Source: Microcaldota archaeon (GTDB lineage Archaea > Micrarchaeota > Micrarchaeia > Anstonellales > Bilamarchaeaceae). Taken from it: a stretch of 64,000 nt of DNA. Below are positions 1 through 64,000 of the stretch, one piece after another. Position 1 is the stretch's first letter. Each line of letters begins with the position of its first letter. The position numbers and the translations under genes were made by a program. The stretch is taken from assembly GCA_016932815.1 (NCBI GenBank), contig JAFGCC010000014.1, forward strand, positions 144,129-208,128. Direction: 5' to 3'. The notes under the pieces are model-generated. The model worked only from the letters and a program-made list of their open reading frames with translations. It searched no databases and had not been told where the DNA came from.

Positions 1-2
1 AG

Positions 3-527
3 CTAATATATGCAATGACGGCTGAGGGGAACTCGCTTAGGCCCATGATGGCTCCGGATGCGGATGCGTTTTCTTCCGGGCGGGATTTTGCCATTAGAGA
101 GGGGAGGGGGAAGGTGGTTGCGAAAATCTTCGAGGTTGCCTATGTGGCGGGAGTGCGGGGGAGCAGATGGGGGATGGAAGTTGCATCGGCTATAATATTG
201 AACATGGGGGGTGGGGCCGGAAGGCTGTATGAAGGGCAGGTGGGAAGGAAGTTTGGGGTGGCGCTTGAAGGCTGCCCCGCAACGAAGGATGAGAACCTCA
301 GGGCATTGCGGAGGGGGAGGTACCTAAACCGGCTGCTCAAAGACAAGAGGTGGATTCTCCCTGGGGACAAAAAGGGGTTCCCGAAGGCGGGGGTTCCTGG
401 CAGGCTCGGGGAGGCTGAGGCAGTCGAGAGGGCACGGGTGCTGCTCCAGAGCATGAACAGGGGGCTGAGGATAGTGCAGGGGCGCAATGACCTAAGGAGC
501 AGGGTAAGGGATATGGCAAGGGCATAG
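3..527 (+). CDS. hypothetical protein, possibly 5'-truncated by window edge
   Basis: ORF 15..527; reading frame remains open upstream of the ATG to the window edge; no recognised family. Confidence 0.5.
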   Translation, partial: LIYAMTAEGNSLRPMMAPDADAFSSGRDFAIREGRGKVVAKIFEVAYVAGVRGSRWGMEVASAIILNMGGGAGRLYEGQVGRKFGVALEGCPATKDENLRALRRGRYLNRLLKDKRWILPGDKKGFPKAGVPGRLGEAEAVERARVLLQSMNRGLRIVQGRNDLRSRVRDMARA

Positions 528-594
528 GCTGCGCAGGGAAAGAAGCGGGATGGAAACGATATCTATTTAATCTGGGTTTTCCATTCTTAGGTGC

Positions 595-1542
595 ATGGAC
601 GCAAACAGTTATTCGCGCACGGGAGGCAAGAAAACGGGGAAGAGCAGGCTGCCGCTTTTCATTCTGGGATTCTTCGGAATCGGCTTCCTGCTGTTGATTG
701 TGCTTGCAGTAGCCTCGCTGGCGTTTGAAGGGCCGCTCGTAGGCAAATGCGTGGGAGTAGTTGAAATAGAAGGCGAAATCACCACCGAATCCGTGGCATC
801 CTCCATGTTCTCGGATGGAAGCTATGGCTCTTATGAGCTTGGGCAGCGGATTAGCGCCCTGAATTCGAGGGACGAGGTTGCCTCGGTGCTGTTTGTGATA
901 AACTCGCCTGGGGGCTCGGTTGTAGCCGGAGACGAGCTCTACCGTGCGATTGACTCTCTTAATAAGCCGCGGGTTTCGTATTTTAGGGAAACCGCCGCTT
1001 CCGCCGCATACTACATAGCGACGCCTACGGACTACATAATTTCTGAGCCCAATGCGCTTACAGGCTCAATCGGGGTAGTGATGTATGGTTATAGCTTCGG
1101 GGAACTTGCAAAGAGGCTGGGAATTGAAGATGTTGTAATAAAATCCGGGGAGATGAAGGACATCGGCAACCCGATGCGCAACATGACCGAAGGGGAGAGG
1201 GCGCTTTTGCAGGGGGCCGTAAACGAGATATTTGAGAACTTCAAGGACACCGTGCGGGAGAATAGGGGCAGCAAGCTCAATTACGCATTGTTCGCAGAGG
1301 CGCTGGATGGGAGGGTGCTAACCGGGAGGATGGCGCTGGATACGGGGCTTGTTGATGAAGTGGGCTCAAGGCAGGATGCCATAATCAAGGCTGCGGAACT
1401 TGGGGGAATTGAATACGAATCCGTGGAGGATATTGAGCTGTGCGAAATACGCACAAAGCCCGAGGCCGCGGGGCTATTTGACATGGGAACGATGATTGGC
1501 GGCGTGCTCGGCTCTGCCGGGGAAATGCTTAAGGTAAAATGA
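595..1542 (+). CDS. sppA: signal peptide peptidase SppA-like (S49) membrane serine protease
   Basis: N-terminal TM; INSPGGSVVAGDELYRAI, TAASAAYYIA, ALTGSIGVV motifs; TATA-like tatttaat ~26 nt upstream of ATG. Confidence 0.92.
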   Translation: MDANSYSRTGGKKTGKSRLPLFILGFFGIGFLLLIVLAVASLAFEGPLVGKCVGVVEIEGEITTESVASSMFSDGSYGSYELGQRISALNSRDEVASVLFVINSPGGSVVAGDELYRAIDSLNKPRVSYFRETAASAAYYIATPTDYIISEPNALTGSIGVVMYGYSFGELAKRLGIEDVVIKSGEMKDIGNPMRNMTEGERALLQGAVNEIFENFKDTVRENRGSKLNYALFAEALDGRVLTGRMALDTGLVDEVGSRQDAIIKAAELGGIEYESVEDIELCEIRTKPEAAGLFDMGTMIGGVLGSAGEMLKVK

Positions 1543-1560
1543 AGAAATGAAGGGAGCCGC

Positions 1561-1935
1561 ATGGAAGATGGGACCGGGACTGTTTCTAGGACCGCTGCGG
1601 TGGTCTTGCTCTTTGCGGTGTGCGCGATAGGGATATTGCTTTCTTTGGGCATGTTCTGGCCGGAACTTGAGGAGGAGCATGGGATTCCCCCGACCCTTAT
1701 TAGGCTTGGGGAGGGGGAGGCGAATGAATGCGGGAGCGGGGCAAGGGAGCCCTGCACTGAGGGGGAAGGATGTGCGGGGGAGAGGGTGTGCATGCACGGC
1801 TCCTGGTCAGGCTGCTTTGTTTATGATGAATGCACCCCGGGGGAGGAGCGCTTCTGCGCAATGGGAGGGTGCAGTTCGGGAGTGCAAACGTGCAACGATT
1901 GCGGGCAATGGGGGGAGTGCGGGGCTGGGGGATAG
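1561..1935 (+). CDS. small membrane-anchored Cys-rich secreted protein with two Cys repeats
   Basis: One N-terminal TM then CGSGAREPC..GC..G..VC..SWSGC and CTPGEERFC..GC..GVQTC..WGEC. Confidence 0.65.
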   Translation: MEDGTGTVSRTAAVVLLFAVCAIGILLSLGMFWPELEEEHGIPPTLIRLGEGEANECGSGAREPCTEGEGCAGERVCMHGSWSGCFVYDECTPGEERFCAMGGCSSGVQTCNDCGQWGECGAGG

Positions 1936-1936
1936 C

Positions 1937-2695
1937 ATGGGGCTTCCTTCGGTATTTAAAAACCTTTTTTACGGTATTAGAAGGATGGGGACGCGCAAGG
2001 CATTTGTGTTTTCGCTTGATTCATTCGTGGCTTTCATACTGAGCGTAGCCGCGCTGTATTCCCTGCTGTTCTTTGCGACCGTTCCTTCGGCATATTATTC
2101 TTCATTGATGCAGGCAAATTACCTTGCAAAGGACACGATGCTCGCCCTTGCAACGAGCCAGGCGGGGAATGTTGGCGAATCATTGTACGGGTGCGACCCC
2201 GGTGCGAGCATGCTCTCGTGCATACTCTCTGACCTGGAAGCGGATTCCTGGGAGATGGGGGGGGATGCGAACGAGGGGGCGGCACGGGACCTAATAGGGG
2301 TAAGCGATGGGAACGAGATTAGGAGTGCGCTTATCCCGGTGCAGTTTGGATACAAGATTGAAACATTGGAATACGCGGAAACGGATGGGGGAGAAATAGA
2401 TTTTGAGAATGCGGCATGGGTTGAGATGTATGATACCGCAAACGACCCCTTGTCTGCGAACAAGAAAGAATACCACAAGCTCAAGGCGGCTACGCACATA
2501 CTCTACTTTGCTTATGAGCATGAGCCTGAAGCTGGGGAGGGTTCCCCGTTCAGGTACGTGAGCTGCGGGGGGGAGCACTCGATTTGCGAATGGCCGGGGG
2601 GCTTTGAATACTCTGAGGATTATGCGGGCGTTGCGCAGCAAGACATTCGCGGGGACGCGGTTGCTTACGTGGTGAGGCTTACTGTGTATATATAG
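1937..2695 (+). CDS. pilin-like/secreted protein with FSLD-type hydrophobic N-terminus
   Basis: Internal ATG of ORF 1667..2695 follows the stop of the upstream gene; MGLPSVFKNLFYGIRRMGTRKAFVFSLDSFVAFILSVAALYSLLFF. Confidence 0.7.
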   Translation: MGLPSVFKNLFYGIRRMGTRKAFVFSLDSFVAFILSVAALYSLLFFATVPSAYYSSLMQANYLAKDTMLALATSQAGNVGESLYGCDPGASMLSCILSDLEADSWEMGGDANEGAARDLIGVSDGNEIRSALIPVQFGYKIETLEYAETDGGEIDFENAAWVEMYDTANDPLSANKKEYHKLKAATHILYFAYEHEPEAGEGSPFRYVSCGGEHSICEWPGGFEYSEDYAGVAQQDIRGDAVAYVVRLTVYI

Positions 2696-2699
2696 AGGT

Positions 2700-4451
2700 A
2701 TGGGAATGGCTGGCAAAAAAGGGTTTTTCTTCGTGATCGTGGCGTTCGTCCTCCTCTCTTACATATTGGCTTCCACTTATGTCTGGGTGCGCGCAATAGA
2801 AATGGAGGAGTCCAGGTATTCTGAGGCGTTTAGGGCGGCTTCTGTGGAGATGCTGATTTCCCAGGTTACCGAAGGGAGGATTGCGGAATTCACCAATATT
2901 TCTTCGCACTATGCGTTATACAGGCTCAACCACCACGCAATATTCCATCCGGTTAGGGTGCCTTCGGGAGTTGATATCCATGCGGGCGGGGAGTTGGATG
3001 GCTCCGAGCTTGCGAACATACGGCTTGCGATGAGGGAACTAATGCTCTATGGGCGGGCATCCGGGGATTACTTTGAGGATGGACAGCCCATAGAATATAC
3101 CGGCGAGGAAAAGCTTACTTATTCGCTTGAGGGCTGGAAAACCCAGCTTAATAGCTCTCTTAGGGCTTCGGGCTTTGAGCTTGAGGAGCTTGAATTCTCT
3201 GAGGAGGATTTCGTTTTCAACAATACGGGCTTCATGAAGTTCAATGTGAGCTTCATGATGGGCATTAAGATAGCGGATACGCTTGCGGGCTCGGCAACCT
3301 CCATTGCGCGCACCTACAACGTTTCAATGGAGCTTAATGCGGAGGGGATGCCGGATGCGTATATTGCGCGCGAATCGGTAAGGCAGCTGCACATTGCCGA
3401 TGATAACACGATTGTTGGAAAGCGCGTGTTCATGGCGCCTTATGCGGATGAGGGATACGAGGCGCTCTGCTCAGGAAGCAGCAGCGGCCCGTGCTATTAC
3501 GTTGATTCTGGAAGCGAGGGGCAAGGATGGTTCTACGGCCCTGTGGTGATGGCGGCGGACTCCGGGGACGTTCCCGGGGGAGCCACCTACAATTACATAC
3601 TAGCGGGGACGTATTCGCAGATAACTTCTGCGGACAACTGGAAGGGCTTTGGGGCATACATAGTAACGAGCGAGCCAGAAGAGGGGCCCGAATGCTCCGA
3701 GCAATTGGAAACTTTCAACGCCCTTGAATACGATGAGGACTGCGAGGACGTTTTCGTGAACAATGTGTATGAGGAGACCGAGCGCCCGTTCGTAGTTTAC
3801 GAGAATTTCGACATTGATGATTTTGGGGGATACGATTCATCTATGGGGGCTGCGGCGCACAAGGTGCTCTTTGTTTCGGAATACTCGGTTGAGGAAGTTG
3901 GCGACGAGCCTGAACTCAAATTGAGGGACGTTGCGATTTACGATATTGAGGGGCTGCGCGATTTTGTCATGTGCGGATATTATATGCCGCGCCCGCAGAG
4001 CCCTTCGTTCCTGCATAGGATGTTTGACTTGCAGGACATGTTTGAGGATTCGGACCCTGCATACAACCGGTGGCCGGAGAATGAATGGGGAATTGAGACT
4101 ACCGCGGCGGGAAGATGGGCGGGGGGAGACCTTGTGTCTTCCTCCTGGGATGACCATAGCCGGCTGGACATAGAGTTCTTCCTGGATACCGGGGACGTCA
4201 ATTCCGATGTGGATGTGGTAAGGGGGATGTTCGGGTGCAAGAACGCGCTCCTTTGCGGAATGGGCTTCGGGGCGGACATTGAGAACGTGGGGCACTTTGC
4301 AATAAGCGACTGGGCAAGGTGGGATAGGCCATCTAGCGGGGAAACCCCAAGCGATGAGATTTACTATATAGACACTGAGGACAGCGACGATGCTGAGGCC
4401 GACAACATAGGTTGTGATAATAATGGGCGCGCAAGCTGCTATGAGAACTAG
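2700..4451 (+). CDS. large surface/pilin-like protein with N-terminal TM
   Basis: MGMAGKKGFFFVIVAFVLLSYILASTYVW then long acidic ectodomain. Confidence 0.75.
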   Translation: MGMAGKKGFFFVIVAFVLLSYILASTYVWVRAIEMEESRYSEAFRAASVEMLISQVTEGRIAEFTNISSHYALYRLNHHAIFHPVRVPSGVDIHAGGELDGSELANIRLAMRELMLYGRASGDYFEDGQPIEYTGEEKLTYSLEGWKTQLNSSLRASGFELEELEFSEEDFVFNNTGFMKFNVSFMMGIKIADTLAGSATSIARTYNVSMELNAEGMPDAYIARESVRQLHIADDNTIVGKRVFMAPYADEGYEALCSGSSSGPCYYVDSGSEGQGWFYGPVVMAADSGDVPGGATYNYILAGTYSQITSADNWKGFGAYIVTSEPEEGPECSEQLETFNALEYDEDCEDVFVNNVYEETERPFVVYENFDIDDFGGYDSSMGAAAHKVLFVSEYSVEEVGDEPELKLRDVAIYDIEGLRDFVMCGYYMPRPQSPSFLHRMFDLQDMFEDSDPAYNRWPENEWGIETTAAGRWAGGDLVSSSWDDHSRLDIEFFLDTGDVNSDVDVVRGMFGCKNALLCGMGFGADIENVGHFAISDWARWDRPSSGETPSDEIYYIDTEDSDDAEADNIGCDNNGRASCYEN

Positions 4452-4893
4452 GAAGGGCCAGTCGGCAACCGAGACGATGGTTACGATTGGCATGGTGCTA
4501 GTGTTCGTAGTGCCCATAGTGCTCCTGCTTTTAGTGGGGGCGCAGGCCAGGTTTGAATCCCTCTCGCACGTGCAGGCAGGTTCCTGCTCGCGCATAATAG
4601 CGGATTCCATAAACGAGATTTATACTGAGGGGCCGGGCGCTTCAAAAGTGGCTATCGTGAATATCCCCTCCAATGCGATTTCGGTTGAGGTAAGCGAAGA
4701 CGAGGTTACGATTGCGCTCTCAGGGCGCAACGGGCCAACTGAAGTAGTGGCTCCCTTCTTCGGGGAAGTGCACGAGGATTCAAGGTTTATGATAACCAAC
4801 GAGGCGGGGACAACCCCCGCAGGGCTGTATCCTCTCAAGTTCCATGCGGATGAAGACGGGTATGTGGTAATCGATCTGCGCGGTGAAGACTGA
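4441..4893 (+). CDS. archaeal type IV pilin-like protein, class III signal peptide
   Basis: MRTRKG/QSATETMVTIGMVLVFVVPIVLLLL; refined start within ORF 4414..4893. Confidence 0.75.
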   Translation: MRTRKGQSATETMVTIGMVLVFVVPIVLLLLVGAQARFESLSHVQAGSCSRIIADSINEIYTEGPGASKVAIVNIPSNAISVEVSEDEVTIALSGRNGPTEVVAPFFGEVHEDSRFMITNEAGTTPAGLYPLKFHADEDGYVVIDLRGED

Positions 4894-5462
4894 TGATAAA
4901 GGGCAGGAGAGTTAAGGGCCAGGTTGCAATTGAATTCCTCATGTATGCGGGGCTGTTCATGATTATTGCCATTGCCGCGTTTGTCCTCACTTCCTTTGCG
5001 GAGAGGGGAGACGTTGGCCTGCGCGAATCCCAGCTGCTAGATGCGTTCGCCTACAGGTTCGCCTCCGCGCCCACTATCGCATACAAGGGCGGGGAGGGAA
5101 CGGTTTACGATATTTCGTTCCCAAAGAAATTGGACGGGAAAGGCTACGAGGTCGTTTACGTTTGCCTGGGGGATAAGGGATGCTCTGTGCAGGTTTCCTG
5201 GGCCGGGAGCTACGGGGAATACGCGTATTCTTATGTGATTGCGCCTGCAAAGTATGTAATCGGGGATTCGGATTTGGGGGGGGTTTCCTGTTTGGAGACC
5301 CCGGATGCAAGCGAGATAACCAATGATGCGATTACCCTTGCGCGCAGGTTCAATCCGGAAGCGTCCGCAGGGAGATTGGTGTTTAGGAACACGGGCTTTG
5401 ATTCTGTGAGCTCGGAGTATCCGACTATCGAGCTGTACTGCTCGTATGAGGGGGAGGATTAG
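4893..5462 (+). CDS. archaeal type IV pilin-like protein, class III signal peptide
   Basis: MIKGRRVKG/QVAIEFLMYAGLFMIIAIAAFVL. Confidence 0.78.
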   Translation: MIKGRRVKGQVAIEFLMYAGLFMIIAIAAFVLTSFAERGDVGLRESQLLDAFAYRFASAPTIAYKGGEGTVYDISFPKKLDGKGYEVVYVCLGDKGCSVQVSWAGSYGEYAYSYVIAPAKYVIGDSDLGGVSCLETPDASEITNDAITLARRFNPEASAGRLVFRNTGFDSVSSEYPTIELYCSYEGED

Positions 5463-5464
5463 CG

Positions 5465-5929
5465 ATGAAAGGGCAATACTTTAGTTTTGATGCGGTAATC
5501 GGGGCTTCCATATTCATACTTACGCTCGTTGCGATAATGTCCTACTGGTATGGCGTTAGCGGCTCAATTGAGCAGCAGCAGTCCATGCTCGCAAAGGAGG
5601 CAATAAGGATTGCGGACATCCTCTACTCCCCGGTTGCCGTCCCCTATGGGGTTGCGTTTGACTGGAATGATAGGCGCTTGAGCCTGGAGAAGGTGGATTC
5701 ATTGTGCTACGGCGGGGTGCCGCCCAGGGAGGCGATGGATTCGCAGTACGAAGTGGCTATGGAGTTCAATACGCGCACCGCATTCATTTGCGACTGGCCC
5801 ATAGACACGGAAATTGAGGCAAACGAAATCTACAAGCTCCGCAGGGTTGCCACCTTCGTGGATGAGGATGGGGATTCGGAAACGGGGTATGTGGACATAT
5901 ACGTTTACGTTCCCATTCCCGCAAATTGA
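5465..5929 (+). CDS. archaeal pilin-like protein
   Basis: MKG/QYFSFDAVIGASIFILTLVAIMSYWY; same operon. Confidence 0.72.
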   Translation: MKGQYFSFDAVIGASIFILTLVAIMSYWYGVSGSIEQQQSMLAKEAIRIADILYSPVAVPYGVAFDWNDRRLSLEKVDSLCYGGVPPREAMDSQYEVAMEFNTRTAFICDWPIDTEIEANEIYKLRRVATFVDEDGDSETGYVDIYVYVPIPAN

Positions 5930-5937
5930 GGGCCGCC

Positions 5938-7188
5938 CTAATTTATGATTTGCCCAAAGAGGCTGCCGTGGTTGTAGCTTATTATTTTCGCTTTTAGCTT
6001 TTTTCCAAGGAGTTCGCGGCCGCCTTCAACGCAGACCTGCTTGTAGTTTTGCATCCTCCCTGTAGGGGTTTTCTGGATTTCGGTTATCAGGACTTCGGCT
6101 TCCCTTCCTAGGTAGCGCGAATTCCTCTTGGTAGTGAGGGCGTGCACGAGCCTGCTTAATTTAGTGCTCCTGCGCTTTACCTCCTCTGTTGGAATTTTCT
6201 TGAGCGTGGATGCGTAGGTGCCGCGCCTTGAGGAGAATTTGGAAACGTTTACTATATCCGGGCTTACGCGCTCTAGGAGCCCGCAGCTTTTTTCAAAATC
6301 CTCTTTTGTTTCTGTGGGGTAGCCCACTATAATGTCCGTTGATATTGTGATGTCCGGGAACTTCCGCCTTGCCGCATTTACCACATCCTCAAAATCGGAA
6401 ACGCTGTGGAGGCGGTTCATTTCCTGCCTTACCCTCTCGCTCCCGGTTTGCACGGGGATGTGGAGGAACTTGTAGAATTTTTCGTTTTCTAAGAGCCTAA
6501 GCAGCTCCGGGAGCATCCTCTTTGCATGGGAGGGATTTATCATTCCCAGGCGGACCATGAAGTTCCCTTCAACTGAAAGGACCTCTTCTAGCATCCTTGG
6601 GAGGGTTGCGCCGATGTCCATTCCGTATGCCCCGGTATCCTGCCCTGCAAGCTGGATTTCAAGCGCACCGTTGGCTGCCGCGTGCTCGGCTATCCTGCGG
6701 ATTTCGCGGATTGTGAGGCTCTTTAATTTGGGGCGGGCAATCTTCGTCTGGCAGAAATGGCAGTTCCCCACGCAGCCTTCCTGCACCGCGATTCTCTGGA
6801 TCGGGGAGGTGTAGACGCGCGGGAGGGGGCCTTTTGGCTCCCCCTTCCCGATTAGTGCGGGTTCGTTATCAATTGCGGAATCTATTGCGCGGAGGATTTC
6901 GGAGACCGCATCGGGAAGGAGGATTACGGCATTTTCATCCGCGCTCCTTACCCTCTTCTCGTTTATTCCCAGGCAGCCTGCGACGATTACTTTTTTTCCT
7001 TCCTTTTTTAGGCGGGAGATTTTTGAGATTATCTTGTTCTCCGTTGTTTCCTTTACGCTGCAGGTGTTGAGGATTACGAGTTTTGCATCCTTGGAGATTG
7101 TGTGCCCGGCCTCTTCTAGGATGCCACGGATTATGTCGGAATCCGCATGGTTTAGGGTGCATCCGTAGGTTTCAATCCACACCTTCAT
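5938..7188 (-). CDS. tRNA N6-threonylcarbamoyladenosine methylthiotransferase (MiaB/e-MtaB-like radical SAM)
   Basis: ETYGCTLNHADSDI, AGCLGINEKRV, VQEGCVGNCHFCQTKIARP, TDIIVGYPTET, TRAM-like C-terminus. Confidence 0.93.
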   Translation of the reverse strand: MKVWIETYGCTLNHADSDIIRGILEEAGHTISKDAKLVILNTCSVKETTENKIISKISRLKKEGKKVIVAGCLGINEKRVRSADENAVILLPDAVSEILRAIDSAIDNEPALIGKGEPKGPLPRVYTSPIQRIAVQEGCVGNCHFCQTKIARPKLKSLTIREIRRIAEHAAANGALEIQLAGQDTGAYGMDIGATLPRMLEEVLSVEGNFMVRLGMINPSHAKRMLPELLRLLENEKFYKFLHIPVQTGSERVRQEMNRLHSVSDFEDVVNAARRKFPDITISTDIIVGYPTETKEDFEKSCGLLERVSPDIVNVSKFSSRRGTYASTLKKIPTEEVKRRSTKLSRLVHALTTKRNSRYLGREAEVLITEIQKTPTGRMQNYKQVCVEGGRELLGKKLKAKIISYNHGSLFGQIIN

Positions 7189-7230
7189 GGAAGCCGGGCC
7201 TCTTTCCTCCTTCTCATTCTGCGGGGGGTT

Positions 7231-7253
7231 CCCCTGCGGTTGGCCCGCAGGGG
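7231..7253. terminator. strong stem-loop between dnaG and the methylthiotransferase gene
   Basis: Perfect 9-bp inverted repeat CCCCTGCGG-ttggc-CCGCAGGGG. Confidence 0.4.
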
Positions 7254-7284
7254 GCTGCCCTGATATGGGATGGGATTGCTCCCC

Positions 7285-8727
7285 TCATTTGCGCGAAGAG
7301 GGGATTACGAGCTCCAAGCTTGTGGGCTTCTTGCTCACATTCCCCATCTTGCCCCCCACCAAGACTGCCACGCCCTTGCTTTCTGCAAGGTCGACTAGCC
7401 TCTGGGTTACTATCCCGTCAAACACTATTGCGTGGATTCCCTGGACTTCCTCTATGGACTTTATCACGTCCCTTACCGAGAGCTCCTTGATTAGCGAGTA
7501 ATCCTTGTCGTAGAAGCGCGCCTTGAGGGTTTTTGAGAGCTCTTTTAGCTCGTTTTCCAGTTCCTCGCGGCTAAGCTTCCTCGCTGCGGGCTCCTCCGCC
7601 TTTGCTAGCGGGGATTCCTTCCTGGAAACTGCCTCCTCATTTGCAGGGGGCTCGTTCTTCGGCGCGGGTTCCTCGTTTGGGAACTCGTCCTTTGCAGGTT
7701 CCCTGCGCGGAGCGCTCCTTGGCGGGAACTGTTCCCGCATAGACGGCCTTGGGCGCGGGAGTTCCCTCCTGTTCCGCTCCTGTGGAGGAAGAGGCGGGGA
7801 AGGGCTAGAATCGCGCGGGGGTGCCCGCTCTTCCCTGCGCTCGTGCGCATGCTGGGGGTAGGTGGGCATTACCTCGTTCCTCATTGAGGGGATGGGGGCG
7901 GTTGCCTTGCCAGTCTGCTCAAAGGGCACGCGGTTCTTGAGGCACTTCATCACTTCCTTGCGGGTTAGTTCCTCAACCTCTTTTCCTGCGGGTGCGCGGG
8001 CTATGAAGTCTATTTCCGCGCCTGCGCTAACTAGCTCGCGGAGAATCATGTCGCCTCCGCGGTCGCCGTCTAGGAACACGGTTGCCTCTTTCTCCTTGCT
8101 AAGGGTAATTATCGTGGGTGGGGCTTTCGCTCCCCCTATTGCGACCACATTAGAGAGGTCCTTTTTGAGCAGGTTTACCACGTCCGCCCTTCCTTCCACC
8201 ATGATTACCTCTTCCGCCCTGCCTATCCCGGGGCCCGAGGGGAGCTTGTCTTTGCCGTAGCTGGTTATTTCCGCGGCTTTTACTTCCTCTCTTACCATGT
8301 CGGAAATCTCCTGGCTCTCTGGCATCTCGGTGTTGATTAGGTTGCGCAGGAGGCTCTTGCTCCTGACTATTAGCTGCTCCCTCTTGAGGTTGCGCGTGTC
8401 TTCCACCTTGCTTATGCGGATGCTTGCCTCGCAGGGGCCGACCCTCTCTACGGTTTCTACTGCCGCACCGATGATGCAGGTTTCCACCATGTCAAGCGAG
8501 CTTGGTATCTTGATTATGCCCTTGGTCTTTCCGGAGCGCGGGCGCATGTCCACTTCTATCCTGCCGATTCTTCCGTTTTTCTGGAGGTCGCGCAGGTCAA
8601 GCTCTTCTCCCAGGAGGCCTTCGGTCTGCCCGAAAATCGCTCCGACTACGTCGGGCTTGTCGACTATTCCCTCCACTTCAACATCTGCGTAAATTAGGTA
8701 TTTTACCGTATCTATGTATGTTTTCGC
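7285..8727 (-). CDS. dnaG: archaeal DnaG-type primase (Toprim)
   Basis: MAKTYIDTVKYLIYADVEVEGIVDKPDVVGAIFGQTEGLLGEELDLRDLQKNGRIGRIEV; VEGRADVVNLLK, FLDGDRGGD; long P/R/E-rich linker before C-terminal domain. Confidence 0.95.
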   Translation of the reverse strand, partial: AKTYIDTVKYLIYADVEVEGIVDKPDVVGAIFGQTEGLLGEELDLRDLQKNGRIGRIEVDMRPRSGKTKGIIKIPSSLDMVETCIIGAAVETVERVGPCEASIRISKVEDTRNLKREQLIVRSKSLLRNLINTEMPESQEISDMVREEVKAAEITSYGKDKLPSGPGIGRAEEVIMVEGRADVVNLLKKDLSNVVAIGGAKAPPTIITLSKEKEATVFLDGDRGGDMILRELVSAGAEIDFIARAPAGKEVEELTRKEVMKCLKNRVPFEQTGKATAPIPSMRNEVMPTYPQHAHERREERAPPRDSSPSPPLPPQERNRRELPRPRPSMREQFPPRSAPRREPAKDEFPNEEPAPKNEPPANEEAVSRKESPLAKAEEPAARKLSREELENELKELSKTLKARFYDKDYSLIKELSVRDVIKSIEEVQGIHAIVFDGIVTQRLVDLAESKGVAVLVGGKMGNVSKKPTSLELVIPSSRK

Positions 8728-8827
8728 CATTTTTCTCACCGTGTGTTTTTTCTTGTTTGTTTTTTTTGTTTTCGTTTTTGGTCTTGTTTTCGCATTTCTG
8801 GTCTGGGTTTCAATTCCATTATGGCTC

Positions 8828-8847
8828 GCCCCGCTTTTTAGCGGGGC
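8828..8847 (-). terminator. stem-loop downstream of the toprim gene
   Basis: GCCCCGC-TTTTTA-GCGGGGC perfect inverted repeat just 3' of the minus-strand ORF end at 8852. Confidence 0.45.
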
Positions 8848-8851
8848 ACCT

Positions 8852-9229
8852 TCAGTTTTCTGTTAGCTCGTTGAGCTTCTCTTCGTATTTCTTGCCGAAA
8901 TTCTCCACATAGGTAAGCATGAGGATTCCAAGGAGCCTCCTTCTTGTCTCCATGTTGGGGGAGATGCCGTTTGCGCGCAGCTCGTTTTCCGCGAGGGCTG
9001 AGAGCTCCTCTCCGGCCTTGTCGCGGTCGGTGAGGATTATCGCTTCTTTTGCATCCATCTGCGCTGCCTTCTCGCAGGCGCTCCTTAGGCGCCCGGAGGA
9101 TATCTGGAGGATTGTCCCTTCCCGCATATACGGGATTAGTGCGCGCTCGTCTTTCTTGCCTTCTACTAGCACCACGGACCTTTCCAGTTTTTCCATAAGC
9201 TTCCTAAGCTCCTTTTGCTGCGCACGCAT
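8852..9229 (-). CDS. small Toprim-domain protein (RNase M5/primase-type toprim)
   Basis: VVLVEGKKDERAL ... AIILTDRDKAGEEL; refined start within ORF 8852..9274. Confidence 0.75.
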   Translation of the reverse strand: MRAQQKELRKLMEKLERSVVLVEGKKDERALIPYMREGTILQISSGRLRSACEKAAQMDAKEAIILTDRDKAGEELSALAENELRANGISPNMETRRRLLGILMLTYVENFGKKYEEKLNELTEN

Positions 9230-9467
9230 TTCTGAGTGCGTCAAGGACTTCTTCCTCGTTTCCTTCAATCTCAAGCACCTTGTCGCGCGCTTTTGCCCCG
9301 GAGAGGAGCCCCACTTTTCTTTTTAGGAGCTTCCCGAGGTTTTTTAGCAGCGCCGCATTGGCCTTGTTTCCTTCCGCTTTTTCGCTCACGTATGCCCTGA
9401 AGCCGCCCTCCTCCTTTTTGAGGGCGAACCGTTTTGCATTGGGCACCACGCGCACGCTTATTTTCAT
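9204..9467 (-). CDS. DUF167 (YggU) family protein
   Basis: MKISVRVVPNAKR..KAEGNKANAALLKNLGKLLKRKVGLLSGAKARDKVLEI; start refined to ATG at 9467. Confidence 0.85.
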   Translation of the reverse strand: MKISVRVVPNAKRFALKKEEGGFRAYVSEKAEGNKANAALLKNLGKLLKRKVGLLSGAKARDKVLEIEGNEEEVLDALRNACAAKGA

Positions 9468-9618
9468 GCTTACATCCTTTGGATACGGGTTCAGGAATAG
9501 CGCCTTCCGCTCTGGCGTTAACGCTTCGGAAGGGGGTAGGAGAGTGAGCTGTGCACTGTTGACCAGACGGTCATAGCTTGAAGCTACCGCGGCCATCCTG
9601 TGCACAGCGTGAGCGCAT

Positions 9619-10044
9619 TTAGAGGCCCGCCCGGGCCTTTTCCTCGAGCAAATCCACCATTGAGGGGAACAGCCTCATGACGTCCCCTTCGCTTATCATG
9701 CCGACAAGCTTGTTTCCTGCGCCAACCACCGGGAACCTTTTTAGCCCGTGCTTTGCCATGAGGTTTGCAACCTCTTCTATGGTCGTTTCCGGGGTGACTA
9801 CCTTGAGCGGCCTGCTCATTATCTTTTTTGCTTTGATGTTTGAAGGGTCTTCTCCCTCTGCAACCAAGTTGTGGATGATATCTTTTTCGGTTATGATGCC
9901 TTCGGCCCTGCCGCCTTTTGCGACTACGACCGAACCAACATCGTATTCCCTCATCAGCTTCGCAACGTCGGTTATGAGCGAGTCTTCTTCAATGGAAATA
10001 ACATTCTTGGTCATTACGTCTCCTACACGTATTTCCGAACCCAT
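9619..10044 (-). CDS. CBS-domain pair protein
   Basis: VGDVMTKNVISIEEDSLITDVAKLM ... IITEKDI ... KKIMSRPLKVVTPETTIEEVANLM ... LVGMISEGDV. Confidence 0.92.
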   Translation of the reverse strand: MGSEIRVGDVMTKNVISIEEDSLITDVAKLMREYDVGSVVVAKGGRAEGIITEKDIIHNLVAEGEDPSNIKAKKIMSRPLKVVTPETTIEEVANLMAKHGLKRFPVVGAGNKLVGMISEGDVMRLFPSMVDLLEEKARAGL

Positions 10045-10064
10045 GTGTTGTGTATCTCAAGAAA

Positions 10065-10076
10065 GGTTTTAAAACC
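10065..10076 (-). promoter_or_regulatory. TATA box within 12-bp palindrome upstream of CBS gene
   Basis: GGTTTTAAAACC ~26 nt upstream of ATG at 10044, consistent with a leaderless archaeal promoter. Confidence 0.55.
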
Positions 10077-10128
10077 AAAACCTCCCTTCCCGTTCTTTCG
10101 GGCTCTGGGTGTATTGGGTGCAAAAAGG

Positions 10129-10136
10129 TTTATAAA
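10129..10136 (+). promoter_or_regulatory. TATA box followed and flanked by near-perfect inverted repeat
   Basis: TTTATAAA; flanks TGCAAAAAGG (10119-10128) and CCTTTTTTGCA (10149-10159). Confidence 0.45.
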
Positions 10137-10182
10137 CTCTCGTTCTTCCCTTTTTTGCAACAATTTCGGGGAGATCTGCCTT

Positions 10183-10281
10183 ATGGAGGTATCCTACATT
10201 GCCCATGCGCGTTTGCCCATGCGGGGCTTGGGCATTTCCCATTGGGGCAGGATGATTGTTTGCCCTGAATCAGCGGGCTAG
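10183..10281 (+). CDS. possible 32-aa small protein (or ncRNA locus)
   Basis: MEVSYIAHARLPMRGLGISHWGRMIVCPESAG; SD-like GGGGAG upstream, TATA box at 10129; convergent with orc1. Confidence 0.25.
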   Translation: MEVSYIAHARLPMRGLGISHWGRMIVCPESAG

Positions 10282-11345
10282 GTGCGGAAGCGGAAAACGC
10301 GGTTCCTTCCGCCTTCCCCTGAGGAGGCGACTTCTATTAGGCCCATGCTCTCAAGCTTCCCCAGGTGCAGGCGGACTGTGCGCTCGTTCTTGCCTATTTC
10401 GTCGTAGATTTCCCTTGTGCCCACGCCTGCGCTTCCTGCCTTTTTTATGAATTCCACTATGTGGCGGTCCAAATCTTCAAGCTCGGTTATGCGGTCATTC
10501 TTCATGCTCTCTAGGACACGGCCCTTTACGGAGTCCACGTCTTCTGTTGTGATTTCCTCCCTGCCTTCCTTTTCCGCGTTCCTTCCTGCTAGCCAGAGGA
10601 GGTTGAGGGCGATTCTCGCATCCCCCCCGTTTTTTGCCCCGAAGGCAGAGCACATCCCTATTACTTCTTCGGAATAGGCGCCTGCTCTTAGGCCTTCTCT
10701 TGCCCTCTCTTTTACGATTTCCTTTAGCTGTGCGGGAGTGTATCTCTTGAACTCCATAAACGACTGGAGAAAAGAGCTCCTTATCCTAGTGTCCAGCTGG
10801 GCTAATACGTCCCCGCGGTTTGTTATTGCCATTACGCCTACGTCTATGCCTTCGTTTTCGCGCATCCTAAGGAAATCGTAGAAGATTCCCTGTTCGTCTC
10901 CTGCAACTACATCCGCTTCATCTAAGACTACTACCGGGACCTTTTTTGCCTGCTTTAGGACGGAAACTATTTCCGCCCAGATTTCATCTACCGCCACTCC
11001 CCTCCTTGGGACGAACATCCCAATTTCCTCTGCGACCTTGCACAATACGGATACGCGGCTTGGGTAGTTCCAGCAATTTAGGTAGATTGGGAAGCATCTT
11101 GAAGTGTAATCTGTGAGCTGGGCTAATACGTGCCTTACGCTGCAGGTCTTTCCGGTTCCGGGGGGGCCGTAGACCACTACGCTCTGGGGGCGGCGGTTTT
11201 CTGATATTGGCCTTAGCGCGAATGCGAGTTCCTTTACTTCGCTTTCCCTTCCCAGTATTGCTTCCGGGAGGTATTCGGGCGCAAATGCGTCCTCGTTCCT
11301 GAATATGCTGCCTCCTTCGGCGAGTTCCCTGAAAACGTTTGACAT
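10278..11345 (-). CDS. cdc6: Orc1/Cdc6 replication initiator
   Basis: VYGPPGTGKTCSVRHVL, VVVLDEADVV, AITNRGD, winged-helix C-terminus; start refined to ATG at 11345. Confidence 0.93.
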   Translation of the reverse strand: MSNVFRELAEGGSIFRNEDAFAPEYLPEAILGRESEVKELAFALRPISENRRPQSVVVYGPPGTGKTCSVRHVLAQLTDYTSRCFPIYLNCWNYPSRVSVLCKVAEEIGMFVPRRGVAVDEIWAEIVSVLKQAKKVPVVVLDEADVVAGDEQGIFYDFLRMRENEGIDVGVMAITNRGDVLAQLDTRIRSSFLQSFMEFKRYTPAQLKEIVKERAREGLRAGAYSEEVIGMCSAFGAKNGGDARIALNLLWLAGRNAEKEGREEITTEDVDSVKGRVLESMKNDRITELEDLDRHIVEFIKKAGSAGVGTREIYDEIGKNERTVRLHLGKLESMGLIEVASSGEGGRNRVFRFRT

Positions 11346-11434
11346 TTTATTTTCACCCGATATGCTCGTGCTTTCGCCTTGCGGGATTGCTATTTGGGGA
11401 TTTACATTAATAAGATTAATGCCTGTATTGAGGA

Positions 11435-11869
11435 TTAGAGGAACTTCTTGATTTCTTCTGCGGCCGCATCCAGTTTTGGGCGCTCCATGCGCAGGAAGTT
11501 TTTCCCTTTGTCGTATTTGAATCCGAAACCATCCCCTTTGAACCTCGGATAAACGTGGAGATGGAAGTGGAAAACTTCCTGATGGGCGGCTTCCCCATCG
11601 GCCAGGAACCAGTTTATCCCCTCGCATCTGTAAGTGGACTTCCTTATTGCGGCAGCAACCCTGCGGGCGGTTTTTGCAACGTGGAGGGTTGTTTCTTCAT
11701 CGAGGTCGGCAAGGGAAACCGCGTGCTTTTTCGGTACAATTAGCATATGGCCGGAGTTTACGGGCTCAAGCGGGGGGAACACCAGTACCTTGTCGTCCTC
11801 GTATGCGATGCTTACCGGGGATTCTCTCCTTATGATTTTGCAGAAAATGCAATCTTTTTCCCCTTCCAT
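11435..11869 (-). CDS. HIT family nucleotide-binding protein
   Basis: CIFCKIIRRESP ... HFHLHVYPR. Confidence 0.95.
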   Translation of the reverse strand: MEGEKDCIFCKIIRRESPVSIAYEDDKVLVFPPLEPVNSGHMLIVPKKHAVSLADLDEETTLHVAKTARRVAAAIRKSTYRCEGINWFLADGEAAHQEVFHFHLHVYPRFKGDGFGFKYDKGKNFLRMERPKLDAAAEEIKKFL

Positions 11870-11913
11870 GGTGGGTAGGATTGCTGCCCGCTTTTAATAA
11901 TGGTTATGGTGGG

Positions 11914-12957
11914 CTACTTCCTCTTTTCCATCCGTTTCCAGTATTCTTTTATGTCGCCTACGAAATAGAGTTCCTCTCCGCAATCTGGGCACTTGTTGTA
12001 GCCATCTATGCGGTTATCCAGGACTAGGAAGCCGCGCCTTCTTACTATCTGTTCCCTGCAATTGGGGCAGTAGGTGCTCTCGCTCTTTTCATCTAGGAGG
12101 TTGCCCGAATATGTGAATTTTACGCCTTCCTCCATCGCAATTGTGCAGGCGTTGAGCAGGGTTTGTAGGCTCGTTCTTGGGGTATCCATCATCTTGTAGG
12201 CAGGGTAGAAGCCTATGAAGTGGAGGGGGACGTTGCTGTCTAGTTCCGCGCACCATTTGGAGAGGGCGCGCAAATCCTCTTGTGAATCGTTGTAGCCTGG
12301 GACTACGAGGTTTATGATTTCTATGTGCATTTTCTTGTGGAGGGATTTTATTGAGGAGAGGATTCCTTCCAGCTCTACGCCTCCGCAGACTTCCTTGTAG
12401 ATTCTTTCGTTGAATCCTTTTAGGTCTATGCGGGCGGCATCGATTAGGCCATCCATTTCGTTTATTGCCTCTTCGCTCATGTAGCCGTTGGTTACGAATA
12501 CGTTGAAGAGGCCTTCCTTGTGCGCGAGTTTTGCGGTATCCAATGCATACTCCATGAAGATTGTGGGCTCTGTGTAGGTGTAGGCGATTCCGGGGAGGTT
12601 GTTTTCCTTGCAGTAATTTACTATTCTCTCCGGGCTCCAGTCTTCGCCTATTATGCGGCCTCCCTTTACTTGGCTTATCTCGCTATTCTGGCAGTAGAGG
12701 CAGCGGAAATTGCATCCCACAGTTGAAAACGAGAAGCATTCTGCTCCGGGCATAAAATGGTAGAAGGGCTTTTTTTCTATGGGGTCCACTTCGGCTGCGA
12801 CCGCTTTTCCGTAAACTAATGAGTAGAGCTTTCCGCCGCGGTTTTCGCGAACGTGGCAGAAGCCGCGCTCCCCATCTCTGATTGTGCATCCCCTCCTGCA
12901 TAAGTTGCAGCGGACGCTGCTTCCCTCTCCTTTTGAATAGAGGATTGCCTCCTTCAT
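11914..12957 (-). CDS. amrS: AmmeMemoRadiSam-type radical SAM protein (AmrS-like)
   Basis: CNLCRRGCTIRDGERGFCHVREN ... FSTVGCNFRCLYCQNSEISQ ... SGNLLDEKSESTYCPNC. Confidence 0.9.
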   Translation of the reverse strand: MKEAILYSKGEGSSVRCNLCRRGCTIRDGERGFCHVRENRGGKLYSLVYGKAVAAEVDPIEKKPFYHFMPGAECFSFSTVGCNFRCLYCQNSEISQVKGGRIIGEDWSPERIVNYCKENNLPGIAYTYTEPTIFMEYALDTAKLAHKEGLFNVFVTNGYMSEEAINEMDGLIDAARIDLKGFNERIYKEVCGGVELEGILSSIKSLHKKMHIEIINLVVPGYNDSQEDLRALSKWCAELDSNVPLHFIGFYPAYKMMDTPRTSLQTLLNACTIAMEEGVKFTYSGNLLDEKSESTYCPNCREQIVRRRGFLVLDNRIDGYNKCPDCGEELYFVGDIKEYWKRMEKRK

Positions 12958-13016
12958 GAAGATGCTTCATGCCCCTAATTTAAGATGATTTGGGTTGGGA
13001 GGAGCGGAGGTTTTGC

Positions 13017-14492
13017 CTATCCTAGGAACTTCCTGAGCATTGCAGCTTCCAGGATTTCCTCCTCAATCGTTTCTGGGTGGGTTTCCTGCACCTTGCGGAG
13101 GATGTGCTTGGAGAGCCTTGCGTGCTCCCTGTCCACCTCATAATCAACGAGCTTTAGGACTCCCCCCATTTTCTTTGCGAGGGTGGGGAATTTCTCCAGG
13201 TTCTCCCTGTTTAGGTATTTTAGGGAATCGCGTAAATCCGAATCGAAACCCGGATATATTGCACGCACGTAGTCCAGGTCTTTTTCGGTTAATGCGTTTA
13301 CCCCCAGCATTTCCGGCGGGATTCCTATTGAGTAGAGCGAGCAGCAGAAGCGGATTGCGCGCGGGAGCTTCACTCCCCCGCTCATCTGCCTTGAGTATCC
13401 AAAGAGGCCTACGTGCAGCTTCCTCTTCCTCCTGCTTGGGATGAATTTCGCAGTCGTGTTGATTAGCGGGGCGAGGACCTTTAGCTGCTTCATGTATTCT
13501 GAGGAAATCCTTGCGGCTATTTCCGAGCTCCTCTTCTCATCCACCGCTATTGGCGCTGCGCGCTTTGTGGAATTCAATTTGGAGATTCCCTCTATTACCT
13601 GCCGAGGCTCAAAATCGTACTTGAATGCGGATTGTATTGTGTAGGTCTGGAGGCTAGGATACGCTTTTAGGAAGCTATCCACGTTGTCCGGGCGGAGGTT
13701 GCCCCTAAACGGGGCCGTGCCCGCACCGAGAATCGGATGGATTTCCACGGATTCTTCCTCCTCCACCCCCTGGAGCTGGAGGAGGGCATTCTTTAGTATC
13801 AGGACTGCGGCTGCGGAGCCGTAATTTAATGCGGGGTCGCTCCTTGCTAAGAATACCCTCTGGTATTCCATGTTCTTTCCTTTTAGGTAGTCCCCGACGA
13901 TTTGCTTTATGTTGCGCATTGAGCCCAGGTCTTCTACCAGGGGGATTACGTTGATTGTTTCCGGGCCGAATTTCCCTATCCATTCTTCTACCGTGATGTC
14001 CCCTGAGGATAGCCTGCCCTTCCCCTTGCCCACTACGAACTTTTCGTAGTAGTTCTTTATGCGCTCAAGGGAAATAGTATTTGTCGTCATGGGGAGGATT
14101 ATCTCAAAGATTGGGGCGATTTCGTCCCCGTAGAATACGCCTGCGGCATCGAAATTGCGCGGGATTGCCTCCAGGGCTTCCAGGAGGATTTTGCCTTCGG
14201 TTTTTTCCACCCCGGGGTTTGGCACGCGCACGGTCAGGAAAAGGTCTTTTCCGAGCTTGTTCTTTGCAAAATAGTAGCCGTAATTGTTGAGGAGCTTCTT
14301 TACTACGTAATTGTCCACTTCCTTCCCTTCGGAATCCCACATCTGCTCTGTGCATCCTAGGGTGGAGTATACGTAAAAAGCCTCTTTTACCTCGTCTTCT
14401 CCCTCCATCACCTGGGAGTCGCTGAAAAACGGGGTGGTCGCGTTATCCGGGTGCTGGGTGCTCATGCACCTGGGCATTTTCCTTTTTGCCAT
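13017..14492 (-). CDS. ppcA: phosphoenolpyruvate carboxylase, archaeal type
   Basis: KMPRCMSTQHPDNATTPFF ... GYSRQMSGGVKLPRAIRFCCSLYSIGIPPE. Confidence 0.93.
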   Translation of the reverse strand: MAKRKMPRCMSTQHPDNATTPFFSDSQVMEGEDEVKEAFYVYSTLGCTEQMWDSEGKEVDNYVVKKLLNNYGYYFAKNKLGKDLFLTVRVPNPGVEKTEGKILLEALEAIPRNFDAAGVFYGDEIAPIFEIILPMTTNTISLERIKNYYEKFVVGKGKGRLSSGDITVEEWIGKFGPETINVIPLVEDLGSMRNIKQIVGDYLKGKNMEYQRVFLARSDPALNYGSAAAVLILKNALLQLQGVEEEESVEIHPILGAGTAPFRGNLRPDNVDSFLKAYPSLQTYTIQSAFKYDFEPRQVIEGISKLNSTKRAAPIAVDEKRSSEIAARISSEYMKQLKVLAPLINTTAKFIPSRRKRKLHVGLFGYSRQMSGGVKLPRAIRFCCSLYSIGIPPEMLGVNALTEKDLDYVRAIYPGFDSDLRDSLKYLNRENLEKFPTLAKKMGGVLKLVDYEVDREHARLSKHILRKVQETHPETIEEEILEAAMLRKFLG

Positions 14493-14553
14493 TGTTTTCT
14501 CCCCTGTAACCTTAACTCCAGCAACTTTATTCTTAAATAGTTATGCCTGGGGG

Positions 14554-14925
14554 CTATTTGAGCTTCCCGCAGGCGCCCTTCCATTTGCCTGCGGCTTTGA
14601 GGAATTTTGCGTATCCTTCTTCCTTTATGAAGAGGGTTGATTCCTTGTATTTTTTGTACTTGTACCCGTCCTTGTTGTGGAATTCGCCCACTATTCCGCA
14701 CTTTTCGTATCCGGGGCAGTCGGCGCAGGTTTGCAGCTTCTTTTCTGCGAAGCAGCACTTCTTGATTTTGCACCTCGCCTTTTGTATGTCCCGCTCCCCG
14801 TTTTCGTAGCCGAGCTTGCAGCCTTTGCACGCACCCTCCTTGAATGCCCTGCAGGTTTTGCAGTAGGCGCCGCAGCATCCTATGTAGGTTTCGGGCTTCC
14901 CCTCTTTCTTTGGCATCGCTTCCAC
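14554..14925 (-). CDS. Cys-rich DUF3795-like protein
   Basis: CCGAYCKTCRAFKEGACKGCKLG ... CADCPGYEKCGI. Confidence 0.75.
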   Translation of the reverse strand: MEAMPKKEGKPETYIGCCGAYCKTCRAFKEGACKGCKLGYENGERDIQKARCKIKKCCFAEKKLQTCADCPGYEKCGIVGEFHNKDGYKYKKYKESTLFIKEEGYAKFLKAAGKWKGACGKLK

Positions 14926-15050
14926 GCTTTCTGGAATGGGGCTGCAAATTTAAAATGGGTTGCGGGGCAGTGGATGTGGGCAGGAAGCCGCGATTCTTGT
15001 GCGGGGCTGGCGGGTAGGGTTTAAGAATTTGCACGCAGAAGGCGGGAGGG

Positions 15051-15428
15051 ATGCATTTCCTGCTGCTAGTTGGAATCGGCGGATTCATAGGGGCCATCCT
15101 GCGGTATGCGGTAAGCGGGCTGATACAGGGAGGGGAGGCTGCGTTCCCCTTTGGGACGCTTGGGGTGAACGTGATTGGGAGCTTCGTTTTGGGATTTGTC
15201 ATGTATTCTGCGGAATACGGGGGGTTCTTTCCGGATGAGGCGCGGGCGTTTTTGACAGTCGGGATGCTTGGGGCATTTACGACCATGTCCACTTTCGGGT
15301 ATGAGAGCTTTAAGCTGCTAGAAAACGATGAGTTTGCGCTCTTGGGGATAAACATAGCTGGAACCGTGCTCTTGGCTCTTTGCGCGGTCTATCTTGGGAA
15401 AGTCGTTGCTTTGAATTTATGGAGATGA
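15051..15428 (+). CDS. crcB: CrcB/Fluc fluoride channel
   Basis: GIGGFIGAILRYAVSGLIQ ... FPFGTLGVNVIGSFVLGF ... GMLGAFTTMSTFGYES. Confidence 0.93.
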   Translation: MHFLLLVGIGGFIGAILRYAVSGLIQGGEAAFPFGTLGVNVIGSFVLGFVMYSAEYGGFFPDEARAFLTVGMLGAFTTMSTFGYESFKLLENDEFALLGINIAGTVLLALCAVYLGKVVALNLWR

Positions 15429-15435
15429 GTTATGC

Positions 15436-15780
15436 ATGAAAAGGGAATCTGAAGCTGTGCTGTTGAGGATATTCATCGGGGAATCGGACAGGTTTGAGGG
15501 AAAGCCCCTGGACACTTACATAATCGAGATGTGCAAAAAGGACGGGCTTGCGGGGGCTACTGCGATAAGGGGGGTTGGGGGATTTGGGAAATCCAGCCAC
15601 ATGCACACTACTTCCATACTGCGGCTATCCACCGACCTTCCGGTCTTAATTGAGGTTGTGGACAATGCGGAGAAGATTGAGGGGCTCAAGAAGAAGCTGG
15701 ACTCAATTATCAAAGAAGGGCTTATTACAGAAGAGAAAGTGAAAGTGATAATTTATGAGGGGAACAAGAAGGAAGAATGA
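15436..15780 (+). CDS. DUF190 family protein
   Basis: LLRIFIGESDRFEGKPLDTYIIEMCKKDGLAGATAIRGVGGFGKSS; adjacent to crcB. Confidence 0.9.
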   Translation: MKRESEAVLLRIFIGESDRFEGKPLDTYIIEMCKKDGLAGATAIRGVGGFGKSSHMHTTSILRLSTDLPVLIEVVDNAEKIEGLKKKLDSIIKEGLITEEKVKVIIYEGNKKEE

Positions 15781-15808
15781 GCCTTGTGCGCAGTTTGGAC
15801 TTCTGCTG

Positions 15809-16330
15809 TTACTTTTTCTTGTTGAATAGTTTTTCTGCGGGGCAGCCCAATTCCCTCTGCCTGCAATGCCTGCAGGCAAGAGAGCCTCTTATGAAGCCGT
15901 TTCCTGCAGAGGATAATGCAAATAGGAGGAGCACTAAGAGCAGGAGGAGGAAATCGAATTTGGCTATTAGGAGCGCTATTCCGGCTAGCAGGGGGATTAG
16001 GGAAACCATGAGGTCTGGGAGGATTTCTGCCCAGCTAGCAGGGGCATTGGAGAATTTTTCCGGCTTTCCCTTTTTGAATAATAGGGAAGCGAGCCTTCCC
16101 TTGCCGAAAGCGCAGGGTTTCCCGTAATAATAGCAATTCGTGCAGCTCTTCTTTAGGAGGCGGATTTCTAGAATCAGGGCGCATAGGAGGTAAAGCGCCA
16201 TCCAGGCGGTTCCAATCTGATAAAGGATATAGGCGCCTATTGCGTAGATTCCTAAGGAAACGAGATTGGAGGCGAGGATTATCCATGCGGGGTATTGCTC
16301 GAAGCATTCGCCCGGAGTGTTTGCGCCCAT
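15809..16330 (-). CDS. polytopic membrane protein with CxxC-containing loop
   Basis: Four hydrophobic segments; KSCTNCYYYGKPCAFGKGRL. Confidence 0.7.
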   Translation of the reverse strand: MGANTPGECFEQYPAWIILASNLVSLGIYAIGAYILYQIGTAWMALYLLCALILEIRLLKKSCTNCYYYGKPCAFGKGRLASLLFKKGKPEKFSNAPASWAEILPDLMVSLIPLLAGIALLIAKFDFLLLLLVLLLFALSSAGNGFIRGSLACRHCRQRELGCPAEKLFNKKK

Positions 16331-16405
16331 GCGCTTATGATGGGGAAGAAGGGATTTAAATTATCGCAGGGAGGCGCTCCTCCCGCTAGGCTGATTAAAA
16401 TGAAA

Positions 16406-16491
16406 TGCAGGGGAAGGGATTTGAACCCTCGCAAGCACTAAGCTACTAGACCCTCAATCTAGCGCGTTTGACCAAGCTCCGCCACCCCTGC
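16406..16491 (-). tRNA. tRNA-Leu (anticodon GAG)
   Basis: Minus strand GCAGGGGTGGCGGAGCTTGGTCAAACGCGCTAGATTGAGGGTCTAGTAGCTTAGTGCTTGCGAGGGTTCAAATCCCTTCCCCTGC-A; class II variable arm; loop TTGAGGG. Confidence 0.93.
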
Positions 16492-16495
16492 ATAT
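16479..16495. repeat. 17-bp direct repeat copy 1 (tRNA-Leu 5' end)
   Basis: CCGCCACCCCTGCATAT; identical to 16560-16576. Confidence 0.95.
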
Positions 16496-16503
16496 GGGTT
16501 AAC

Positions 16504-16572
16504 GCAGGGGCGCAAGTTGCAAAGCAACTTGGCGGGTATTCGCGCGAACGCGAATCTGACCGCCACCCCTGC
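16504..16572 (-). ncRNA. tRNA-acceptor-like multi-stem RNA element upstream of tRNA-Leu
   Basis: GCAGGGG/CCCCTGC 7-bp closing stem, TGGCGG/CCGCCA, ATTCGCG-TTCG-CGCGAAT, AAGTTGC-TTT-GCAACTT; first 13 nt identical to tRNA-Leu 5' end. Confidence 0.45.
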
Positions 16573-16576
16573 ATAT
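16560..16576. repeat. 17-bp direct repeat copy 2
   Basis: CCGCCACCCCTGCATAT; identical to 16479-16495. Confidence 0.95.
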
Positions 16577-16708
16577 TGTGCGGCGATTTCGCCTTTCACA
16601 GGCAGCAAAAGCACGCTGCCCTCGTTATCCCTGAATATGGGACAAGGTTTCTTTTTTAAGGTGGATATCTTTAAAAACCCGTTCCCGGCTCCGCTTGTGC
16701 TAAGATGC

Positions 16709-17371
16709 CTAATAAAACCAGGGTTCATAAGAAGTGTCATCGTCCTTGCTGCCTTTGGATGAGCCTGCATTGTTTGGGGTTGCGGGCTTGTTTGAAGGCG
16801 CGGGATTGGGCGTTGTTGGGGCGTTGGAACCCTGACCGGATTGGTTTGCCCTCTTTGTCTGGGGCGCTGGAAGTTGCGGTGCTGGCTTGGGCGGCGCTGG
16901 AAGTTGCGGTGCTGGCTTGGGCTTCTGGGCGGGGGGAGGCGGGGGCACTGTTTTTGTGGGCCTTGAAGGGTATGGCTTGAGGGGCTGGGGCTGGCTGGCC
17001 GCGCTCTTGCCTTTATCCTTGCCATCTTCCTTGTTGGAACCGTCTTCCTCTTTTACGTCCACCCATTCCCCATCCACATAGCGCTGGTGCCTGCGGACCC
17101 TCCACTTGGGGCCTTCGTTTTCGCTTGCCTCTTTTTCCTGCGCTTCTTCCCTCCTCTGCTTCTCCAGCTTGGTTAGGGGACGCCACTCGCCATCTTTTTT
17201 GTGTTCGCATGAGCGCTCTCTCTTGCCGGTTAATCCGAAATCCTTTGCGCTAACAGAAAGGGTTTCTTCGGAGCGGAACTTTACCCTGAACCATTCGCAT
17301 CTGGGAGGCCTGCCCTGAAGGCGGGCTGCGGGTGGATTGCTGTTGGGTTTTTCGGATTTGCAAAAGGCCAT
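16709..17371 (-). CDS. low-complexity Pro-rich, largely disordered protein with SAKDFGL motif
   Basis: WFRVKFRSEETLSVSAKDFGLTGKRERSCEH then K/E-rich and PAPQLPAP repeats; start refined within ORF 16709..17437. Confidence 0.6.
   Translation of the reverse strand: MAFCKSEKPNSNPPAARLQGRPPRCEWFRVKFRSEETLSVSAKDFGLTGKRERSCEHKKDGEWRPLTKLEKQRREEAQEKEASENEGPKWRVRRHQRYVDGEWVDVKEEDGSNKEDGKDKGKSAASQPQPLKPYPSRPTKTVPPPPPAQKPKPAPQLPAPPKPAPQLPAPQTKRANQSGQGSNAPTTPNPAPSNKPATPNNAGSSKGSKDDDTSYEPWFY
16863..16922. repeat. two perfect 30-bp tandem repeats in coding sequence
   Basis: (GGCGCTGGAAGTTGCGGTGCTGGCTTGGGC)x2 encoding the PAPQLPAP repeat. Confidence 0.95.
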
Positions 17372-17388
17372 GCACAAATTCGCTCTCC

Positions 17389-18522
17389 TTATTCTTTGGG
17401 GTCCGTATCGTGGAAGCTTCCGGGGAGGCAGCGGCACATCAATTCCAGAAGCCGAATCCGGTCCTTCTTTTCCTTTTCTGCGGATGCGCCTTGTTCATTA
17501 CCGTTTTTCGCTTTGGAACCTTTTTCCTTTTGGAATCCTTCGCCAACCCCAGTATGGTCGCGGGTGCGCTCTCCCTTGCTTTTTAGCCCGAAATCCTTTG
17601 CGCTTATGGTAAGGGTTGGCTCTCCGGAATCCGTTTCCAAGGGGGATGTGCGAAGGGCTGGGAGCCCCTGCTCCCATGCGTAATCCTCATCGTCTTCTAG
17701 GAACTTGTATGGGTCCAATTTCTCATCATTCTCCCCATCCTTTGCCTTGGGATTGCCAGGAGCTTTTGCCTTGGAGCGTGGGGTGGCGGGGATTGTGTCG
17801 CGCTTGGCGGGGGTGCCCGCATCCTTGTCCTTGTAAGCATCCTTGGTATGGGGGCCAGGGAGTATGGGCCCTGGGACCGCCCTCTTGTTTGGGGGAGTGG
17901 GCACAGAAGGCTTGTTTCCCCCGATTACGACTTTTCCCTTTTTCCTTGGGAGGTTTGGGAGATTGAGTATGGGGTTGCTGTTTCCGGATGTGCTTGCGGG
18001 AGCCTGCTTGGGCGGCTTTTTGAGCGGATCATAAGGCGCAACCCTGGGCTTCTTTGAAGGGGGAACCAAGGCCGGGAGCCTTACGCGTTTCTTTTTGGAG
18101 CTTGCGGTGCTTCCTTTGCCGGAAGCCTTCTTCCAGCGGGGGTCGTCTGGCCAGATGGATGTTGAAGAAGGATTGGGCGGCTCCGCCTTCTTGGGGAGAA
18201 CGTTGCCATTCGCATCAATCTCCTCCCATTCGCCCGTTTTTTCGTTCTTGCGGGCGCGGCTGAGCACTTTTCTGCCCATTGCGCTTTGCTTGGACGAAGT
18301 GGATACGGAACCCTCCTTGAGGGATGCCCTGCCGGAAAAGCCGGCAGGCGCATGCTTGCCTCCTGAAGACGGGGGGGAAGTTGCATACCATTTTTTGGGC
18401 AGGAGGGGAAGCTGCTGGAGGTTGCCATTGGGCCAGGGGGCCTTGTTGCGGCTGGGAAGTGGAGGGCGCTCTGGGAAAGATATGTTGGGCATTTTAAGGC
18501 GTATTTGTTTGGGTGCGGCCAT
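17389..18522 (-). CDS. low-complexity S/P/K-rich disordered protein with SAKDFGL motif
   Basis: EPTLTISAKDFGLKSKGERTRDH near C-terminus; rest disordered-looking. Confidence 0.6.
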   Translation of the reverse strand: MAAPKQIRLKMPNISFPERPPLPSRNKAPWPNGNLQQLPLLPKKWYATSPPSSGGKHAPAGFSGRASLKEGSVSTSSKQSAMGRKVLSRARKNEKTGEWEEIDANGNVLPKKAEPPNPSSTSIWPDDPRWKKASGKGSTASSKKKRVRLPALVPPSKKPRVAPYDPLKKPPKQAPASTSGNSNPILNLPNLPRKKGKVVIGGNKPSVPTPPNKRAVPGPILPGPHTKDAYKDKDAGTPAKRDTIPATPRSKAKAPGNPKAKDGENDEKLDPYKFLEDDEDYAWEQGLPALRTSPLETDSGEPTLTISAKDFGLKSKGERTRDHTGVGEGFQKEKGSKAKNGNEQGASAEKEKKDRIRLLELMCRCLPGSFHDTDPKE

Positions 18523-18612
18523 GGATATATCCTGTTAATAAGTGTTTATAAATGGTTTGTTTGGGGGGTTTGGAGCCCACATTTAAAAAGCTCTCCGCCC
18601 AATCAAGCGCAT

Positions 18613-19470
18613 ATGCTCAAAAACGGGGCGGAAAAAACCGGGTTCTCGGCGTTCCTGCTAAACATCTTCCTTTTTGCATTAAAGATGGCTGCGGGGATAA
18701 TGTCCGGGAGTTTGGCGGTGATTTCGGATGCCTTAAATTCATTCCTGGACTGCCTCTCATACCTGCTTGCATTCTTGTCCATACGGTTTTCGGGGCAGGC
18801 ACCGGACAGGGACCATCCATTCGGGCACAGGAGGGCGGAGCCGCTATCCGCTTTGGTAGTGGCGATTTTCACCGGAATCCTGGGAATAGAAATCCTAAAG
18901 AGCGCCATCATGGGGATGATGGGGGAGGATGGCGCAATAGAGATTACGGAGTTCACTTTTGCCGCGCTTGGGATTGCAATCCTAATCAAGATATTCATGC
19001 ATTTCTACCTCATGCGCAGCGCGAAGGAGAACATGAGCTCATCGCTGGAGGCTCTTGCAATAGACTCCAGGAACGACGTGCTTGCGACTTCGGTTGCGCT
19101 ATTGGGGGTGGCTTCAAGCTATGCGGGCATTGCAATCATGGACAAGGTTGCGGCGATAGGGATTGCGTTCTACATACTGCGCTCAGGCTACCTGATTGCG
19201 AAGAAAAACATAGACTACCTGCTTGGGGCGAGCCCGGACAGGAAGATGATGAAGGAACTGCGCACTGCCGCAAAATCCGTGGAGGGGGTAAAGGGGCTTT
19301 CGGTCTTGCGCGCGCACTATGTGGGGGACCGGCTGCACGTTGAGGCGGGGATAGTGCTGGATAGGAAAATGAAAACCGAGAAAACGCACGAGATAGGAGT
19401 CAGGGTGCAAAAGAAGCTTGAGGGAATCAGGCTGGTATCCAGGGCATTCGTGCACATAGATTACGAATAA
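18613..19470 (+). CDS. cation diffusion facilitator (CDF) family transporter
   Basis: GSLAVISDALNSFLDCLSYLLAFLSIRFSGQAPDRDHPFGHRRAEPLSALVVA; IDSRNDVLATSVALLG. Confidence 0.93.
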   Translation: MLKNGAEKTGFSAFLLNIFLFALKMAAGIMSGSLAVISDALNSFLDCLSYLLAFLSIRFSGQAPDRDHPFGHRRAEPLSALVVAIFTGILGIEILKSAIMGMMGEDGAIEITEFTFAALGIAILIKIFMHFYLMRSAKENMSSSLEALAIDSRNDVLATSVALLGVASSYAGIAIMDKVAAIGIAFYILRSGYLIAKKNIDYLLGASPDRKMMKELRTAAKSVEGVKGLSVLRAHYVGDRLHVEAGIVLDRKMKTEKTHEIGVRVQKKLEGIRLVSRAFVHIDYE

Positions 19471-19544
19471 GTGGGGCGCCCAACACCCGGCACGGGCTAA
19501 TCCGGCTCCCGCCAATCATTCTGGGCCATTCTCCGCAGGCGGGG

Positions 19545-19955
19545 CTATTCGCCGATTATCTTTACTAGGACGCGCTTTTGCCGCTGGCCGTCGAACTCGC
19601 AGTAGAAAACCTGCTCCCAGGTGCCAAAGTCCAATTTGCCGTTTGTAATCGGGAGGACGACCTGGTGTGCCATTAGCTGCCTCCAGATGTGGGCTGCGGC
19701 GTTGTCCTCTCCCACGTTGTGCGCGTATTTCGCGTTGTAGGGCACTAGGCGCTCCAGGGTGCGGATGTAATCCCCGATTAGGCCGCCCTCGTTGTCATTT
19801 ACTATTACCGCGGCTGTGATGTGCATGGGATTCACAAGAGCGAATCCCTCTTTTACCCCGGATTTTTCCACCGCGGCTTCCACTTCACCGGTTATGCGTA
19901 TGAATTCCACTTTCTCCTTCGTCCTGAAAGTGAGGTATTCGGTATGGGATTTCAT
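19545..19955 (-). CDS. YjbQ/UPF0047 family protein
   Basis: [28 protein letters not shown] ... [52 protein letters not shown]. Confidence 0.92.
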
Positions 19956-19964
19956 CGGAACCGC

Positions 19965-20498
19965 CTATTCCGAGAGGCTCAGGTGGTCGGACTCTATTTT
20001 TATTAGTTCCCCGAAGAAGAGCTTTACCTTCTCGTCTTCCACTTCGGAAAACGCCAGCTTGTAGGCGTTTATCGCGCGGGTTTCGCGCGCGTGGGATTCG
20101 GCAAGGTTCTCCTCTATTGTTTCGCGGGCCTTGTCCGCTTCGGTCTCCAATGATTCGAAATCCGGCATCGCAGCACCTAGGAACCTGACTATGACTTCCG
20201 CGTGCTCCCGCTCTATTTTGGAGAGCGCCTTGAACATCTTCTGGTCCTGCACCACCCCCGGGGCTTTGGAAACGTTCCGGTAGAAATTGGTGTTGCCCAC
20301 TTCAAGCTGGAGCGCGGCTTCCAGGTGGGTGCGGGCGGCCTCGCTTATTTCGCCCCCCCAGAGGGGCTCCCACTTCTCGGCTTCTACTATCCTTACTCCG
20401 AATGCCCCGCAAAAGGGGCACCTGCTTGGGGCGCCTACGCCAAGGTAGGGCTCTCCGCATATCTCGCATATGTACTGCTGGTATTTCATGAACTGCAC
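19965..20498 (-). CDS. rubrerythrin-like ferritin-domain protein with N-terminal rubredoxin-like zinc ribbon
   Basis: YICEICGEPYLGVGAPSRCPFCGAFG followed by ferritin-like ExxH helices. Confidence 0.85.
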   Translation of the reverse strand: MQFMKYQQYICEICGEPYLGVGAPSRCPFCGAFGVRIVEAEKWEPLWGGEISEAARTHLEAALQLEVGNTNFYRNVSKAPGVVQDQKMFKALSKIEREHAEVIVRFLGAAMPDFESLETEADKARETIEENLAESHARETRAINAYKLAFSEVEDEKVKLFFGELIKIESDHLSLSE

Positions 20499-20554
20499 CT
20501 TCGGCTGGACGTTGAATCAAAAACCCCCCGTTTCTCCCTGGAAATGAACAGGCA

Positions 20555-20713
20555 TTACTGCTGTTCTTCTTCTGCGAACTTCTTGATTTCTTCAAAGTTC
20601 TCTACGATTAGCCTTGCCTTGTTCTTTCCGAAGCTAAAACCGTACTGGTCATTCTCATCCCTCTTGAGGATGATAACCTTGTTTCCCTTGAATTCTCCAA
20701 ATTCCACAGTCAT
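20555..20713 (-). CDS. 52-aa small conserved-looking protein
   Basis: MTVEFGEFKGNKVIILKRDENDQYGFSFGKNKARLIVENFEEIKKFAEEEQQ, read from sequence (below ORF-track cutoff); TATA-like AT-rich upstream. Confidence 0.6.
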   Translation of the reverse strand: MTVEFGEFKGNKVIILKRDENDQYGFSFGKNKARLIVENFEEIKKFAEEEQQ

Positions 20714-20885
20714 TTGCTCACCTATATTTTATATTTATAATTTATAGGGTAATTAAAAGGGCATCTTTTTAAAGGTGCCCTATTGCGCACTAGCAGGGGC
20801 AATACGCACAAAAACGGGAATTAGAGTAAAAAACAAAAACAAAAAAAAGAACTAAACCAATAATCATCTAATCAATAGAATGTTA

Positions 20886-21032
20886 TCAGAATCTAGATCT
20901 TGGCTTAAAGCAGTCCCTGCAATATACGGGCCTGCCTTCGGTTGGCTTGAACGGCACTTTGCATGGCTTTCCGCATTTTGCGCAGACCGCATCGTGCATC
21001 TCTCTTTCAGGCCTTCCGCCTTCTTCAGTCAT
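20886..21032 (-). CDS. 48-aa zinc-ribbon protein (CxxC-x17-CxxC type)
   Basis: MTEEGGRPEREMHDAVCAKCGKPCKVPFKPTEGRPVYCRDCFKPRSRF, read from sequence; not in ORF track. Confidence 0.75.
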   Translation of the reverse strand: MTEEGGRPEREMHDAVCAKCGKPCKVPFKPTEGRPVYCRDCFKPRSRF

Positions 21033-21178
21033 ATTTTCACCTATTTTTTACCGGGCTCAAGACCCGGATATGTATATTGCACATTTACCCCTTAATAAAC
21101 CCATCGGATTGAGCCAACCCCGGGGCATCTTGCCTAAGCGGAGGGAAATGCCCCTTAAACGGGGCTTGGGTGGGGAAA

Positions 21179-21451
21179 TTATTTTCTTCCCGTAACCTTG
21201 ATTAGGTGGTAGCCAAACTGGGTTTTTACCGGCTTGGAAACCTCGCCTTCCTTGAGGGAGAAAGCCGCATCCTCAAATTCCTTTACCATCTGGCCTTTCC
21301 CGAAGAATCCCAGGTCCCCGCCGCTTGCCCTGCTTGGGCATTCCGAATAGTCCTTTGCGAGTTTTGCAAAATCCTTGCCATTTGCAAGCTCCTTGCAGAG
21401 CCATTTTGCCTTGTCCTCGGTTTTTACCAGTATGTGGCTTGCTCTTACCAT
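21179..21451 (-). CDS. parvulin-type peptidyl-prolyl isomerase
   Basis: [59 protein letters not shown]...[10 protein letters not shown]. Confidence 0.95.
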
Positions 21452-21591
21452 CATTTTAATCAACGGGTGGGAAATGGGCGGAAAACATTATTAAGGGTTG
21501 TCTGCGCGGGGCGGGGATGCCGGGAGCCTGCGGAATGGAAGCGGGGTGCGGGGCAGGCGGAGAGGGAATGTGCCGGAGGCCGGGGGGAAGA

Positions 21592-22548
21592 TTAACTCTT
21601 TGCGGCTTGGGATGGGGAAGGGGAGGCGAGGGTGCGCTGTGCGCTTGCCGGGGACGTTTTTATGTGGGGGCTCTTTTTGCTTAGCGCGCTAATTAACTGC
21701 GAGCCGTCCCCATGCACGAATTCCACTTCTTTCGGGTTTACGGCTTCTATGTATCCTAGGATGTCTGAGAAATCCGCATGGTCGCTAAGCGGGAAGCCCG
21801 CATGGGTGTTGGCGCGGTATTTCTGCACCCATCCCGAAACCGATGCGGAGTATGCCGGGAGGTTGAAGGCGGCTGATAGTTTGGAGGCGAAACTGCGCTT
21901 TGCGATTCTTGGGGGGGCAATTGCCACAAAGGGGCCGCGCATTATCTCTTCTGCCTCTTGCGTGCCCGCGACTGCGCGCTCTAGCTTTATGCCGTGCTTT
22001 TCATAGACCTTGTTGAAGTGCTCGGAGTCTTCTGTCACTATCGGGGTTATGCCGCAATACTCGTTTAGGGCGCCTATTAGCTCCTGGGTTTTTCCCAGGT
22101 TGTAGGCTCCGAAAATCAGGATTGCATCCTGGTTCTGCGTCACCCATTTTGCGATTTGCGAATAGACTTCGTGCGGGCTTGGGAATGAGAATGAGGGGTC
22201 CCCGTAGGTGCACTCAATTATCAGCCTGTCCGCTTCTTTGGGGGTTGCGCCCTTTGTGCAGATTCCCTCCTTTGTGCGGAAATCCCCGGTGTATAGGATT
22301 GAGCCTCCGTCGGTTTGCGCATATAGCGCTGAGGAGCCTAGGATGTGGCCGGCATTTAGGAGTTCGGCTTGGGGATGGGAGGCTATTGAGGCTTGGAGGG
22401 AGGCTAGTTCAAGCGTCGCTTGTGTTGCGATGATTTCTTCTTTTTTCTTCATGCCGTTTAGGTGGTCCCCGTGCGCATGGGACAAAAAGGGAAGGTCGCA
22501 CTTCCCTTTGTCCAGGCCGATGGATTTTTTTCCAACCTTGATTAGCAT
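21592..22548 (-). CDS. MBL-fold exonuclease (SNM1/mRNA 3'-processing-like)
   Basis: LSHAHGDHLNGMK ... NAGHILGSSALY ... ILYTGDFRTKEG ... PLSDHADFSDIL. Confidence 0.85.
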   Translation of the reverse strand: MLIKVGKKSIGLDKGKCDLPFLSHAHGDHLNGMKKKEEIIATQATLELASLQASIASHPQAELLNAGHILGSSALYAQTDGGSILYTGDFRTKEGICTKGATPKEADRLIIECTYGDPSFSFPSPHEVYSQIAKWVTQNQDAILIFGAYNLGKTQELIGALNEYCGITPIVTEDSEHFNKVYEKHGIKLERAVAGTQEAEEIMRGPFVAIAPPRIAKRSFASKLSAAFNLPAYSASVSGWVQKYRANTHAGFPLSDHADFSDILGYIEAVNPKEVEFVHGDGSQLISALSKKSPHIKTSPASAQRTLASPSPSQAAKS

Positions 22549-22596
22549 GATGCGGCAATCGTAAATAGATAATAAATAGGTTAGCGAGCAAGGGGG

Positions 22597-24690
22597 CTAT
22601 TTGCCGGCTTCCCTTCCGTTTATGAAGCGCTTTCCGCCCCTGCCATATTCTACTCCCACGATTCTCTTGTTTTCCGTTATGTATCCTTTGGTGGAAGTGG
22701 GAACGCTTGGGGCTATTAGTTCCGCCTTCCAGGCACTTGAGATGCGCGCTCCCAGCGCCCATTCGTCCTGGCCCGTGGAGCATGAACTGAGGATTACTAT
22801 TGCGTCTTCTGCGAACATCCTGCGCAGCCGCCTGAGTTTCCCCAGGTCCGTTAGGTCTATGAAGCTCTTTTCCGTGTCCGCTGCGCCCATCTCCATCCTC
22901 CTTGGGTCTCCGTGGGCGCTTATCTGGAGGACGCTTATGCCGAAGTATCTTTCCCCTGCGCTTTTTACCCTCTTGTAGAATTCGTCTTCCGTTTCCGCCT
23001 CTATGAAGATTACGTTGTAGTAGCCGTCTGTTAAGAGGCTGCTGCGGTATTCGTAATCATCGTAGAACGAGCCTGAGTAGTCGTACTTGTTGTGCGCGAT
23101 TATTAAGAGGGGGCGGTTGTCCTCAATGTTCTTTGTGTGCTTGTAGAGTTCTTCTAGCTCTTCTTTGGAATATCTTGCGAAATACTCTATTCCGAATTCT
23201 TTGTGGAGCGCGATTGTTTTTTCCTTTCCGATTTGGTCTTTTGCGTATGCGAAATTTATGAAGGCCTCGCGGTCGTCTAGGAACAGGCCTGCCTCGCGGG
23301 CTAGTTCCCTGCCGTCTCCCCACTTGCCCTTGTAGGAATAGGGCTTGGACCTGAATGCGCCTATTTTGGCAACCAGGGATTCTGGTTCGGAGAGCCCTGA
23401 AGCTAGCTCTTTGGTTTCATTTGGCCTAGCATCCTTTAAGCGGATTTCAAGCGACTTGATGAGGGTTGAGTAGCAGGAGGCTTCTGCCAATTTTACGAGA
23501 TTGCCTAGGTCCTTGGAAATCTCGTCTTTGAACTCCGGGTTTTCCAGCAGGAGCTTGTTGATTCTCTGGCTCTTCCTGCCTGCTATGCGCGCTGCGCTTG
23601 CTATCGCCTCTCCCGCTTCATGGGGGCTGGCTGCGAACTCCCTTGCAAATATCCTGAGGAAATTGTATGCATAATCCTGGCCCACGCCTTCTATTTTTGA
23701 GAAATCTTCTAGCGCATCTGAAACCTCCCTGAAATTCCTTGCGAATAGGGGAAGGAGGGGTTCGTTGGAGGGCGAGAGCAATCCGCCTTTTTCATCCTTT
23801 CCGAAGATTTCGTTTAGCCGGATTATAGTGCCCAGCGCATGGTTCGGGTTTTGCAGGAAGGCTAGTGCGAAATCCTCGCGCATTAGGAGCGTGGCTGCAA
23901 CCGCCATCCCGCTGCCGCCTTTGTCGCTGCTGCGAAAACGCTTCGGTGCAGAATCGTAATCCTTCTTTTTCGTTGCAAGGTGCAAGAAGACCTTTGCGGA
24001 CGAGGTTCCGAAATCTTCTGCCATGCGCACGAATGCAAGGGTTGTGCCCGCGGTATCCTGCGCAAATGCCAAAGAAAGGTTGGGGCGGGTGAGGGCGGAG
24101 AATGCTTCTTTGGAATTATCCCCTGCCGCACCCCTTATGCGGAGTATGGCGTTCGTTATTTTTTCTGGGTTTTGCGCAAATTCCCGTGCGCATTTATTTG
24201 TGCCCAGCAGCCAGATTGCCTCGCTTGCACCGGGCGTGCCCTTGGAGCCTATGAGGGATAATGCTTTGGAAATTTTAGCTGGGTTTTTCGCGAATGCTTC
24301 TGCAATTGGCTTCCTTGCTAGGACCATTAGCGCTTCATCGAAGGCATCTATGCCCATTGCATTCTGCATTTGCCCTAGCGCATCTGCAATCCTTTTTGGG
24401 TTTTTGGAGAATGCTGAAGCTATGCTGTGCCTGCTTAGGGCGAAGAATGCGTTTTCCGCTGCGGAACCGGAGAAGCGGGCTATCTGCCCCAGGGATTCCG
24501 CTATTGATTGGAGCCTTGGGCGCTTCGCGCTTGCGCATATTTCCAAAACGAGTTTCTGGGGGATTTTAGTTTCCGGCCCGTTTTGGGCGCGCACTTGAGC
24601 TTCAAGCTGCTCGCGCACGGCATCCGGGGAGAGGGAGGGAATTAGTGCGAGCTTTTCGCTTTCCCCATTCTTTTTTTGCTTCATTGCCAT
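22597..24690 (-). CDS. helical-repeat protein with C-terminal caspase-like (clan CD) peptidase domain
   Basis: N-terminal ~38-aa repeats (AFAKNPAKISKALSLIGSKGTPGASEAIWLL...); C-terminal VLQISAHGDP and AIVILSSCSTGQ dyad motifs. Confidence 0.7.
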   Translation of the reverse strand: MAMKQKKNGESEKLALIPSLSPDAVREQLEAQVRAQNGPETKIPQKLVLEICASAKRPRLQSIAESLGQIARFSGSAAENAFFALSRHSIASAFSKNPKRIADALGQMQNAMGIDAFDEALMVLARKPIAEAFAKNPAKISKALSLIGSKGTPGASEAIWLLGTNKCAREFAQNPEKITNAILRIRGAAGDNSKEAFSALTRPNLSLAFAQDTAGTTLAFVRMAEDFGTSSAKVFLHLATKKKDYDSAPKRFRSSDKGGSGMAVAATLLMREDFALAFLQNPNHALGTIIRLNEIFGKDEKGGLLSPSNEPLLPLFARNFREVSDALEDFSKIEGVGQDYAYNFLRIFAREFAASPHEAGEAIASAARIAGRKSQRINKLLLENPEFKDEISKDLGNLVKLAEASCYSTLIKSLEIRLKDARPNETKELASGLSEPESLVAKIGAFRSKPYSYKGKWGDGRELAREAGLFLDDREAFINFAYAKDQIGKEKTIALHKEFGIEYFARYSKEELEELYKHTKNIEDNRPLLIIAHNKYDYSGSFYDDYEYRSSLLTDGYYNVIFIEAETEDEFYKRVKSAGERYFGISVLQISAHGDPRRMEMGAADTEKSFIDLTDLGKLRRLRRMFAEDAIVILSSCSTGQDEWALGARISSAWKAELIAPSVPTSTKGYITENKRIVGVEYGRGGKRFINGREAGK

Positions 24691-24778
24691 TTTGGAATCT
24701 CCCCTGCGTGCTGTAGGATAAACTGTTACTGTAGCGGGGGGAATATAAAAGGCTAATTAGGAACCTCATGCAGGAAGG

Positions 24779-25489
24779 CTAGAACCCTTCGAATCCTTCC
24801 TGCGAATCCTGCGGCTCAAAGGGGGTGATTAGGGCCATGCGTATTGCCTTTGCCTTCTTCTTTCCCATTCCCTCCACCTTCAGGAGTTCCTCTTCGGTTG
24901 CTCCGAAGACGTTTTCAACCGTGCCGAAATTCTCAAGGAGGATGCGCGCCATCTTCGGCCCTACCAGGGGAAGCATCTCCACTATGGCGCGCTGGTTCTG
25001 GGAGAGGGTTTTGCCCTTGGGCTTTCCGCATACGCGGATTGGGCGCCTCTCTAGCAGCTGCTCGTGCTTTGCGATTGCATAGATTAGTTCGGAAGTTGAC
25101 TGGGGGGAGCTTGTAAAGAAAATCCCTGCCCCGTAATCGGTTATTACAGATGAATATGCGCCCAGGAGGGAGGTCCTCTTGAGGGCACCGGCACCCTCCT
25201 TGCCTTCCACTATGAGGATTGTGCGCGAATAAGAGGAGGATAGGCGCGCGAGCTGGTCAAAGAGCCTCCCGTCTATTACCGAGCACTCGAAATCCGCGCG
25301 CGTTTTGCGCTCTATTGCAACGCGGTCGGAGCAGATGAAATCGCCCACGCAGAGGGTGGAAACCGAAACCTCGGCGCCGTGGGATTCTAGGAGCGAACTA
25401 AAGAGCGAGGCTTCTCGCGCATCCACTGCAATCTGGGCCCTCGTTGCGTTACCCTTTGGGGGCCGGGTACCCGTTGCATCCCCACTCAT
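24779..25489 (-). CDS. XPF/Hef-type ERCC4 nuclease + HhH, no helicase domain
   Basis: VAIERKTRADFECSVIDGRLFDQ (ERK-D motif); LPLVGPKMARILLENFGTVENVFGATEEELLKVEGMGKKKAKAI. Confidence 0.88.
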   Translation of the reverse strand: MSGDATGTRPPKGNATRAQIAVDAREASLFSSLLESHGAEVSVSTLCVGDFICSDRVAIERKTRADFECSVIDGRLFDQLARLSSSYSRTILIVEGKEGAGALKRTSLLGAYSSVITDYGAGIFFTSSPQSTSELIYAIAKHEQLLERRPIRVCGKPKGKTLSQNQRAIVEMLPLVGPKMARILLENFGTVENVFGATEEELLKVEGMGKKKAKAIRMALITPFEPQDSQEGFEGF

Positions 25490-26169
25490 TGCATCAATCC
25501 TTCGTATTCTTTTAGCTCGTTGAAGCTTACGGCACAGCCCGAATACTTGAGCTTGTAGAGCGCGGCTTCTGTTGCCTGTGCCTCCAGCTTTCCAAAAGGA
25601 TGGAAGAATCCCTGCTGCGCGCCTATGTAGACGAGCTCGGTTGTGCGTATTATGTCCATCCTGCCAGCATGCTCGGAGAACTCCGAGAGCTTCTGGCGGT
25701 TTACCATTACGTTGGTGTGGAATTCGTCCTGGAAGTGTTTTGCGAGGGAAACGGGGTTCTCAAGGAGGACGCGCGTGGTGCGCTCATCCATTAGGAGCGA
25801 ATTCACTTCCAGTTTCCTTGCAAGCGCAATCATCTCGGTTTCTCCTATGTGGAGAATCCTCAGCGGCTTTCCGTGGGCGTAGAAGATTCCGTTTCCGGCC
25901 TCCATTAGCTTCCTGGTCTCTGCTTCGGTGTCGGCTTCTATCACCTCTATTACGCCGTCGTTTATCATGTCCTGTATGCGTATTGCGGAGAAGCAGTAGA
26001 CCTTGGTGCGCATTGTAAGGGGGCGGGTTACTGACTCGTATTCCACCGATTTGGGGATTATGAATTTTACCCCGAAATTGTCTCGGAAGAAATAGAGGAG
26101 CGAATCCAGGCAGGAATCGCTAAGCGAAATTAAGGAACTAGAATCGCAGAGCACGTACCTTTTTTTCAT
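25486..26169 (-). CDS. PIN-domain-like protein
   Basis: VLCDSSSLISL ... IIPKSVEYE ... GETEMIALARKLEVNSLLMDERTTR acidic residue pattern. Confidence 0.7.
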   Translation of the reverse strand: MKKRYVLCDSSSLISLSDSCLDSLLYFFRDNFGVKFIIPKSVEYESVTRPLTMRTKVYCFSAIRIQDMINDGVIEVIEADTEAETRKLMEAGNGIFYAHGKPLRILHIGETEMIALARKLEVNSLLMDERTTRVLLENPVSLAKHFQDEFHTNVMVNRQKLSEFSEHAGRMDIIRTTELVYIGAQQGFFHPFGKLEAQATEAALYKLKYSGCAVSFNELKEYEGLMQ

Positions 26170-26723
26170 GCGGCATCACCCGTTAGCACCCTGCTTGCAA
26201 TCTTTATCCTTTGTGCGAGGGTGACAGAATCCTCTATGCGCTCAAACATGCGGGTTTTTCCGGCATAGTCCATGATTTCCTGCTTCTCTACCCCGGTCAT
26301 CTGCGCTGCGCGCGATAGGGAGAGGCCGTGCGCATAGAGGTTTGCCGCGGTTTTCAGCTTTCCTTTTTCAACCATGGTTTGTATGTAGCGCGCATCCGGG
26401 GCTTCCACATCCACCACCGTTTTTTCCAGGAGGGCCAATGTTGAGGAGAATTCCTTTTTCCTGTTTTTCTGCGCATGGGAAACCAGCTGGTATAAGAGGA
26501 GCTTTATCTCGTTGCGCTTCTCCTGGTACATCCTGCCCATGAACTTGGGCTTGCTTAGTATCTTGGATAATACGTAGGAATATACCGCGAGGTGGTAGAG
26601 CTCTTCGGAGAAATCAAGCGCTACCGCATTTAGTATTATGCCCGTGGCCTTGCGCATCGCCCTCTGCTTGGTAGAAGAGAATGCCTCAAGCATGAGGCGG
26701 GAGGCTTCCAGGATGCTTACCAT
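26166..26723 (-). CDS. all-helical protein with C-terminal HTH-like segment
   Basis: KTAANLYAHGLSLSRAAQMTGVEKQEIMDYAG; 4-nt overlap with the downstream PIN gene. Confidence 0.6.
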   Translation of the reverse strand: MVSILEASRLMLEAFSSTKQRAMRKATGIILNAVALDFSEELYHLAVYSYVLSKILSKPKFMGRMYQEKRNEIKLLLYQLVSHAQKNRKKEFSSTLALLEKTVVDVEAPDARYIQTMVEKGKLKTAANLYAHGLSLSRAAQMTGVEKQEIMDYAGKTRMFERIEDSVTLAQRIKIASRVLTGDAA

Positions 26724-26795
26724 GGGGCAATATAGGGGATAAGTAATATAAAGGAAATGATGGGGGGATTCCGCTGCAACGAGAGAGAATAGGAC

Positions 26796-26840
26796 CTGTC
26801 ATGATAGGTTTATAAATGTATCATGATTATATCATGACAG
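26796..26840 (+). promoter_or_regulatory. inverted-repeat operator surrounding TATA box
   Basis: CTGTCATGATA (26796-26806) and TATCATGACAG (26830-26840), perfect 11-bp IR bracketing TTTATAAAT; extra ATCATGAT between. Confidence 0.65.
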
Positions 26841-27319
26841 TTGCGCGAGTTTGTCGCAACAACATAGGAAACCCAGCGAGGCAAAAAAATATGCCCGAGA
26901 AAGTATCCAAGGAAAACTTTAAAAACGTGCCTTCCCCGTACCTCCAAAAGGAAATAGAGGATGAGCTAAGGGAGAACCTTGAAAAATTCAAGGACCCGGT
27001 AGTGCTAGCGACCATAGCCTACAAGCTCCTAGAAGAGAGGGAAAACACGAACCGGATACTCAAGAACGTCCTGGCGCGGTTGGAGAAACTGGAAGCTGGC
27101 AAGGGACACGTACCTCCCCAAGATACGTTCCTTCCGGAAATAGACCAGAAAATCGTTGACTTCATCGCTGAGAGCGGCGGTTCAACCGCGCGGGATGTTC
27201 AAACAAAATTCGGGTATCGCGGCAGCAACGCGGCAAGTTCGCGCATGAACCGCCTTGCCAAGCAGGGTATCCTTGAAAAGAAACAAGTAGGGAAGAAAAT
27301 GTTCTTCCTCTTGCGCTAA
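26834..27319 (+). CDS. winged-helix/HTH putative transcription regulator
   Basis: KIVDFIAESGGSTARDVQTKFGYRGSNAASSRMNRLAKQGILEKKQVGKKMFFLLR; start ambiguous (26816, 26834 or 26891). Confidence 0.65.
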   Translation: MTVARVCRNNIGNPARQKNMPEKVSKENFKNVPSPYLQKEIEDELRENLEKFKDPVVLATIAYKLLEERENTNRILKNVLARLEKLEAGKGHVPPQDTFLPEIDQKIVDFIAESGGSTARDVQTKFGYRGSNAASSRMNRLAKQGILEKKQVGKKMFFLLR

Positions 27320-27452
27320 TTTCCCGGAAACGGGGATTAAATCGGCGCGAGGCGACCGGAGATGGGCAGCTCACCTCCCACCCACACACAGTTGTTTGCC
27401 CCTCTCCCCCCTCCGCCAATTCTTTTTACTAGGCTGTGCCTTGCATCTCCTT

Positions 27453-28346
27453 CTAGAACCTGCTTATCCTCTTTGGGCGGCTGCTAAGCGCGCCTGGATT
27501 CTGGCTCCCGTTACGGCTGCAAGGCTGGCTGATGGAACTATTGCGCAACATGGGGGCACGCCTGGGCATTGGAGCGTTGAAGGCGGCAAGGGGCACCTGC
27601 GAAACCCTCTTTGCCTCAAGCTCGTTTATGTAGGTGCCAAAGAGGTGGAGGGAATAGGGGAGGCTTTCGAAGAAACGGAGGGCTTCTAAGATGCGCCTTG
27701 AGCGCTCTCCTTCTGGCTGATTGTCTTTTTTCTCCAGGCAGAAATTCACGAGTTCTTCTGCAGCCTGCCGGGCTATGTGGAGGCACTCCTTTTCCAGGGC
27801 GTTCCTTAGGATGAGGCCTTTGAGGAGGCACATCCTCACTTCGGGCAGTTGCCCCCTTGAGCACTTGATTAACTTTGCTGAGGCCCTGGAGCGGGACTTT
27901 GGGTTTTGTGCCCTGGACGCCCTCTCCAGCCGCGCTAGCTTCTCGCGCCTTTTTTCGATTTCCCTGGGGGCCCCTGCACGCGCCTGGGAGGTTTGGGGGG
28001 AGGTTAGGAGCATTTGCTTTGCCTTTGAACGGACTGCCCGCGCCTCCTTGTGCCACCAGGCGTTAACCGAATCCAGCACGGCGTTGAGCATATCGGTTGT
28101 TAGCCCGAACGGGTGCTTTTCCATTATCCTAATTAGCGCGGAGGATGCGTTGGTGCGCACTGCCTTATTAGCGTCCTGGCACTTCCTGCTGAGGGTATCC
28201 ACCATGCACTTTCGATAGAGGTATGGACGCGAGGCATAGAGTTCGTATATATCCTTTGCGCTCTGCGGGGTGCCCAGCATTGAATAAAAATCGGACATGA
28301 AGTCCATTGCAAGCCCAAATCCGGTGCGTGGTTTGTTTTCGTCCAT
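27453..28346 (-). CDS. helical-repeat protein, paralog A
   Basis: Shares LLKGLILRNALEKECLHIARQAAEELVNFCLEKKDNQPEGERSRRILEALRFFESLPYSLHLFGTYINELEAKRVSQVP with the next gene. Confidence 0.7.
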   Translation of the reverse strand: MDENKPRTGFGLAMDFMSDFYSMLGTPQSAKDIYELYASRPYLYRKCMVDTLSRKCQDANKAVRTNASSALIRIMEKHPFGLTTDMLNAVLDSVNAWWHKEARAVRSKAKQMLLTSPQTSQARAGAPREIEKRREKLARLERASRAQNPKSRSRASAKLIKCSRGQLPEVRMCLLKGLILRNALEKECLHIARQAAEELVNFCLEKKDNQPEGERSRRILEALRFFESLPYSLHLFGTYINELEAKRVSQVPLAAFNAPMPRRAPMLRNSSISQPCSRNGSQNPGALSSRPKRISRF

Positions 28347-28369
28347 TTGCGCCTACCTGATTGGGATAA

Positions 28370-29302
28370 CTAAAAATTGCTTATCTTGCTCAGGTGCTTC
28401 CTGTTGCCGCGGGCCGGAACCTTGCTTGGCTGGGGCCCGCTGGGGCGTTCCCTGTGCCAGTTGGGCAGTTCCCTTGTGGTATCGGGATGGGTGCCCCTTG
28501 GATAGCGGGATGCGGAACTGCCCAGGGTCTCCCTGGAGAGCATGGGCACCTGCGAAACCTTCGCCGCATCCAGCTCGTTTATGTGCGTGCCGAACATGAG
28601 GGTGCAGTAAGGAAGCTTTGTAAAAAAGCGGTGCGCCTGCGAAATGCGCTTTATCCTCTCGCCTTCTAGCTGGCCATCTTTCTTCTCCATGCAGAAGCTT
28701 ACGATTTCATCCGCCGCCTGCTTTGCTATTGGGAGGTAGCCCTTATTATCCACCAGGTTCGCCAGCACGAGGCCCTTTAGGATGTCCATGCGGATTAGTG
28801 GGAGCAATTCCCTTGAGCGCTCAATTAGCCGTTCTGAGGCCTGCGCGCGAAGTTCTGCGTTGGGAAGCCTGGAGGCCCTCTGGAGAAGGGTTATTTCATC
28901 GCATCTTTCCTCAATTGCATTGTTGCGCGCGATTACGGCATTGCACTCTTCGAGCCTCCGCCTCGCTTCTTCGCGCAGCCCCATTGCCCCTAGGCTATAG
29001 CCCAGGTTGCCAAGGGAGAGGATGTCTTCTAGGAGGGGGGCGAACTCTTCTGCGGGAAGTTGGCTGGAAACGCGGAGGAGAACGTGGGCTGCGTTGGTGC
29101 AAACCAGGGGGTCCTTGCTGCCGCAGGCTTTTCCCAGTATGCGCAGCAGGTCTGGCTGGCCCTCTCCCCAGCCGTTGGGGTCCCTATCTGGGAGGGAGTT
29201 GAAAAGTTCGCATAATTTGCCAACGCTCCCTTCTTTGAAGAGGAGGTCGATGAAAGTGAATACGGGATTGTGTTCTATAATCTGGTACCAGCTAGTACAC
29301 AT
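28370..29302 (-). CDS. helical-repeat protein, paralog B
   Basis: ILKGLVLANLVDNKGYLPIAKQAADEIVSFCMEKKDGQLEGERIKRISQAHRFFTKLPYCTLMFGTHINELDAAKVSQVP aligns with paralog A. Confidence 0.7.
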   Translation of the reverse strand: MCTSWYQIIEHNPVFTFIDLLFKEGSVGKLCELFNSLPDRDPNGWGEGQPDLLRILGKACGSKDPLVCTNAAHVLLRVSSQLPAEEFAPLLEDILSLGNLGYSLGAMGLREEARRRLEECNAVIARNNAIEERCDEITLLQRASRLPNAELRAQASERLIERSRELLPLIRMDILKGLVLANLVDNKGYLPIAKQAADEIVSFCMEKKDGQLEGERIKRISQAHRFFTKLPYCTLMFGTHINELDAAKVSQVPMLSRETLGSSASRYPRGTHPDTTRELPNWHRERPSGPQPSKVPARGNRKHLSKISNF

Positions 29303-29374
29303 GGTGTTCCACCCACATTGTAGGGATTGTGTGTGAGTAAGTTTAAATTCGTATTCTTTTTGTTACACGGAGGA

Positions 29375-30802
29375 TTATGCGGTTTCCGTGCCTCGCTTTG
29401 AGGTTGAGCCGTGGTCGGCCATTGCCGCATTCCAGATGTTGCCGTATTTTTCCTCCAGCTGCTCCTCGGCGCTCTTTGCCTGCCTGGAGGCCTGGGAGAT
29501 GTGGGAGGCGGTTATTAGCTCCTCATCGTTTACGGAAGCGAGGTCGCCTGCGAGCTTGATTATCCCGCTTAGTATGCGCAGGCGCAGCGTAAGGCCGGAT
29601 GTGTTGTCGGTTGCCCTGCAGATTTTGCGGGATTCTGCCAATACCCCTTCTACGGCTTCGGGGGTTGCGTGGGGAACCCTGCCGTCCTTGCGGATTTCCT
29701 GGGCGACAAACTGCGCCATCTTGCTGCGGTTTGCATCGTTGTCGTCCATGTGGGTGTTGAGGACTACTTCGTAGCCGCTTCCGCGGATTCTTGAGCGCAA
29801 TGCCGGGGAGAGGGCTGGAAGGTCGTTTATGTTCATTGCGCCAACTAGTATGAAATCGCAGGGGACGTTTTCCACGCGCACCGTTGAGCCCGCACTTGAG
29901 GGGTTCCTCCCGGTAATTAAGAATGATTTCTCCTGCATTGCGCTAAGGAGGTACTTCTGGGCTTCCCCTATGGTGGTCATCTCATCGAGGTATAGGACTC
30001 CTTCGTGCGCCTCGTGGATTGCCCCCGGGGTTACGCGCAAATAAGGGGGAGTGCCGATTTCCGGGTGGCTTCCGTAGGGGTCGTGGCGCACGTCCCCTAG
30101 GAGCTCGGTTTCGTTGTTTCCCGCTAATTGCACGAAAGTGGGGCGGGTGAGGGGAACGAGGATTTTCCTGAGCTTTTTCGCGTTGGCCTTGTTGCGCGCC
30201 TCAAATTCCTTCTGGGTTAGGCGGCGGATTTTATCGTCTTCTGTTTTCTCAAATACCAGGGGCTCGTTTATTCCCTCCTCCTCGTCTATGCGCATTGCGT
30301 GGACTATGCTGCTTGATTCTGGCTGGCTGCCGGGAATTAGGTCGCCAAAGGGGTGGTCCCTGCGCGACTGCTTGTCGCTTCCGCAGGTTTTGCAATATAG
30401 GGCGCGCGGGGAGGAAAAGTCCCCGCATCTTCGGCAGCGGAAGCCCAAACGCTCGGAAACGAAAGACGGGGCTTCATATGGCTCGATTATTTCACCCCAT
30501 TCTTTTTTCTTCTCGTTTTTTTCTAGTTCGAGCATTGCGCGGCTCTTTACAGAAATTAGCGGGCGCTCTGGGCGCTCTGCGTTGTGGAAAACGGATATTT
30601 CCTCTTCGGGCGGGGGGAGCAGGCCGGCAATCGTGCGAGCAATCATGCTCTTTCCGGTTCCGGGTGCGCCCACTAAGAGGAGGTGGCGCTTCTGCTTTGC
30701 TATTATGCGGGAAACGGATGCTGCCTGCTCCTGGCCTATAACCCTTGCTAGGGGGTCTTTTGGAATCATGATTTCGGCTGTGCTCTCAAAATCGAAACCC
30801 AT
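29375..30802 (-). CDS. LonB-like AAA+ ATPase with inserted zinc ribbon, lacking the S16 protease domain
   Basis: LLLVGAPGTGKSMIART; CRRCGDFSSPRALYCKTCGSD; GVLYLDEMTTIGEAQKYLLSAMQEK; ORF stops after the lid domain. Confidence 0.8.
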   Translation of the reverse strand: MGFDFESTAEIMIPKDPLARVIGQEQAASVSRIIAKQKRHLLLVGAPGTGKSMIARTIAGLLPPPEEEISVFHNAERPERPLISVKSRAMLELEKNEKKKEWGEIIEPYEAPSFVSERLGFRCRRCGDFSSPRALYCKTCGSDKQSRRDHPFGDLIPGSQPESSSIVHAMRIDEEEGINEPLVFEKTEDDKIRRLTQKEFEARNKANAKKLRKILVPLTRPTFVQLAGNNETELLGDVRHDPYGSHPEIGTPPYLRVTPGAIHEAHEGVLYLDEMTTIGEAQKYLLSAMQEKSFLITGRNPSSAGSTVRVENVPCDFILVGAMNINDLPALSPALRSRIRGSGYEVVLNTHMDDNDANRSKMAQFVAQEIRKDGRVPHATPEAVEGVLAESRKICRATDNTSGLTLRLRILSGIIKLAGDLASVNDEELITASHISQASRQAKSAEEQLEEKYGNIWNAAMADHGSTSKRGTETA

Positions 30803-30837
30803 ATGGGGAGTATTGTGGTAAGAATAGAATTAAAAGG

Positions 30838-32034
30838 TTGGGGAGGGAATTTGCGCTTATGATGCGCAGGATTGGGGCGATGAACTTCATCAATGAGTTC
30901 AGCTATGCATCATTGGTCCTTGCGCTTCCATTGTACCTTATTAGCAGGGGGATGGAAGTTGAGGAAATCGGGCTTGTGCTCTCCCTGCTTCCTTTTGCCT
31001 TCATCCTGGTGAGGGTTTCATCTGCGCTGATTGCCGACGTTTTCGGGGTGAAGGCGTTCTTTATTGCAAACGGGCTATTCAATGCGGTTACTGCTGGGAT
31101 ATACGCCTTTGCGGCAACTCCTTTGCAGTTTGGGATGGGGAAACTGAGCCAGGGCGCTGCTTCGGCGTTCTTCTGGACGGTGGACCGGACTGCAATCATG
31201 GCACGGGCGCACAAGAGGAGCTACCTTATGCTAATGAGCGGGGTTAGGGAATTCGGGGCTGGGCTTGGGATAATATGTGCCGGGGCATTGATTGCGTTTT
31301 TCTCTTTTGAATCCTTGTTTGGGCTTCTTGCCGTGTTGGGGGTTGTTTCTGCTGCGGTTGCGCTCAGCATTGTGAATAGGGGGGCGACATTGAAGAAGCC
31401 GGAGTGGAAATCGGTTTTCAGGATAAATGGGAGGGAGTTCGACTTCTGGCAGGTTTCCGCTGCAACCGTGTTTGTTGGGGCATCTTTCAAGCTGCTCTTT
31501 GTGTTCCTGCTTCCACTATTGATGAGCGCATGGTTTGGGATGGGGTACCTTGAAGTTGCGGTGATGCTTGCGGCATTTTATCTTTGCATGGGAGCTGGGG
31601 GGTTTTTGAGCGTGCGGATTGGGGAGGGGAAATTGAGCCTGCTTGTGCAGCTTGCGGCAATACCGTTTATCATCTTCCTGCCTTTTGATGGGGGATTCTT
31701 CAGCATTGCATTGATGGCTACGGGGCTTGGTTTTGGGGTTTGTTTTGGGATAAACGAGGCGCTCTTTGGGTACCTCTCCAAAAAAGAAGAGGGGATGAGC
31801 TCCAAGTTCGCGGTTTTGCTTGCGCCTGTGAATTTTACGGAATTCCTGGTTTTGGCACTAAGCGGGTTTGCGCTCAACGCACTTGGGATAGAAGCGCTCT
31901 TTTTGCTGAGTGCGCTCCTGCTTCTGGCATCCATTGTGCTCTCTAAGAAGATAATCGGGGATTTTGAGGGCACTAAAAAGCTGATTAGCTACCGCCCGCA
32001 CAAAGGGCCAGCAGCAGTAGCGGCAAGAAGATGA
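30838..32034 (+). CDS. MFS transporter
   Basis: ~12 hydrophobic segments, MFS-like pattern; actual start may be 30859. Confidence 0.75.
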   Translation: MGREFALMMRRIGAMNFINEFSYASLVLALPLYLISRGMEVEEIGLVLSLLPFAFILVRVSSALIADVFGVKAFFIANGLFNAVTAGIYAFAATPLQFGMGKLSQGAASAFFWTVDRTAIMARAHKRSYLMLMSGVREFGAGLGIICAGALIAFFSFESLFGLLAVLGVVSAAVALSIVNRGATLKKPEWKSVFRINGREFDFWQVSAATVFVGASFKLLFVFLLPLLMSAWFGMGYLEVAVMLAAFYLCMGAGGFLSVRIGEGKLSLLVQLAAIPFIIFLPFDGGFFSIALMATGLGFGVCFGINEALFGYLSKKEEGMSSKFAVLLAPVNFTEFLVLALSGFALNALGIEALFLLSALLLLASIVLSKKIIGDFEGTKKLISYRPHKGPAAVAARR

Positions 32035-32311
32035 ATACCGGGCCGCAGAAGGACATGTTGTGGACTAGCCCGTCGTTTTCAATGCAGAATTCTTCTAGGC
32101 TTTCGCATTGGGCTAAATGTGCCTCGTAGAGTTCGAAGTCGAAATCCGGCAGGTTCATGCAGGCTCCCGAAGCGCTTATGTTGCCCCCTGCTGAAATGCA
32201 GGCGGAATTCATGCATTCCTCTTTTACTTCCGGGCACTGGACTCCCGTTACCGCAAATGCCCCGGAGATTAGGAGTGATAATGCCATTAAGAACAATCCC
32301 GGCTTGTGCAT
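31985..32311 (-). CDS. small secreted/membrane protein, Cys-rich, signal peptide and C-terminal TM
   Basis: MHKPGLFLMALSLLISGAFAVTGVQCPEVKEECMNSACISAGG...FIFLPLLLLALCAGGS; overlaps MFS gene 3' end by 50 nt (convergent). Confidence 0.5.
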   Translation of the reverse strand: MHKPGLFLMALSLLISGAFAVTGVQCPEVKEECMNSACISAGGNISASGACMNLPDFDFELYEAHLAQCESLEEFCIENDGLVHNMSFCGPVFIFLPLLLLALCAGGS

Positions 32312-32348
32312 GGGTTTTGTATGTGGGCGGGAGTTTTTAAGGGTTGTT

Positions 32349-33584
32349 TTACTCCAGCTTGGGAAAGAGGAGCCTAAGTTCGGGGTAGGTGCCTGAGAGC
32401 TCATATGAGCGCGAGTAATAGTAATCCCTGTCGCACTGCTTGGTGAATACGGAGATGCTCCCGTTTGCGAGCATCTTCCTTGCCGCAACCGGGGTTGTGC
32501 CATCTATGAAAAACTCCGGGAAGTTTTTTACTGCTTCTGCTGCCTCTTTGGGGAACATCTTGGTGAATGCCCTCTTGGCAAATTCCTTGTCCGGCTGGAA
32601 AACCGAGAGGTGGAATAGGGGCATGAAATTGAAGAAAATCCTGTTTACAGGCGACTGGCCCCCGCCTTCTTTGCCTCCGGAAACATCGTGGACCTGCACA
32701 TAGGCATTGCGGTGCCAGCTAATGGAAGTTAGCCAGGAGAGCACCTGGCCGACATTTTTGGGGGAGGCGTGGTGCATTGAGTAGCCGCAAACTGCAAACG
32801 GGTTCGCGCTTGAGGCGGTGGATATCTCCCTCTGGAGAGCGAGGTCTGTGAAATTGCCTTCTACCACTTTCCATTCTACTCCGGAAGCTTCGCGCACCTT
32901 GTTCCCTATCGCCTTGAGGCTGGCTTTGTCCTGCTCCACCGAGAGTATTTTTATTCTTGGAAGGAATTCCTTTAGCTTTGAGAGAATCATGCCTTCTAGC
33001 GCTCCGGGGCCGGCACCGAGGTTTATGACCGTTATGGAGTCGTTGCTTGAGGCAAGCTCTTCTGCGAGCTTGGATATGAATATCGAATTGCCCAATGGGA
33101 GCCAGGATAATGGCTCTCCTGGGGATGCATTGGTTATCCCGGAGCGGGCGTAGCCGAAGGCATTGTATGAATAGTTGACCAGCTCTGAGAAGGGGACTTC
33201 GGGCTCAAGAGAGTGCATCAGGCTTATTAATTCGCTTTTTGGGCCGTTCACTCTCCTTGCGAATTCCTTTGGCATTGCCACTAGCTCTCCTAATTCCGTG
33301 GGCTCCCCGGTCTGTATGTCCACGTATGGGGAAACGAGCCTTGAGAAGGGCTCCTTGTGCACCTTTGATAGTGCATCCGAGAGGCCTGCTATGGCCTCTA
33401 GGCGTTTGGGCGATGAGCCTCTTGAGTATTCTTCATTGAGATTTGTGAATAGGGCATGGAGCCTTCTGGAGAATGCCCTCCTTCTCTCTTGCGGAAGGCC
33501 GGATTCCCGGAGCGCCCTGCCGAACTGGCGCCTGCCGTGGAACATGTTGATTGTGCGCTTTGGGCTGGCAGTTGCCATTTTCAT
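32349..33584 (-). CDS. SAM-dependent methyltransferase-like protein
   Basis: ITVINLGAGPGALEGMILSKL ... ILSVEQDKAS ... CGYSMHHASP; start refined. Confidence 0.75.
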   Translation of the reverse strand: MKMATASPKRTINMFHGRRQFGRALRESGLPQERRRAFSRRLHALFTNLNEEYSRGSSPKRLEAIAGLSDALSKVHKEPFSRLVSPYVDIQTGEPTELGELVAMPKEFARRVNGPKSELISLMHSLEPEVPFSELVNYSYNAFGYARSGITNASPGEPLSWLPLGNSIFISKLAEELASSNDSITVINLGAGPGALEGMILSKLKEFLPRIKILSVEQDKASLKAIGNKVREASGVEWKVVEGNFTDLALQREISTASSANPFAVCGYSMHHASPKNVGQVLSWLTSISWHRNAYVQVHDVSGGKEGGGQSPVNRIFFNFMPLFHLSVFQPDKEFAKRAFTKMFPKEAAEAVKNFPEFFIDGTTPVAARKMLANGSISVFTKQCDRDYYYSRSYELSGTYPELRLLFPKLE

Positions 33585-33753
33585 GCTTAATTTAGGAAAC
33601 GGAGGTTTTAAAAGGTGTGGGACTGTGGGCATTTAGCCCGGATATGCTGCTCCCCGGATGCGGCTGCGAAGGGTTGGTGGGGAGGGCTGGGGATAGGGCA
33701 AGAGCAAAAGAGAAGGGAAAAGAAAGTGATGCCCCTCCAAAAAGTATGCGCCC

Positions 33754-34113
33754 TTACTGCTTTGGGTGGGCCTTCTTCTTTCCTTCGCTGCGCATTTCCC
33801 CTTCTAGCTCATTTGTGTGCTTCCCATAGAAATATCCGCTAAGGAATAGGGATACGCTAATTAGGAGGAGAATCACCGGGAGCCCAAGGTAGATTATGGG
33901 CAGGAGTGTTGAAGGGAACTGGTCGCGGATGTCCATAAATTCACTAGGGACTACTACCCCGCAGTCCGTTATCTCCTGGACATTGTTGGTAGAGAGGAAT
34001 TCAATCACCACTCCTCCAATGTAGCTTGTGTACGTAATCGTGTAGTAGAGGGTCGCAAGGACTATGAATAGTCCAATTGTCCCAAACGCAGCCGAAAGCA
34101 GCTTGTTTTTCAA
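33754..34113 (-). CDS. small membrane protein (two TM)
   Basis: LFIVLATLYYTITYTSYIGGVVIEFL ... LLPIIYLGLPVILLLISVSLFLSGYFYG. Confidence 0.65.
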   Translation of the reverse strand: MKNKLLSAAFGTIGLFIVLATLYYTITYTSYIGGVVIEFLSTNNVQEITDCGVVVPSEFMDIRDQFPSTLLPIIYLGLPVILLLISVSLFLSGYFYGKHTNELEGEMRSEGKKKAHPKQ

Positions 34114-34224
34114 TTAAATCACCAGAAGAACAATCGGGAGATACTATTTAAAGCTTTCCGGGGCGCATTTGGACGCGGGGGAATCAACCCAAACGATATT
34201 AAACTGGGGGGAGATATCGCCCAT

Positions 34225-35604
34225 ATGAAACTAACCTTCAACGGCGCGGCGGGGATGGTTACCGGCTCCTGTTACCTGTTAGAGGCGGCTAATGAGCGGA
34301 TTCTCGTTGATTGCGGCATGTTCCAGGGCCCAAAGGAGATAACGCGGCTCAATTACGAGCCGTTCCGCTTTGACCCAAAAAAGATTAGCTGCCTCCTGCT
34401 TACCCATGCGCACATAGACCATTCGGGGCTGATACCAAAACTGGTGCGAAATGGGTTTAGGGGAAAGATAATTGCTACTGCGCCCACGGTGGATTTGTCT
34501 AGGATAATGCTTGAAGATTCCGCGAATGTCAATCGCTGGGATACCGAGTATGAAAACAAGCGCCGCCTTAGGATGGGGCTTGCGCCGAGGAAACCGCTAT
34601 ATGAGCTTGCGGATGTAAAAATGGCAATGAAGCTATTTTCCAAAGTGGAATACGGGACCCCGTGCAAAGTCGCGGATTCAATTGGCGCGACCTTCCATCC
34701 AGCAGGGCACATACTTGGCGCTTCAATCATAGAGCTAAACGTAAAAGAAGGGGGGAAGGAAAAAAAGATTGTTTTTTCCGGGGACCTTGGGCAGTGGGAC
34801 AACCCGCTTGTGGGGAGCCCCACGGTTATCGAAAGCGCTGACTACGTGCTTGTGGAATCAACTTACGGAAACCGCCCGCACGAGAGCACCAGGATGAGCG
34901 AGAGATTGTTTGCAAAAGAGGTTATGGGCACCTTCGGGAGGGGGGGCATCCTCATGATTCCGTCTTTTGCGGTGGAGAGGGCGCAGGAACTCCTCTATTA
35001 CCTGCACCGCATGGAGAGGGACAAGGTGCTCCCGGGGGAGATGGTATTCCTGGATAGCCCGCTTGCGATAGCTGCAACCAGGGTATTCAATGAGCATGCA
35101 GGGCAGTTTGTTCCAGGAATTCAGAAGGAATTCAGGGAGCCTTTTGCGTTTAGGAAATTGAAATTCCTAGAGAGCGCAGAAGAATCGATGGCGATAAACG
35201 GATACAAGAAGCCCTGCATAATAATTGCAGGTAGCGGGATGTGCACGGCCGGGAGAATCAGGCACCACTTGAAGCATCATCTTTGGAATCCGAAAAATAC
35301 CCTGCTGTTTGTGGGGTACCAGGCCGAAGGGACCCTGGGGAGGGTTATTTTGGAGGGGGCAAAGAGCGTGAGGATGATGGGGATTGAAGTTGCGGTAAAG
35401 GCGCGGGTGCGCAAAATAGACAGTTTTTCTTCCCACGCGGATGCAACCGGGCTGGTGGAGTGGGTCCGGGGATTCAAAGTGAAGCCGGAGAAAGTGTTCA
35501 TAGTGCATGGGGAAACCGACTCTGCCTTAGGGCTGGAAACCGAACTAAACAAGTTGGGTTTTGATACGCACGTTGCGAAGCTTGGGGAGAGCGTGGAACT
35601 ATAG
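34225..35604 (+). CDS. beta-CASP MBL-fold RNA-processing ribonuclease (YSH1/RNase J-like)
   Basis: LTHAHIDHSGLIPKLV ... HPAGHILGASIIEL ... VFSGDLGQ ... SSHADATGLVEW ... VHGE. Confidence 0.93.
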   Translation: MKLTFNGAAGMVTGSCYLLEAANERILVDCGMFQGPKEITRLNYEPFRFDPKKISCLLLTHAHIDHSGLIPKLVRNGFRGKIIATAPTVDLSRIMLEDSANVNRWDTEYENKRRLRMGLAPRKPLYELADVKMAMKLFSKVEYGTPCKVADSIGATFHPAGHILGASIIELNVKEGGKEKKIVFSGDLGQWDNPLVGSPTVIESADYVLVESTYGNRPHESTRMSERLFAKEVMGTFGRGGILMIPSFAVERAQELLYYLHRMERDKVLPGEMVFLDSPLAIAATRVFNEHAGQFVPGIQKEFREPFAFRKLKFLESAEESMAINGYKKPCIIIAGSGMCTAGRIRHHLKHHLWNPKNTLLFVGYQAEGTLGRVILEGAKSVRMMGIEVAVKARVRKIDSFSSHADATGLVEWVRGFKVKPEKVFIVHGETDSALGLETELNKLGFDTHVAKLGESVEL

Positions 35605-35645
35605 GCTATTTGCAGGTGCTTGCCGGATACGCGCTCTTGAAGGGA

Positions 35646-36032
35646 TTACTTCTTTTTCGCATTTTCGATTGCCGCGCCCATTGCGATTCCCATTATCGGG
35701 ATCATGAGGTAGCTTAGCCCAATCTGGGATAAGTAGTCCCCAAGGCTCATGCCGAATGCCATAACGAGAGTGAGAATGTCTAGGAGCAGGTTGATTGCCA
35801 GCCAGGCCCCTCCTGCTATTGCGCCCTCTTTTAGGTAAGCTGATTTTACTCCCTTGAAATATTTTACGAATAGGATTGCCCCGACTATTCCCCCCGAGAT
35901 GACCATTATCGCCTTGAATGTGGAGATGTTGATTGCGAGCTCTCCTTCGGGGGTATAAAACGCGAATGCGAGGACGAAGGGGACTAGCCAGGAGATTGCT
36001 CCAAACAGGAGTAATTTTGGGATTTTCTGCAC
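35646..36032 (-). CDS. four-TM membrane protein
   Basis: Hydrophobic profile; MQKIPKLLLFGAISWLVPFVLAFAFYTPEGEL. Confidence 0.7.
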   Translation of the reverse strand: MQKIPKLLLFGAISWLVPFVLAFAFYTPEGELAINISTFKAIMVISGGIVGAILFVKYFKGVKSAYLKEGAIAGGAWLAINLLLDILTLVMAFGMSLGDYLSQIGLSYLMIPIMGIAMGAAIENAKKK

Positions 36033-36327
36033 GGGCTTGGTTGGGAGACGGGATTTTTAAGGATTTCTTAATGCCATCCTGACTGCTTGAGTGGTGCCGG
36101 TTACGCTATTTAGAGCATAATGAAATATGGATATGTTCTCCAGGGACCTACGCGCATCCCCTCCGGAGAGAGTCGGGGCGGGTTGGAGGGGTTTTGCCAT
36201 ATCTATCACCATTAACTGGCAGTAGTAGTTAAGCATCCAAGGGGCATATGTTTAACGTATGGCCGGATTTTGCAAAAAGAAATGATGGAATTGCTCCCGC
36301 CTAACTTTTATGGATATGTAAATTTTC

Positions 36328-37188
36328 CTAAACCCTCCTCTTCATCGGTTTGTTGGGATCGATATTATCATAATAAAGATCAAAACCCAACTCGTCAAAA
36401 ATGTCCTCGAATTCTGTAAACACTTGTTCGACTATCTTTTGAAGTTTGTTAAAATTTTGATATTCGCCTTCGATGACAATCTGGAGCAAATCATTAAAAT
36501 GTGGGGGCTTCTTCTTGAATTTTTGTGCTTCTTCAACAGACTTTGCAAATGTCGTGTATGGTTCCTGATTTAAAAAAGATAAAATAATTAACATGTACCT
36601 GCACATATCGAATAGTAACAGGGGAATGCCTAGTTTGTTTTTCTTCTTGATTGCGTTAAGAACCTTGGCAGTCGATTCTTGCAAGTCGCCAAAATAATGA
36701 ATAATTTGGCGGTAACATTTATTTTTAAGATTTTTGACTTTGTAATTGTTGAGTCGATTTATGAATGGTTTGTTTATGAGTGGAAGTAATTTATCAGAAC
36801 CTGAAAGAAACCAATCTGGGTTAGGCTCTTTAACTGTTTTTATGTACGAATCGTTAGTCGCCCAAATCAGCTCAACAAGAAGGCCATTGCGTATTTTACC
36901 CATCGTCCAATTTTTACCTCTTGGCCTCTCTCGGACAAATGCAATCAATTCTAAATCAGAATAATCAAAATCTTCGTTTCGGACAAAAGAAGCCTGAGCC
37001 GCCAATGCGATAAGTTTTTTTCCAAACTTCTTTTTGATAAGCGGGATTATCTCTTTGATGATTTTTTCTCTGTCTTTATGAGAGTGTTTTTGTAGGCCTT
37101 TCATGATGTTGATTGGGTATTGGGGCATATAAACGTTGCTGGGTTTTTGAGGCATTTTAGAAAATTTTGGTATGGATAGGGATTGCAA
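36328..37188 (-). CDS. ANT(4')/kanamycin nucleotidyltransferase-like protein
   Basis: AAQASFVRNEDFDYSDLELIAFV and LLVELIWATNDSYIKTVKEPNPDWFLSGSD resemble the KNTase-family YSDIEMMCV / VEVNFYS...EPDWPLTHG pattern; locally AT-rich. Confidence 0.65.
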   Translation of the reverse strand: MQSLSIPKFSKMPQKPSNVYMPQYPINIMKGLQKHSHKDREKIIKEIIPLIKKKFGKKLIALAAQASFVRNEDFDYSDLELIAFVRERPRGKNWTMGKIRNGLLVELIWATNDSYIKTVKEPNPDWFLSGSDKLLPLINKPFINRLNNYKVKNLKNKCYRQIIHYFGDLQESTAKVLNAIKKKNKLGIPLLLFDMCRYMLIILSFLNQEPYTTFAKSVEEAQKFKKKPPHFNDLLQIVIEGEYQNFNKLQKIVEQVFTEFEDIFDELGFDLYYDNIDPNKPMKRRV

Positions 37189-37264
37189 TGAATCTATACC
37201 GGAAATTTAAATGTATGGAGCTTCCTGCGCATTAAAATCTGCCTGGCTTTAACCTAAAATAAAG

Positions 37265-37339
37265 TGCTCCCACCGGGATTCGAACCCGGGCTACCGGAGT
37301 GAGAGTCCGGTGTCCTTGACCGGGCTAGACAATAGGAGC
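37265..37339 (-). tRNA. tRNA-Glu (anticodon CTC)
   Basis: Minus strand GCTCCTATTGTCTAGCCCGGTCAAGGACACCGGACTCTCACTCCGGTAGCCCGGGTTCGAATCCCGGTGGGAGCA. Confidence 0.95.
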
Positions 37340-37402
37340 GAATTTAGGAAGATATACTTATGGAAATGTATTAAAAGCATGGCGGTAGGTCCAAGTGAAA
37401 GG

Positions 37403-37549
37403 TCAGGGGAGACTTATTCCAAGCCTCTTCATCCTGTCCGCCATAGCCGCGTCATGTTCAGCATCCAGGTCCAGGTCACCAACATTGTTTCCGCTGGACA
37501 TCTTTCTGAATTTATCTGCAATACTGCGCTTCTTGGGAGGGTTTTCCAT
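37403..37549 (-). CDS. possible small protein
   Basis: MENPPKKRSIADKFRKMSSGNNVGDLDLDAEHDAAMADRMKRLGISLP; internal start of ORF 37403..37618. Confidence 0.4.
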   Translation of the reverse strand: MENPPKKRSIADKFRKMSSGNNVGDLDLDAEHDAAMADRMKRLGISLP

Positions 37550-37621
37550 TATTGGATTGTGAAGACCAAAAGATATAAAGGTGCGATACGGGCGGGTTTC
37601 CGCATTTCCGCAAAACATGAC

Positions 37622-38416
37622 TTATGCTATTGCCCTCTTGGAAAAAAGGTAAATCAGGCAGGAGGCAGCGAGGGCTGCCGCAAAAGCAAGCAGGGTTGCG
37701 GGGATTAAATCAAAGTGAAGATAGGTGTACCTGGCTGCAACGATGTATGCAGTTACCGAGAGCAGCGCGTTTATTGTGAGTGTTTTCATTAGTGCTGCAC
37801 AGAAGCGGGGGCCATGCGCCTTCTGGGCAATAATCATCGTCGAGAGAAATACTGCCGGGAAGCAGGAAAATGCGCCTCCGAGGAGCGGGCCGCCGAGCTT
37901 TGCAAGGAGGACTGCGCAGGCTATTATCGTTCCGCTGAGCACTGCCCTAAAGAGCAGCTGCCCAATAGAGTAATGCATTTGCTTTTTGGGTTCGGATGCC
38001 GTCTTGAATACCCTCTCAAAAAGGTAGTAGGATGCGGGGAGCAGGAGGAGGCAGGCGGATACTCCCAATGCAAAATCGTTGAATCCTGAGGCTATTGTGC
38101 CAAATGCCAATATTGCCCAGATTAGGAGGGCTAGGGGAATTGCGAATTTGGAAGTGTGTTTGAGGAAGAAAACGTATAAGAGGACGAAGATTGCATCGAT
38201 TGCCATTATGGCGGGGGTAATGCCTAAGGCATCGGATGCGAATGCGGGCGATTGCGTCCAGGCCATAAAGAAAACGGAGATTACCGTTGTGGAGGGGATT
38301 CCCGCGAGCACTCCCCCTATCTTGGTCCCGAATCTTTCTGCGAGGATTGTTGCAAGGGTTATCCATGAGCCGCCCACGATAAATGAGAGCGCGAGCTTGA
38401 GAAGGAAGGGGTCCAT
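37622..38416 (-). CDS. polytopic membrane protein (DUF3147-like)
   Basis: MDPFLLKLALSFIVGGSWITLATILAERFGTKIGGVLAGIPSTTVISVFFMAW; start refined to 38416. Confidence 0.8.
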   Translation of the reverse strand: MDPFLLKLALSFIVGGSWITLATILAERFGTKIGGVLAGIPSTTVISVFFMAWTQSPAFASDALGITPAIMAIDAIFVLLYVFFLKHTSKFAIPLALLIWAILAFGTIASGFNDFALGVSACLLLLPASYYLFERVFKTASEPKKQMHYSIGQLLFRAVLSGTIIACAVLLAKLGGPLLGGAFSCFPAVFLSTMIIAQKAHGPRFCAALMKTLTINALLSVTAYIVAARYTYLHFDLIPATLLAFAAALAASCLIYLFSKRAIA

Positions 38417-38441
38417 GCACCTATGTTCCCTCCAACAATGA

Positions 38442-39776
<1,335 letters not shown>

Positions 39777-39796
39777 TCTAGCGGTGGGGAAACGAG

Positions 39797-40642
39797 ATGG
39801 GAACTCCGAGGGAAAAAAGCGCGGCGCAGAGAGGGGCTACTAAGAAGAAGGGGAAAATCTACCTTACCAGGGAACTTGTAGAAGAATACAAAGCGGGGAA
39901 GAGGGAGCTCTCATTGGATTTGGGGCGCTCTGTAACCAAGGTTACCAACGAATTGGATGCTGTTCCATTAGAGGAGGTTAAAGGAGACTTCGTTTACGCT
40001 TGGGATGGGAAGGAACTCTGGAAGGTCGCGGTTTTTGATAATGGGTTGTATCGGTTGCGGATGATGAAGGGCAAGCCCATTTTGGAAATAGACGGGCTTA
40101 GGATGCACCTCATAAAAGATTTTGACGACGTTTTGGACTATTCCAAATTGGTAGTTAGGGGGCTTGGGGTAAAAGAGGGGGATTCGGTTTTGGATACGTG
40201 CATGGGGCTTGGGTATACTGCGATTGAGGCTTCCAAAAAAGCCGGAAAAACCGGGAAGGTTGTTACGGTTGAATTAAGCCCCGCGGTAATTGCCATGGCG
40301 AAATGGAATCCCTGGAGCAGGGAGCTCTTTGATGGGGGGATTGAGGTTATTGGGGAGAGGAGCTGCTATGATTACGTGCGGGAGGCAAAAGACGGGCAGT
40401 TTGATAGGATAATACACGACCCTCCGAGATTCAGCAAGGCGGGGGAATTGTATTCGCGGACATTCTACACCGAATTATTCAGGATATGCGGGAAGGGGGG
40501 AAAGCTGTTCCACTATGTTGGGAGCTTAGGCGAGAAGCGGAGGGATGTAATGGGGGAGGCCTCTAAGAGGCTAGAAGAGTGCGGCTGGAAAGTAGTAAAG
40601 AAAAACAAAAGGTTGCAGGGGATTTTTGCAGTTAAAAGCTAA
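39797..40642 (+). CDS. predicted archaeal SAM-dependent methyltransferase (COG2521-like)
   Basis: SVLDTCMGLGYTAIEASKKAG ... VTVELSPAVIAMAKWNPWS ... DRIIHDPPRFSKAGELYSRTFYTELFRI. Confidence 0.85.
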   Translation: MGTPREKSAAQRGATKKKGKIYLTRELVEEYKAGKRELSLDLGRSVTKVTNELDAVPLEEVKGDFVYAWDGKELWKVAVFDNGLYRLRMMKGKPILEIDGLRMHLIKDFDDVLDYSKLVVRGLGVKEGDSVLDTCMGLGYTAIEASKKAGKTGKVVTVELSPAVIAMAKWNPWSRELFDGGIEVIGERSCYDYVREAKDGQFDRIIHDPPRFSKAGELYSRTFYTELFRICGKGGKLFHYVGSLGEKRRDVMGEASKRLEECGWKVVKKNKRLQGIFAVKS

Positions 40643-40698
40643 TTAGAAAGAAAAGAAGGAAAATAAAAATGAAAAGGGATTGGGAAGAATTCCCAAGC

Positions 40699-42903
40699 CT
40701 AGTCCATGAAGGTTTCCACGGTGGGCGGTTCGGGCTTGAGGCCTTTCCTCTCGCGCGTCTGCCGGACTATTTTCGGAATCAATTCGCGGGGAACCACATC
40801 ATAGCCGTAGTACTCCTGGTACCAGGTTGCGCGGCCCTGCGTTGAGCCACGGAGGGCATTGGAGAACCCGAAGAGCTCGGAGACCGGCAGTATCGAGTGG
40901 ATGACTGCGGTTTCCCCTTCCTGCTCCATGTTCTCAAGCTGGCCCCTGCGCCCGTTGGTCATGTTCACGACATCCCCTCCGTATTCCTGCGGCGTGGTAA
41001 TTAGGACCTTCTGCTTGGGCTCCATGAGCGAGACTCCCGCCTGTATCATGGCCGCGTAAATCGGGCGCTTGATTGCCGGGATAATCTGTGCCGGCCCGCG
41101 GTGCACGTTGTCCTCATGCAAGGTTGCATCGCTGAGTATTACCTTCACTCCGGTAACCTGCTCCTGCGCAAGGGGGCCTTTTTTCATGGCTTCCTCGAAC
41201 GCCTCGACCGCAAGCTCCTGCACCTCGTTTAGGTACTGGACACCCTTTGTGACATCGAGAATCATGTTGCTTCCGCAGACATCCCAGATTCCCTTTGCAG
41301 CTTCGCGGTCCATTCCCAATTCAATTAGGGTGGCGATGTGCTCCTTGCCCTTGGGCTTGCCCTGCGGGACTTTCCCCAGGTCTATTGCCTCCACGATTGC
41401 GGGCTCAAGGGGCTCCACGTGGATTTTGAAGCGGTTGTGCTTGTTGGGCGACTTGCCTTCAATAACATCCGACTTCTTGGTAATAGTCTCGCGGTAAACG
41501 ACAATCGGGGGAGAGGTCACGATGTTTATGCCCTTCTCCTTGGAAATCTTGTATTCAATGATTTCGAGGTGGAGCTCTCCCATTCCCGAAATGAGGTGCT
41601 CACCGGTCTCCTGGTTAATCGTAACGCGGAGTGTCGGGTCTTCTTTGGAAAGCCCGCGGAGGGTTTCGATTAGCTTGGCTAGGTCCTTGGATTCCTTTGC
41701 CTCAATCGACTTGGTGACTACCGGCTCGGAAACGTGCTTGATGTCCTCGAAAGGCTCGACGGCATCGGAAGAGCTGATTGTTTCCCCGATGTAGACGTCT
41801 TTTAGGCCCACAATTGAGCCGATGTTTCCCGCGGAGAGGAACTCTGCCTGCACGCGGTCAGGGCCCATGTAGATTCCGACCTGCTGGACCTTGAAGAATT
41901 TCTTCTTTGAGAAAACGTAAATCTGGTCCCCTTTCTGGACCCTTCCTGAGAAGAGGCGGACAACCGCTACTTCGCCTGCGTGCTCATCATATACCACTCC
42001 GAAGCAGACTCCGACGGTCGTGCCGGACTTGTCGCAGAGCATCATCTCCTTTGCCTGCGCGCTCTCGAGGTCTCCCTTCCAGATTGCGGGCATCCTGTAC
42101 TTCTGCGAGTCCTTGGGGCTTGGCAGGTTCTTTATGACCATCTCCAGGAGGACGTCGTCCACCGGGGACTTGTCAACTAGGAACTGGTGGTCTTCTGCCG
42201 CGCACTTTTCGTAGATGTCCTTGAAAGTGATGTTGAACCTCTGCATTGAGGCCGCGCTGACCGCCCACTTGTGGAATGCGCTTCCGAAGGCGATGTTTGC
42301 GTTCTCGATTTTCACCTCCCACTTGTCCTTGAATTCCGGGGGGCAGTTTGCGAGGATAATCTTGTTTATGCCCGTAATCACCTTTACGAGCTTTGCCTGC
42401 ATTGCGGCCTGGTCCATCCTCATCTCGTTAATTAGCCTGTCAACCTTGTTGATGAAAACGATGGGGCGGGCGCGCTCTTTTAGCGCCTGGCGGAGGACGG
42501 TTTCGGTCTGGGGCATGATTCCCTCAACCGCGTCCACTACGAGGCAGACTCCGTCAACTGCGCGGAGCGCACGGGTTACGTGGCCTCCGAAATCTACGTG
42601 CCCGGGAGTGTCAATCAGGTTGATTAGGTGGTCTTTTCCCTCGTACTTGAATCCCAGGGAAATGTCTGCGGCCTTGATTGTGATTCCGCGCGCCTGCTCC
42701 TGCGCGTCAAAGTCCATCATGCGCTGCTCGCCTGCTAGCTGCTTGGAAATCAGGCCTGCCCTGGCCACAAGGGAATCCGTCAGGGTTGTCTTCCCGTGGT
42801 CTACGTGCGCGATGATTGCGATGTTCCGAATGTTCTCGGTTGCTTCCATGATTTTCTGGACTTCTTCTACGACTACTTCTTTGCGAACCATGCTTTTCAC
42901 CAA
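40699..42903 (-). CDS. fusA: translation elongation factor EF-2
   Basis: RNIAIIAHVDHGKTTLTDSL ... LIDTPGHVDFGGHVTRALRAVDG ... NKVDRLI; archaeal EF-2 throughout. Confidence 0.98.
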   Translation of the reverse strand: MVKSMVRKEVVVEEVQKIMEATENIRNIAIIAHVDHGKTTLTDSLVARAGLISKQLAGEQRMMDFDAQEQARGITIKAADISLGFKYEGKDHLINLIDTPGHVDFGGHVTRALRAVDGVCLVVDAVEGIMPQTETVLRQALKERARPIVFINKVDRLINEMRMDQAAMQAKLVKVITGINKIILANCPPEFKDKWEVKIENANIAFGSAFHKWAVSAASMQRFNITFKDIYEKCAAEDHQFLVDKSPVDDVLLEMVIKNLPSPKDSQKYRMPAIWKGDLESAQAKEMMLCDKSGTTVGVCFGVVYDEHAGEVAVVRLFSGRVQKGDQIYVFSKKKFFKVQQVGIYMGPDRVQAEFLSAGNIGSIVGLKDVYIGETISSSDAVEPFEDIKHVSEPVVTKSIEAKESKDLAKLIETLRGLSKEDPTLRVTINQETGEHLISGMGELHLEIIEYKISKEKGINIVTSPPIVVYRETITKKSDVIEGKSPNKHNRFKIHVEPLEPAIVEAIDLGKVPQGKPKGKEHIATLIELGMDREAAKGIWDVCGSNMILDVTKGVQYLNEVQELAVEAFEEAMKKGPLAQEQVTGVKVILSDATLHEDNVHRGPAQIIPAIKRPIYAAMIQAGVSLMEPKQKVLITTPQEYGGDVVNMTNGRRGQLENMEQEGETAVIHSILPVSELFGFSNALRGSTQGRATWYQEYYGYDVVPRELIPKIVRQTRERKGLKPEPPTVETFMD

Positions 42904-42972
42904 CTAAGGAATGTCATTGCCAATTGCAAAACGCAAAACAAATAAAAAACAAATAAAAGGGAAGTGGCGCCT

Positions 42973-43578
42973 TCAGCGGGCGCTCCTTGCCATCCTCTCT
43001 GCTTCATCGCGCTTCTTTATCGCGAAGCTGTTCTGCACGTCGTTGTTTGCAGAATATACGATTTCGTCTGCGAGGGACTCGGAGAGCGAAACCGGCTTCT
43101 TGAAAGAGCGCATGAGCGCTGCGAGGGTGATGTTGCGGAGGGCGAGGTCCAGCCTGCGAGAAGACGAGACGTCCACCGCAATCTGGTAGCTCACTCCACC
43201 ATAAGACACACGGGTAACCTCTTCGCGGGGCGCGGAGTTCTCAAGTGCCTCAACTAGCACCTGCACCGGGTTCTTGCCGGTCTTTTCCGCGACAATCCCG
43301 AAGGCGTCTTCTACCACCTTGAGGGTCTGCTGCTTCTTGCCCTGGAGCCTTCCTTTTGTGCGGATTACCTTTCCGGAGGTTTTTTCCCCGGTTCCGCCCC
43401 TCATTAGCTTGTTGGTCAGGCGCTCTACCACGTTTACCTTCTGCTTTGCGTGCTGCTTCTTGCCGTGGCGGCCGAAAGTGTGCGCGCGGTAGTTTACCTC
43501 CTCAAAAGAGAGGGAGCTCCTAAGGCTCGCATCGCGAACCTCAATCCCGTCAAGTTCGTATTTTCCAAAGAGCTTCAT
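42973..43578 (-). CDS. rps7: ribosomal protein uS7
   Basis: NVVERLTNKLMRGGTGEKTSGKVIRTKGRLQGKKQQTLKVVEDAF ... NPVQVLVEALENSAPREEVTR. Confidence 0.96.
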   Translation of the reverse strand: MKLFGKYELDGIEVRDASLRSSLSFEEVNYRAHTFGRHGKKQHAKQKVNVVERLTNKLMRGGTGEKTSGKVIRTKGRLQGKKQQTLKVVEDAFGIVAEKTGKNPVQVLVEALENSAPREEVTRVSYGGVSYQIAVDVSSSRRLDLALRNITLAALMRSFKKPVSLSESLADEIVYSANNDVQNSFAIKKRDEAERMARSAR

Positions 43579-43584
43579 GTGAAT

Positions 43585-44034
43585 CTACCTCTTGGCCTTC
43601 TCCTTTTTGCCGTGCCTCATTGCCTGCAGGTCGGTGCCGTTTATGCTAACGACCTTGTAGCGGACTCCGGGGATTGAGCCCATCTGCCCGCGCTGCGAGC
43701 CTCCGAGGCCCGCAACGACTACGGTGTCGTGCTCGTCAACGAAGGTTATTGCCTTGTCGCGGGGCGGGAAAACTGTTACCACCTTCCCGTTCTTTATTAG
43801 CTGGACCTTTATGCACTTGATTAGCCCGGAGTGGGGCTGCTTCTGCTCAAGGACCACCTTTTCTAGGACGATTCCGCTTGCCTGGGGCGCGCCCTCTAGC
43901 GGGTCGAATTTCTCCTTGAGGTTGAGCTTCCTCCTCTTCCAGCGCTTGCTGAGCCAGCGGCCCTTTTTGCGGTTCCGCTTTATGTTCCTTCCTGAGTATT
44001 CTCCTTCTGCCATGTAATCACCAAACCAATCCAT
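43585..44034 (-). CDS. rps12: ribosomal protein uS12
   Basis: DPLEGAPQASGIVLEKVVLEQKQPHSGLIKCIKVQLIKNGKVVTVFPPRDKAI. Confidence 0.97.
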   Translation of the reverse strand: MDWFGDYMAEGEYSGRNIKRNRKKGRWLSKRWKRRKLNLKEKFDPLEGAPQASGIVLEKVVLEQKQPHSGLIKCIKVQLIKNGKVVTVFPPRDKAITFVDEHDTVVVAGLGGSQRGQMGSIPGVRYKVVSINGTDLQAMRHGKKEKAKR

Positions 44035-44095
44035 TCAAATATAACGAATCCGAAGATAAGTGTGCTAAGTTTTAGCCTCGACGTATTTAAAAACC

Positions 44096-44524
44096 TTATC
44101 CCACTCTCCTTGTCTTTAGCGAAAGGTCGGTACCGAACTTCCGCTTCAGGAACGCCTTTGCGGCCTTCACCCTCATTCCTCCCTTGCCTATTGCGATTCC
44201 GCGCTGGGAATCCGGGATTGTCACAAACGCCACCTTCTGCCCAGGGGCCTCGCGGATTTCAAAAGAGAGAATCTCTATATTGTTGAAGAATCCGCGCACA
44301 AACGACTCGGGCTCGTCATTGTCCTGTGAAACCAGCACGTTCTTGTTGAGCTTTATGCGCAGGCGCTGGATGTTTGCGCCCTTCTTGCCGATTGCCTTGC
44401 CCAGGACCGGGGCGTCAACGAGGAAAACGATGCCTCCTTCCAGCATTATCATGTCGGAGGGCATCACCCCGGTAACTGATTCGAAAAGGGTTAGGAGCTT
44501 AAGGTCTTCGCCGGTTATTTCCAC
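44096..44524 (-). CDS. nusA: NusA-like KH-domain transcription factor
   Basis: VFLVDAPVLGKAIGKKGANIQRLRIKLNKNV ... IAIGKGGMRVKAAKAFLKRKFG. Confidence 0.93.
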   Translation of the reverse strand: MEITGEDLKLLTLFESVTGVMPSDMIMLEGGIVFLVDAPVLGKAIGKKGANIQRLRIKLNKNVLVSQDNDEPESFVRGFFNNIEILSFEIREAPGQKVAFVTIPDSQRGIAIGKGGMRVKAAKAFLKRKFGTDLSLKTRRVG

Positions 44525-44529
44525 TTATC

Positions 44530-44982
44530 TCACTTCTTCCCAAACTCCATTATGTTGGAAACTCCCTCTTCGTATACTGCGAGCACCGAAACCGGGAAGG
44601 GCTTTGCGCAGATTGAGCCTAGTTCCAGGCTCTTTCCGGGGAATTCCACTACGGGGATGCCCGAAATCTTCCCGAAGCGGGAAACGTCTTCTGCAAGCTG
44701 CGGAGGGACGTTTCCGGCTACCACTATGAGCTTCGCTTTTCCGAACAGGAGGTCCTTTATGCCCTTCCTTGAGCCGAATCCGACCTTGCCGCTTTCTACT
44801 GCGAGGCGGATTGCGCTTGATAGGGGGTTTTCCTTCTCCTTGCGGGATTTCCTCTTGCGGATTACCTTGTTCTTGGATTTTATCCGCGCCTTCTCCTCCA
44901 CCGCTTCCTCTTCCGTGTCCGCGATGGTGGTTTCTCCGGCCAGTTTTTCGGCCTTCTCAACCTTTTCTTCTTCCATTTTCAT
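44530..44982 (-). CDS. rpl30e: ribosomal protein eL30 with charged N-terminal extension
   Basis: SSAIRLAVESGKVGFGSRKGIKDLLFGKAKLIVVAGNVPPQLAEDVSRFGKISGIPVVEFPGKSLELGSICAKPFPVSVLAVYEEG; synteny. Confidence 0.92.
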   Translation of the reverse strand: MKMEEEKVEKAEKLAGETTIADTEEEAVEEKARIKSKNKVIRKRKSRKEKENPLSSAIRLAVESGKVGFGSRKGIKDLLFGKAKLIVVAGNVPPQLAEDVSRFGKISGIPVVEFPGKSLELGSICAKPFPVSVLAVYEEGVSNIMEFGKK

Positions 44983-45056
44983 TACCTCATTTAATGAGCG
45001 TTAATTTTGCCAAGCGCCTTGTGCAGGCGGTTATGGGCGGCATCATAGTTATAAAG

Positions 45057-46088
45057 CTACTTCTTTTTTGCGTTCATTACCAGCTTTATCCTGCCAGTCC
45101 CAATCGGGATTGTCTGCCCGACTATTATGTTCTCGGTCACTCCGACTAGGTTGTCGTCTTCTGCAACGATTGAGGCGTTGACCAGGTGCTTTATGGTTTC
45201 CTCAAACGCCGCGCGGCCCATGACTCCGGCTTTTTCCCCTGAGAGCCCGTGGCGGCCAATTGATTTTACCTTGCCGTCTGCGGTCATTGCGTCTGCCAGC
45301 AGCATTATGTGGCGGATGTCCACGGACAGGCCCTGGGATTCCATGACGCTTACCATCTCCCTTACAACCGCGTTGCGCGCAGCTTCAATCCCAAAGAGCT
45401 TGTCTATTTCCATTACGCTGTTGGTGTAAATCCTGGCCGGGTCCACTTTCGGGAGGGGGATTATCTCCTTTATGTTGCAGCCGCTTGCGCGGATGAAATA
45501 TTCGCCCTTCTCCTTGATGACTACCGAGCGCTTGATTCCCATTATTCCCTTGACCAGGGTTTTTGAGAGCTTGCCCGTTAGCTTGCGCAGCTCCTTCAAG
45601 GGTGTTTCCTTCTCGTCTTTGAGGGTGATTTTGAGCTTGTTGCCGCGGTGCTCCACCTTGTTGGTCCCGACGGTTTTCTTCACGCCTTCTTTGAGCATGG
45701 CAATTGTAACCCCAAGCGCCTTTGCATCGTTTTCATTGAGGGAAATGATTATCCTGCGCGAGGCCATGTCTTCCTGAACGGTTGCGACTTCTGGGAGGAG
45801 GACGGATTCCATCTCCTTTGCAAGCGCTTTTGCGGCGGCCTCTTTCCCCTTGTATTCCTTTTTGAGGTAAACTTCCACCAGGGACTTGTTGGGCTCCTTT
45901 TTCGCATCCACTAGCTCAATTAGCCTGGGCAGGCCCGTAGGCACGTGCTCTGCGACTCCTGCGTAGTGGAACGTACGCATGGTCATCTGCGTGCCCGGCT
46001 CCCCAAGGCTCTGGGCGGCTACGATGCCGACTGCGGAATAGGGGTTTACTTTTGCGGATTGTTTGGTTGCCATTTTTGAACACCTCAT
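45057..46088 (-). CDS. rpoA2: RNA polymerase subunit A''
   Basis: [49 protein letters not shown]. Confidence 0.97.
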
Positions 46089-48559
46089 ACCGTATCCACG
46101 TCATCCTGCCGCACGGTGTCTACGTATTCCGCGCTGGAAGCGAGCATCGGGTCTTTTAGGTCCCCTCCGTATAGGAACTGGATTATGGAGTTCCTTCCGT
46201 TGCGGACTTCCCCTTTATCCTCTACGACGAGGTCCTGGAGGGCGTGGATAAGCCTCCTCTGCATGTATCCTGAACGGGCTGTGCGGATTGCCGTGTTGAC
46301 CAGCGATTCCCTTCCTCCCATTGAGGCTAGGAAGAACTCGTCTGGGTGCAGCCCGGTGCGGAAGGAGCTGAATACGAAACCGCGCTCGCGCGCTGTTAGC
46401 TGGCCCTTCTGGTAGAATGCAAGCACGCGCTTGTAGTACCCGCGCGAGGGGCGCTTGTTGCGGATTGCCTGCTGGCCTACTAGGGCACCCATCTGGATTG
46501 CGTTTAGCAGGCTTCCCCTTGCACCAATCTTGGCCATGATGATTGAGGAATTGTCTATGCCGAAATCTCCCTCGACAACCTTTCCGGCGTCGCTCCTTGC
46601 CTTGGAGGTTGCCATCATGATGTTGGACTCAAGGGTTTCGCGGAGGGTAAGGCCGGGGGAGCGCTCAAGTTTCCCGTTCTTGAATTGCAGGATGAGGTTT
46701 TCTATTTCCCTCTTTACCTTGTCATCCACTTCCGCCACCTTCTTTACCGCCTTCTCGGATAGGGTGTAGCTGCGCATGGATACGCTAAATCCGTGCCAGG
46801 AGATTGCCTCAAGGCACATCTGCGTCACGTTGTCTATGAAGTCGCGGGTAACCTTTGAGCCATGCGAAACAAATAAGCGCTCTAGGAGGTCATTCTCCAG
46901 CGCCCTGCTCTCGATTGCACCCTTTTTGAGTTTCCCCTTGCTGATTATGATTTCTTCTCCGAGCTTGGACTTTATCTTTATGCTAAGGTCCTCTGGGAGG
47001 AGCATGGAGAATAGGAGCTTCCCGGAGTAGTTCTTGCCCTTGTCGGGCTTGGGGAGCTCGGTTATGCCCGCAATGTATAGGAGCTTGGAAGCTTCCTCCT
47101 TGGTAAAGACCGAATCGTCGCGCGTGAAGAAATAGGCTGCCGAAACGTGGTCCTCCTGGGGCTTCACGATTGCGTGGCCGTGGCGCGGTGAGATTATCTG
47201 GTCTTCTACCTTCATCATCAATCGTGCTTCCGCCTGCGACTCCTGCGTCTGGAGGATGTGCAGGTTCATCTCGTCCCCATCAAAGTCCGCGTTGTAGGGC
47301 GGGGTTGTCGTAGGGTTGAGCCTGAATGTCTTTCCGGGGAGGACGCGCACTTCGTGCGCCATCATCGAAACCCTGTGCAGCGAAGGCTGGCGGTTGAAAA
47401 TCGAGATGTCGCCGTCTATTATCTGCCTCTCCACGCTAGAGCCGACCTTGAGCTCCTTTGCGATTTCCTCACGGAGCTCATCGGAAATCTTTATCTTTCC
47501 GCCATCGGGGCGGAGAACGTAGATTGCCCTTGGGTAGCTTTCGGAGAGCACGTACTTCCTGCATTCGTCTATGTTCCATTCCGTTACAGCAATTGGGATG
47601 GTCAGTTCCTCCGCTATTGCGGTGGGAACACCGACTTCGTCTATGCGGAGCTTGGGGTCGGGCGAAATCACGGTACGCGCCGAGAAGTTCACCCTCTTTC
47701 CGAGCAGGTTGTAGCGGAACCTTCCTTCTTTGCCCTTGAGCCTCTGCGCAAGCGTCTTGAGCGGCCTTCCGCTCCTGTGCCTTGCAGGGGGGATGTTCGC
47801 GGTCTCGTTGTTGAGATACGTCGTAATGTGGTACTGGAGGAGTTCCCAGAGGTCCTCTATGATTAGCTGCGGGGCTCCCGCATTTATGTTCGCCTCCAAT
47901 TTCTGGTTTATCCTTATTATGTCTACTAGCTTGTGGGTGAGGTCATCTTCGCTCCTCTCACCGGATTCCAGGGTGATTGAGGGGCGCACGTTCACGGGTG
48001 AAACTAAGAGGACCGAGAGGATTGACCATTCGGGCCTTGCGTATTCCGTGTTCCAGCCGATTTTCTCAAGCTCTTCGTTGGGCAGCGAGGCAAGCCAGTC
48101 CGCAACTTCTGTTGGCAGCATGGAGTTGCCATCGCGGAATAGCGTGGTCGGCTTTAGGTACTTGATGTCGGGCAGGGGCTCCTTGCAGTGGGGGCACTTC
48201 CCCTTTGGCGGCTTCTGCGAGGGCGATTCAATTGTCGCCCTAAAGCAGTGGGGGCAGGATGCCTTCATGACGTTGTAGAGGCTCTTTGCGAATTCCACGT
48301 GGATTACCGGGCGGACTAAGTCTATGTGGCCAAAGTGCCCGGGGCATTCGCGGACCCTTCCCCCGCAGGTCTTGCAGCGAAGGCCGGGGTCAACTACTCC
48401 CAGGCGCGAATCAACGAGGCCTCCGTCAATTGGATACCCATCGTCATCGTAGGTGTCGGGGATTATTACCCTTGCAGCCGAAAGTTCCCGCACCATCTCC
48501 GGTGAGAAGATGGAGAAGCGAATTTTGTCTATTATTTTTTCTATATCCATGCCGAACAC
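46085..48559 (-). CDS. rpoA1: RNA polymerase subunit A'
   Basis: [48 protein letters not shown]. Confidence 0.98.
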
Positions 48560-48560
48560 C

Positions 48561-50420
48561 TCACGCCTTGTCCTTTAGGATAATACGCGGGAATATGAAC
48601 ATCGAGCGTATTTCCCCAAGCAGCAGCTTGAACGCGTAACTCATCTCAATTGATGAAACATCCTCGCTGTCGCACAGCGGGCACATGTCCTTGTTTTTCA
48701 CGTAATCGTGGTAGGCGAACATCCCGCACTTGTTGCACACAAGCTGGATGGTCTTGTCGCTCTCTTCTAGCAGCCTCTCGCGGATTAGCATGCTAGCACC
48801 ATAGCCGATTAGGCAGTCACGTTCCATCTCCCCGAAGCGGAGGCCTCCCTCGCGGGCGCGGCCTTCGGTGGGCTGGAGGGTAAGGAGCTGTACGGGGCCC
48901 CTGCTGCGCACGTGCATCTTGTTTGAAACCAGGTGGTGGAGGCGCTGGTAATAGACCGGGCCCATGAAGAGCTTTACCTGCATCTTCTGGCCGGTTATGC
49001 CATCGTAGAGCCACTCCTCGCCGTATTCGTCAAAGCCCTTCGCCTTTAGCACAGTAGCGTAATCCTCCTCGGTGTTTCCGCTGAATGCGGTCCCGTCCAT
49101 GAGCTTTCCTTCCAGGGCGCCGGCCTTTCCTCCGAGGGTTTCTAGGAGGTGGCCCGCAGTCATCCTTGAGGGGATTGCGTGCGGGTTGAGGATAAGGTCC
49201 GGGGTGATTCCGTCTTTTGTAAAGGGCATGTCCTCCTGCTTTAGGAGGAGGCCGATTACTCCCTTCTGCCCGTGCCGGGACGCGAACTTGTCCCCCACTT
49301 CGGGAACCTTGGGCGAGCGGACCTTGATTTTTACCAGGCGGTTGCCGCTTGGGGCTTCGGTCACTACGACCGAGTCCACGCAGCCTTTTTCGCCGGACTT
49401 GAGCGAAAGCGAACTCTCCCTCTTCTTTTCTTCCACTACTCCGAAAACGGAGATTTCCTCTAGGAAGCGGGGAGGCGAAGTCTTTCCGACAAGGACTTCC
49501 TTGCCGGAGAGCTGGCTCTCAGGGTAGACGATTCCATCATCGTCTAGGTGCTTGTAGGCTTCCTCTCCCCTGTAGCCTACTACATCGGGGGTGGGGACTT
49601 CTATTTTGTCCTTTTGCCCTCCGGGGTATAGGCGCTCTTCGGTTGAGTAGGTCTTGAGCATCATCGCCCTTCCTAAGCCGCGGTCGATTGCGTTGCGGTT
49701 TACGACCGTTCCGTCTCCCATGTTGTATCCCTTGTAGGTGGTGATTGCCACTACGAAGTTCTGCCCGGCTGCCTTCTTGTCCAGCCTAAGGCTCTTGTAG
49801 AGGTCGGTGGAAACGATTGGCCTCTGCGGGTAATACATAATATAGGAGCGGGTGTCGAAGCGGTGGTTGAAATTCACCGCATAAAGGCCCAGGGACTGCT
49901 TGGCCATTGAGCAGGCCATCGTAATCCTCGGCGCGGAGTTGTGCTCCGGGTAGGGGAGAACGGATGAGGTTACCCCGAAAATGGTGGAGGGGAGGACCTC
50001 AAAGTGCGTGTGCGCTTCTGTGATGTCCTCTTCTTTTAGCGCGATTAGGGCGTTCTCTTCCTCTTCAGCGTCCAGGTATTCTATTACTCCCATTTTTACG
50101 AGGTGCTCCCAGCTTAGGGCGCCGGATTCCACCTTGCTCATGATTTCGGGGGTAAGGCGGGACTTCCCAGCTTCCACGACCACGTACGGGTTGCGCACCC
50201 TTCCGCCGTCGCTGTTGATGAAGACTTCCTTTGTGCGCTCGTTGTGGAAAACGTTGACTTCGTAATTGAGCTCGTTCATGCGCCTCTTTTCCCTGAGGCG
50301 CGCTGCGAGAGATGCGCCATCGGGGTGGAAGCCCATGAGGTTGCCATTTACATAAATGGCCGCCTTCTCCGGGGCTTCGTCCGCCCGCTTTTTCTGGGAT
50401 TTTGTTTTAGCAGTAGCCAT
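48561..50420 (-). CDS. rpoB1: RNA polymerase subunit B'
   Basis: GDKFASRHGQKGVIGLLLKQEDMPFTKDGITPDLILNPHAIPSRMT; REGGLRFGEMERDCLIGYGAS. Confidence 0.98.
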   Translation of the reverse strand: MATAKTKSQKKRADEAPEKAAIYVNGNLMGFHPDGASLAARLREKRRMNELNYEVNVFHNERTKEVFINSDGGRVRNPYVVVEAGKSRLTPEIMSKVESGALSWEHLVKMGVIEYLDAEEEENALIALKEEDITEAHTHFEVLPSTIFGVTSSVLPYPEHNSAPRITMACSMAKQSLGLYAVNFNHRFDTRSYIMYYPQRPIVSTDLYKSLRLDKKAAGQNFVVAITTYKGYNMGDGTVVNRNAIDRGLGRAMMLKTYSTEERLYPGGQKDKIEVPTPDVVGYRGEEAYKHLDDDGIVYPESQLSGKEVLVGKTSPPRFLEEISVFGVVEEKKRESSLSLKSGEKGCVDSVVVTEAPSGNRLVKIKVRSPKVPEVGDKFASRHGQKGVIGLLLKQEDMPFTKDGITPDLILNPHAIPSRMTAGHLLETLGGKAGALEGKLMDGTAFSGNTEEDYATVLKAKGFDEYGEEWLYDGITGQKMQVKLFMGPVYYQRLHHLVSNKMHVRSRGPVQLLTLQPTEGRAREGGLRFGEMERDCLIGYGASMLIRERLLEESDKTIQLVCNKCGMFAYHDYVKNKDMCPLCDSEDVSSIEMSYAFKLLLGEIRSMFIFPRIILKDKA

Positions 50421-50426
50421 AAGACA

Positions 50427-51896
50427 TCACCCTTTCCATCCTCCGCTTTCTAGGCCAAACTTCTTGACCAGCTCAACTACTTCGGCTTCGTCGCCGCCCT
50501 TTGTGACCTGCGCAAGTATTGCGAGGTTCTTTACAAGAGAACAGCTTGGGCCTTCGGGCGTTTCGCTGGGGCATAGCTTTCCCCAGTGCGTCCCGTGGAG
50601 GTCCCTCGCCTTGAAGTGCGGGTGCTTCTTGCTCAAAGGAGAGATAATCCTGCGCATGTGCGACATCATTGCGAGGTTGCTTGTGCGGTCAAGGAGCTGG
50701 GAGACACCCGTCTGCCCGGCAATCCAGTTCCCGGTTGCCATGGCGTAGCGGATGCGGTCAACTAGGGTATCCTGGCGCACTAACGTGTGCACCTGGAGCT
50801 TCCTGCCCCTTGCATCCGCCCTGCTTGCCTGGTATATTATGTCCTTTGTCAGGAACTGGAAGGCGTAGCGGAAGAGCTCGTCCATCAGGTTGCCTGCAAG
50901 TTTTACCCTCTTGTTTGCGTAGTGGTCCTTGTCGTCCACTGCGAGCCTCTTGTTGGCAACGCGGATTGCCCTCTGCGCCATCCTTATTAGGTAGTATGAT
51001 TTCTTTGGGAGGTCGCCCTTCTCCACTCCGAGATGCGGCAGGAGGTAGGTGCCTACTAAGTTGTCAAGCCTTGAGAGGCGGAACTCCTCGGGCTGCCCGG
51101 GCGAAATCCTCTTGCTTAGTGTCTGGATTGCATCTTCCCTGCTCTTGCACGGCTCTTTTTCAAGGTTGAGGAGGATGTCGTTCTGGATGATGCGGTCCTG
51201 CGAGAACGCCGCTAGGATGTCCTTGTCTTTTTCAAGCCCCAGCACCCTAAGGAGCTGGATGAAAGAGAGGTCGGGCGGGGTTGCGGGGAATTCCACGCGG
51301 AGGAACCCGTCTGCGTTCCTTGTGACCACGCACCTTGCGCGGAAGCCGTGCCTTGTTGAGAACACCTTTGCAACGGTTCCCGTGGTTTCCTTTGTGGTCA
51401 TGATTTTATTGGGGACTAAGTCCTCGATTCCAACTAGCACGCGCTCGCTGCCATTTACTATGAAATATCCTCCGGGGTCGTCGGGGTCTTCGCCCGCGTC
51501 TATTAGCTCGTCCTTGGTCATGTGGGAGAGGTAGCAGAGCTTGGACTTTACCATCACCGGGATTTCCCCGATGAAAACGTCGGAGTAGGTCGGGCGCTCA
51601 ATGCCATTGAAGAGGGGAACTATCTCCATGAAAACCGGGGCGGCATATGTTATGTTGCGAAGCCGTGCTTCTGCGGGGGCAATCTGCCTGTATCCCCCTT
51701 TTACCTCATAAAACCTTGGGGGCTCAACGCGGAGTTTTCCCAAAACGAGTTCAAAACCTTCGACATTCGTCTCGATTTTTCCCACCCTGTCAACAACCGC
51801 CTGCATTCCCACGTCAACGAACCTGTTGTAGGAATCAAGCTGCTGCTTGACAAGGCTGTTAGTCCTAAAATATGAATCAAGAAGTGCGCCTCTCAT
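50427..51896 (-). CDS. rpoB2: RNA polymerase subunit B''
   Basis: GYFIVNGSERVLVGIEDLVPN; DLHGTHWGKLCPSETPEGPSCSLVKNLA. Confidence 0.98.
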   Translation of the reverse strand: MRGALLDSYFRTNSLVKQQLDSYNRFVDVGMQAVVDRVGKIETNVEGFELVLGKLRVEPPRFYEVKGGYRQIAPAEARLRNITYAAPVFMEIVPLFNGIERPTYSDVFIGEIPVMVKSKLCYLSHMTKDELIDAGEDPDDPGGYFIVNGSERVLVGIEDLVPNKIMTTKETTGTVAKVFSTRHGFRARCVVTRNADGFLRVEFPATPPDLSFIQLLRVLGLEKDKDILAAFSQDRIIQNDILLNLEKEPCKSREDAIQTLSKRISPGQPEEFRLSRLDNLVGTYLLPHLGVEKGDLPKKSYYLIRMAQRAIRVANKRLAVDDKDHYANKRVKLAGNLMDELFRYAFQFLTKDIIYQASRADARGRKLQVHTLVRQDTLVDRIRYAMATGNWIAGQTGVSQLLDRTSNLAMMSHMRRIISPLSKKHPHFKARDLHGTHWGKLCPSETPEGPSCSLVKNLAILAQVTKGGDEAEVVELVKKFGLESGGWKG

Positions 51897-51913
51897 GCAT
51901 TCACCTTTTTAGA

Positions 51914-52138
51914 TTATTCGGCCACCAGCCGATAGTAATCGTAAGAACCCGTAACGTCGGTCCTGCTTATCCTGATTACGTCCCCGGATTTTGCTTCGAG
52001 GGCTTTTGCGCATGGGTCGTCCGAACGCATTATCGGGAGGTCCGCTGCGGAAATCCCGTATTTCTTAAGCAGCTTTTCTACGTCGCCATCCCCCATAACC
52101 TTCATTTTTGGAACAAGATTGTGCTCCAGTACATCCAT
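51914..52138 (-). CDS. rpoH: RNA polymerase subunit H
   Basis: DVLEHNLVPKMKVM...LLKKYGISAADLPIMRSDDPCAKALEAKSGDVIRISRTDVTGSYDYYRLV. Confidence 0.93.
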   Translation of the reverse strand: MDVLEHNLVPKMKVMGDGDVEKLLKKYGISAADLPIMRSDDPCAKALEAKSGDVIRISRTDVTGSYDYYRLVAE

Positions 52139-52382
52139 AGACAGTTTTTTCTTCAAGGGCCCACCCGGATGCCGAGCCTTCCCGACAGGCATGGGGCACA
52201 CTCCGTAGAAGAATACGGGGGCTCGCATAGGGATAAGGCTGGCAGTATCCTTCCATTTTGATACATACTGTTTAAAAAGGTTCCGAATTTTCCGGGCGTG
52301 GCTGCCGCTGGGGCATTTGGGCATGTGAAAAAGAGGATACTAACCATAGGGGCTGGGAGGTTTTTAGTAGGATTATTGCACT

Positions 52383-52931
52383 CTATCGAAGTTCATAGAG
52401 CTCTTTTAGCATTTTTGGGAGCTCTTTTGGGCTTTGCGCTTTGAGCAGGAAGCCGTGGTTTTTGAGGGTTATTATGCTTTCCCTGGGCCCGGATGCTTCT
52501 CTTGCAAGCTCCATGCTTCCGTAGGGGAGCTCCGGGACTTCCGGGAATTTCCCCTTTGCTTTTTCCAGCAGCGAATCGTCGTGGAAATGCAGGATTGCAT
52601 TGATTTCCGGCTGGTTCTCGTAGATAAAATGGTGCATGAAGGATTCGGAGGAAGGGGTTTTGCCCTCTGCGATTACGAAGAATGAGGATTCTTCTGCACT
52701 AATTACGTGGGAGAGGGAATCCTTGTTTAATTTGGTTAGCTTTTCGCCTGCGCCTTTTATTAGGAAACCTTTTTTTGTGCGCACACTCAGGTTGCCTTCG
52801 TTTTTGTTTGGGTGGAGGAATTCTTTTAAGGCGGAATCGATTTGCAGGAGCTCTTCTATTCTGGAATCATCCGCGGTTATTCCTCCGGTGATTTTGCAGG
52901 AGAATTTTGCGCCCTTGTATTCTTCACCCAT
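52383..52931 (-). CDS. class II aldolase/adducin-family protein
   Basis: EGNLSVRTKKGFLIKGAG ... SFMHHFIYENQPEINAILHFHDDSLL ... IITLKNHGFLLKAQ. Confidence 0.85.
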   Translation of the reverse strand: MGEEYKGAKFSCKITGGITADDSRIEELLQIDSALKEFLHPNKNEGNLSVRTKKGFLIKGAGEKLTKLNKDSLSHVISAEESSFFVIAEGKTPSSESFMHHFIYENQPEINAILHFHDDSLLEKAKGKFPEVPELPYGSMELAREASGPRESIITLKNHGFLLKAQSPKELPKMLKELYELR

Positions 52932-52972
52932 GGAAGGTTGGTAATCAAAGAAAAAATAAAACTCTTCCGAAA

Positions 52973-53626
52973 CTACTTCTTCCGCTTCTTTTTTCTGGAG
53001 CGAGAGTAAAGGATGCCGCTTGAGATTGCCAATAAGAGGAAAAGTGCGGCAAAGGAGAGGTTGAATGTCTTACTTATGTTGCAGCTCTCTCCCAATTGCC
53101 CGCTCAAGCCAAATTCGCTTCCTTGCCCGGAGGGGCAATAATCGTCATCCCACATGTTCGGGCAGTTGCCATCATAAGTGTGGGAGGAGCAGTTCTCACT
53201 AGTGATAAACAGGATGTAAGCTAGGCAAAGCAACAGGATAACGGATGATGAGGCAAAGAGCAACTTGAATGCGCCCGCCTTGCCCGACCTGAATTTTTCA
53301 ACTAGGAAGCGGATTGGCAGCCCGATGGCAGCGGCCAATATTGCCACTAGGGGTATGAGCCATACCGGGATGGATGGGAAATAGAAGAACGCACACAAAA
53401 CCGGCAACGTGGCACCATAAAGCAACGAGATTGCAGCCGCGCATGCCTCATTGCAGGGATTCTGGGAGAAATAATACGCCAAGGGAACCGCCAGGGCCAG
53501 GAAACAAAATAGGAAAAGGACGAATGTCACAAACAAACCGGACATGCCTGCCAGGAAAGTCATGGAGGTAAAAATCAAAATCCCAAGAACATACATCACA
53601 AGGAGATGCCTACAATTGATTTCCAT
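52973..53626 (-). CDS. polytopic membrane protein
   Basis: Multiple TM segments; unknown family. Confidence 0.65.
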   Translation of the reverse strand: MEINCRHLLVMYVLGILIFTSMTFLAGMSGLFVTFVLFLFCFLALAVPLAYYFSQNPCNEACAAAISLLYGATLPVLCAFFYFPSIPVWLIPLVAILAAAIGLPIRFLVEKFRSGKAGAFKLLFASSSVILLLCLAYILFITSENCSSHTYDGNCPNMWDDDYCPSGQGSEFGLSGQLGESCNISKTFNLSFAALFLLLAISSGILYSRSRKKKRKK

Positions 53627-53671
53627 GGATAGGGCCTCTTCTTCAACGTTTAAAATCCTTTCAAGCAGCCA

Positions 53672-54622
53672 TTATTCAGGAGGCGAGCAGGAGAGCCCGT
53701 GCTCGGTAACGTATGCTGTTACCAGCGATGCGGGAGTTACGTCAAAGGCGAAATTGGCCGCGCGGGTGCCTTCTGCGAATGCGCGCACTCCGGCTGGCTC
53801 CAATATCTCGCGCTCATCCCTCCTTTCTATTGGGATTTTCTCCCCGGATTCCAGTTTGGAATCTATTGTGGATGAGGGGGCGAGAACGTAGAAGGGGATG
53901 CGGTGGTGCTTTGCAAGGACCGCTAAGGGGTAGGTGCCGATTTTGTTTGCGAAATCGCCATTCTTGCAGATGCGGTCTGCGCCCACCATTATTAGGTCCA
54001 CTTCCCCCTTGCGCATCAGGGAACCCGCAGTTGAATCGGTTATTACGTTGTGGGGGACTCCGGCTTCGCTTAGTTCGTAGCTTGTTAGTGCGCCCTGGAA
54101 CCTGGGGCGGGTTTCATCAACCCAGGCAAATACCCCTTTGCCCTTTTTGTGGGCGTAGAGTATTGCGCCTAGTGCGGTTCCGTATTTCCCAACCGCAATC
54201 GGCCCGGTGTTGCAATGGGTAAGAACCCTGTTCCCCTCCCCGATTAGTTCTGCGCCGTGCATGCAGATTAGCTTGCATTTATTGTAGATTGATTGCTCCC
54301 ATTCGGCTGCACGCTTTTGCGAATCCTCTCCGTTGTTTATGCCCTCTTTCATGAAATCAATTGCGTTCTTGAGGTCTATTGCCGTTGGGCGGGAATTGAG
54401 TATTTCTTCTGCCGCGCTATCTATTATGTAGCCTGCCTTTTCGGCCTGGGAGAGAGCGTATGCGCCTGCAATTGAGATTGCGGGCGCTCCCCTTACTGCC
54501 ATCTCCCTTATTGCCCCTATTGTCTGCTTGTAGTTCTTGCAGAGTAGGTATTCTTCTTTGAAAGGGAGCTTGCGCTGGTCCAGAAGTTTGAGCGTGCCTG
54601 CGGAAAAGGAGAATACTTCCAT
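53672..54622 (-). CDS. mtnA: S-methyl-5-thioribose-1-phosphate isomerase / eIF2B-like isomerase
   Basis: MAVRGAPAISIAGAYAL ... HCNTGPIAVGKYGTALG ... VDETRPRFQGALTSYELSEAGVPHNVITDSTAG ... IMVGADRI. Confidence 0.93.
   Translation of the reverse strand: MEVFSFSAGTLKLLDQRKLPFKEEYLLCKNYKQTIGAIREMAVRGAPAISIAGAYALSQAEKAGYIIDSAAEEILNSRPTAIDLKNAIDFMKEGINNGEDSQKRAAEWEQSIYNKCKLICMHGAELIGEGNRVLTHCNTGPIAVGKYGTALGAILYAHKKGKGVFAWVDETRPRFQGALTSYELSEAGVPHNVITDSTAGSLMRKGEVDLIMVGADRICKNGDFANKIGTYPLAVLAKHHRIPFYVLAPSSTIDSKLESGEKIPIERRDEREILEPAGVRAFAEGTRAANFAFDVTPASLVTAYVTEHGLSCSPPE
54565..54622. repeat. 58-bp direct repeat copy 1 (start of mtnA)
   Basis: GGAGCTTGCGCTGGTCCAGAAGTTTGAGCGTGCCTGCGGAAAAGGAGAATACTTCCAT, identical to 54752-54809. 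Confidence 0.97.
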
Positions 54623-54719
54623 GTAGGTTGATTTAGCGCATAAGGTTATTTTAAGATGGGGGTTGGTGCAGGCAGAAAAATGCTAGGAAGGAGATTTGTG
54701 GGGGGAGGTGGTTCCACTA

Positions 54720-54809
54720 GGGGAGGGGGCGCTCCCCCTCACCTGGTGCGAGGAGCTTGCGCTGGTCCAGAAGTTTGAGCGTGCCTGCGGAAAAGGAGAA
54801 TACTTCCAT
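54720..54809 (-). pseudogene. duplicated 5' fragment of mtnA (short ORF MEVFSFSAGTLKLLDQRKLLAPGEGERPLP)
   Basis: 58-bp perfect repeat of the mtnA 5' end (54752-54809) then unrelated codons and a stop. Confidence 0.75.
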
Positions 54810-54863
54810 TATTGTATTGGTTTGTAGAAGCAGATTTAAGGGTTTCTTTTGGAAATGAGTGAT

Positions 54864-55457
54864 ATGATAGTAATCATAGACAACGGCTCGCAGTACACCC
54901 ACCTAATAAAGAGGAACATGAGGGATTTGGGCAAAGAAGCGCAAATCCTCCAGAACAAGGGCGAAGGGACGCTAATTGGGGTTGCCGCGCTCAACCCAAA
55001 GGCAATCATACTAAGCGGGGGGCCATCATCCGTTACGGTTGGGGACAACGGGGCAAGCGCGCAAATCATCCAGAAGGTATGGAATGGGGAGGATGGATGG
55101 GGCGGGATTCCGCTTCTTGGAATATGCTACGGCCACCAGTTGCTTGCATATGAGCTTGGGGGGAGAGTGGGAAAGGGGGCTTCCGCGGAATACGGGCTGG
55201 GGCGCGTTTTCGTGGATGACGAGGATGTGCTGTTTAAGGGAGTGCCTTCGGAATTTACCGCGTGGGTTTCACATTTTGACGAGGTAAAGGAACTGCCAGA
55301 GGGGTTTGTGCCGCTTGCGCACTCTAAGACCTGCACGGTTGAGGCAATGAAGCATTCGGAGCGCAAAATCTTCGGCCTGCAGTTCCACCCCGAAGTGTGG
55401 CACACGGAAAACGGGGAGAAGATACTGGAGAACTTCCTCTTGGCCATTGAATCCTGA
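54864..55457 (+). CDS. guaA: GMP synthase glutamine amidotransferase subunit
   Basis: IVIIDNGSQYTHLIKRNMRDLG ... ILSGGPSSV ... LLGICYGHQLLAYELGG ... FGLQFHPEVWHTENG; start refined. Confidence 0.94.
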   Translation: MIVIIDNGSQYTHLIKRNMRDLGKEAQILQNKGEGTLIGVAALNPKAIILSGGPSSVTVGDNGASAQIIQKVWNGEDGWGGIPLLGICYGHQLLAYELGGRVGKGASAEYGLGRVFVDDEDVLFKGVPSEFTAWVSHFDEVKELPEGFVPLAHSKTCTVEAMKHSERKIFGLQFHPEVWHTENGEKILENFLLAIES

Positions 55458-55467
55458 AAGATTCCGG

Positions 55468-56310
55468 CTACTGGATCCTGAATGCGAACTCCCCCTCTAC
55501 TGGAACCCACGGGCCCGCTTCTGTTAGGTCCTTGCAAACTGCCGTCCATTCCCCCGGTTCATCCGAATACGTCCAGCCCACATTGCCCACCGTGTCATCC
55601 CTCTTTAGGAGAATCCAGTAGGTTCCGGCAGGGAGGATTTTGTCTTGGAGCGAAAACACGTGCCACTCCGGCTCTTCGTCCAGGGAGATTGTGGGGAGCG
55701 TGGCGTTTATGATTAAGCTGGATTCGGAAGTCCCCGGAACGTTGCCAGAAGGCCTGCGCAATTCAAGTATTGCATCCTTTCCGCTGCGCGTTTTGACAAG
55801 CGAGCGAAGGTGCAGCTCCACGCTGGATATTGCAGCCTGGTTTTCCAGGACGAATTCCTGCGCGCACCAGAGGTTGGGGCTAACCTGGTAGCTATCATCG
55901 CCCTCCCCAAATTCCTCGTAGCCTAGGGGGGTTATCGTCAATGGAAGGGTTTTCGCCTCGGAAACCCTGGTCCCGTTTGCATCTTCCAATGCCGCCTCAA
56001 GCTCGTGGTAGCCCACTTCCAGCGCAAGATACGGGATTGAGAGCTCGTTGCTGGATGGGGCATCCGTTTCGTTTAGCGCCACTTTTGCAAAGGATTGTCC
56101 GTCATCGGTTATTGCGAGCACCAATGAAGAATTGAACGTTTCCCCATCCAGTTTTACCAATAGCGAATACTCCCTTGAGAATACGTGGTCCTGCGAACTT
56201 ATCGCAAAATACTTTATTTCGTGGCTCTCTCCCCCCTTGCTTGGGCATCCGCAGAGCAGGAGGGAGAATGCGAGCAGGGAAAGTGCCGCAAGAATCCCGT
56301 GTTGTTTCAT
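55468..56310 (-). CDS. secreted lipoprotein
   Basis: MKQHGILAALSLLAFSLLLCGCPSKGG lipobox-like; beta-rich ectodomain. Confidence 0.7.
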   Translation of the reverse strand: MKQHGILAALSLLAFSLLLCGCPSKGGESHEIKYFAISSQDHVFSREYSLLVKLDGETFNSSLVLAITDDGQSFAKVALNETDAPSSNELSIPYLALEVGYHELEAALEDANGTRVSEAKTLPLTITPLGYEEFGEGDDSYQVSPNLWCAQEFVLENQAAISSVELHLRSLVKTRSGKDAILELRRPSGNVPGTSESSLIINATLPTISLDEEPEWHVFSLQDKILPAGTYWILLKRDDTVGNVGWTYSDEPGEWTAVCKDLTEAGPWVPVEGEFAFRIQ

Positions 56311-56336
56311 GCTCTGCGCAATCGGGGGGAAAGAAT

Positions 56337-56358
56337 AAAAAAGTTCTCAAACTTTTTT
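56337..56358 (-). terminator. AT-rich hairpin
   Basis: AAAAAAGTT-ctca-AACTTTTTT perfect 9-bp inverted repeat downstream of pepQ. Confidence 0.4.
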
Positions 56359-56362
56359 AGCT

Positions 56363-56409
56363 ATTGCAAATTGCCGATGGTATGCTCAACTGCTGATGCA
56401 ATTTGCAAT
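56363..56409. repeat. 12-bp perfect inverted repeat with 23-nt spacer
   Basis: ATTGCAAATTGC (56363-56374) / GCAATTTGCAAT (56398-56409). Confidence 0.9.
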
Positions 56410-56476
56410 TCAATAAAAACGCTAGTTGCGTGCGGGTGCGGATTTTTCGCAAAAAGGAAGGCGGCGGTGTGGGGGC

Positions 56477-57427
56477 TTAGAGGACGTTTGCTTTTTTGCC
56501 GTCAAAATGGATTGTGTTCTCGTATCTCAGCCCGTAATTCCCCCTGAAATAAACCGAAGGCTCTATTGTGAATGTTGCGTTTATTATGCTGTCTCTGGAC
56601 TTGGGGGAGAGCGAAGGCATCTCGTGGACCTCCAACCCGATTCCGTGGCCGATTCCGTGCGGGGGATACGGGAGCCCCTCTTTTTCGTAGAGCTTTATTG
56701 AGAGGGCGGCTATCTCCGAACCCTTCTGCATGGAGGGAATCTCGTCTTTTATGAGGCGGAAAATCCTCTTTATTTTCGAATAGTTTTTCTCCTGCTCCCG
56801 GTTTAGGCGGAAGCAGCGGGTGACATCCCCGTTGTAGTGCCCAACCTGCACGCCGTAGTCGATTAGGAGTGGGGAGGAGGTGCGCTTCCGGGTTGGAGCG
56901 GAATGGGGGTATGAGGAGTTTTTTGCGCAAGCGACTATTGCGGCGAATGCGGGGGAAGCGGAGTTTGCAAACGTTTCCGCTAGGAGATGGGATGCGATTT
57001 TATCTTCTGTTGCCTTGGGCTTTTTGCCTGCTTTTTCTATTAGTTTTTTCGAGAGCACGGATGCTTTTTTCAGGAGGGAGATTTCCCCGCTGCTCTTTAT
57101 GCTGCGGTAGAATGCAAGCTCATTTGAAGCATTCTTCAGCCTGAATGCGCGCGAGAGTTTTAGGTAAAGCGATGCGGGGATGCCCCTAAAATCCAGGGAA
57201 AGCATTTCGGATTTTTTGAGCAGTGAGGAGATTGTCGCGAGGGGCTTTTTCCCGTATGAGATTACCTCGTAGCCGCAAACGGATTCCGCGTATTCTAGGT
57301 TCATTTCCGGGACCAGGAGGCGCTTCCCGCTTTTGCCGGATAATAGGAAGGCGTGGTCTATGTCCAGGCCGGAATGGTAGTAGAAATTCGGGTTGAAGGA
57401 TTCTCCGCGATATAAGAGCAGGCTCAT
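56477..57427 (-). CDS. pepQ: Xaa-Pro aminopeptidase/dipeptidase (M24)
   Basis: LLIDYGVQVGHYNGDVTRCF ... PPHGIGHGIGLEVHEMPSL ... FTIEPSVYFRGNYGLRYENTIHF. Confidence 0.93.
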   Translation of the reverse strand: MSLLLYRGESFNPNFYYHSGLDIDHAFLLSGKSGKRLLVPEMNLEYAESVCGYEVISYGKKPLATISSLLKKSEMLSLDFRGIPASLYLKLSRAFRLKNASNELAFYRSIKSSGEISLLKKASVLSKKLIEKAGKKPKATEDKIASHLLAETFANSASPAFAAIVACAKNSSYPHSAPTRKRTSSPLLIDYGVQVGHYNGDVTRCFRLNREQEKNYSKIKRIFRLIKDEIPSMQKGSEIAALSIKLYEKEGLPYPPHGIGHGIGLEVHEMPSLSPKSRDSIINATFTIEPSVYFRGNYGLRYENTIHFDGKKANVL

Positions 57428-58056
57428 TTTCCCACCAGCATTGCGTCTTCTATGTGCGCGACTCCCCGCACGCCGTCCCATTCCTTCCTCCATTTCTTGA
57501 TTTCGATTCTTTCTTCGAAAAACGGCGCGTCCGCAACGAAGGTTTCGCCTTCTCCCCCTTCTAGGAGGGGGTGGACGTTTTTTACTTTGCCCATTTTGGA
57601 GAGCGGCTCGCCCAATAATTCGGGGCCCAGGCCTTCTGCGGAAACCGCGGTAATGTACGTTTCGAAATGCGCGAGCATTTCCCGCTGGAGCACGTTCTCC
57701 TTGTGCCAGAGGGGGGAATAGGTTGGGAGCTTGAGCTCCTGCCCTATCTTGTCTATGCGCTGCTTCTGGTATTCGCTTGCTATTGCCCCGGTAACTATGC
57801 CTTGTATCTCAAGTTCGGAGAGGGCGTCTTTTAGCCCTTCTAGCTCGTTTTCATTTGTAGCTTCCAGGGTAACCTGCGGAAGGCGCATGGCCTGTGCCTG
57901 GAGTTGTGTCCATTGCGCATTTGGGTGGTGGAACATCATTGAGTAGGGCTCCGGGAGCACGGTAACCAGGACCGGGCTCCAGCCAGAATGCATCGCCCAG
58001 AATGCCGCAAACACGCTGTCTTTCCCCCCTGAGAAGAGGCAGGCCACTTTGTGCAT
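57424..58056 (-). CDS. diphthine--ammonia ligase-like ATP pyrophosphatase (Dph6 family)
   Basis: MHKVACLFSGGKDSVFAAFWAMHSGW ... GIVTGAIASEYQKQRIDKIGQELKLPTYSPLWHK. Confidence 0.9.
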   Translation of the reverse strand: MHKVACLFSGGKDSVFAAFWAMHSGWSPVLVTVLPEPYSMMFHHPNAQWTQLQAQAMRLPQVTLEATNENELEGLKDALSELEIQGIVTGAIASEYQKQRIDKIGQELKLPTYSPLWHKENVLQREMLAHFETYITAVSAEGLGPELLGEPLSKMGKVKNVHPLLEGGEGETFVADAPFFEERIEIKKWRKEWDGVRGVAHIEDAMLVGK

Positions 58057-58108
58057 GAAGCGGGATTGGAAGAGTTGGGTTAAAAGGGTTTGGATTGGAA
58101 AAAGATTC

Positions 58109-58882
58109 ATGGCGATAAAGAACGTGATTTTCGACATGGACGGCGTCATGTACGTGGGGAGGACCGCGGTTCCGGGTGCGGCGGAAACCGTTGCTTATCT
58201 AAGGGGGAAGGGAGTAAATGTTTTCTTCCTCACAAACAACGCGGAGAAAATGAGGGAAGAGTTTACGCAGAAGCTGAATTCCTTTGGGATTGAGGCAAAG
58301 GATGGGGAGGTTTATTCAAGCGGGTACGGGGCCGCGCGATACGTGAAGGAAACGTACCCTGGCAAAACCGTTTTCGCTTTCAGCAATGGGACAAAGGCGG
58401 AGATGCAGAGGCAGGGCATTGAACTGGATTTGAGCGGGAAGGCGCAGGTGGTCGTTGCCGGGCTGGACTTGCAGATAAATTACGAGAAGCTCGTTGCCGC
58501 TTTTAGGGCGATTATGGGCGGGGCGGAATTCATTGCCACAAATGAGGACATGGCGTTCCCGGTTGAGGATGGATTGAAGCCGGGCGCTGGGTTGATTGTG
58601 GCGGGGCTTGCGGCAAGCACCGGGAGAAAGCCGGTTAACGTGGGAAAGCCGGAGCCTTATTTGCTGGATATCATACTAAAGGAGCATGGGCTTTCAAAAG
58701 AGGAAACCCTGATGGTGGGCGACCGGCTGGAAACGGATATCCTGATGGCAAAGAGGGAGGGGGTAAAATCCATGCTGGTTTTGAGCGGGGTATCCTGCGA
58801 GAAAGATGCGAAGGAGAAAGGCTTGATTCCGGATTACATCGTGGAATCGGTTGCGGAGATTCCGAAAATGGGAATCATCTAG
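58109..58882 (+). CDS. HAD-IIA (NagD-like) phosphatase
   Basis: NVIFDMDGVMYVG ... FFLTNNAEKMREEF ... VGKPEPYLLDIILKEHGLSKEETLMVGDRLETDILMAKREG. Confidence 0.94.
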   Translation: MAIKNVIFDMDGVMYVGRTAVPGAAETVAYLRGKGVNVFFLTNNAEKMREEFTQKLNSFGIEAKDGEVYSSGYGAARYVKETYPGKTVFAFSNGTKAEMQRQGIELDLSGKAQVVVAGLDLQINYEKLVAAFRAIMGGAEFIATNEDMAFPVEDGLKPGAGLIVAGLAASTGRKPVNVGKPEPYLLDIILKEHGLSKEETLMVGDRLETDILMAKREGVKSMLVLSGVSCEKDAKEKGLIPDYIVESVAEIPKMGII

Positions 58883-58893
58883 GTTGCCATCAA

Positions 58894-59994
58894 TCAGATG
58901 CCGCAAAGACGCGAGAGGGGCTCTGATGCGTGGTCTAGGTCCATGAAAACGAGCCTTCCCTCCTTGGTTTTCGGGTCTATTACGAGGGCTATTGTGCGCT
59001 GCATTTCCGCTGCGAAGTTGACTCCGTGCTCTCCGAAATAAGTGTCGATTTCGTGGAAGCGGGAGAATAGGTAATCCGAATTGGAGCATGACTCCATTGT
59101 GCAAAGGAAAGCCCCAAGGTCGAAATCCAGCTCGATTAGGATTTTCCCGCCTGCTTTGAGGTCTTCGTGCACAAGCCCCTGCCCATCCTGGGATAGCCTG
59201 GTTGCTTTTGGGATTATGTCATCTCCGAAGATTGATGCTAGGTTTTGGTAAGCTTCAAGTTCCATTTTCCAGAGCAATGCGGATGGCTTGCGCGGGTTCC
59301 TCTTTTCTATTAGTTCCACCTTCCCTTCCGGGAGAAGTGCCGCCCCTGCTCTGCGCACGGTCCTGCCGTGCCTTGAGATAGTTGGTTCCTCTGCCACGCC
59401 TCCTAGGAGGGGGGCGAGGGCCAGGAGCAGCTGCTCCCTCAGGGACTTTTCCCCCTGGAAATAGCCTTCCCCGCGGAGGGTTATGTCATCTGGCAGGCGA
59501 CTCACGAATTCTATTATGTGCGAGATGGTTTCCGGCAATACCGCTCCCCCCTCCGCCCTCGTGGATTCTGAGGGGCGCTCTGCATCCAGCAGCGGGACAT
59601 ATACTCTTGGGGAGAGAGCGGCATCGAATAAGTATGCTTCAATTGTGTCCCCGAACATTATGGAAACCGCCCTGCCATCAAGCGGGGAGCCGGATTGGTG
59701 CGGTTCCCTCTCAAAATACTGGAGGTTGTTGTGGTCTCTTAGGAATAATAGCCCCTCTTCCTCCCCGCAGAAAAAGGCCGGGCTCTCTACACTGAGGGCT
59801 GGGCGGGCGAAAGTGAGGTAGTCGGGCAGGAGGTCCCCTTCCATCTCCACTGACACTGCCTTCTTTGGGGCATTCCGGGAAAGAGGGCTTACCTTGGGGT
59901 CCTTTTTGAGGAATTTGCCCTCCATCCTGGCTCGTGCAATCAGCATCGCAGAAAGCTTTGGCTCCGTGTGCTTTGGGAGGAGTATCGGCAACAT
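58894..59994 (-). CDS. hypothetical protein, possibly kinase-like fold
   Basis: QGLVHEDLKAGGKILIELDF and RLVFMDLDHASEP loosely resemble catalytic-loop/DxD motifs; otherwise unrecognised. Confidence 0.55.
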   Translation of the reverse strand: MLPILLPKHTEPKLSAMLIARARMEGKFLKKDPKVSPLSRNAPKKAVSVEMEGDLLPDYLTFARPALSVESPAFFCGEEEGLLFLRDHNNLQYFEREPHQSGSPLDGRAVSIMFGDTIEAYLFDAALSPRVYVPLLDAERPSESTRAEGGAVLPETISHIIEFVSRLPDDITLRGEGYFQGEKSLREQLLLALAPLLGGVAEEPTISRHGRTVRRAGAALLPEGKVELIEKRNPRKPSALLWKMELEAYQNLASIFGDDIIPKATRLSQDGQGLVHEDLKAGGKILIELDFDLGAFLCTMESCSNSDYLFSRFHEIDTYFGEHGVNFAAEMQRTIALVIDPKTKEGRLVFMDLDHASEPLSRLCGI

Positions 59995-60132
59995 CCATTG
60001 TACATTGTGTTAGCAAATGTTTTTAAGGGTGAGAGTGGGGCGGAAAAGGGCTGGCAACTGCTAGCATGGTGCAGGGATTCATCTGGAGAGCATTTGGGAA
60101 AAAGGAGGGGGATGCCGCCATGCTTGCGAAGA

Positions 60133-61869
60133 TTATTCCACGGTAACCGATTTTGCGAGGTTGCGCGGCTTGTCTATGTCGCAGTCGCGCAGCGATGCGA
60201 CGTGGTAAGCAAAGAGCTGCAGCGCAACCACGCTCAAAAAGGGATATAGCTCCTCCTGGGTTTGCGGGACGTAGATTACGTTAGTTGCGTGCTGAACGAT
60301 GCTAGAATCGCCTTCCGTTGCAACCGCTATTATCTTGCCTTTTCTTGCCTTGATTTCCTGCATGTTGGAAACGGATTTTTTATAGACCGAATCCTCTGGG
60401 GCGATTGCAATGGTGGGGACTTCGTCGCAGACTAATGCGATTGGCCCGTGCTTCATCTCCCCGGAAGCATATCCCTCTGCGTGTATGTAGGAGATTTCCT
60501 TTAGTTTTAGCGCCCCTTCTAGGGCAATCGGGTAGTTGAAGCCGCGCCCGATGTAGAGGAAATTATAGACCTTGAAGTATTTTTCCGCGATTTTGGAGAT
60601 TTGCCCTTCGGAGTCCAGGACCGCCTGCACCTTCTGCGCAAGCGAATCAAGCGGGTATTGCTGCCCGGAGAATTTCTCTGCAATCTTGTACAATGCGATT
60701 AGCTGGGAGGTGAATGCCTTGGTGGATGCAACCCCTATTTCCGGGCCTGCCCTCGTGTAGATTACCGTGTCGGATTCCCTTGCGATTGTGCTATCCTGCA
60801 CGTTTATTATGCCCAGGGTTTTTGCGCCCTTTTCCTTTGCAAGCCGTAATGCCGCAAGAGTGTCCGCGGTTTCCCCGGACTGCGAAATCGAGATGAACAG
60901 GTCGCCTTCGCCTATTATGGGCGAGGAGTAGCGGAACTCGGAAGCGGGGGCTACTTCAACAGGGATTCCTGCCGCTTTTTCCATTATGTATTTTCCCACA
61001 AGCCCCGCATAGCCTGCTGTTCCGCAGGCGACCATGAATATCTTGTTGGGCTTTTGGAGGGGCGGAATCTGGATTGATAGCGAATCGCGGATTATCTGGG
61101 GCTGTTCATGGATTTCTTTTAGCATGAAATGCGCGTATCCTTGCTTCTGGGCCTGCTCTAAATCCCAGTTTATGCGCATTGGGGGTTTATGGAGTTCCCT
61201 GCCCTCGTTGTTGAATACTTTTACCGAATCCGGGGTTATGATGCCTATCTCAAAATCGTCAAGGTAGATTGCTTCTTTTGTGTATTCTACGAAAGCGGAA
61301 ACGTCCGAGCCTACGAAGTTTTCGTTTTCGCCTATTCCTATTGCAAGGGGCGAGCCGTTCCTTGCCACTGCTATTTCTTCTTTCTCCGCGTGCATTGCGC
61401 ATATTGCGTAGGTCCCATTTAGCTTTTCTATTGTTTTTAGGAGGGCGTCTTTTAGGCTGCCCTTATAGTTCTTCTCCAGGAGGTGGGCGATTACTTCCGA
61501 ATCTGTTTCCGAGCGGAAGCTAGCGTCCGTTAGTTCCTCTTTTAGTTCCAGGTAGTTTTCTATTATGCCATTGTGGACTATTGCGATTTTGCCGGAAGTT
61601 GAGAGGTGGGGGTGGGCGTTGCGCTCTGAGGGCTCGCCGTGGGTTGCCCACCTTGTGTGCGCAAAGCCCAGCTTTCCCGGGAGCGTTGTGAAATTGAGCT
61701 TTTCGCCCACTTCGGAAACCTTCCCGGTTCCTTTTTTAACGTGGAGCTCTCCTTCTGAAAGGGTTGCCATCCCCACAGAATCGTAGCCGCGGTACTCAAG
61801 GTTCCTAATTGATTTTAGGAGTATTTGGGCGGCTTCTTTTCTTCCTATGTATCCTGCTATTCCACACAT
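60133..61869 (-). CDS. glmS: glutamine--fructose-6-phosphate aminotransferase
   Basis: MCGIAGYIGRKEAAQILLKSIRNLEYRGYDSVG ... CGTAGYAGLVGKY ... ISQSGETADTLAALR. Confidence 0.97.
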   Translation of the reverse strand: MCGIAGYIGRKEAAQILLKSIRNLEYRGYDSVGMATLSEGELHVKKGTGKVSEVGEKLNFTTLPGKLGFAHTRWATHGEPSERNAHPHLSTSGKIAIVHNGIIENYLELKEELTDASFRSETDSEVIAHLLEKNYKGSLKDALLKTIEKLNGTYAICAMHAEKEEIAVARNGSPLAIGIGENENFVGSDVSAFVEYTKEAIYLDDFEIGIITPDSVKVFNNEGRELHKPPMRINWDLEQAQKQGYAHFMLKEIHEQPQIIRDSLSIQIPPLQKPNKIFMVACGTAGYAGLVGKYIMEKAAGIPVEVAPASEFRYSSPIIGEGDLFISISQSGETADTLAALRLAKEKGAKTLGIINVQDSTIARESDTVIYTRAGPEIGVASTKAFTSQLIALYKIAEKFSGQQYPLDSLAQKVQAVLDSEGQISKIAEKYFKVYNFLYIGRGFNYPIALEGALKLKEISYIHAEGYASGEMKHGPIALVCDEVPTIAIAPEDSVYKKSVSNMQEIKARKGKIIAVATEGDSSIVQHATNVIYVPQTQEELYPFLSVVALQLFAYHVASLRDCDIDKPRNLAKSVTVE

Positions 61870-62010
61870 GGGCATTCCCTTCTCACAAGTGAATTGATTG
61901 TTCTCCCATTAGGTTTATAACGCATGGGCATGGGCCATTGCAAGCTTGCCTGGGAGGGGAGGGGGGATTTTGCCTGGTCACAGGAGGTGGTAATTTGCGT
62001 GCGTGGACGT

Positions 62011-62023
62011 TATATTTATAAAA
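62011..62023 (+). promoter_or_regulatory. TATA-type promoter of the CA-like gene
   Basis: tatatttataaaa ~46 nt upstream of ATG 62069. Confidence 0.55.
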
Positions 62024-62068
62024 CCGTCAATACACAGTAAAAAGCGCATATATTTAGTGGGTGGAAAC

Positions 62069-63157
62069 ATGAAAATGGCAACTGCAGACGTAAGAGTAAG
62101 CAGGGGAAATATTGAATCGGCAAGAAGGCTAATTGAAACCGCAAAGAAGTACAAGGAGAGATACTCTGAGCTGGGAGCAAAAAGGATGGGGGATCTTAGC
62201 AGGGGCCAGAAGCCCACAAAGCTGGCGATTATGCCTGCGCACGGCATAAATGAATTCCAGGTGGACGCTACCAAAGAATATAAGCCGGGGCAGATTTTTA
62301 CTGTAACATGCGCGGAGAGCATAAGTTTTGAAGAGGACAGTGTTGCAAAAGGCTCGGTTTTCTATGCGATAGAGCACCTCAAGATAAGGGACATCGAAGT
62401 GCACGGGCCGGGGAAACCGCCTGCATCATCTGGGAGAGCGCTCCAGAAGGAATTCCCGGTATGGTCCGAAATAGCCGCAATGGACAGTGAATGCGGATGG
62501 GGATTGAAACTGGGAACTGCGGGCTCAACTGCAAAGGCAACCTCCCACTATTATTACTATGAGGCGGGCCGCAGCACGGGGGAAGGATGGTTAGTGGATG
62601 AGCGCTACCAGCACGGGGGAGACACCACGGGTTTGGGAAACGCGCTCCTAATGAGCCAGAGCAGGATATCCTCTTCCTCGGTTGGGCACTTCGCAACCGA
62701 AGCGCTCGTAATCGAATGCGCGGATTCGCGCATAATTGGCAGGCAGGTATTTGAGGGGCACGATATCGCGCTCGTTTCCAATGCGGGAAACGTCCTCTCG
62801 CCAATTGCGCTGGATGCGATTGAGGCTGCGGTGAAAGAGGGTGTTCCGGCAATAGTGATTATGGGCCATAGCAACTGTGGGGCGGTTGGCGCTGCAATTG
62901 CGAAAAACACTGAGGCGCCCTTAGCAGAGATTATGCTTGCGGTGCAGACTAACATCGCAGGATGGGAGAATAACGTGCAGACGCTAGTTGAAGTGAGGAA
63001 TGCGTTTGCCTCTGTGGAAATGCTCCAGGGAATAAGGAGGCCTGAAGTTTATCCGGGCAGGGTAGGGGAAGTTGCAAACCTTATCTCCCAGAGGGGAACC
63101 GCAGTCGTTCCGCTCTACCTCGACTTATCAAGCGGGGAAATCGGCGGCGGAATCTGA
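62069..63157 (+). CDS. two-domain beta-carbonic-anhydrase-like protein (degenerate N-domain + metal-site C-domain)
   Basis: C-domain: VIECADSRIIGRQ ... ALVSNAGNVLS ... IVIMGHSNCGAVGAAI; N-domain: LSRGQKPTKLAIMPAHGINEF..YKPGQIFTVTCAESI..GSVFYAIEHLKIRDIEVHGPG. Confidence 0.85.
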   Translation: MKMATADVRVSRGNIESARRLIETAKKYKERYSELGAKRMGDLSRGQKPTKLAIMPAHGINEFQVDATKEYKPGQIFTVTCAESISFEEDSVAKGSVFYAIEHLKIRDIEVHGPGKPPASSGRALQKEFPVWSEIAAMDSECGWGLKLGTAGSTAKATSHYYYYEAGRSTGEGWLVDERYQHGGDTTGLGNALLMSQSRISSSSVGHFATEALVIECADSRIIGRQVFEGHDIALVSNAGNVLSPIALDAIEAAVKEGVPAIVIMGHSNCGAVGAAIAKNTEAPLAEIMLAVQTNIAGWENNVQTLVEVRNAFASVEMLQGIRRPEVYPGRVGEVANLISQRGTAVVPLYLDLSSGEIGGGI

Positions 63158-63178
63158 ATGACCGGCACGTGATGCGGA

Positions 63179-64000
63179 ATGGGGAAACTAATCGCAAAGC
63201 CAAGCCTGAGGGAACAGGTTGAAACCTCGGACCGCCTAATGGGTATTGCACATAAGTACCGCTTCCGGTATGCGGAACTTGGCAGGGAGCGCATAAGCAG
63301 GTTCTGGGAAGGAGGGCAGAGGCCCCGCAAAATCGTTATTTCCCCAGCCCTTGGGCTGAGGGAGTTTGGGGCAAACCCGGTTTCCGGGGACCTGCCCGGG
63401 GACGCATTTACTGTTACCTGCCGCGAAGGCATGACTCTGGATTCGGTTGGGGAAGCGGCGCTTTTCCATGCATTGCACAACCTTGGAGTAAGGAGGCTGG
63501 AGTGCCATGGCAGGGGCGCAGACCGCACGGAGGCGCGGGATTCCACCCTGAGAGCCATGGATTCCTTCCCGGTTTGGGGGCAGATAAAAAAAATAGCGCG
63601 CGAGTGCGGATTGGGCCTTGGATTTAAGCAGGGGAAGAAAACCGTGGGCGTGCATTCGTATTACTATTATTTCCATGATGATTATTTTGGGGAGAAATGG
63701 GCAGTCATAAACGAGGACAATGCACACTCCATAAGAAAGCCCGCAGGGGGCATTGTTGATTCTGTTCCCGATGCGCTGATAATTGAGTGCTCGGATGCGC
63801 GCGTGATGGGGAAGCAAATATTTGAAGGAATTGACATTGCGCTCGTTTCCAATTGGGGCAACGTGCTATCGGAGGTTGCGCTGGATGCGATTGAGGCACT
63901 CGTAAAAGAGGGCTTGCCCGCAGTGGTAATCCTGGGGCACAACCGGTGCGATGCAATCTATGCGGCAATTGAAGGGAGCACCGAAGAGCGCTTTGAGCCA
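63179..64000 (+). CDS. second two-domain beta-carbonic-anhydrase-like paralog, truncated by window end
   Basis: MGKLIAKPSLREQVETSDRLMGIAHKYRFRYAELGRERISRF... IIECSDARVMGKQIFEGIDIALVSNWGNVLSEVALDAIEALVKEGLPAVVILGHNRCDAIYAAI; open at 64000 so not in ORF track. Confidence 0.82.
   Translation, partial: MGKLIAKPSLREQVETSDRLMGIAHKYRFRYAELGRERISRFWEGGQRPRKIVISPALGLREFGANPVSGDLPGDAFTVTCREGMTLDSVGEAALFHALHNLGVRRLECHGRGADRTEARDSTLRAMDSFPVWGQIKKIARECGLGLGFKQGKKTVGVHSYYYYFHDDYFGEKWAVINEDNAHSIRKPAGGIVDSVPDALIIECSDARVMGKQIFEGIDIALVSNWGNVLSEVALDAIEALVKEGLPAVVILGHNRCDAIYAAIEGSTEERFEP

Follow-up and report, generated by a model that had tools for sequence, protein, structure and literature searches.

Here we describe a fused two-domain β-carbonic anhydrase (β-CA), copy A, encoded near the end of the window, the 64,000-nucleotide stretch of a Microcaldota archaeon genome that was analysed (source assembly 1.25 Mb in 25 contigs). 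The copy A ORF (62069..63157, + strand) is intact, begins with an ATG at 62069 and encodes 362 aa, in which a β-CA domain lacking zinc ligands (the dead half) precedes one bearing a zinc site (the live half), an order referred to below as dead-live. On the same strand it is followed by a tandem paralog, copy B (63179..64000, + strand), a single-domain β-CA and aRF1. The window ends inside copy B, whose ORF continues to L004:3384 for 358 aa in full; it is also dead-live and is 43% identical to copy A. The earlier note on this DNA overlooked both the paralog at 63179 and the single-domain β-CA behind it. The divergent neighbour upstream of copy A is a glmS-like gene (60133..61875, − strand), which is found in the equivalent place in L005 and L007 and also adjoins the reverse-order proteins of sister genera. 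There are no carboxysome genes beside copy A, its neighbours being glmS, the single CA and aRF1. The aRF1 gene was the marker by which this small genome was taken as archaeal; an archaeal 16S model had no hit in it, probably because the bin is without the gene.

The proposal in that note that copy A is a fused two-domain β-CA was borne out by profile searches, profile-profile alignment and a structural match. The Pro_CA profile (PF00484) matches the whole protein with an E-value of 3.8e-18 and 66.7 bits against a curated cut-off of 25.7, which places copy A within the β-CA profile family, and the best stretch is the C-half. Searched alone, the C-half gives an E-value of 8.9e-14. The N-half alone is recognised weakly (E = 0.005 over residues 70–113), in the correct register and under the curated cut-off. 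A profile of six N-halves, comprising those of copy A, copy B and the same-genus orthologs (L005–L008), aligns with 40 ordinary β-CAs at 97.1% probability in hhalign. The AlphaFold2 model of copy A, made from six sequences, is of moderate confidence (pLDDT 60.5, pTM 0.66) and shows the β-CA strand-helix pattern twice, along with a long helix at the N-terminus. As a whole, its best PDB match in Foldseek is the Porphyridium tandem β-CA 1ddz, over 483 columns. From this model and the high-confidence model of a reverse-order relative described below, each half of copy A is predicted to have the β-CA fold. The N-half in particular models as a β-CA-like domain and not as a non-CA fold.

The chain begins with a predicted helical arm at residues 4–43 (62078..62197, + strand; AF2 secondary structure). 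In β-CA dimers the N-terminal arm wraps the partner, an arrangement known as arm swapping (PMC3230598). The C-half of copy A is without the usual N-terminal arm. The dead domain follows at residues 44–163 (62198..62557, + strand), with predicted strands at residues 51–56, 76–81, 108–114 and 156–162. By alignment, PAHGI (residues 56–60; 62234..62248, + strand) stands at the place of CxDSR in an active domain, and GPGKPP (residues 113–118; 62405..62422, + strand) at the place of GHxxCG, in agreement with the earlier reading that every N-half zinc ligand has been lost. Between the two domains lies a low-confidence insert or linker (residues 164–208, pLDDT 24–44; 62558..62692, + strand) that is missing from the same-genus orthologs in the alignment and starts inside a run of Tyr residues. 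This run, SHYYYYEAG, had been described as conserved, a description that did not hold: it is matched solely by HSYYYYFHDD of the paralog, and the orthologs are without the whole segment. The predicted strand at residues 156–162 overlaps the start of the run and is probably strand 5 of the dead domain.

The live domain occupies residues 209–362 (62693..63154, + strand), with predicted strands at residues 212–217, 233–238, 261–267 and 345–352. It holds the single set of Cys-His-Cys zinc ligands and the only Asp-Arg dyad in copy A. CADSR (62717..62731, + strand) includes the zinc ligand Cys217 and the dyad Asp219-Arg221, and its C, D and R are invariant in 6/6 fused proteins. GHSNCG (62864..62881, + strand) includes, by alignment, the zinc ligands His267 and Cys270. 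The zinc motifs reported earlier for this half are confirmed as C217-A-D219-S-R221 and G-H267-S-N-C270-G.

In β-CA dimers, each active site combines zinc ligands, Asp and Arg from one subunit with residues lent by the other (PMC3230598, PMC12664589). For Coccomyxa β-CA, the channel wall is made of Asp49, Arg51, Gly107 and Ala108, with others, of one monomer, and Gln38', Phe66', Tyr88', His92' and Leu93' of the second (PMC3230598). In the Candida parapsilosis CA, an inhibitor touches two residues of the opposite chain, Gln72 and Phe121 (PMC12664589). We aligned both halves of the fused proteins with 40 single-domain β-CAs encoded in these genomes, and all 40 contain both residue sets, save one His-to-Tyr change. 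In copy A, the dead half has all five lent residues, against 0/5 in the C-half. Gln47 (codon at 62207..62209, + strand) corresponds to the Gln that the partner lends (Coccomyxa Gln38', pea Gln151; PMC3230598, PMC12664589), and Phe77 (62297..62299, + strand) aligns with the partner-lent Phe (Coccomyxa Phe66', pea Phe179). Tyr99, His103 and Leu104 (62363..62380, + strand) align with Tyr88', His92' and Leu93' (PMC3230598).

Among the dead-live proteins, the dead halves keep 27/30 lent residues and 0/36 zinc-side residues, and the live halves keep 0/30 and 35/36, respectively. The β-CA trait of a zinc site in every domain is therefore absent from these six proteins, and close homologs do not retain the ligands that the N-half of copy A has lost. 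In proteins of the reverse, live-dead order, the dead halves keep 33/35 lent and 3/42 zinc-side residues, and the live halves 4/35 and 42/42. The five lent positions are enriched among 38 conserved columns (p = 8e-5, by a column permutation whose units are columns, not lineages). Other columns that favour the dead half (the Pro of GQxP, an Asp and a Ser) or the live half (the AGN and CGA loops) also fit the partition. In ten more divergent dead halves, scored by eye in an alignment, Gln is present in 10/10, Phe in 10/10 and Tyr in 9/10, and the zinc His and Cys in 0/10. The dead- and live-half profiles score only 0.4% against each other in hhalign, though each matches ordinary CAs.

Each of four other genomes in the genus (G001, G002, G003 and G005) encodes one fused dead-live protein of about 294–313 aa. 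The gene adjoins a single CA, and then aRF1 or glmS where the stretch reaches that far. No zinc ligands are left in the N-halves of these four orthologs. One more genus member, whose genome is 81% complete, gave no match to the fused protein. In the closest ortholog pair, identity is 65% for the dead half versus 61% for the live half. Among the four orthologs dN is 0.26–0.49 (0.26 beside a saturated dS), with synonymous sites near saturation. With conservation equal to that of the live half, and dN low against saturated dS, the dead half is under selection. Decay of the N-half is rejected on the strength of this conservation. A relic with a role in folding alone is highly improbable, and this reading is largely refuted. 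It would suit a half without any zinc ligand that Pro_CA recognises weakly, but genus members are as alike here as in the live half, dN falls well short of dS, and the conserved N-half columns are the functional lent residues.

We consider it likely that copy A is an intramolecular β-CA-type heterodimer with one composite active site. A β-CA gene would have been duplicated and fused, and the two halves would then have degenerated in complementary fashion. The C-half would have retained Cys217, His267, Cys270, the Asp219-Arg221 pair and the AGN and GHxxCGA loops, and the N-half would have shed the zinc set and retained Gln47, Phe77, Tyr99, His103 and Leu104. The halves would pair within one chain like an ordinary β-CA dimer, forming one complete site, not two, with zinc and Asp-Arg from the C-half and the substrate-pocket and gate residues from the N-half. 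We infer this pairing geometry, along with zinc binding, catalysis and a substrate for copy A, which most likely hydrates CO2 reversibly beside the ordinary homodimeric β-CA of the same gene cluster.

An intramolecular heterodimer had already been suggested in the earlier note, and that part is supported. Its view of the dead half as regulatory or structural is probably too narrow: because the residues that reach into the partner's site are exactly those kept, the dead half looks co-catalytic. There is precedent for a regulatory ligand-binding role in cyanobacterial CsoSCA, where the C-terminal domain is without a zinc site, the RuBP pocket overlays the place of that site, and RuBP binding near the defunct site activates the enzyme (PMC11086599). 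The vacated pocket of the copy A dead half would likewise be free to evolve. However, the dead-half residues under selection are those lent to the partner's site, and the vacated zinc-site positions are unconserved between the two domain orders. A mainly regulatory dead half therefore seems improbable.

COS and CS2 hydrolases of the β-CA fold exist, and the live half could be a β-CA-like hydrolase of another small molecule of this kind, or copy B could have changed its substrate. An ordinary β-CA is already encoded next door, and the live-half site of copy B is altered, reading CSDAR, GHNRCD and VSNWGN (Gly to Asp, AGN to WGN). Nevertheless, the zinc-side set of copy A is complete, and its composite site would regain all of the lent residues, making up the full β-CA set. 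Another substrate is accordingly quite unlikely in our view, and we retain CO2 hydration for copy A. The dead half of copy B has changed as well, with Tyr to His and His to Asn, and copy B branches long in both half-trees. These changes make copy B a candidate for impaired activity, and its function may be lost or altered.

The carboxysomal β-CA CsoSCA (structure 2fgy; Sawaya et al. 2006, cited in PMC11086599) also has two β-CA domains per chain and one zinc site per pseudo-dimer, as copy A does by sequence. CsoSCA is live-dead, in contrast to the dead-live proteins of the window's genus, and the live-dead order is shared by the sister genera. CsoSCA also differs in its carboxysomal setting, there being no carboxysome genes by copy A, though the 'non-cso' PF08936 relatives are without them too. 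The CsoSCA profile (PF08936) has no match in copy A or its genome (Pfam scans, E up to 10 or 1) and none in 59 genomes; 14 control genomes were also silent, yet the search does detect a bacterial-genome match. The half-profiles show no significant similarity to a CsoSCA sequence. With neither a PF08936 match nor significant half-profile similarity, membership in the CsoSCA family is rejected, and the archaeal fused proteins appear to resemble CsoSCA in layout without belonging to its family.

The Porphyridium purpureum tandem β-CA (1ddz), the best structural match of both models, likewise has two fused β-CA domains. However, its domains are equivalent and both zinc-competent, forming a dimer with four active sites (PMC3230598), whereas one half of copy A has no zinc site. 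Ordinary homodimeric β-CAs (PF00484) share the fold by profile and model, and the copy A halves jointly hold their full residue set. The difference is that each ordinary subunit holds both residue sets, and copy A splits them between its fused halves. A catalytically dead copy that completes or activates a live one is also seen in trypanosome AdoMetDC with its prozyme (PMC6221367). That pair has another fold and is encoded by separate genes. Activation of AdoMetDC by the prozyme is allosteric and does not act through a shared site.

When the dead-half profile was run against 303 genomes from the phylum, a sister genus proved to encode fused proteins of live-dead order, with a single CA beside the gene and glmS there too in several genomes. 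Searching with a full-length profile brought in more divergent members, from additional genera and from a second family of the same order. The model of a live-dead relative, made from seven sequences, has a pLDDT of 89.9 and a pTM of 0.87, and its PDB matches in Foldseek are 1ddz first and CsoSCA 2fgy second. TM-scores by query length are 0.51–0.55 for these two-domain targets versus about 0.25–0.34 for single-domain CAs, a gap that is expected if both domains superpose together; the rmsd to 1ddz and 2fgy is large, at 7–14 Å.

A phylogeny of both halves, as the earlier note had suggested, groups dead halves with dead and live with live. In trees across both orders, which rest on 50–83 columns, all dead halves fall together with support of 99/92, and the live halves with 94/91. 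The grouping persists without any active-site columns (97/91 and 98/90), which rules it out as an artefact of those columns. That the halves group by type whatever their order makes a single ancient split followed by a change of domain order likely. The dead-live order of the window's genus is probably derived, the live-dead order being the widespread one. The inner halves of two tandem neighbour copies already stand in swapped order, and could have provided the route for such a swap.

The two orders could also reflect two independent fusions of separate live and dead genes. Both orders do exist, and separate ancestral subunits would yield the same dead-with-dead and live-with-live trees. However, no genome among the matches in the 303 phylum genomes has separate live-only and dead-only genes, the fused gene adjoins glmS and a single CA in both orders, and there are tandem copies that could give the swapped order. 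Stand-alone dead subunits were sought among the best dead-half matches (L173–L176), all of which are ordinary CAs. A scan of general genome contigs with the whole of copy A found no relatives, and a scan of genome contigs with the fused alignment found bacterial loci only, which match the C-half and are apparently ordinary CAs. Two independent fusions are the less likely origin, and would leave the composite-site mechanism untouched. A single split and later swap may, more tentatively, belong to an old radiation of obligately composite β-CAs, in which the site was divided once, the order was swapped in the window's genus, and the zinc ligands of one subgroup seem to have been divided as well.

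We found no relevant earlier description of such proteins in archaea in the open-licence papers searched. That two β-CA domains can have one zinc site is already known from CsoSCA. What is new is the residue-level partition of the shared site, which recurs in several genera within one order and exists in both domain orders. The usual evidence for complementary loss after duplication comes from expression or from single enzymes; these proteins let it be followed at the level of individual residues, over 13 half-pairs in two orders, for one active site divided along the dimer interface. The partition yields a clear prediction of the residues that matter in a pseudoenzyme without zinc, and these proteins offer a natural test of the transition from obligate homodimer to obligate heterodimer. 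The layout of one site for two domains is found outside the CsoSCA family as well, and more than one origin for it is probable.

Several divergent relatives were seen alongside. A subgroup of two-domain β-CA-like proteins (L042:1869-3128, − strand; L065:2328-3539, + strand; L181:651-1862 and 1951-3153, + strand; L182:1281-2483, − strand; L184:3753-5111, + strand) keeps GHGGxxxCGAV in the first half, without CxDxR. An invariant C-x-D-[AG]-R lies in the second half, in a loop between strands 1 and 2, and the zinc site is possibly divided between the halves. Three very divergent proteins of 400–516 aa (L061:159-1550, − strand; L062:1131-2681, + strand; L063:915-2123, + strand) carry motifs of the C[AG]xADSRD-like and NCGM kinds towards the N-terminus, and the dead half at their C-terminus keeps Gln, Phe, Tyr, His and Leu (15/15). 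The L062 protein scores above the cut-off of no Pfam family. A single-domain β-CA from a distant genome of the same class (L176:702-1361, − strand) has CSDSM for CSDSR and so is missing the dyad Arg, which may be a sequencing error. In two sister genomes (L055:1347-2669, + strand; L056:1415-2326, + strand), a β-CA domain is preceded by a long, unrelated-looking N-terminal extension of about 170 and 120 aa, respectively. Lastly, the two-domain proteins at L016:11-1306 (− strand) and L072:1295-2626 (− strand) carry C[TP]D[SA]R and GHxxCGACKAAH in their first half, and their second half is dead and contains an insert.
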